This document shows, in pieces, positions 1 through 22,339 of a stretch of DNA of 22,339 nucleotides. The DNA lies in the IMG/VR virus record IMGVR_UViG_3300023196_002366, positions 1 to 22,339 of that record; one strand, 5' to 3'. The position numbers were made by a program, and so were the translations under genes. The notes beneath the pieces are model-generated. The model did no database searches and had not been told where the DNA came from. It worked only from the letters and a program-made list of their open reading frames with translations. The number at the start of each line of letters is the position of its first letter. The first letter of the stretch is position 1. The stretch is from a virus.

Positions 1-2
1 CC

Positions 3-197
3 TTGACTAAGCGTATTAACTACGTTATAGATCACCTTGATAACCTTATGAATAACCCTGACGATAGGCGTCAATACGATAACCTAAACTTTATCTTTCA
101 GTCTTATATAACTATTCGTGACGATATAGCTAGTGCTAAGGATAACGCTACGCTTGACTATATTGATACTGAAATTAGCGAATACTTCGCTAAGTAG
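3..197 (+). CDS. Hypothetical protein, 5' end probably outside the window
   Basis: The frame is open from the window edge to a TAG at 195-197. A TTG at 3-5 gives 64 residues, but no ribosome binding site can be seen, so the true start may lie upstream. The product is small and mostly charged and polar (several Asp, Asn, Arg), with no membrane segment and no motif I recognise; it is probably alpha-helical. It is the first of a run of small phage genes and is followed by a GC hairpin at 207-225. Function is unknown. Confidence 0.55.
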   Translation: MTKRINYVIDHLDNLMNNPDDRRQYDNLNFIFQSYITIRDDIASAKDNATLDYIDTEISEYFAK

Positions 198-206
198 TAA
201 CCTAAA

Positions 207-225
207 GGGGAGCTAATAACTCCCC
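207..225 (+). promoter_or_regulatory. Intergenic hairpin A of a repeated leader element
   Basis: GGGGAG (207-212) pairs perfectly with CTCCCC (220-225) around a 7-base loop. It is followed by GTTAACC rather than a run of T, so it is not a classic intrinsic terminator. Nearly the same unit recurs at 539-557 and a looser one at 1403-1424, each 15-25 bases before a start codon. It may end or stabilise transcripts or act as a processing site; the role is inferred. Confidence 0.6.
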
Positions 226-245
226 GTTAACCTAAGAGAATACTT

Positions 246-527
246 ATGAATAAGTCTATATATAGCGTTAAGGAAGCAGTTAATAAAAAGGGCGAACCGA
301 GGGTGTGCATTAAGGTAACTCAAAATTACCTTATATTTAAGCGAGTGAAGAATGAAATTCATACCTTATTCGGTAGGCCAGGTACTTACTACTTCGCTAC
401 CAAACCGAAGCGGTATAAGGAAGGCGGAACAGTTTCGGCTACCTTACCTGCCTCATTCTACGAACACGAAGCGCTAGCTTTGGTTGAAGAGTTTAAAGCT
501 AATCGTATCTATAGCCTAGTTCAGTAA
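246..527 (+). CDS. Hypothetical small phage protein (93 aa)
   Basis: The ATG at 246 lies about 8 bases after a purine-rich stretch (AAGAGAA). The product is basic at the N-terminus, with many Lys, and mixed alpha/beta in character. It has the short pattern GRPGTYYF near residue 43 and an acidic Glu/Ala segment near the C-terminus. No signal peptide or membrane segment is visible. I do not recognise the family. It sits between two near-identical intergenic hairpins among small genes of the kind that often hold host-takeover functions, but nothing in the sequence shows that directly. Confidence 0.75.
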   Translation: MNKSIYSVKEAVNKKGEPRVCIKVTQNYLIFKRVKNEIHTLFGRPGTYYFATKPKRYKEGGTVSATLPASFYEHEALALVEEFKANRIYSLVQ

Positions 528-538
528 GCTATCATTAA

Positions 539-557
539 GGGGAGCCTATTGCTCCCC
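539..557 (+). promoter_or_regulatory. Intergenic hairpin B of a repeated leader element
   Basis: GGGGAGC (539-545) pairs with GCTCCCC (551-557) around a CTATT loop. The following bases, GTTACCTCAAGG, resemble those after hairpin A and lead directly into the ribosome binding site of the gene at 578. There is no T-tract. Confidence 0.6.
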
Positions 558-577
558 GTTACCTCAAGGAAAGCGTT

Positions 578-931
578 ATGAGTAAGATGAGTGATTGGGT
601 TAAAGCTAAGGCTGAGTTAGACTATTGGAAACTTGCTGAAAAGCGCCTGAGAGTCGAAATCTTAGAGGAAGCATTCCCTAACGCCGTAAACTGTACCAAG
701 AAAGGGTACATTGACGGAGTAGATATTTCCGCTGGCTTCGGCCTCATATATAAGGTTGATACTTTGTGTTTCGACCTCTTCTATGACGATATGAGTAAAG
801 AGCAGAAGGATTGCTTCTCCTTTCCTCCCAAATTTTCAGTCTCTAAATATAAGAAACTTGATGACACGAAGTTGATCGACGAAGTACTAGAAACAAAACC
901 CTCACTACCCACTCTGAAAGTAGAAGGATAG
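578..931 (+). CDS. Small phage protein of unknown function (117 aa)
   Basis: The ATG at 578 follows an AAGGAAAG ribosome binding site with normal spacing. The N-terminal part (W7, K/E-rich to about residue 35, with the pattern EKRLRVEILEEAF) is a helix of the type found in a widespread family of small phage proteins. The C-terminal part (PKFSVSKYKKL, then TKPSLPTLKVEG) also matches that family's usual ending, as far as I remember it. The biochemical function of such proteins is not known. The next gene starts only 6 bases downstream, so the two are probably co-transcribed and translationally coupled. Confidence 0.8.
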   Translation: MSKMSDWVKAKAELDYWKLAEKRLRVEILEEAFPNAVNCTKKGYIDGVDISAGFGLIYKVDTLCFDLFYDDMSKEQKDCFSFPPKFSVSKYKKLDDTKLIDEVLETKPSLPTLKVEG

Positions 932-937
932 AACACT

Positions 938-1390
938 ATGAATACTAAAGACTATGACAACATGATGGATGCTAAGATGAATGAATATGAAGAGGACATG
1001 GATCGACGCGAAGCGGAGTTTCAAGAGTATGTTGAGAATAACCAACAGGAAGTAGCAGGACTCATCGACACTGATATATTGCTCGAAGAGTATAAGACCA
1101 GAGAGCTTGATGATTGCGAAGGCTTGACGAAAGTCTACTTTCACGCTCATACATGGGCAGATTGTCAAGGTGACATCTCGCTAAGTGAGTACGAATCAGA
1201 GCGTGCTTTGACTCTCGGACACACTTTTGTTGTCAAGCCTGAGTTTCCTGAAGACAATGTTTGGAGGCTCATGAAAGATGGCCATAACTTAGAGCAAGCG
1301 AAGTTAGCAGTAGCTCAGTGCTCTAAAGCCCTTGATAAAGCCAAGGACGATTTGGCTAAGCTCACGTGCCTTGAGCACATCACTGACTGA
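938..1390 (+). CDS. Hypothetical acidic protein (150 aa)
   Basis: The ATG at 938 follows an AGAAGGATAG ribosome binding site that overlaps the end of the previous gene. The product is strongly acidic, with many Asp and Glu in the first 60 residues. The C-terminal 40 residues are a likely amphipathic helix or coiled coil (LEQAKLAVAQCSKALDKAKD). No known domain is recognised and no membrane segment is visible. Its tight spacing to the upstream gene suggests one transcript. A hairpin at 1403-1424 follows. Confidence 0.75.
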   Translation: MNTKDYDNMMDAKMNEYEEDMDRREAEFQEYVENNQQEVAGLIDTDILLEEYKTRELDDCEGLTKVYFHAHTWADCQGDISLSEYESERALTLGHTFVVKPEFPEDNVWRLMKDGHNLEQAKLAVAQCSKALDKAKDDLAKLTCLEHITD

Positions 1391-1402
1391 TAGCACACTA
1401 TT

Positions 1403-1424
1403 AGGGAGGCTTGTTTAGCTCCCT
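1403..1424 (+). promoter_or_regulatory. Intergenic hairpin C of a repeated leader element
   Basis: AGGGAG (1403-1408) pairs with CTCCCT (1419-1424); an alternative pairing with one bulged G includes the inner GC. It lies just downstream of a stop codon and about 22 bases upstream of the next ATG, as hairpins A and B do. It is less perfect than those two. Confidence 0.5.
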
Positions 1425-1446
1425 CTCTTAACTAAAGGATACTATT

Positions 1447-1806
1447 ATGGATACTATTAAAGCTCAGAAGCAACTCTTTCAGGTCATCAAGCACAAGACA
1501 ATGGACGATGTGGTAAAGGTAGTAGACAAGATCTGCTACGTCATGCCTGATAGTGATGAGGACTATATCATAGCAGTCAGCCCTAAACATAAACTCGCTA
1601 CTCATACTACGTTCTATGAAGCAGATGACTTCTATGAACATAGCGACTATAACTACAATATAGTAGAAGGCAGGTTATGTAATCTTCACGAAGACGAAGC
1701 AGAAGAGGAAGACAGAAGGGAAAGGCAAGAACTTCAGGATAACCCTGAGCGAGACAGACAGGAAGCGTTTCAGGATAAGTTAGACATGTACAGGAACGAA
1801 TACTAA
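1447..1806 (+). CDS. Hypothetical acidic protein (119 aa)
   Basis: The ATG at 1447 follows an AAAGGAT ribosome binding site. The protein has a central region with many Tyr and Asp (near residues 55-75) and a C-terminal third very rich in Glu, Asp and Arg (EDEAEEEDRRERQEL), likely a charged helix. I do not recognise a family. It is the last gene before a strong terminator-like hairpin and so probably ends the small-gene block. Confidence 0.72.
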   Translation: MDTIKAQKQLFQVIKHKTMDDVVKVVDKICYVMPDSDEDYIIAVSPKHKLATHTTFYEADDFYEHSDYNYNIVEGRLCNLHEDEAEEEDRRERQELQDNPERDRQEAFQDKLDMYRNEY

Positions 1807-1817
1807 CCAGAGAGGAT

Positions 1818-1850
1818 TTAAAAAGGTCAACTTTATGTTGGCCTTTTTAA
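1818..1850 (+). terminator. Terminator-like hairpin with an alternative pairing
   Basis: A 14-bp stem (1818-1831 with 1837-1850, one G-U pair, loop TTTAT) has an A-rich 5' arm and the T-run CCTTTTT in its 3' arm, as in a bidirectional intrinsic terminator. The bases AAAAGGTC (1821-1828) can instead pair with GACCTTTT (1851-1858), which runs up to the ribosome binding site of the ATPase gene at 1870. The two folds exclude each other. Confidence 0.65.
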
Positions 1851-1869
1851 GACCTTTTGGAGAACTGTT

Positions 1870-2544
1870 ATGGCAATAAAGATTCAGAAAACAAGTGACC
1901 TATCGCTTGACTCTGTTAAGTGTATAGTGTATGGAGGAGCAGGAGTAGGCAAGACAAGGCTATGTGCTACTGCCCCACGACCTATAATTATCAGCGCAGA
2001 AAGCGGATTATTGTCCCTCGCTGACGTTGACTGTGACTATGTTGAAATTCACAGCTTCAAGGAGTTAGAGAGTGCTTATAGGGAACTTAAAGATCACCCC
2101 GACTATGACACTATATGTCTGGATAGCGTTTCCGAGATTGCTGAGGAACTTGTCGTCGAGAACAAAAAGATATTCAAAGACGGCAGGCAAGCTTATGGTC
2201 AACTCGCAGATGACTTCATGCCATTACTCAAAAAGTTTCGGGATATTCAAGGTAAGAATACAGTATTCACCTGTAAGCTGATAGTCAATCAAGATGAGGA
2301 GTCTGGTAAGATTTCACATGACCTTCTGATTCCAGGAAGGGTATTGGGACATCAGATTCCATATATCGTAGATGAACTATTCTGCCTAAAGGTGGATCGT
2401 AAGGGAAAGCAAATCCTACAGACAACTCCTGATAGGTATGCTTTTGCTAAGGATAGGTCAGGCGCTCTGGATGCAGAGGAGCGTGAAATTAACATGACCT
2501 ATATTTTTAACAAGATTATGGCTAAGAGATCCAAGGGGGCTTAA
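1870..2544 (+). CDS. Sak4-like RecA-core ATPase (AAA_24 family)
   Basis: This is a 224-residue P-loop ATPase. Walker A is GGAGVGKT at residues 22-29 and the Walker B-like strand TICLD ends at Asp85. The compact RecA core with no extra domains matches the phage NTP-binding family PF13479, which includes Sak4-type proteins. Known Sak4 members help anneal single-stranded DNA and are usually paired with a single-strand binding protein. Here the next gene encodes a DUF669 protein, a common partner, which supports the call. The ribosome binding site TTGGAGAA precedes the ATG. It probably works in phage recombination and replication in the host cytoplasm. The specific Sak4 role is inferred from fold and context. 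Confidence 0.85.
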   Translation: MAIKIQKTSDLSLDSVKCIVYGGAGVGKTRLCATAPRPIIISAESGLLSLADVDCDYVEIHSFKELESAYRELKDHPDYDTICLDSVSEIAEELVVENKKIFKDGRQAYGQLADDFMPLLKKFRDIQGKNTVFTCKLIVNQDEESGKISHDLLIPGRVLGHQIPYIVDELFCLKVDRKGKQILQTTPDRYAFAKDRSGALDAEEREINMTYIFNKIMAKRSKGA

Positions 2545-2594
2545 CTGGCATAAAACTACTACACTTAAACTCAAACCATAGGAAACAAAATATC

Positions 2595-2993
2595 ATGGCA
2601 CTTTTGAAAAAAGCGTTTGCACCTTCTGAAACTAAGTCAGCATCATTCGATATTATCCCGGCTGGGTGGTATGAAGCAGAAATCACAGGTTCTGAACTCA
2701 AGACTACCAAGGCAGGTGATGGAACTTATATTGCTGTCAAGTTCAAGATCATCGAAGAGTCACACGAAGGCCGCTTAGTCTGGACCAACCTCAATATGGA
2801 GAACAAGTCTGAGACTGCTGTCCGTATCGGCCATAGCGACCTGAAGTCTATCTGTGAAGCTGTTGGCTTTGAAGGTGAGCTGGAAGATACTGAGGATCTT
2901 CATAACATCCCGCTGATGGTCAAGCTGGTGGTCAAACCTGCTAGTGCTCAATGGCCCGAGAAGAACGAAGTGAAGGGATACAGCGAAGTCTAG
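2595..2993 (+). CDS. DUF669-family ssDNA-binding-like protein
   Basis: The 132 residues match the DUF669 pattern: an N-terminal segment ending in IIPAGWYEAEI, then a beta-rich core (YIAVKFKIIE, GRLVWTNLN) and a helical SDLKSICEAVGF segment. DUF669 proteins in phages occur next to Sak4-like ATPases and are thought to serve as single-strand DNA binding proteins. Codon use is biased: Ile is encoded by ATT/ATC with no ATA, Arg only by CGC/CGT and Leu often by CTG. This contrasts with neighbours rich in ATA and AGA/AGG and suggests high expression, as expected for an abundant ssDNA binder. The AGGAA ribosome binding site is about 10 bases before the ATG. Confidence 0.82.
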   Translation: MALLKKAFAPSETKSASFDIIPAGWYEAEITGSELKTTKAGDGTYIAVKFKIIEESHEGRLVWTNLNMENKSETAVRIGHSDLKSICEAVGFEGELEDTEDLHNIPLMVKLVVKPASAQWPEKNEVKGYSEV

Positions 2994-3059
2994 GACATAC
3001 CCTTAAAGGATGATATTGTGGGCAAGGACGCCCATTTCACTTACCTGGGAGAAATAACG

Positions 3060-3413
3060 ATGGGTGATTTAAGTAAAAACTTTAGCAGATCAGAATTCGC
3101 ATGTAAGTGCGGGTGTGGATTTAACACTGTGGACAGTGAGCTTATTAGAATATTGCAGAGCTTCAGAGATAAGATTGGTGAACCTATAACTATTAGCAGT
3201 GGGTGCCGATGCCCTATTTACAATGCTTTTATACTAGGTTCGGAGAATAGTCAGCACATGAAGGGGAGGGCAGCGGATATAGTCACTGGGAACCCTATTG
3301 GAGATCAACAATACTTTCTAAAAGAGTATTCTAAGAAATATGGTATTGGTGTATATGATACATTCACTCATATAGATACAAGATCAGGCCCAAAGGCTAG
3401 GTGGCACGGATGA
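3060..3413 (+). CDS. M15A peptidase, putative endolysin
   Basis: The product is a zinc D-Ala-D-Ala carboxypeptidase-like peptidase (Peptidase_M15_3) of 117 residues. The zinc ligands fit the family: His66 and Asp73 in SQHMKGRAAD, and His104 in HID. The segment near ARWHG is typical of the C-terminus. Such enzymes cut peptidoglycan cross-links at the end of infection. I chose the ATG at 3060 because GGGAG lies 8 bases upstream and the M15 domain starts directly after it (LSKNFSRSEF). A GTG at 3018 has its own AAAGGA at 7 bases and would add 14 residues. No signal peptide is seen, so export would need a holin or other route. The stop overlaps the next start (ATGA). Confidence 0.88.
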   Translation: MGDLSKNFSRSEFACKCGCGFNTVDSELIRILQSFRDKIGEPITISSGCRCPIYNAFILGSENSQHMKGRAADIVTGNPIGDQQYFLKEYSKKYGIGVYDTFTHIDTRSGPKARWHG

Positions 3414-3589
3414 AAGTAACCACAGAAAAGAAAGGAGTGGCATTATCTATCTACACTGAAAGCGAGGACTACTGTGCCACCGTTGATGACCTTACCGAGA
3501 TGTTTGTAGCTGCAATGCTGGCAAGAACATATAATCGCGAAGCACTCGGCTACGCACTTAAACTTGCTGCTGATGTGTTGGAGTCCTGA
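3410..3589 (+). CDS. Hypothetical small protein (59 aa)
   Basis: I take the ATG at 3410, which overlaps the endolysin stop as ATGA, rather than an upstream GTG at 3401. The product begins with a short beta-like, Lys-rich stretch, followed by an Ala/Leu-rich helical half (MFVAAMLARTY, YALKLAADVL). The family is not recognised. Its stop overlaps the next start as TGATG. These couplings suggest translation together with the endolysin and the gene at 3589. Confidence 0.7.
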   Translation: MKVTTEKKGVALSIYTESEDYCATVDDLTEMFVAAMLARTYNREALGYALKLAADVLES

Positions 3590-3771
3590 TGAAATTGAAA
3601 ACACTTATCGCCGGAATATATGCACTGATAGATCAAGAGCCAGATGCTCTTGAGCTTGAAGTTTATTATGCAACAGATGATGAGGGTAATGACTATAACT
3701 CACTGCACTTCGCACCATCTCTTGGGTTGAGAGAAGGTGGAGAAATGTTAAATTTAGATGAGGGGGGATGA
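3589..3771 (+). CDS. Hypothetical small acidic protein (60 aa)
   Basis: The ATG at 3589 shares its A with the preceding TGA. The first 15 residues (MKLKTLIAGIYALID) form a short hydrophobic helix. The rest is acidic (ATDDEGNDYN, LDEGG). A membrane role is possible but the hydrophobic part is short. I do not recognise the family. Confidence 0.62.
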   Translation: MKLKTLIAGIYALIDQEPDALELEVYYATDDEGNDYNSLHFAPSLGLREGGEMLNLDEGG

Positions 3772-3820
3772 ATTTCCTCATGCTGAAATGGTAATAATCA
3801 TCAATTGAGGTTATGTAAAG

Positions 3821-3922
3821 ATGAGCGCAAATGATTTGATTACATCTTTATTTGTTGGGGCTGTCGTTGGCCACATAGTAGCTGTGTTAATAATGCAAAT
3901 TATAGAATGGTTGGGATGGTGA
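3821..3922 (+). CDS. 33-residue single-span membrane peptide
   Basis: ATG at 3821 to TGA at 3920-3922 encodes 33 residues. A polar N-terminus (MSANDL) is followed by a nearly continuous hydrophobic span (LFVGAVVGHIVAVLIMQII) ending in EWLGW. A TTGAGG ribosome binding site lies about 10 bases upstream and the next gene starts 1 base after the stop, which fills the gap exactly. Short phage membrane peptides with a similar GxxxG-like span are common (DUF3789 is one such family, by my recollection only). A role in lysis is possible because the endolysin is close, but it is not shown. Confidence 0.6.
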   Translation: MSANDLITSLFVGAVVGHIVAVLIMQIIEWLGW

Positions 3923-3923
3923 T

Positions 3924-4736
3924 ATGACTGAATTGATGAATACTGCTAAGATGATGGAAGACCTTAATGATACTGTGGTAGAGAACAATCACAGATCATA
4001 TAATGGCCTATCAGCAATAGGTACTGAGTGCTATAGAAAGCTCCAGTTCGACCATTACTGGGCTTATGACAATGAGATAACCTCTAGGATAGAGAGGTTA
4101 TTTAACATAGGACACAAATCCGAAGAGATGATGGAGAGTGATCTCCAGAGTCTCGGGTGGGGAGTGTACAATCAACAGCTAGAGATCGTCGCCACAGCGG
4201 GTCATTGGAAGGGTCACATTGATGGCATGATCAAGGGTGGAAAGCACTTTGGTCTTGTTGAGATGAAAACTCACAATTCCAAGAGCTTTAAGGATCTCGA
4301 TAAGCAAAAGGTAAAGAGAAGCAAGCCTACTCACTATGCTCAGATGCAAGCATATATGGGATACTTGGCTCTCGATTGGTGCCTTTATGTAGCATATAAT
4401 AAGGATACTAGTGCATACTATCTGGAGAAAGTTGACTTTTGCAAGGAGACATTCCAGGAACTGAAGAGAAAAGAACTTGAAATTATTGCCTCTAGCGAAC
4501 TACTCCCGAGGATAGGGACTGGAAAATCTACGTGGTTTCAATGCAAATTCTGTCCCGCTGCTGATGTGTGCTATGGAGATGAGATGCCATCAGCGAATTG
4601 CAGGACTTGTAAGCATGTGGATATATTGGATAAAGGAAAGTGGGAGTGTGGCCTTCACAAGTACAGCCTTAGCACTGAAGATCAGATATTTGGTTGTCAT
4701 GAATACTCACTAGCACCTATGTTTAAGGAGGCATAA
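3924..4736 (+). CDS. Cas4-like PD-(D/E)XK nuclease with Cys clusters
   Basis: This 270-residue nuclease belongs to the RecB/Cas4 fold. The active site is visible: Asp100 in GHIDG, Glu113 and Lys115 in EMK, and Gln141 in QMQAY. Cys36 together with Cys207, Cys210 and Cys216 has the spacing of the iron-sulphur cluster of Cas4 and AddB nucleases (one Cys far N-terminal, three C-terminal). A second cluster, Cys226, Cys229, Cys242 and Cys258, forms an extra C-terminal metal-binding tail. Family members are exonucleases that process DNA ends for recombination. The helicase gene starts right after the stop, with the ribosome binding site inside this gene, so the two probably act as a pair. There is no sign of a CRISPR locus. 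Confidence 0.85.
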   Translation: MTELMNTAKMMEDLNDTVVENNHRSYNGLSAIGTECYRKLQFDHYWAYDNEITSRIERLFNIGHKSEEMMESDLQSLGWGVYNQQLEIVATAGHWKGHIDGMIKGGKHFGLVEMKTHNSKSFKDLDKQKVKRSKPTHYAQMQAYMGYLALDWCLYVAYNKDTSAYYLEKVDFCKETFQELKRKELEIIASSELLPRIGTGKSTWFQCKFCPAADVCYGDEMPSANCRTCKHVDILDKGKWECGLHKYSLSTEDQIFGCHEYSLAPMFKEA

Positions 4737-6338
4737 GTGAAGCAGCTAAGGGATTATCAGGGAGAGGCAGTAGAGGCTGCTCTGGAAGGGATTGGAAAAG
4801 GTCTAAATCCAGTAGTGGCGCTGCCTACAGGGGCGGGAAAGTCTCTAGTTCTAGCAGAGATTGCCAAGGCGATTGTCGCAGAGGGTGGATCTGTTCTGAT
4901 CCTCTCTCATGTAAAGGAGATACTAGAACAGAATAGAGACACGATAGAAGAGCATTTAGGGCAGTCACCTGCTATATTCTCAGCATCACTAAATTCAAAG
5001 GAAATTGGTGATATTACAATTGCAGGTATTCAATCCGCTTACCGAGTGCCAAGTCGGTTTGTGGATTTTACATGTATTATCATAGATGAGTGTCATTTGG
5101 TAAGTGAGAATTGCACATCTATGTACCAGAGATTCATAAACGCTATAGGAGTGTGCCCCATTGTGGGACTTACCGCGACACCCTTCCGCTTGGGTGAGGG
5201 CTCAATTGTCGGGAAGGACAGAGTATTTCATTACACTTGCTATGACAAGACTAGGGGTAAGGACTTTGCTAAACTTATTACTGATGGATACCTATCCTCT
5301 CTGACTACCAAGCGTACAAAGCATGAAATGGATACCTCTGGTATCAAAATGATTGGTGGTGATTTCAGTGAGGCAGAGCTAGGTAATCGGTTTGACAGAA
5401 GGCCGATTACAGAGTCATGTGTAAGGGAGATCATCGCAGCGGGATCTAGTCGCAAGAAGTGGTTGATCTTCTGCATAGACATAGCTCATGCCAATCACGT
5501 CGCTGAGACACTAATAAGGAATGGAGTGCCTACAGCGCCAGTCCACTCAAAAATGGATGACTTCGGCTTCGATAGAAACGAAACAATAGAGGGATTCCGA
5601 AGTGGAAAGTACCGATGTATTACCAATGTTAATATCCTCACCACTGGGTTTGATAATCCTAGTATTGATCTTATTGCAATGCTTCGCCCAACTACTTCTC
5701 CTGTTCTCCATGTTCAGTCTCTTGGACGAGGTTCACGTGTGTGTGCGGGAAAGGATAATTGTCTCATACTCGATTTCGCTGGGAATACTGCTCGTATTGG
5801 CCCTGTCAATGGCGTCGTAATTGTAAGGCCAAAGAAGGGCAAAGGAGGCGGAGAGCCAATAACCAAGGATTGCCCTGATTGCAAGGAGATAGTTCATGCA
5901 GCAGTGCGAAGGTGTCCTGTCTGTAATTACCGATTCAAGTTTCAGCATAATATTAACAACTTTGCATCCTTTGAAGAGATTGTAGAGACTGGCCAACAAA
6001 GGTGGCTTAGCGTTGATAGTATCACCTATGACATTCATCGCAAATTCAATAGCAACTCTTCAATAAAGGTTGGATATAATGTTGATGGGAAGTGTGTCAG
6101 TGAATACATATGCGTAGAGCATACTGGATTCGCCAAGCACAAAGCAGACCACTGGATAAAATATAGAGGAGGGAAGCCATGCAGTAGCGTCGGTGATCTC
6201 ATGAAGCAAATAGACATACTGTCACAGCCGTCTGAGATTCTAGTTGGCAAGAAAGGACAGTTTTTCTATATAGCAGACGCTCGAAAATTTGAAAATAAAT
6301 CACCCGAAAGTGAAAAAAAGGCTAGTATTTCGCCCTAG
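4737..6338 (+). CDS. SF2 DEAD/DEAH-type helicase with C-terminal zinc finger
   Basis: This 533-residue superfamily 2 helicase starts at a GTG 1 base position after the previous stop, with AAGGAGG upstream. The motifs in order are PTGAGKS (30-36, Walker A), DECH (117-120, motif II), TAT (146-148, motif III), TTGFDNPSID (302-311, motif V region) and QSLGRGSRV (327-335, motif VI with arginine fingers). A four-Cys zinc ribbon (Cys379, Cys382, Cys393, Cys396) follows, then an unassigned C-terminal domain of about 130 residues. Such phage helicases unwind or remodel branched DNA in replication and recombination. Arg is mostly AGA/AGG and Ile often ATA, unlike the next gene. Confidence 0.9.
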   Translation: MKQLRDYQGEAVEAALEGIGKGLNPVVALPTGAGKSLVLAEIAKAIVAEGGSVLILSHVKEILEQNRDTIEEHLGQSPAIFSASLNSKEIGDITIAGIQSAYRVPSRFVDFTCIIIDECHLVSENCTSMYQRFINAIGVCPIVGLTATPFRLGEGSIVGKDRVFHYTCYDKTRGKDFAKLITDGYLSSLTTKRTKHEMDTSGIKMIGGDFSEAELGNRFDRRPITESCVREIIAAGSSRKKWLIFCIDIAHANHVAETLIRNGVPTAPVHSKMDDFGFDRNETIEGFRSGKYRCITNVNILTTGFDNPSIDLIAMLRPTTSPVLHVQSLGRGSRVCAGKDNCLILDFAGNTARIGPVNGVVIVRPKKGKGGGEPITKDCPDCKEIVHAAVRRCPVCNYRFKFQHNINNFASFEEIVETGQQRWLSVDSITYDIHRKFNSNSSIKVGYNVDGKCVSEYICVEHTGFAKHKADHWIKYRGGKPCSSVGDLMKQIDILSQPSEILVGKKGQFFYIADARKFENKSPESEKKASISP

Positions 6339-6413
6339 AATCGGTTACTATTGATCTTCGGGTGAGGAACTCGCTCGAATTACCCCCTATGGTATAAATG
6401 AGGAAATATGCAC

Positions 6414-7052
6414 ATGAACGACAAAGTAGCACAAGACGTAGAACTGGACGAAGAAGAAACCATTGACTCCTTAATCCGCGAAGCGTTTGACGATGGTGTT
6501 GAGTCAGAAGCAGAAGAAGATGACGTAAAAATGGCAATGATTCATGCCGGTGCAACTTTCAAGAATGTGTCTCGCTTCTATAATAAGTTTATGATAGATG
6601 CTGGTCTGGCCATTTCCAAGGCTGACCGTAATCAGATCGTAGCTGACACTCTGGAAGGTCTTGAGATTGAGACAGAAGATGACTTCACTGCCGCTGCTGA
6701 AGCTCTCGCTGACGCTATGGACAATACCAGCAATCGCTCTGCTATGAGTTTGATTCGCTCTTATGCGAAGAAGAATGAGCTGGCTGTATTTGTTCGCCCA
6801 AAGGGAGAAGTTGGTACCCGTCCTGGGTTCACTAACGACTATCACAAATGGCTGGTCAGCAATAACGAAGCTACTGAGCAAGATGCTAAGGCATACATTC
6901 TCGGTGAAGGTGATTATGCCGACACTACTAAGAATGTGAAGGATCACCTTTCTCATTACATGGGAACCTTTCGCTTCTTGACAGCTGTTCGCGCCGATGA
7001 GCGTGCTAACGTTTTCGCCGAACTTGGCATTGAAGACGCTGCCGCCGCTTAG
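6414..7052 (+). CDS. Acidic protein of unknown function, strongly codon-biased
   Basis: The product is 212 residues from the ATG at 6414, where GAGGA lies 9 bases upstream; an in-frame ATG at 6408 leaves only 3 bases. The first 40 residues hold 17 Asp/Glu and few basic residues. The remainder looks helical and ends in a run of Ala. All 10 Arg codons are CGC/CGT and all but one Ile codon are ATT/ATC, whereas flanking genes prefer AGA/AGG and ATA. A hairpin with a UUCG loop follows the gene. The bias and stable 3' end suggest abundant expression. I recognise no domain. An abundant replication accessory or DNA-mimic-like protein would fit, but this is speculation. Confidence 0.82.
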   Translation: MNDKVAQDVELDEEETIDSLIREAFDDGVESEAEEDDVKMAMIHAGATFKNVSRFYNKFMIDAGLAISKADRNQIVADTLEGLEIETEDDFTAAAEALADAMDNTSNRSAMSLIRSYAKKNELAVFVRPKGEVGTRPGFTNDYHKWLVSNNEATEQDAKAYILGEGDYADTTKNVKDHLSHYMGTFRFLTAVRADERANVFAELGIEDAAAA

Positions 7053-7072
7053 TAGCAAGATCCACGGTAATA

Positions 7073-7096
7073 AGGGGGAGCCTTCGGGTTCCCTTT
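7073..7096 (+). terminator. Stable C(UUCG)G-loop hairpin, probable terminator or mRNA stabiliser
   Basis: A stem of about 10 bp (7073-7082 with 7087-7096, three G-U pairs) closes a TTCG loop with a C-G pair, the extra-stable tetraloop type. The 3' arm ends in CCCTTT. It lies 20 bases after the stop of the codon-biased acidic protein and before the FAD protein gene, so it could end or protect that transcript. Confidence 0.65.
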
Positions 7097-7119
7097 CCCA
7101 CATCTAAGAGGTAAGACCT

Positions 7120-8013
7120 ATGTTAATTATAGGTGCTGGAATATCAGGCCTGCTAGCTGGGCAATACTTTAGACATCTGAACCCGACTATCATTGAAGCT
7201 CAAGACAGTTTGCCAAATAACCATTCTGCTCTTTTAAGATTCCGCTCCGATGCGGTGTCCAACCTAACTGGCATACCATTCAAAAAGGTAACAGTCAGAA
7301 AGTCAATATACCTCAATGATGCCACTCATGACTGGACTACTATAGCAGCTTCCAATATGTACTCTATGAAAGTTCATGGAGACTTGAGAAGCAGATCAAT
7401 AGATAACCTTGAGACTTGCATTAGGTATATCGCACCTAGTGACTTCATTGAGAAGGCATCGAGAGGATTGGATATTCGATATGGATGTGAGTTCGACCCA
7501 TTGGCAGTATCATCAGATGACCATCATGTAATCTCTACGATTCCTATGGAGAATATGTGTGGAGAGCTAGGGATTGACGAGCACCCTGAGCTGAAGCATA
7601 AGCCTATATGGACTATAAATGCTACTCTTGACTGTGAGTCAGATGTATATCAGACGATATACTATCCAGAGCCTAGTAATCCTTTATATAGAATGTCAGT
7701 CACAGGGAGGCAGATCACAGCAGAATTCATTAGAGATTCAGGGAATCATCTGTCACACATCAATCTTGCACTTGGTAATGAATTTGGTATCAACGAGAGG
7801 GTTCTAATATGTGAGGGTAAGTTGCAAAAATATGGCAAGCTAGTTGAATACCAAGGTAACTTTGTGAAGGAAATGATCCAGACATTAACTCAGGACTATG
7901 GTATATATAGTTTGGGGAGATGGGCAACACACCGTCAAATACTGGCTGATGATGTTGTTAATGATATTCATGTGATAGATCGCATGATCAGATCGGAGAA
8001 CTATGGACGATGA
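7120..8013 (+). CDS. FAD/NAD(P)-binding oxidoreductase-like protein
   Basis: The 297 residues begin directly with a Rossmann dinucleotide-binding strand and loop, GAGISG at residues 5-10, with an acidic residue (Glu26) at the end of the second strand for the ribose. This is the FAD-binding pattern of amine-oxidase and UDP-galactopyranose-mutase-like flavoproteins. The C-terminal segment YSLGRWATHR (about residues 264-273) resembles the second FAD-contacting motif of that superfamily. It is shorter than cellular members (usually over 350 residues). The ribosome binding site AAGAGGT is well placed. Its stop overlaps the HNH gene, which in turn overlaps a ThyX-like gene, so the context points to nucleotide or DNA-base chemistry; the substrate is unknown. 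Confidence 0.78.
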   Translation: MLIIGAGISGLLAGQYFRHLNPTIIEAQDSLPNNHSALLRFRSDAVSNLTGIPFKKVTVRKSIYLNDATHDWTTIAASNMYSMKVHGDLRSRSIDNLETCIRYIAPSDFIEKASRGLDIRYGCEFDPLAVSSDDHHVISTIPMENMCGELGIDEHPELKHKPIWTINATLDCESDVYQTIYYPEPSNPLYRMSVTGRQITAEFIRDSGNHLSHINLALGNEFGINERVLICEGKLQKYGKLVEYQGNFVKEMIQTLTQDYGIYSLGRWATHRQILADDVVNDIHVIDRMIRSENYGR

Positions 8014-8339
8014 AGAAGACTATGAGAATGGCAGAATCGGACATTGACAGATTCTGGGAAAAAGTTGAGGTTAAAGGTGATGATGAGTGCTGGCCGTGGA
8101 AAGCCTCTCAAGTAGGCACTACAGGCTATGGTCAGTTCAGGCTAAATGAGCAAAAGCCTCGTGCCCATAGAATAGCTTGGTTCATAGCAAATGGCACTAT
8201 ACCTGAAGGGCTGAAAATATGTCACAGCTGTGATAATACTCTTTGCTGTAATCCAGCTCATTTATGGGCAGGAACACAGAAAGAGAATATTCGAGATATG
8301 ATTTCCAAAGGAAGAGGGAGATATGCAATATGCGAGTAA
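8010..8339 (+). CDS. HNH endonuclease (HNH_3, homing-type)
   Basis: The ATG at 8010 overlaps the FAD gene stop as ATGA. The 109 residues carry the HNH_3 pattern: an N-terminal DECWPW segment, His53 in RAHRIAW, then CHSC (71-74), CCNPAH (79-84) and the tail LWAGTQKENIRDM. Cys and His residues bind zinc and His/Asn form the active site. Free-standing proteins of this kind are often homing endonucleases that spread between phage genomes by cutting alleles that lack them. Here it sits exactly between two metabolic genes and overlaps the next start by 10 bases, which is unusually tight for a recent invader. Confidence 0.88.
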   Translation: MKKTMRMAESDIDRFWEKVEVKGDDECWPWKASQVGTTGYGQFRLNEQKPRAHRIAWFIANGTIPEGLKICHSCDNTLCCNPAHLWAGTQKENIRDMISKGRGRYAICE

Positions 8340-9043
8340 CACTATTGAACTACACCCAGAATGCTAAAGAACTTTTAATCTTTACCAAGAGCACTAGGCT
8401 CAAGATGAGTCCAGATTTGATGAATGATATTAATCTTATGTCAGAGGAGGACAAGCTATCAGAGCTGCATTATATGAGCAACACAATACCTAGTAGTTGG
8501 GAATTCGTTGACTATACATTCCTTATCGAAGACGTATCTCGTGCCTTCACTCACCAGTTAGTAAGGAGTCGTCAGGGAAGCTACGCTCAACAGACCATGA
8601 GAGTCCTGAATAAGTCAGGGTTTGACTATGTCACTGGGCCTAGCATGAAGGGTGATGTTAAACGTGAGGAGCTGTATGAGGCAACTATGGATGGCATCGA
8701 TGGAATCTATAAGCTGCTCATAAAGTATGGAGCAGAAATAGAGGATGCCAGAGGAATACTCCCTACTAATATCTGTACTAATATCGTAGCAAAATATAAC
8801 CTGAGAACACTAAGTGAGATAATGGCCGCTAGAGCCTCCGCTCGCACGCAAGCCGAGTACAGATGTGTCCTGAACGCTATATATGATGAAGTGATAAAAG
8901 TCCACCCTTGGGCCGATATGTTCCTGAGAGATAAGAAGTATGAAGCAGCAGCAGCACTGGAGTCTCGAATCAAAAGTGATTATGACGGGACTGATATATG
9001 TGCTCCCCTTTTGAAACAGCTTGATATATTGAGGAAAAAGTAA
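8330..9043 (+). CDS. thyX: ThyX-family flavin-dependent thymidylate synthase homologue, variant motif
   Basis: The ATG at 8330 has GAGGGAG upstream and gives 237 residues, the usual ThyX size. ThyX makes dTMP from dUMP with FAD, NADPH and methylene-tetrahydrofolate. Family features are IEDVSRAFTHQLVR (66-79), then a signature RSRQGSYAQQTMR (79-91), and the C-terminal ILPTNICTNIVAKYNLR...ARTQAEYR region with the substrate-binding Arg and Gln. The canonical signature RHRxxSxNxxSxR is altered: His to Ser80, Asn to Ala86 and Ser to Thr89. It may be a divergent phage ThyX or an enzyme with a changed pyrimidine substrate. The stop overlaps the next start as TAATG. Confidence 0.85.
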   Translation: MRVTLLNYTQNAKELLIFTKSTRLKMSPDLMNDINLMSEEDKLSELHYMSNTIPSSWEFVDYTFLIEDVSRAFTHQLVRSRQGSYAQQTMRVLNKSGFDYVTGPSMKGDVKREELYEATMDGIDGIYKLLIKYGAEIEDARGILPTNICTNIVAKYNLRTLSEIMAARASARTQAEYRCVLNAIYDEVIKVHPWADMFLRDKKYEAAAALESRIKSDYDGTDICAPLLKQLDILRKK

Positions 9044-9264
9044 TGGATGATGATCCCTTGAATCTTCAGCATGGTGGTAATCACTACAAGAAATATCTCA
9101 TACAGCCTGTTGAGTTCTGTCATGTTAATAAGATACCTGTTATTGAATCTAATATTATCAAGTATGTTGTTCGTCATCAGGACAAGCACGGAGCGGAGGA
9201 TTTGATGAAAGCGAAGCATCTCATAGACATACTACTGGAGTTTGACTATTATGACGCTGATTGA
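9043..9264 (+). CDS. DUF3310-family protein
   Basis: The 73 residues match the small phage family DUF3310 (often labelled nucleotide kinase without direct proof): HGGNHYKK near the start, IQPVEFC, then ESNIIKYVVRHQDKHGAEDLMKAKHLIDILLE. The start shares TAATG with the ThyX stop, and the end overlaps the methyltransferase gene by 14 bases. Position next to ThyX fits a role in nucleotide metabolism, but the activity of the family is not established. Confidence 0.87.
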   Translation: MDDDPLNLQHGGNHYKKYLIQPVEFCHVNKIPVIESNIIKYVVRHQDKHGAEDLMKAKHLIDILLEFDYYDAD

Positions 9265-9757
9265 TCTGTTCAATCTAGGCATGATGAGGCACTACCATGA
9301 ACCATTGCCCGATAGGAAGGGGCTAGTGCTGAATCTAGGGGCTGGGGAAAAACACATAGATGGCGCAGAAAGCCTCGACCTGCCTGAATGGGATGCAAAC
9401 AAGAATCACCTTCAGTATTACGAAAGTACTGTGGATATGATTCACTGTTATCACTTACTGGAGCATGTCGATAATGTAGTGTTCCTGATGAATGAGATAA
9501 GGAGGGTGTTAAAGCCGGGAGCACATGTCAATATCGTAGTTCCTTATTACAAATCTCACTTACAAGCGAGTGATCTGGATCACAAGCATGCATTTACCGA
9601 GAGGACATTTGAGAAACTGTTTAATACTACTTACTATTCAAAGGGGAAAATTAGGCCGATGGAGATATGTACCAACTTCATCATGGGTGATTGTGAGGCT
9701 AATATCTGTTTGGTAGTTCAACTAAGGAAGACATTTAATGCAGACGATTATATTTGA
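9251..9757 (+). CDS. Class I SAM-dependent methyltransferase
   Basis: I take the ATG at 9251 (GGAG about 10 bases upstream) over a TTG at 9242. The 168 residues show motif I LNLGAGE (27-33), an acidic DLPEW after strand 2 (43-47), the strand-4 region VDMIHCYHLLEHV (61-73), and RRVLKPGAHVNIVVP (84-98), all typical of Methyltransf_11. It has no NPPY or PC motif, so an N6-adenine or C5-cytosine DNA methylase is unlikely. The target could be a small molecule, a nucleotide or a modified base; the sequence does not decide. It overlaps both neighbours and is probably co-translated with them. Confidence 0.82.
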   Translation: MTLIDLFNLGMMRHYHEPLPDRKGLVLNLGAGEKHIDGAESLDLPEWDANKNHLQYYESTVDMIHCYHLLEHVDNVVFLMNEIRRVLKPGAHVNIVVPYYKSHLQASDLDHKHAFTERTFEKLFNTTYYSKGKIRPMEICTNFIMGDCEANICLVVQLRKTFNADDYI

Positions 9758-10277
9758 TACTGAGACAACAGGACTTGTTAAGCCTGAGAGCAATGAGCTT
9801 AACAATCAGCCTTACATACTGGAGATATGTTGCTATAAGTTCGAGGGAACTGACTTGGTTGACACGTTCAATACATTCCTAAAGCCTCCGCGTGTGGTGC
9901 CTGCTGAGATCACCAAGATCACAGGTATCAATGGTGAAATGGTAGAGTCCGCACCTACCTTTGCTGATGCATACAGTGATCTAGCAGACTTCTTCTTGGG
10001 TGTTGAAAGGCTAGTTGCCCATAACCTAGCCTTTGATAGGAACCTACTGCTATTTGAACTGGCTAGGATAGAGGCTCAGTTTCAGTTCCCGTGGCCCAAG
10101 CAGCATATTTGTACGGTCGAGAGGACTATGCACTACGAGCAGCGGAGGATGTCACTTTCGAGGCTCTACAAGCATTTGTTCGGTTATGACTTCGCGAATG
10201 CTCATAGGGCTGAGAATGATGTCAAGGCTCTCAGTCAGTGCTACTTTGAGCTGGTCAAGAGGGATGTTATAAAATGA
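9738..10277 (+). CDS. DnaQ-like 3'-5' exonuclease (DEDDh)
   Basis: This 179-residue exonuclease has all five DEDDh residues: Asp7 and Glu9 in FDTETTG, Asp100 in AHNLAFD, and His156 with Asp161 in HRAENDVKAL. The family removes mismatched 3' ends. The ATG at 9738 lies inside the end of the methyltransferase gene with AAGGAAGA upstream. Its stop overlaps the polymerase start as ATGA, which strongly suggests that it is the dedicated proofreading subunit of the DnaE-type polymerase encoded next. It is shorter than E. coli epsilon (243 residues) and has no obvious C-terminal extension for polymerase binding. Confidence 0.92.
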   Translation: MQTIIFDTETTGLVKPESNELNNQPYILEICCYKFEGTDLVDTFNTFLKPPRVVPAEITKITGINGEMVESAPTFADAYSDLADFFLGVERLVAHNLAFDRNLLLFELARIEAQFQFPWPKQHICTVERTMHYEQRRMSLSRLYKHLFGYDFANAHRAENDVKALSQCYFELVKRDVIK

Positions 10278-13039
10278 TCCATCTGGCGCTTGAGACAGAG
10301 TATAGTTTTAAGCGCTCTTTCCTGCCTATCGAGGACATACACAAGTATGTCTTTGATGGGAGGGTTGGAGTCGCTGACCTTAATAATACTTTTTCCCATA
10401 TCCCTCTCATGCGAGAAGCTGAGAAACATGGGTTCACACCGATTTATGGAGTAAGGCTATATGTGCTGGAAGATGAGTCTAAGCAACGAACGGCTGACAA
10501 CCCCGTCATTTTTATCGCGAAGAATACACTTGGACTGCGAGAGCTGTATCAACTCGTTGCCTTGGCATATAAGAAGTTCTATTATACTCCACGCTTATGG
10601 AGACAGGACGTTGAAAATCTCAGCAACAATGTACAAGTCATTAAACCCGAAGATGCGTGCGGTCCAGGATACGAAGGTTCACGAGTTGCCCTGGTACATA
10701 ACAATTATGCTAAACCCGAAGACAAAGAGGTCTACCAGCTCATGGCGGGGGCGAGGAGGCAAGGTGAAGGTTACTCCTACCACTTTCTGGATCAGACCTA
10801 TCCCCAGTTCATACTGAGTATGGAACAGCATCAGGGGCTATACAAGAACCCTTGTGCTATACTTGAGACGATCATCATTGGTCAAGCATGTAATGCTGAA
10901 ATCCCTAAAGCTGAGATGGTTAAGTGGGAAGGAGGGTCTACTATACTGGATCGAATTGACCCCACTAAGGTAGAGACATGGACTCAGCAGTATCAGGACA
11001 GACTTGAGTATGAGCTTGACCTTATCGACGAGAAAGGTTATGGAGACTACTTCCTTATTGTAGCAGATATGATAAGGCACGCCAAGAAGACTATGCTAGT
11101 TGGCCCCAGTAGAGGATCTTCCGCTGGGTCTCTCGTCTGTTATCTATTAGATATTACAGAGGTGGATCCTGTTAAGCACAAGCTAATCTTTGAGAGGTTC
11201 ATAGATGTTAATCGATTCGACCTGCCAGACATTGATATTGACTTTCCAGACACTAAACGAGATGGAGTCATTTCATATCTGGATGATAAATATGGGGCTG
11301 ATAATGTACAGTGCCTGGCTAACGTTAATCGCTTTAAGGCTAAGAGCGCGATTGGTGAATTCGCAAAAGGGCTTGGCATCCCGAAATTTGAAACTGAAGA
11401 TGTTAAGGGAGCAATTATTGAACGAGCGTCAGGCGACGCTAGAGCAGGCATGTGCATCCTCGACACCTTTACCGAAACAGAGGAAGGCAAGGGATTTATA
11501 GAAAAATATCCAAAGATGAAGCTGGTAGAGAAGATTGAGAATCATGCAAGTCACGCAGGCAAGCACGCAGCGGGAATCATCGTATCGACGCTGCCTCTTA
11601 GCCATTATGGAAGCGTGAATATCAGGGATAAGGTAATACAGTTTGACAAAAAGGACGCTGAGTATCTAGGACTGCTCAAGATAGACTGCTTAGGACTGAG
11701 GACACTCTCGATCCTAGAAGGGGTCTGCGACCAGATTGGCATGAAGTACAAGGATCTGTACAGTCTTCCGCTGGATGACCAGCCCACCTTTGACCTCCTG
11801 ACAGAAGGTCGATTGAACGGCATTTTCCAGTTTGAGGGACAGGCTCTTAAAATAGTAACATCACAAGTAGGAGTAAGTAACTTCAATGACATGGCTCTCA
11901 TTACGGCGCTTGGTCGACCAGGTGCACTTAACTCTAACGGAACTGCCAGATATATCACGTACAGAAATGGTAGCTCTAAGCCTAATTACTATTGTGATAC
12001 TCACCGTAGTATTACTGGTCCTACTCTCGGAATAGTAGTGTACCAAGAACAGATGATGGAGATAGCCAGGCAGGTAGGAGGGCTGTCATGGGCCGATACT
12101 TCGATGCTTCGTCGCGCTGCCTCTAAGTCTATGGGCGATGAATTCTTCAGCCAGTTCAAAGACAAGTTTATAGAAGGGGCTATTGGTAATGGATACACCG
12201 AAGAAGATGCTCTCAAGGTCTGGAATGACATATCTGCGTCAGGGTCGTGGTCTTTTAACAAGGCTCATGCTGTTAGCTACGCACTTATTAGCTACTGGTG
12301 CGCGTATTTTAAAACTCATCATCCTTTGGAGTTTGCTGTTGCCAGCCTTAATAATACTCGCGATCCTGATGCTGCTGTTAAACTACTTAGAGATTTAGTA
12401 GTCCATGACAACATTGAATACACTCCGCTCGACGCTGACCTTTCTGAGATCGAATGGACTGCCAAGGAAGGTAAGCTGATAGGGGGACTTACCAACCTAA
12501 AAGGAATAGGAAAAGTCAAAGCCAGGAAGATCATAGCAGCTAGGAAGGGAAAGGGTGCTCTGACCAAATCATTGTTCAAGCTATTGAGCGATCCTGTGAC
12601 TGACTTTGACATTCTCTTTCCTGCTCAACATTACTGGGGTAAGCTATATGGTGATCCATCTCGTTTCGGCTGTGATAGTTCCATTAGCGAGATCATAAAC
12701 GTGAATGGGAAAGGAGAGCACACCTATATAGGGAGGCTTAATGACAGGAACATAAGGGATCTCAATGAGGAGATATTCCTAACCAGAAGAGATGGAAGAA
12801 GGATACCTGATGATGAACCACATCTGTATCTTAACTTCAAACTCGAAGATGACACTGATCTAGTTGCTACTCAGATAAGTGTACAGGACTATGAGGCACT
12901 AGGGAGGCCGATAGCTGAGAAAGGCAAAATAGGAGAAACATGGTACTTAGTGAGAGGGATAATAAAGGCTGACTGGCGTAGAGTGAATGTAACAGAGATC
13001 GTAAACCTAAGTGAAGCATTTCCAAAAGGAATAGAATGA
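10274..13039 (+). CDS. dnaE: DNA polymerase III alpha subunit (C-family replicase)
   Basis: The 921-residue polymerase is shorter than E. coli DnaE (1160). Palm-domain landmarks are GPSRGSSAGS (278-286), PDIDIDF with Asp319 and Asp321 (counterparts of E. coli Asp401 and Asp403) and KIDCLGLRTL with Asp471 (counterpart of Asp555). Finger-region motifs HASHAGKHAAGIIVS, GRPGAL, VVYQEQMMEIA and FNKAHAVSYA follow. A helix-hairpin-helix lies at about 737-760 and a probable OB fold at 810-915. The N-terminal PHP domain is shortened and lacks the usual metal-binding His (HLALETEYS in place of an HxH type start; VADLNN in place of a TDH type loop), so it is likely inactive. The translationally coupled DnaQ-like gene should supply proofreading. 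This is probably the phage replicase. Confidence 0.93.
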   Translation: MIHLALETEYSFKRSFLPIEDIHKYVFDGRVGVADLNNTFSHIPLMREAEKHGFTPIYGVRLYVLEDESKQRTADNPVIFIAKNTLGLRELYQLVALAYKKFYYTPRLWRQDVENLSNNVQVIKPEDACGPGYEGSRVALVHNNYAKPEDKEVYQLMAGARRQGEGYSYHFLDQTYPQFILSMEQHQGLYKNPCAILETIIIGQACNAEIPKAEMVKWEGGSTILDRIDPTKVETWTQQYQDRLEYELDLIDEKGYGDYFLIVADMIRHAKKTMLVGPSRGSSAGSLVCYLLDITEVDPVKHKLIFERFIDVNRFDLPDIDIDFPDTKRDGVISYLDDKYGADNVQCLANVNRFKAKSAIGEFAKGLGIPKFETEDVKGAIIERASGDARAGMCILDTFTETEEGKGFIEKYPKMKLVEKIENHASHAGKHAAGIIVSTLPLSHYGSVNIRDKVIQFDKKDAEYLGLLKIDCLGLRTLSILEGVCDQIGMKYKDLYSLPLDDQPTFDLLTEGRLNGIFQFEGQALKIVTSQVGVSNFNDMALITALGRPGALNSNGTARYITYRNGSSKPNYYCDTHRSITGPTLGIVVYQEQMMEIARQVGGLSWADTSMLRRAASKSMGDEFFSQFKDKFIEGAIGNGYTEEDALKVWNDISASGSWSFNKAHAVSYALISYWCAYFKTHHPLEFAVASLNNTRDPDAAVKLLRDLVVHDNIEYTPLDADLSEIEWTAKEGKLIGGLTNLKGIGKVKARKIIAARKGKGALTKSLFKLLSDPVTDFDILFPAQHYWGKLYGDPSRFGCDSSISEIINVNGKGEHTYIGRLNDRNIRDLNEEIFLTRRDGRRIPDDEPHLYLNFKLEDDTDLVATQISVQDYEALGRPIAEKGKIGETWYLVRGIIKADWRRVNVTEIVNLSEAFPKGIE

Positions 13040-13040
13040 T

Positions 13041-14084
13041 ATGACTACACTATACAAGATGGATGCTAAAGGTGCTACTCGGATCTGGGAGATCGAGGCA
13101 AATCGGTCGGGATATGAGACCAGCGCCGGTCAGCTGGGAGGTACTATAAACTCCAAACAACATACGATACATCAGGGAAAGGCAGGTAGGAATAAGGAGG
13201 AACAGATAGAGCTTGAAATGAACAGTCGCATCAAGAAGAAGATCGATGGTGGATACGGCTATGACATAGAGTCGGCCAATGTAAAGGCAACAAATAGCCT
13301 CGGCCTTAAAAAGCCTATGCTGGCTCATAGTGCTACTCGAATTTGCCTCCCTGATGCATTCTATCTCCAGTATAAGTATGATGGCAATCGATGCATTATC
13401 ACTAAGCAGGAAGGTGAAGTGATAGCATACTCCAGAGGTGGGAAGCGCATTGACACCATTGACCATATCCTGTCTGCTTGCAAGGACATACCTGAAGGCG
13501 TTTTTCTAGACGGTGAGTTGTATAAGCATGGAGTCCCGCTGCAGACGCTGAGGTCATGGATTTCAAGGAAGCAGCCAAGGTCAGAGTCATTAGAGTATAT
13601 CCTGTACGATATGATCGCCCCAGAACCCTTCATCGCCCGTATGCAGGAGTTCAAGGGATACTCGCTTCAGAACCCCGTCCTGATAGCCCCTACGGTGTTC
13701 TTAGACGGTGAATCAGCTAAGTCTAGTATTAAGGCGCGGTTGGACTCAGCTATCGTTAGAGGCTACGAGGGACTAATCGCGAGGGTAGGAGATGATGGCT
13801 ATGAAGATGGAAAGCGATCCAAAAGCCTCATCAAGATCAAAAGGTGGATGGATGCTGAGTTCCCCATCGTAGCGATTTCCGCTTCTGTCGATGGCCTAGC
13901 AATCCTTCACTGTACTACGGCTACAGATAAGGAGTTCAGAGTTACAGCACCTGGAGCGAATGATATGAAGGCAAACATATATCAGAATAAGGAGAATCAC
14001 ATAGGAAGGAAGGTAACTGTTCAGTTTGCCAACTGGACGAGTGATGGGGTTCCATTTCACCCAGTGGCAATAGACTTCCGTTAA
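13041..14084 (+). CDS. ATP-dependent DNA ligase
   Basis: The 347-residue ligase has an N-terminal WGR-like region (1-75), then the nucleotidyltransferase core: adenylated Lys112 in KYDGNR, SRGGKR (131-136), FLDGELY with Glu159, EGLIAR (243-248) and SLIKIKRW with Lys265 and Lys267. The C-terminal part (275-347, ending near DGVPFHPVAIDFR) is an OB fold. It seals nicks using ATP, for example between Okazaki fragments made by the phage replicase. It starts 1 base after the polymerase stop, with AAAAGGA upstream. Its stop is 1 base from the stop of the convergent minus-strand gene. Confidence 0.93.
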   Translation: MTTLYKMDAKGATRIWEIEANRSGYETSAGQLGGTINSKQHTIHQGKAGRNKEEQIELEMNSRIKKKIDGGYGYDIESANVKATNSLGLKKPMLAHSATRICLPDAFYLQYKYDGNRCIITKQEGEVIAYSRGGKRIDTIDHILSACKDIPEGVFLDGELYKHGVPLQTLRSWISRKQPRSESLEYILYDMIAPEPFIARMQEFKGYSLQNPVLIAPTVFLDGESAKSSIKARLDSAIVRGYEGLIARVGDDGYEDGKRSKSLIKIKRWMDAEFPIVAISASVDGLAILHCTTATDKEFRVTAPGANDMKANIYQNKENHIGRKVTVQFANWTSDGVPFHPVAIDFR

Positions 14085-14085
14085 A

Positions 14086-15636
14086 CTACTTCCAACCTTC
14101 CTTCTGGAGTCTGGCTCTGATCTTAGCAGACTTCTCATCTAACTTCTTCCGCTCTGCCTGCTCTCGCTTAACCTTCTTGGCATTCGATTCATCTCGATAT
14201 TGGCTAGTTGTTGCTGCTGCTACATTGCCTGTCCTTGGCTTGAATAGTCCCAATCCCTCACCAAGCAGGCTATCTGAGAATTTGGTACCAGCCTTCTGAA
14301 TTGGCGTCTGACCTAACGCAAGCCTAGCACCCCTCTCCAGTTTTTCCTGATCTACTACATCAGGCAAAATGGGATTGATTTTTCGGACCATGCTATTGGT
14401 CAATCCAAAAGATGGCCTGTCAACAGTTTCCAGCCCCAATTGCCCAATGTTATAGAGGGCAATATCGCCAACAGATGCAGCTTCATCTCCTGCCTCCTCA
14501 GCACCTGCTTGTAGCATTCTCGAAAATGGTGGGCCTTCTTCTACTGGTGTGGCAGCACTTCTAGCTCTAGCTTTCTTGAGTGTTTCTAAGCCAGGTTTCT
14601 TCTGATGGAATAATGCCAATTCTTCTTTCTTGCCAGCAGGTAGGCCATCGTCGAGTCTTTTTCTAGCGTTTGCAAATGCCTCCCTAACTCTCGGTGGAGC
14701 ATCTTCAGCAAGACTTACAGCTTTGTCTAATGTCTCCCTCATTGTCCTCAGTGTGTGCTTGTGATTAGCTGAAATTACATCACTTGAGATTATGTCAGTC
14801 AAATCTTCCATATATTTATTCATGTATATCATATCTGATTCTGGAACTTTTCTCATGTCCAACATGAGATTGGTAATTATATCCCCGCTCTTTTCAAGTG
14901 ACATGGGAGTGTCATCCCAGATACGATTCCATGCTATTTTAGATTGCTTCAGGGTTTTCCTGAATCCTTCATTGCCAGTTGCAAGGATGTCGCTTGGGTA
15001 CATCTGAACTTGCCTTTGTGCAACATCTTTAAGCTGCTGAGCAGCATTACCTCTAGCAGTACGGACAGCAGGACTAGCCATGGCTGCTAACTCTTCAAGC
15101 CTTGGCACTACATTACCAGAAGATGCGATTCCAGGAGTCGGGTATTTACCAACTAAATCTTTATACTCTTCAGCAGCGTCAGTTCTGGCAATACCTCTCA
15201 TTGGATTTGGAAGTAGCTTGCCAGCAATTTCTCCTATCCCTGAGCCTGCCAATGACCCTAGCACTTCAGCCCCAGCATTTCCAAGTCTTGTTTGCCCCTC
15301 CTCAGGAGATTGAGCAGCAGCAACTAGACCACCACTAGCGGCATCCATAGCCATACGAGCCTTAGATGATAGTTTTGCAGCCTTGCCAGACAACTTCAGA
15401 CCTTTGGCTACAGCGCCTCCAGGCATTGCCATTTGAACTGCTTCACCAAAAATCTGCCCTGCGGTGCCCCAACCAGACTCCGCTGCGTCGGCGACTAAAG
15501 AATCCAATCGTTCCTGCTGCTCTGGACTCAACTCCTTGAATAATTCCTGAATGCCATATAGAGTGCCAAGTCCTGAAGCGCCTACCCCTTGTCCAAAATC
15601 CTGCCACCAAGCATCTTTCTCTTTAGCACCTGCCAT
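14086..15636 (-). CDS. Putative internal virion/ejection protein (516 aa)
   Basis: This is the last gene of the minus-strand virion block. I prefer the ATG at 15636 (AGGTG 6 bases upstream) over a GTG at 15645 that directly follows the previous stop. The protein opens with a Gly/Ala-rich, helical region (GQGVGASGLGTLYG; later GGAVAKGLKLSGKAAKL and an Ala/Gly stretch near residues 95-140), then long charged helices. It ends with a basic, coiled-coil-like tail (about 475-516, rich in Lys, Arg, Glu). Hydrophobic Gly/Ala stretches and helical repeats are typical of podovirus proteins ejected into the host, but no family is recognised with certainty. It could instead be another minor structural protein. 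Confidence 0.8.
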   Translation of the reverse strand: MAGAKEKDAWWQDFGQGVGASGLGTLYGIQELFKELSPEQQERLDSLVADAAESGWGTAGQIFGEAVQMAMPGGAVAKGLKLSGKAAKLSSKARMAMDAASGGLVAAAQSPEEGQTRLGNAGAEVLGSLAGSGIGEIAGKLLPNPMRGIARTDAAEEYKDLVGKYPTPGIASSGNVVPRLEELAAMASPAVRTARGNAAQQLKDVAQRQVQMYPSDILATGNEGFRKTLKQSKIAWNRIWDDTPMSLEKSGDIITNLMLDMRKVPESDMIYMNKYMEDLTDIISSDVISANHKHTLRTMRETLDKAVSLAEDAPPRVREAFANARKRLDDGLPAGKKEELALFHQKKPGLETLKKARARSAATPVEEGPPFSRMLQAGAEEAGDEAASVGDIALYNIGQLGLETVDRPSFGLTNSMVRKINPILPDVVDQEKLERGARLALGQTPIQKAGTKFSDSLLGEGLGLFKPRTGNVAAATTSQYRDESNAKKVKREQAERKKLDEKSAKIRARLQKEGWK

Positions 15637-15645
15637 TTTGATCAC

Positions 15646-17016
15646 CTATTCCAAAGTCATTTTTTCGCCATTAGGCAGAGTCACAGTTTTTCCATCTGCA
15701 TCATATACAATGCCTGTGTTATCATCTGTGTTCGTTCCATGTACTGTGAATCTCTTATCCCACCTATCTATAACACGTTGGGAAGTTCTGAAAGGCCCAT
15801 CACCATCACTGTGGATTTCTTTATATTTGAAATAATTGTCACCTTGCCTTTCTTTGGCCTGATCCATCATGTTTTCAATTCGGAGCATAACATGCTTAAT
15901 CTGATCTGTCATTTCCTCAGGGGAAACACTAGAGTCCAGAGTACCAATATATCCAACCAGCATCATCAATTCAGTTTCGTTCAAAGCTCCAAAACCAGTA
16001 GCTCCAGTAGAAGTCTCCCTCTTCATTTTGTTTATTTGATCGATGGCAAAACGTGACTTCAATCCTTCAATTATAACTCGCGCCTCATTCGGCGGAAGTA
16101 CTGGAATTTTATCTAACCAAGAAGCAAATCCAACGCTAGCCCATGAAGTTTTATCGCCAAGTTTTTTCAATAGCCTCTTTGTATCATTGAGAAACATGAG
16201 ATTTGTATCATCTTTCCTCATTTCTTCAGGGGCCATCTTGACCCATGGAGCTATATCTTTACCGTATGCTTTCTCATATTCAGCTATAGCTAAATTCTTC
16301 GTTACTGTTTGGTCTTTAAGGCCAATCCCCTCACGCTCAGTAGATGTAAAGGAATCACCTCTGTCAAGATATTTATTAAGCCCCCAAGCAGATGCATGAC
16401 GTTCTAAAGCCTCTTGAGGTGGGTTGCCATCGTATAGTTTGTAAATTTGCTCAAGAGCTGCAGCTTGCTGTGCGCCTGATGCCCTACTATCACCAGAGTA
16501 TGTTATCCAGTTTTCAGCGGTGTCCTCTAATCCTTTGTCTTTTAACCATGTTTTATAGGCAACACCCCATCGACCTTTGCCAGAGCCATCAGCCCCAGCG
16601 AGCTTTTTGCGATTGGCATGCCACTTCGAATATTCCTTCAATCCACCATCAGTTTCAGGATCCCAACTTCCATCAGCGATAGATGCATTCATCTCCTTCA
16701 TCAGAGTGGTAGCGCTTATCCCAGAGTCACTCTTATTACGACTCTGGTGATACTGACTAATCATGCTAAGGCCAGTCTTGTACAATCCTGGATGGCCTGA
16801 AGTCATGAGCGATTCAACAGAACGCTTCCAGCGCTCATCAGGTGTCTCTGTCCTTTTTGTTCTTTCTCCAGTTTTGGGATCTACCTTATCGGGCAAAGGC
16901 CGATTCATTCTCTCGAAATGCTGCTCCGAAAACGCCTTCTCATTTCGTGGTTGATTGTAAACATTAAGACCAATCAGATTCTTCATCCGATCTGTATCAG
17001 GGCTAAATAGTCCCAT
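15646..17016 (-). CDS. Putative internal virion protein (456 aa)
   Basis: The ATG at 17016 overlaps the upstream stop as TGATG, with GGAGG 7 bases before it; a GTG one codon earlier is less likely. The protein is hydrophilic and largely helical. The segment ATGFGALNETELMML (around residue 350), followed by GYIGTLDSS, matches a short conserved pattern of phage internal or DNA-transfer proteins as I remember it. The N-terminus contains NVYNQPRNEK and a charged Lys/Arg/Glu stretch. There is no enzymatic motif: no lysozyme or transglycosylase active site is visible. Function is inferred from position between virion genes. Confidence 0.82.
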   Translation of the reverse strand: MGLFSPDTDRMKNLIGLNVYNQPRNEKAFSEQHFERMNRPLPDKVDPKTGERTKRTETPDERWKRSVESLMTSGHPGLYKTGLSMISQYHQSRNKSDSGISATTLMKEMNASIADGSWDPETDGGLKEYSKWHANRKKLAGADGSGKGRWGVAYKTWLKDKGLEDTAENWITYSGDSRASGAQQAAALEQIYKLYDGNPPQEALERHASAWGLNKYLDRGDSFTSTEREGIGLKDQTVTKNLAIAEYEKAYGKDIAPWVKMAPEEMRKDDTNLMFLNDTKRLLKKLGDKTSWASVGFASWLDKIPVLPPNEARVIIEGLKSRFAIDQINKMKRETSTGATGFGALNETELMMLVGYIGTLDSSVSPEEMTDQIKHVMLRIENMMDQAKERQGDNYFKYKEIHSDGDGPFRTSQRVIDRWDKRFTVHGTNTDDNTGIVYDADGKTVTLPNGEKMTLE

Positions 17017-17540
17017 CACACACCTCCCATCAATCCTTGTATTATCTTATTCACATACCCAGGCATTTGCTTCATCTCTTGCCGTGGCTCCTTTTTCATA
17101 GCCATGCCCATGAGGCTGCCCATATTCTCCTGAGACTGTAGGCCCATCTTATCTCGCTCAGGCATTTCATATCCCTTATCGGCATACATTTCAGATCTGG
17201 CAATAGATCTCTCTGGATATAATTGCTCAAGCTCATTCATGACCTGCTTGTCATCTGTGCCTTCATAGAGATCAATGTCAGGCTGCTCTGGAGGGAATAA
17301 TCCTTCATGAGTAGACATTTGCTCAAGCATAGCATCCACACTGGGACTCGTAGGCGGCCTTGCTTCTGGTTGTGGTGGTTGGCCAGGTTCAAGGGACTCC
17401 GCCTTCGGGCGCTGCTGATACGCCCCCATCAATCCCTCTCCCTGCATTTGCTGCAATACTTGCTGAAGCTCAGCAGGGTTAGTCTGTATGAGCAATTGAT
17501 AGAGCATTTCAGGTGACATAAGTGAATTTTGATTAGTCAT
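17016..17540 (-). CDS. Hypothetical virion-associated protein (174 aa)
   Basis: ATG at 17540 follows GAGGGA at 6 bases. The product is rich in Met, Gln, Pro and Glu. A Gln/Leu-rich helix (residues 8-35) is followed by a disordered Pro-rich stretch (PGQPPQPEARPP), then an acidic middle and a Met-rich C-terminus (GSLMGMAMKK, IIQGLMGGV). No domain is recognised. It could be a scaffold-like or minor internal protein of the particle. It is translationally coupled to the next gene. Confidence 0.72.
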   Translation of the reverse strand: MTNQNSLMSPEMLYQLLIQTNPAELQQVLQQMQGEGLMGAYQQRPKAESLEPGQPPQPEARPPTSPSVDAMLEQMSTHEGLFPPEQPDIDLYEGTDDKQVMNELEQLYPERSIARSEMYADKGYEMPERDKMGLQSQENMGSLMGMAMKKEPRQEMKQMPGYVNKIIQGLMGGV

Positions 17541-17552
17541 AACGATTCCCTC

Positions 17553-18461
17553 TTACATACCGCCGAATGTGCCACTAACGCCCCCACCTCCTCCACCAGA
17601 GCCACCTCCCTTCACACCACCGCCACCAGAACCACCAACTGCCTTAGAGTTAGAGTCACCAGATCCCAGTACAGTTGGGCTACCGATAGTATTAGCATAC
17701 TGACCTGCCATCTGCCAAGGGGCATTATAGGCTTGCATGTATGGGGCCATTGATCCCATTCCAAGATTCTGAAGCCCTTGGCCATAGCCCATTCCAGCAC
17801 CTACATTCTGATCAGCTCCACCCATCATTTGCATATATCTGTTCTGGGTGTTCTGGACATTAGAGTCAGCCATACCAGCTATGCGCATCTTCATAGCCAT
17901 GTCTTTGTCATATGCGCCACCTCGCATATTAGCCTCTTGGGTCATCATATCGCGATTAGCCTGAGCACCCAGCATAGCGTTCTGCATAGCATGCCTAGAG
18001 CCTCCGCCCTGCCCTGCTGCCGAAGCATCAAGACCAGCGTTCGATTGCATCCCTTGAAGGTTCTGCATCGCACCTTGCTTCATGGCATCGACCATAGGAT
18101 CTATGTAAGTATTGCCTTCACCTCCAACAATACTTCTATACATATCGCCCATATTGGTCTGACCAGAGCCAGTCTGCCTCATTGACTGCATGAGGGCATT
18201 CCGAGCATCAGAGGTATCTCCGAATGAGCCACCTCCTAGCATCTGCTCCTGACCTGCCGCGCCCCTTCCCATTAGCCCCTGATTGTATCCACCAAGGTTC
18301 CCTGCTAACCCTTGAAGGATTCCGCTGAGCCCGCCACTCTGACCCCATAGATCACCCATCTGACCATAGAGATTCTGCAGAGCCTCTCCTTGAGGCCGCC
18401 ATACATTTTGGTCGAAACCACTTTCGGATTCTGATTTGCTACCTGATCCTGAACCGCCCAT
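17553..18461 (-). CDS. Gly/Met/Gln-rich virion protein (302 aa)
   Basis: The ATG at 18461 overlaps the preceding stop as TGATG, with GGTGG upstream; a GTG one codon before is less likely. The N-terminus (GSGSGSKSESESGFDQNVW, then ALQNLYGQMGDLWGQ) matches the start of a family of podovirus virion proteins as I recall it. The middle (about 120-220) is an Ala/Met/Gln/Asn-rich helical region. The C-terminal 40 residues are almost all Gly and Ser, a flexible tail. Such proteins lie next to ejection proteins and are probably carried in the particle. The exact role is unknown. Confidence 0.8.
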   Translation of the reverse strand: MGGSGSGSKSESESGFDQNVWRPQGEALQNLYGQMGDLWGQSGGLSGILQGLAGNLGGYNQGLMGRGAAGQEQMLGGGSFGDTSDARNALMQSMRQTGSGQTNMGDMYRSIVGGEGNTYIDPMVDAMKQGAMQNLQGMQSNAGLDASAAGQGGGSRHAMQNAMLGAQANRDMMTQEANMRGGAYDKDMAMKMRIAGMADSNVQNTQNRYMQMMGGADQNVGAGMGYGQGLQNLGMGSMAPYMQAYNAPWQMAGQYANTIGSPTVLGSGDSNSKAVGGSGGGGVKGGGSGGGGGGVSGTFGGM

Positions 18462-18880
18462 CACGCCACCTTCTTTGATACAGTTGTATGTATGGTATTA
18501 TAATCCAATCTCTTCAATTTCCTAGTCCAACCTGCTCTTCCAACTATATATATCTCAGAGCATTTCTCACGTTTGCTTATTTCAGTCAACGCTTGGTCAA
18601 TCTCATTCACCCAATCGTCGATATTATCTCCACCTGTAGTTACTATAGTCAACACCTTTTTACCAGTATCGAAATAGTTTATCTTTATGGTCATGACTGC
18701 TACTATGCCATCCTCATTTCGCATCACGATCAATCGCATTTTATCATCTATCAGGTCGAGCAGTATGCCATCTGTATCAAGCTCACCATTGGAGTGCTTA
18801 CATGCACTCTCAACATGCTCGACTACATTGGGCCACATGACCTCTACCATATCAGGCTCAATACCATTAATCTGCATCAT
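18461..18880 (-). CDS. GNAT-like phage protein (139 aa)
   Basis: The start codons ATGATG at 18880 overlap the stop of the upstream gene, with TTGGA 8 bases before. The pattern is that of an acyltransferase-like fold: strands IVAVMTIKINYF and KVLTIVTTGG, a helix WVNEIDQALTEISKREKC, strand SEIYIVGR and the motif GRAGWTRKLKRL (114-125). Similar small proteins sit in many phage virion operons and are annotated as putative acetyltransferases, but catalysis has not been shown to my knowledge. A structural or morphogenesis role is equally possible. Confidence 0.72.
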   Translation of the reverse strand: MMQINGIEPDMVEVMWPNVVEHVESACKHSNGELDTDGILLDLIDDKMRLIVMRNEDGIVAVMTIKINYFDTGKKVLTIVTTGGDNIDDWVNEIDQALTEISKREKCSEIYIVGRAGWTRKLKRLDYNTIHTTVSKKVA

Positions 18881-19500
18881 TCAGCTAGTCCAATTGCTGT
18901 GACTCTAAGAAAGGCAGAAGGGATGTCTGATGCACCGGCAAAGGTAGGTACATATGTATAAAGACCTCCAGAGTCACTACCTGAAGAATCCCTCAATAAG
19001 TAAAATTTCCTCACATCTCCAACTACAAGATTATTCCTAAAAGTTGCCGTGAGAGGAAAATGATCACCTGGACTATCGACAGTTATTGCAACCCCTGGGC
19101 CATATTCCACATCATTGAGAGTTCCATAAAACACCAGATTGGCATAGTCGGGAACACCTTCCCTACCAACTGCCACTACTGTTTCGAAAATATATGACCC
19201 TGCTAAATTACAGGTCATAGTACCAGAGGCGTCAATAGCAAGTGGAGCATCAACTGAAGTTGCAGCCCCAAAGGATACTTGCATTGGAGTGTCAAGGGCA
19301 GTCGGGATTTGGTCATTGAAACTGAATCCTTCGAAATGTATGATAGATACACCCTTAAATGACAGCACCCTTCCAATGATTGCCCTCAAGGCACCATTGA
19401 TATTTATGATGGTACGGGTAAGCCATTCAGCCAGACCTCTAGGGTCTTGCACTGGAGGCACTTCTTGAGACACTTGATCTTCAAAAGGAAGATTAGCCAT
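18877..19500 (-). CDS. Virion protein with jelly-roll-like C-terminal domain
   Basis: ATG at 19500 overlaps the upstream stop (TAATG). Residues 1-50 contain a helix (GLAEWLTRTIININGALRAIIG) that may trimerise or anchor the protein. The remainder is beta-rich: SFKGVSIIHFEGFS, GTMTCNLAGSYIFETVVAV and later YLLRDSSG. Its alternation resembles C1q/TNF-like jelly-roll domains of phage fibres and decoration proteins. It has no enzymatic residues that I can see. Position between the nozzle-like and GNAT-like genes supports a tail or head fibre role. Confidence 0.7.
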   Translation of the reverse strand: MANLPFEDQVSQEVPPVQDPRGLAEWLTRTIININGALRAIIGRVLSFKGVSIIHFEGFSFNDQIPTALDTPMQVSFGAATSVDAPLAIDASGTMTCNLAGSYIFETVVAVGREGVPDYANLVFYGTLNDVEYGPGVAITVDSPGDHFPLTATFRNNLVVGDVRKFYLLRDSSGSDSGGLYTYVPTFAGASDIPSAFLRVTAIGLAE

Positions 19501-21095
19501 TATCTCTTACCTGCCATTACATATTCAATATCCATCCCTGACAACTCCCACTTATTCCCAGGGCCATCAGAGCTAAAGCGAAAGCAATGAAGCTCACCAG
19601 TAGTCCTGACATCAACTTTCCTATCGACTCCTGCTTCAAACAGAATACCGGGCTTCCACTTCACAGGTGCATTAATGTGATCTTGCGACCCAATCTCTAC
19701 GAGTATAGTCCCAACACCTGTCAAGTGTGGGTAAACTCTAGTAATTGTAGTTACATTGTCAAGCCCCGCCAGCGGGAATCCAATCCTTTCAACTGATGTG
19801 TGATATTGCGTAGTGGGGTCAGTGCCATTTTTATCCAGGAATCTAAGCTCTCCGCTGAGTCCTGGCCCTGAAGGCTTGCTTACACTTATTACACTGAATA
19901 ATATTGCTCCACTTGAGCCAGCACTCCAAGTTTCACGCTGATTATCCCAAGTACCAGGTGTCGTATCCCATATTATAGGCTCAACTATTTGAGGGCCATA
20001 ATCTGCATATGGCCCTAGCTCAGGCAAATCCCTAAGTGACCATGAATCATCCTCATAATTGTATATGTATGCAATATTTGGATGCTCAAATGAAAGCTCT
20101 GTAATGCAAAACCAAATTTCAGCTAGAAGCTTATTGTGAATTACAAAACTTTGATGCCTTTTTTCAATATCATAGCCATTAACAAATCTACGCCTTAGCC
20201 TATTGTGAAGTATTGAGGTGATGGTATTACCATCATTCTTAAATATATCACCATTCGATATGAAGTAATGTGAACCCCTAACTTCAACAATAGCATCTTG
20301 TGAAATAAGCCCCTGAGTCGTGCTAAGGTGCCTAATCCTCCAAACAAATTGCCCACCGACATAATCAAATATTGTTATTCCATTTGACCTATAGACTATG
20401 AAAGCATCTCGCATTGAGAGACCATCGATGATTCTCCCACCGTCGCCGCCCAATCCAACTAAGCCTGCTACATTTGTAACATCCAGATGATCCCATGATG
20501 CAGGGACTCCTCCGATGTCAGCAGGACTCGACCATCTGATGCCATCAACAAAATCAACACCCTCGACAACTAGATCCATAGCAAATAGAAATTGCTTATG
20601 GCTCCTCATTACTCTGCATGATTGATTTGCCTCAGACCAGTTTTGGGTTGCATCCCAAGGCAGGTATTCCAAAGGAGTAGCGCCATTTATATCAGGCCAA
20701 TATTCAGGGTGATGGTTGTCATGATTCAAGACTATGATATTTGTTAATTTACAAGAGGACCAGCCATCAGGATCTGAAATACCAGAATACCCACCAGCGG
20801 AAAGATTTGAAATATCATGGAAAGTACCTCCATCATATGCCAATACTGAATCAGCTCCGGGAATAACCCAAAATGTCAACCCTTCAGTTCCATGATAGTT
20901 AATATACCCAGGGAGGAAATCAACTGGCAAAGTATCCCAAATAGAATGTCCACCAAACGGGAATATGCGCCCGAGAACAATTCTCATATTGGAGGCTTCT
21001 GTCAGGTAATCTCCATCCAAAGTATAGGCAGGGAGATCAGTATTGATACCCTTTTGAGCAAACCCCGGCAAGTTCAACAGCTGCACACTACTCAT
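19500..21095 (-). CDS. Putative tail nozzle/DNA-stabilisation-like protein
   Basis: This 531-residue, strongly beta-rich protein starts at an ATG with GGTGAG 5 bases upstream. The N-terminal part carries the pattern YLTEASNMRIVLGRIFPFGG (about residues 29-48), which resembles the opening of P22 gp10-like and podovirus tail-nozzle proteins. Repeated strand units with Asp/Gly/Trp turns follow (WSSPADIGG, RDAFIVYRSNGITIFDY, YIYNYEDDSWSLRDLP), fitting a beta-propeller. Such proteins close the tail and hold packaged DNA. The assignment rests on pattern and context; I am fairly sure that it is a virion protein and less sure of the exact part. Confidence 0.78.
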   Translation of the reverse strand: MSSVQLLNLPGFAQKGINTDLPAYTLDGDYLTEASNMRIVLGRIFPFGGHSIWDTLPVDFLPGYINYHGTEGLTFWVIPGADSVLAYDGGTFHDISNLSAGGYSGISDPDGWSSCKLTNIIVLNHDNHHPEYWPDINGATPLEYLPWDATQNWSEANQSCRVMRSHKQFLFAMDLVVEGVDFVDGIRWSSPADIGGVPASWDHLDVTNVAGLVGLGGDGGRIIDGLSMRDAFIVYRSNGITIFDYVGGQFVWRIRHLSTTQGLISQDAIVEVRGSHYFISNGDIFKNDGNTITSILHNRLRRRFVNGYDIEKRHQSFVIHNKLLAEIWFCITELSFEHPNIAYIYNYEDDSWSLRDLPELGPYADYGPQIVEPIIWDTTPGTWDNQRETWSAGSSGAILFSVISVSKPSGPGLSGELRFLDKNGTDPTTQYHTSVERIGFPLAGLDNVTTITRVYPHLTGVGTILVEIGSQDHINAPVKWKPGILFEAGVDRKVDVRTTGELHCFRFSSDGPGNKWELSGMDIEYVMAGKR

Positions 21096-21097
21096 AT

Positions 21098-21379
21098 TTA
21101 CTCACCATTAACTAGCTTCATACCCTTAATGGCAATGTCCTGCCTTTTGACAGTCTCATTCCTAAGAGATTGTATAGATGCATTTCCACCCAGGGCAATG
21201 CCATTCCCTTGAATCTGCAATAGAGGTGCCCATGTAAAAGAGCATCTGCTTTCTCTTACCGGGACTCCGCTCTGCGGGTCTTGACCTTCCAACTCCAAAT
21301 ATAGAGCACATCTCTCAATGTGATCCCCTACAACCTTCTCACAATCAGATCCAAAAGGACAAGTCGATACTGTTTTCAC
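21098..21379 (-). CDS. Small Cys-containing phage protein (93 aa)
   Basis: The start is GTG at 21379 (overlapping the previous stop as GTGA), with AAGGA 6 bases upstream. The N-terminus has STCPFGSDCEKV (Cys7, Cys13), then Cys24 and Cys46 in SRCSFTWAPLLQIQ. Four Cys with this spacing recur in a phage protein family found beside tail genes, as far as I recall, and could bind a metal or cluster. The C-terminus (NASIQSLRNETVKRQDIAI) is a helix. The function is not known. Confidence 0.75.
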   Translation of the reverse strand: MKTVSTCPFGSDCEKVVGDHIERCALYLELEGQDPQSGVPVRESRCSFTWAPLLQIQGNGIALGGNASIQSLRNETVKRQDIAIKGMKLVNGE

Positions 21380-22086
21380 GTTGCATCCTTAGTAGCAGTT
21401 ATTACATTGACATACCTTGGAACAAAAGAAACCTCACTGGTATCCCCATGATTGTGAAGTTCCGTAGCACCATCAATGCCACTAGCATCATTCACACCAC
21501 CCTTGTAGGTTGAATTACACCAAGCTACATGATCAGCATTTCTATCTTCACCTACACGACCATATTTAGTAGATCCAGGATCTTGAGTGCCTGAGACGTC
21601 TTTACTATCATATCCATGTTGGTGATAATGAGATGGCATCTGAGTAGCAGTAAGGATGTGATCACCAGTAGAGTGGGTGTGAGCCCAAGCATCTAGGAAA
21701 TCTACAGTGCCTCCGCTGGCGCCGCCTGATGCGTCGCTGACCAACTGAAGCATTGCCTTATTATCCACTACATTTTGAACCCATCCAACAGGAGGGGCCA
21801 CTGAGGCAAAGAGCATGACTGTACCCAAGGGTGCCCTCAGACTATCAGCTGCTATTGCAGCATCTATCTGAGCTTGGATATTGCTTGTGGCTCCAGATAC
21901 ATAGTTCAATTCAGCTTCAGTAGCAGTGATTGGAATGTCAAAACCTTGCCCTAAATCCCCTGGGAATTGAGCTTTCAGCACTGACTTGATAAGCCTTATA
22001 TGGTCATCACCCTGGAGTAGTGGATCTCCACCGAGTGGCCATGACCCATCAAGTGCCGCTATCGTAATTCCTGCTTCTAATGGCAT
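21376..22086 (-). CDS. Tail fibre/collar-type protein
   Basis: The ATG at 22086 has GAGGG about 9 bases upstream. Residues 20-45 (LLQGDDHIRLIKSVLKAQFPG) form the usual N-terminal attachment motif of phage fibres. ATEAELNYVSGATSNIQAQID is the helix-forming linker, and GTVMLFASVAPPVGWV starts a collar-like domain. The C-terminal half holds HTH, HYHQH and HNH groups, like the HxH iron-binding repeats of trimeric fibres such as T4 gp37. It probably binds the host surface. At 236 residues it is short, so it may be a fibre base or a short spike, with other fibre genes upstream. Confidence 0.85.
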   Translation of the reverse strand: MPLEAGITIAALDGSWPLGGDPLLQGDDHIRLIKSVLKAQFPGDLGQGFDIPITATEAELNYVSGATSNIQAQIDAAIAADSLRAPLGTVMLFASVAPPVGWVQNVVDNKAMLQLVSDASGGASGGTVDFLDAWAHTHSTGDHILTATQMPSHYHQHGYDSKDVSGTQDPGSTKYGRVGEDRNADHVAWCNSTYKGGVNDASGIDGATELHNHGDTSEVSFVPRYVNVITATKDAT

Positions 22087-22089
22087 ATC

Positions 22090-22266
22090 TCAACCCTCAC
22101 ATTTCTTGACATTATCTTCCTTTGAATCACAAAGCGCATTCCAAGTATCAGAGTGCTGTGGGCAGATTTGATTCCACTCCTTCAGTGGAGGGCCAGGCGG
22201 TAGCACATTAGCTATATGAACCTGGCTATATGAAGCTATCCCATATGGATCAAGAGCAATTATCAT
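22090..22266 (-). CDS. Hypothetical 58-residue protein with four Cys
   Basis: ATG at 22266 to TGA at 22090-22092 encodes 58 residues: MIIALDPYGIAS at the start, a Pro-rich stretch (NVLPPGPPLKEW), then ICPQHSDTW, ALCDSKED and KKCEG with Cys35, Cys46 and Cys56. The count is three Cys by my translation, so a metal site is not certain. The start overlaps the stop of a smaller frame upstream (ATGA) and the stop lies 3 bases before the fibre gene, so it fills the gap exactly. No family is recognised. Confidence 0.6.
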   Translation of the reverse strand: MIIALDPYGIASYSQVHIANVLPPGPPLKEWNQICPQHSDTWNALCDSKEDNVKKCEG

Positions 22267-22331
22267 ATCCTATACCTTACCATGAATGCTGCAATTCCTG
22301 TTAGCCAAGCTATTAATGTAGGTTTCATCAT
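22263..22331 (-). CDS. Very small membrane-type peptide (22 aa), tentative
   Basis: ATGATG at 22331 to TGA at 22263 encodes 22 residues with a short hydrophobic run (TLIAWLTGIAAFM) and a basic end (VRYRI). AGGG lies just upstream at the window edge, and its stop overlaps the next start as ATGA. It is very short, so it could be chance. The tight coupling is the only support beyond the hydrophobic run. Confidence 0.35.
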   Translation of the reverse strand: MMKPTLIAWLTGIAAFMVRYRI

Positions 22332-22339
22332 TCAACCCT

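Follow-up and report, generated by a model that had tools for sequence, protein, structure and literature searches.

Our analysis identified a phage flavin enzyme that is encoded nearly always beside an altered ThyX and a phage DNA polymerase, suggesting that these proteins jointly provide an unusual DNA building block. The genes are described here for an IMG/VR virus record of 22,339 bases (the window, meaning the whole stretch analyzed), for which no near DNA match was found in the phage collection. The core consists of the FAD protein and ThyX genes, which stand in one run with the genes encoding a DnaQ-like exonuclease and DNA polymerase III alpha (PolIII alpha; Table 1).

A sequence-only reading of the window had described five overlapping genes, from the FAD protein to the methyltransferase, and these ORFs and all of their overlaps were confirmed on the sequence: the FAD protein and HNH genes overlap in ATGA, the HNH and ThyX genes share 10 bases, the ThyX and DUF3310 genes meet at TAATG, and the DUF3310 and methyltransferase genes share 14 bases. 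The border of this group is arbitrary, since the run continues through DnaQ, which overlaps the end of the methyltransferase gene, and through PolIII alpha, which overlaps DnaQ in ATGA, with a ligase gene next (start at 13041) and the end of the run at 14084. Elsewhere in the window, an endolysin-like protein is encoded amid replication genes (3018-3413; PHROG_894, 1e-34), and a comparable region of Ss1 encodes a putative endolysin. The minus strand carries virion and tail genes from 14086 to 22086 (PHROG_3287, PHROG_6465), together with several long proteins without a PHROG match (14086-15645, 17553-18464).

Table 1. Genes of the run around the FAD protein and ThyX, with the matches behind each assignment (UGM, UDP-galactopyranose mutase)
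Feature	Position	Strand	Evidence
FAD protein, 297 aa, PHROG_4828; UGM-like GR2 flavoprotein fold (predicted)	7120..8013	+	PHROG 1.4e-68; AlphaFold; fold match
HNH endonuclease, 109 aa; non-core	8010..8339	+	HNH_3 47.6 bits (cut-off 24.8)
ThyX variant, 237 aa	8330..9043	+	Pfam Thy1 PF02511 115.2 bits (curated cut-off 24.8)
DUF3310 protein, 73 aa	9043..9264	+	DUF3310 33.2 bits (cut-off 24)
SAM methyltransferase, PHROG_6636	9251..9757 (start codon ATG)	+	PHROG_6636 6.5e-37; Methyltransf_11 32.9 bits (cut-off 21.2)
DnaQ-like DEDDh exonuclease, 179 aa	9738..10277	+	RNase_T 86.7 bits
DNA polymerase III alpha (DnaE-like), 921 aa	10274..13039	+	PHROG_405 4.3e-229

Linkage of the FAD protein and ThyX genes across phages

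A scan of IMG/VR with the single FAD protein sequence gave no match; a scan with an alignment of the family did find loci, 80 in viruses, and ThyX lies downstream of the FAD gene in all of them. Among 77 further loci found via ThyX, 69 carry the FAD gene, and in the remaining eight the sequence upstream of ThyX stops after at most about 4 kb, the FAD gene being located up to about 4.8 kb from ThyX where both are present. The two genes share a strand, with ThyX downstream, in each of the 151 pairs measured, and 85 of these pairs abut or overlap. No FAD gene was found in 76 cellular ThyX loci (stretches of up to 6 kb per side), giving a Fisher p of about 1e-52 for the difference in linkage, which is only a guide, since relatedness among the loci keeps their counts from being independent samples. 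The link is nevertheless far beyond chance, and the tie between the FAD protein and a nucleotide gene stands: FAD homologues far from nucleotide genes, which the sequence-only reading had named as evidence against itself, did not occur in the IMG/VR neighborhoods.

The proposal that all five genes form one functional unit did not hold. Across 165 loci of relatives (found via the FAD protein or via ThyX, some overlapping), DnaQ is present in 131 and PolIII alpha in 118; HNH, DUF3310 and methyltransferase genes are sporadic (3, 9 and 13 loci, respectively) and were rejected as core parts on account of this poor conservation. The HNH gene between the FAD protein and ThyX in the window is probably a mobile insertion, and the methyltransferase may be an optional tailoring enzyme.

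In the set of sequenced phages, the FAD gene is present in 359 records and a ThyX match over 80% of the query in 364, and both genes have the same counts in phages of Pseudomonas (291), Escherichia (27), Serratia (9) and Xanthomonas (6). The carriers include Pbunavirus, Wifcevirus, Carpasinavirus, Myosmarvirus and Ss1-like podoviruses, as well as a 206-kb Rhizobium phage with a different gene layout; the Pseudomonas carriers are mostly Pbunavirus among the matches listed. A profile of the FAD family found no relative in bacterial and archaeal genomes. Scanning such genomes for the variant ThyX returned four contigs only, all four with the FAD gene, and these contigs are probably viral. In the record of Pseudomonas phage WP1 (L171:3286-6288), the FAD gene is broken up into a pair of CDS and ThyX has a short CDS, which may reflect sequencing error or real decay. 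In the Rhizobium phage, a gene for a Seg-like homing endonuclease (L005:9915-10565) follows the FAD gene, at the place matching that of HNH in the window.

Further enzymes recur around the pair. Where an IMG/VR locus extends 5 kb or more beyond ThyX on its downstream side (92 loci), a HAD phosphatase-like protein is encoded in 81 (part of them with weak E-values) and a FabG-like SDR in 49, and SDR counts equal FAD gene counts in phages of Escherichia, Serratia, Xanthomonas and Pantoea. Because the pair thus belongs to a set of several enzymes, biosynthesis fits better than simple dTMP supply. DUF3310 forms the tail of a HAD-like protein adjoining ThyX in Ss1, VA-RY-3 and L093, the last of which has a layout close to that of the window (FAD protein, ThyX, HAD-DUF3310, methyltransferase, DnaQ, PolIII alpha). 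In Ss1-like phages (L002:8543-9211, L004:9710-10390), the fused HAD-like and DUF3310 domains are encoded directly 3' of ThyX. The corresponding gene of the window encodes the DUF3310 part alone, and neither a HAD part nor an SDR was found in its 22 kb, which counts against a modified nucleotide.

Fold and families of the flavoprotein

The FAD protein belongs to a family without known function. It carries a GAGISG dinucleotide motif (7132-7149) and, by the columns of alignment A3, an invariant Tyr-Arg (residues 190-191; 7687-7692) and the C-terminal segment GRWATHRQILADDV (7915-7956). Its AlphaFold model (pLDDT 89.7) has UGM as best PDB fold match (Z 21.5, rmsd 3.5, 294 residues aligned; Foldseek, VIA-align), followed by protoporphyrinogen oxidases and monoamine oxidases, and from this fold and the motif the protein is predicted to bind FAD.

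We rejected the possibility that it is a true UGM: the fold fits, the family profile does not, and the sequences resemble each other only in short motifs, one at the Tyr-Arg strand and one at the C-terminal GRxxxWR. Pfam GLF gave no match at E<=0.1, profile comparison with UGM reached only E 0.086, and hhalign against E. coli Glf aligned the nucleotide-binding motif only; phmmer against PDB returned chance matches only. Unlike UGM, which has 360-500 aa, the proteins considered here have about 297 or 267 aa, and their genes are set among nucleotide genes and not sugar genes.

A second FAD family, PHROG_8720, was found in actinophages. In Microbacterium phage Crestdrop, an "oxidoreductase" of this family is encoded immediately 5' of a ThyX-like gene with RQR. 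PHROG_4828 and PHROG_8720 can be aligned along most of their sequence (hhalign probability 97.9, E 4e-13, in a single comparison), and by this alignment the two families are homologous; the top fold match of PHROG_8720 is also UGM (Z 15.0), which likens both families to the UGM/GR2/amine oxidase group. We sampled 37 IMG/VR loci with PHROG_8720 that are longer than 18 kb, and these encode DnaE (37/37), ThyX (35/37), a HAD phosphatase (34/37), an SDR (20/37) and the PHROG_6636 methyltransferase (5/37). The fullest version of the module that we saw is that of Mycobacterium phage Thoth, in which genes for a PF06941 nucleotidase (above cut-off) and the PHROG_6636 methyltransferase come after the FAD gene. 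Its locus (L176:9001-17210) holds the FAD protein, this NT5C-type phosphatase, PHROG_6636, SDR, DnaE and ThyX-like genes in 8.2 kb. PF06941 is also the family of the dTMP phosphatase of PBS1, a phage with dU-DNA (PMC12697855); unlike PBS1, the other carriers have HAD proteins of other subfamilies, and no evidence of dU-DNA was seen.

Active-site residues of the partnered ThyX

The ThyX of the window resembles that of T. maritima (TM0449) in its Thy1 domain, well over the cut-off, and in its nucleotide site, with R79, R81, R91, R141 and R168 (window numbering) retained. It differs in having I53, F59, S80 (T. maritima 79), T89 (88) and V92 (91) in place of the canonical H, H, H, S and Y, and in its link to a second flavoprotein. 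The RHR-X7-S signature is absent, as the window reads RSRQGSYAQQT.

To place these changes, we compared 127 distinct partnered ThyX with 72 cellular ThyX from a genome scan, using T. maritima numbering. The partnered proteins have I53 (126/127), F59 (126/127), T, S or N at position 79 (124/127) and RXR with X other than H (124/127), whereas the cellular proteins have H53 in all 65 with a residue there, and H59, H79 and S88 in 72 of 72. Position 91 is aromatic in none of the 127 partnered ThyX, which represent the PHROG_4828 lineage of the window, and is Y or F in all 72 cellular ones. Q75, R78, R80, R90, R147 and R174 are retained in every variant, and these include the dUMP-binding arginines 78, 80 and 90 (PMC3498832). 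EH and RHR are kept by six virus ThyX without a FAD partner.

ThyX from PHROG_8720 loci has H53 or H79 in none of 47 proteins, with the dUMP arginines retained in nearly all, and since position 91 is often Phe in that lineage, the histidine loss is the one change that the two lineages share. Judged by these alignments, three histidines (53, 59 and 79) are lost in partnered ThyX and kept in cellular ThyX, which bears out the earlier suggestion of a real active-site variant. In a tree, FAD-linked ThyX falls apart from canonical ThyX with one tip misplaced (support 0.93), and PHROG_4828-linked ThyX forms a clade (support 0.998). His53 of T. maritima ThyX stacks on folate, and its loss would fit altered folate handling.

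Possible products of the pair

We propose that the FAD protein and the histidine-poor ThyX are the core of a nucleotide-level pathway to a non-canonical 5-substituted deoxyuridylate for the phage PolIII alpha, a proposal that we judge to have an even chance of being right. The variant ThyX would still bind dUMP and activate its C5; a C5-methylene (5-hydroxymethyl-like) intermediate would be released or passed on and not reduced to dTMP, and the UGM-like flavoprotein would act on this intermediate or supply the added group. The HAD phosphatase could remove either canonical dNMP or an intermediate carrying phosphate, tailoring of the product could fall to the reductase and, in the window, to the methyltransferase, and PolIII alpha, as its proposed user, would build it into DNA. 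Such diverted chemistry is plausible because acid traps 5hmdUMP as a catalytic intermediate of ThyX (PMC3498832) and because PolB of the polyoxin pathway is a ThyX relative with a changed substrate (PMC5003785). PolB is a precedent for the recruitment of a ThyX relative to modified-pyrimidine synthesis; it differs in being a UMP C5-methylase of an antibiotic pathway, with no phage and no FAD partner described (PMC5003785).

This proposal is supported by the pairing in a fixed order, the retained dUMP arginines, the histidine loss and the linkage with HAD, SDR and PolIII alpha genes. By analogy, Bacillus phage SP-15 may lend further support. About half of its thymine is hypermodified, to 5-(4',5'-dihydroxypentyl)uracil, and gp130, one of two ThyX relatives, was proposed as a hydroxymethyluridylate synthase (PMC5977210). 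We found that gp129, an SDR of PHROG_3142, the reductase family of the carriers, overlaps the start of gp130 (L259:20026-21911), with a PHROG_415/420 HAD-like gene close by; the passages of the SP-15 paper that were consulted do not mention this pairing (PMC5977210). Against the analogy, gp130 is far more diverged than the ThyX of the carriers, profiles of both FAD families detected no partner in about 129 kb of SP-15, and SP-15 has a PolA-type polymerase and sugar-adding enzymes. Further support may come from the Wifcevirus carriers, isolates of which are insensitive to the RM systems tested except EcoP1_I, without known protection (PMC11990801). Against this, RM resistance can have other causes, Wifcevirus is very sensitive to EcoP1_I (PMC11990801), and carriers have been sequenced by ordinary methods. 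That no published nucleoside analysis of carriers was found also counts against a modified nucleotide. Our literature searches found nothing relevant on ThyX, phages and hypermodification, no link between Pbunavirus and DNA modification, and nothing on the FAD-ThyX pair in the MetaGPA and Durham papers. DNA of Pbunavirus JG024 is cut by SacII (PMC3008698), which we rejected as evidence against modified T, since the site, CCGCGG, has no A or T and the result is silent on thymine.

A broader claim, which we consider less likely than not, is that the UGM-fold flavoprotein and the histidine-poor ThyX, in most cases joined by a HAD phosphatase and a reductase, constitute a widespread undescribed phage pathway, whose product, a new C5-substituted deoxyuridine, would replace part or all of the thymine, account for the restriction resistance of Wifcevirus and share its chemistry with the dihydroxypentyl-uracil of SP-15.

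The main rival, which we consider rather doubtful, is a two-component thymidylate synthase, in which the variant ThyX has lost its normal folate/NADPH handling and makes ordinary dTMP for the phage polymerase with electrons or a one-carbon unit from the FAD protein. It agrees with the obligate pairing of two flavin proteins, and dTMP could still be made since the dUMP site is intact, with all its residues retained. Moreover, folate and NADPH bind ThyX at overlapping sites (PMC3498832), and the histidine loss spares the arginines that hold dUMP, so what the variant lacks could be the handling of the reductant or of folate. What it leaves unexplained is why a HAD phosphatase, an SDR and a methyltransferase recur in both lineages and why SP-15 has an SDR-ThyX pair, and the fold matches are to UGM and amine oxidases and to no known NADPH-flavin reductase.

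An unlikely alternative is that the pair forms or eliminates a free nucleotide or nucleoside that does not enter DNA, for instance to stop the host from using dTMP or as an answer to a nucleotide-based defense. The nucleotidase gene adjoining the FAD gene in Thoth, the MazG of Crestdrop and MoiGyank, and the single insensitivity phenotype of Wifcevirus across all tested defenses would agree with this, but the constant presence of phage PolIII alpha and DnaQ points to DNA synthesis.

It is very improbable that the FAD protein is the FAD enzyme of the known post-replicative thymidine hypermodification (M6, ViI, SP10, PhiW-14 type), an analogy raised by the sequence-only reading. In its favor, the window encodes both an enzyme of the FAD type and a relative of thymidylate synthase. 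Against it, tblastn at E<=0.01 matched its own family only, profiles of both FAD families found nothing in 44 kb of M6, ThyX stands in place of a ThyA-type hydroxymethylase, and no DNA kinase, aG/PT-PPlase or glycosyltransferase family matched among the window proteins scanned, the contig being a fragment. On the tblastn and M6 profile results, we rejected a relationship of the FAD protein to these enzymes.

The gene pair occurs in the 291 Pseudomonas phage records noted above, mostly with the flavin gene annotated as hypothetical, and Pbunavirus is one of the genera among those P. aeruginosa phages that are chosen most often for personalized therapy (PMC11990801). Even if the product is plain dTMP, the pair would represent a case of ThyX in need of a second flavoenzyme, for which we know of no precedent. 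A new base would mean that 5-substituted uracil can reach DNA by a way other than that of ThyA-type hydroxymethylases, and it would give the restriction resistance of Wifcevirus, which its discoverers left unexplained, a cause open to direct testing.
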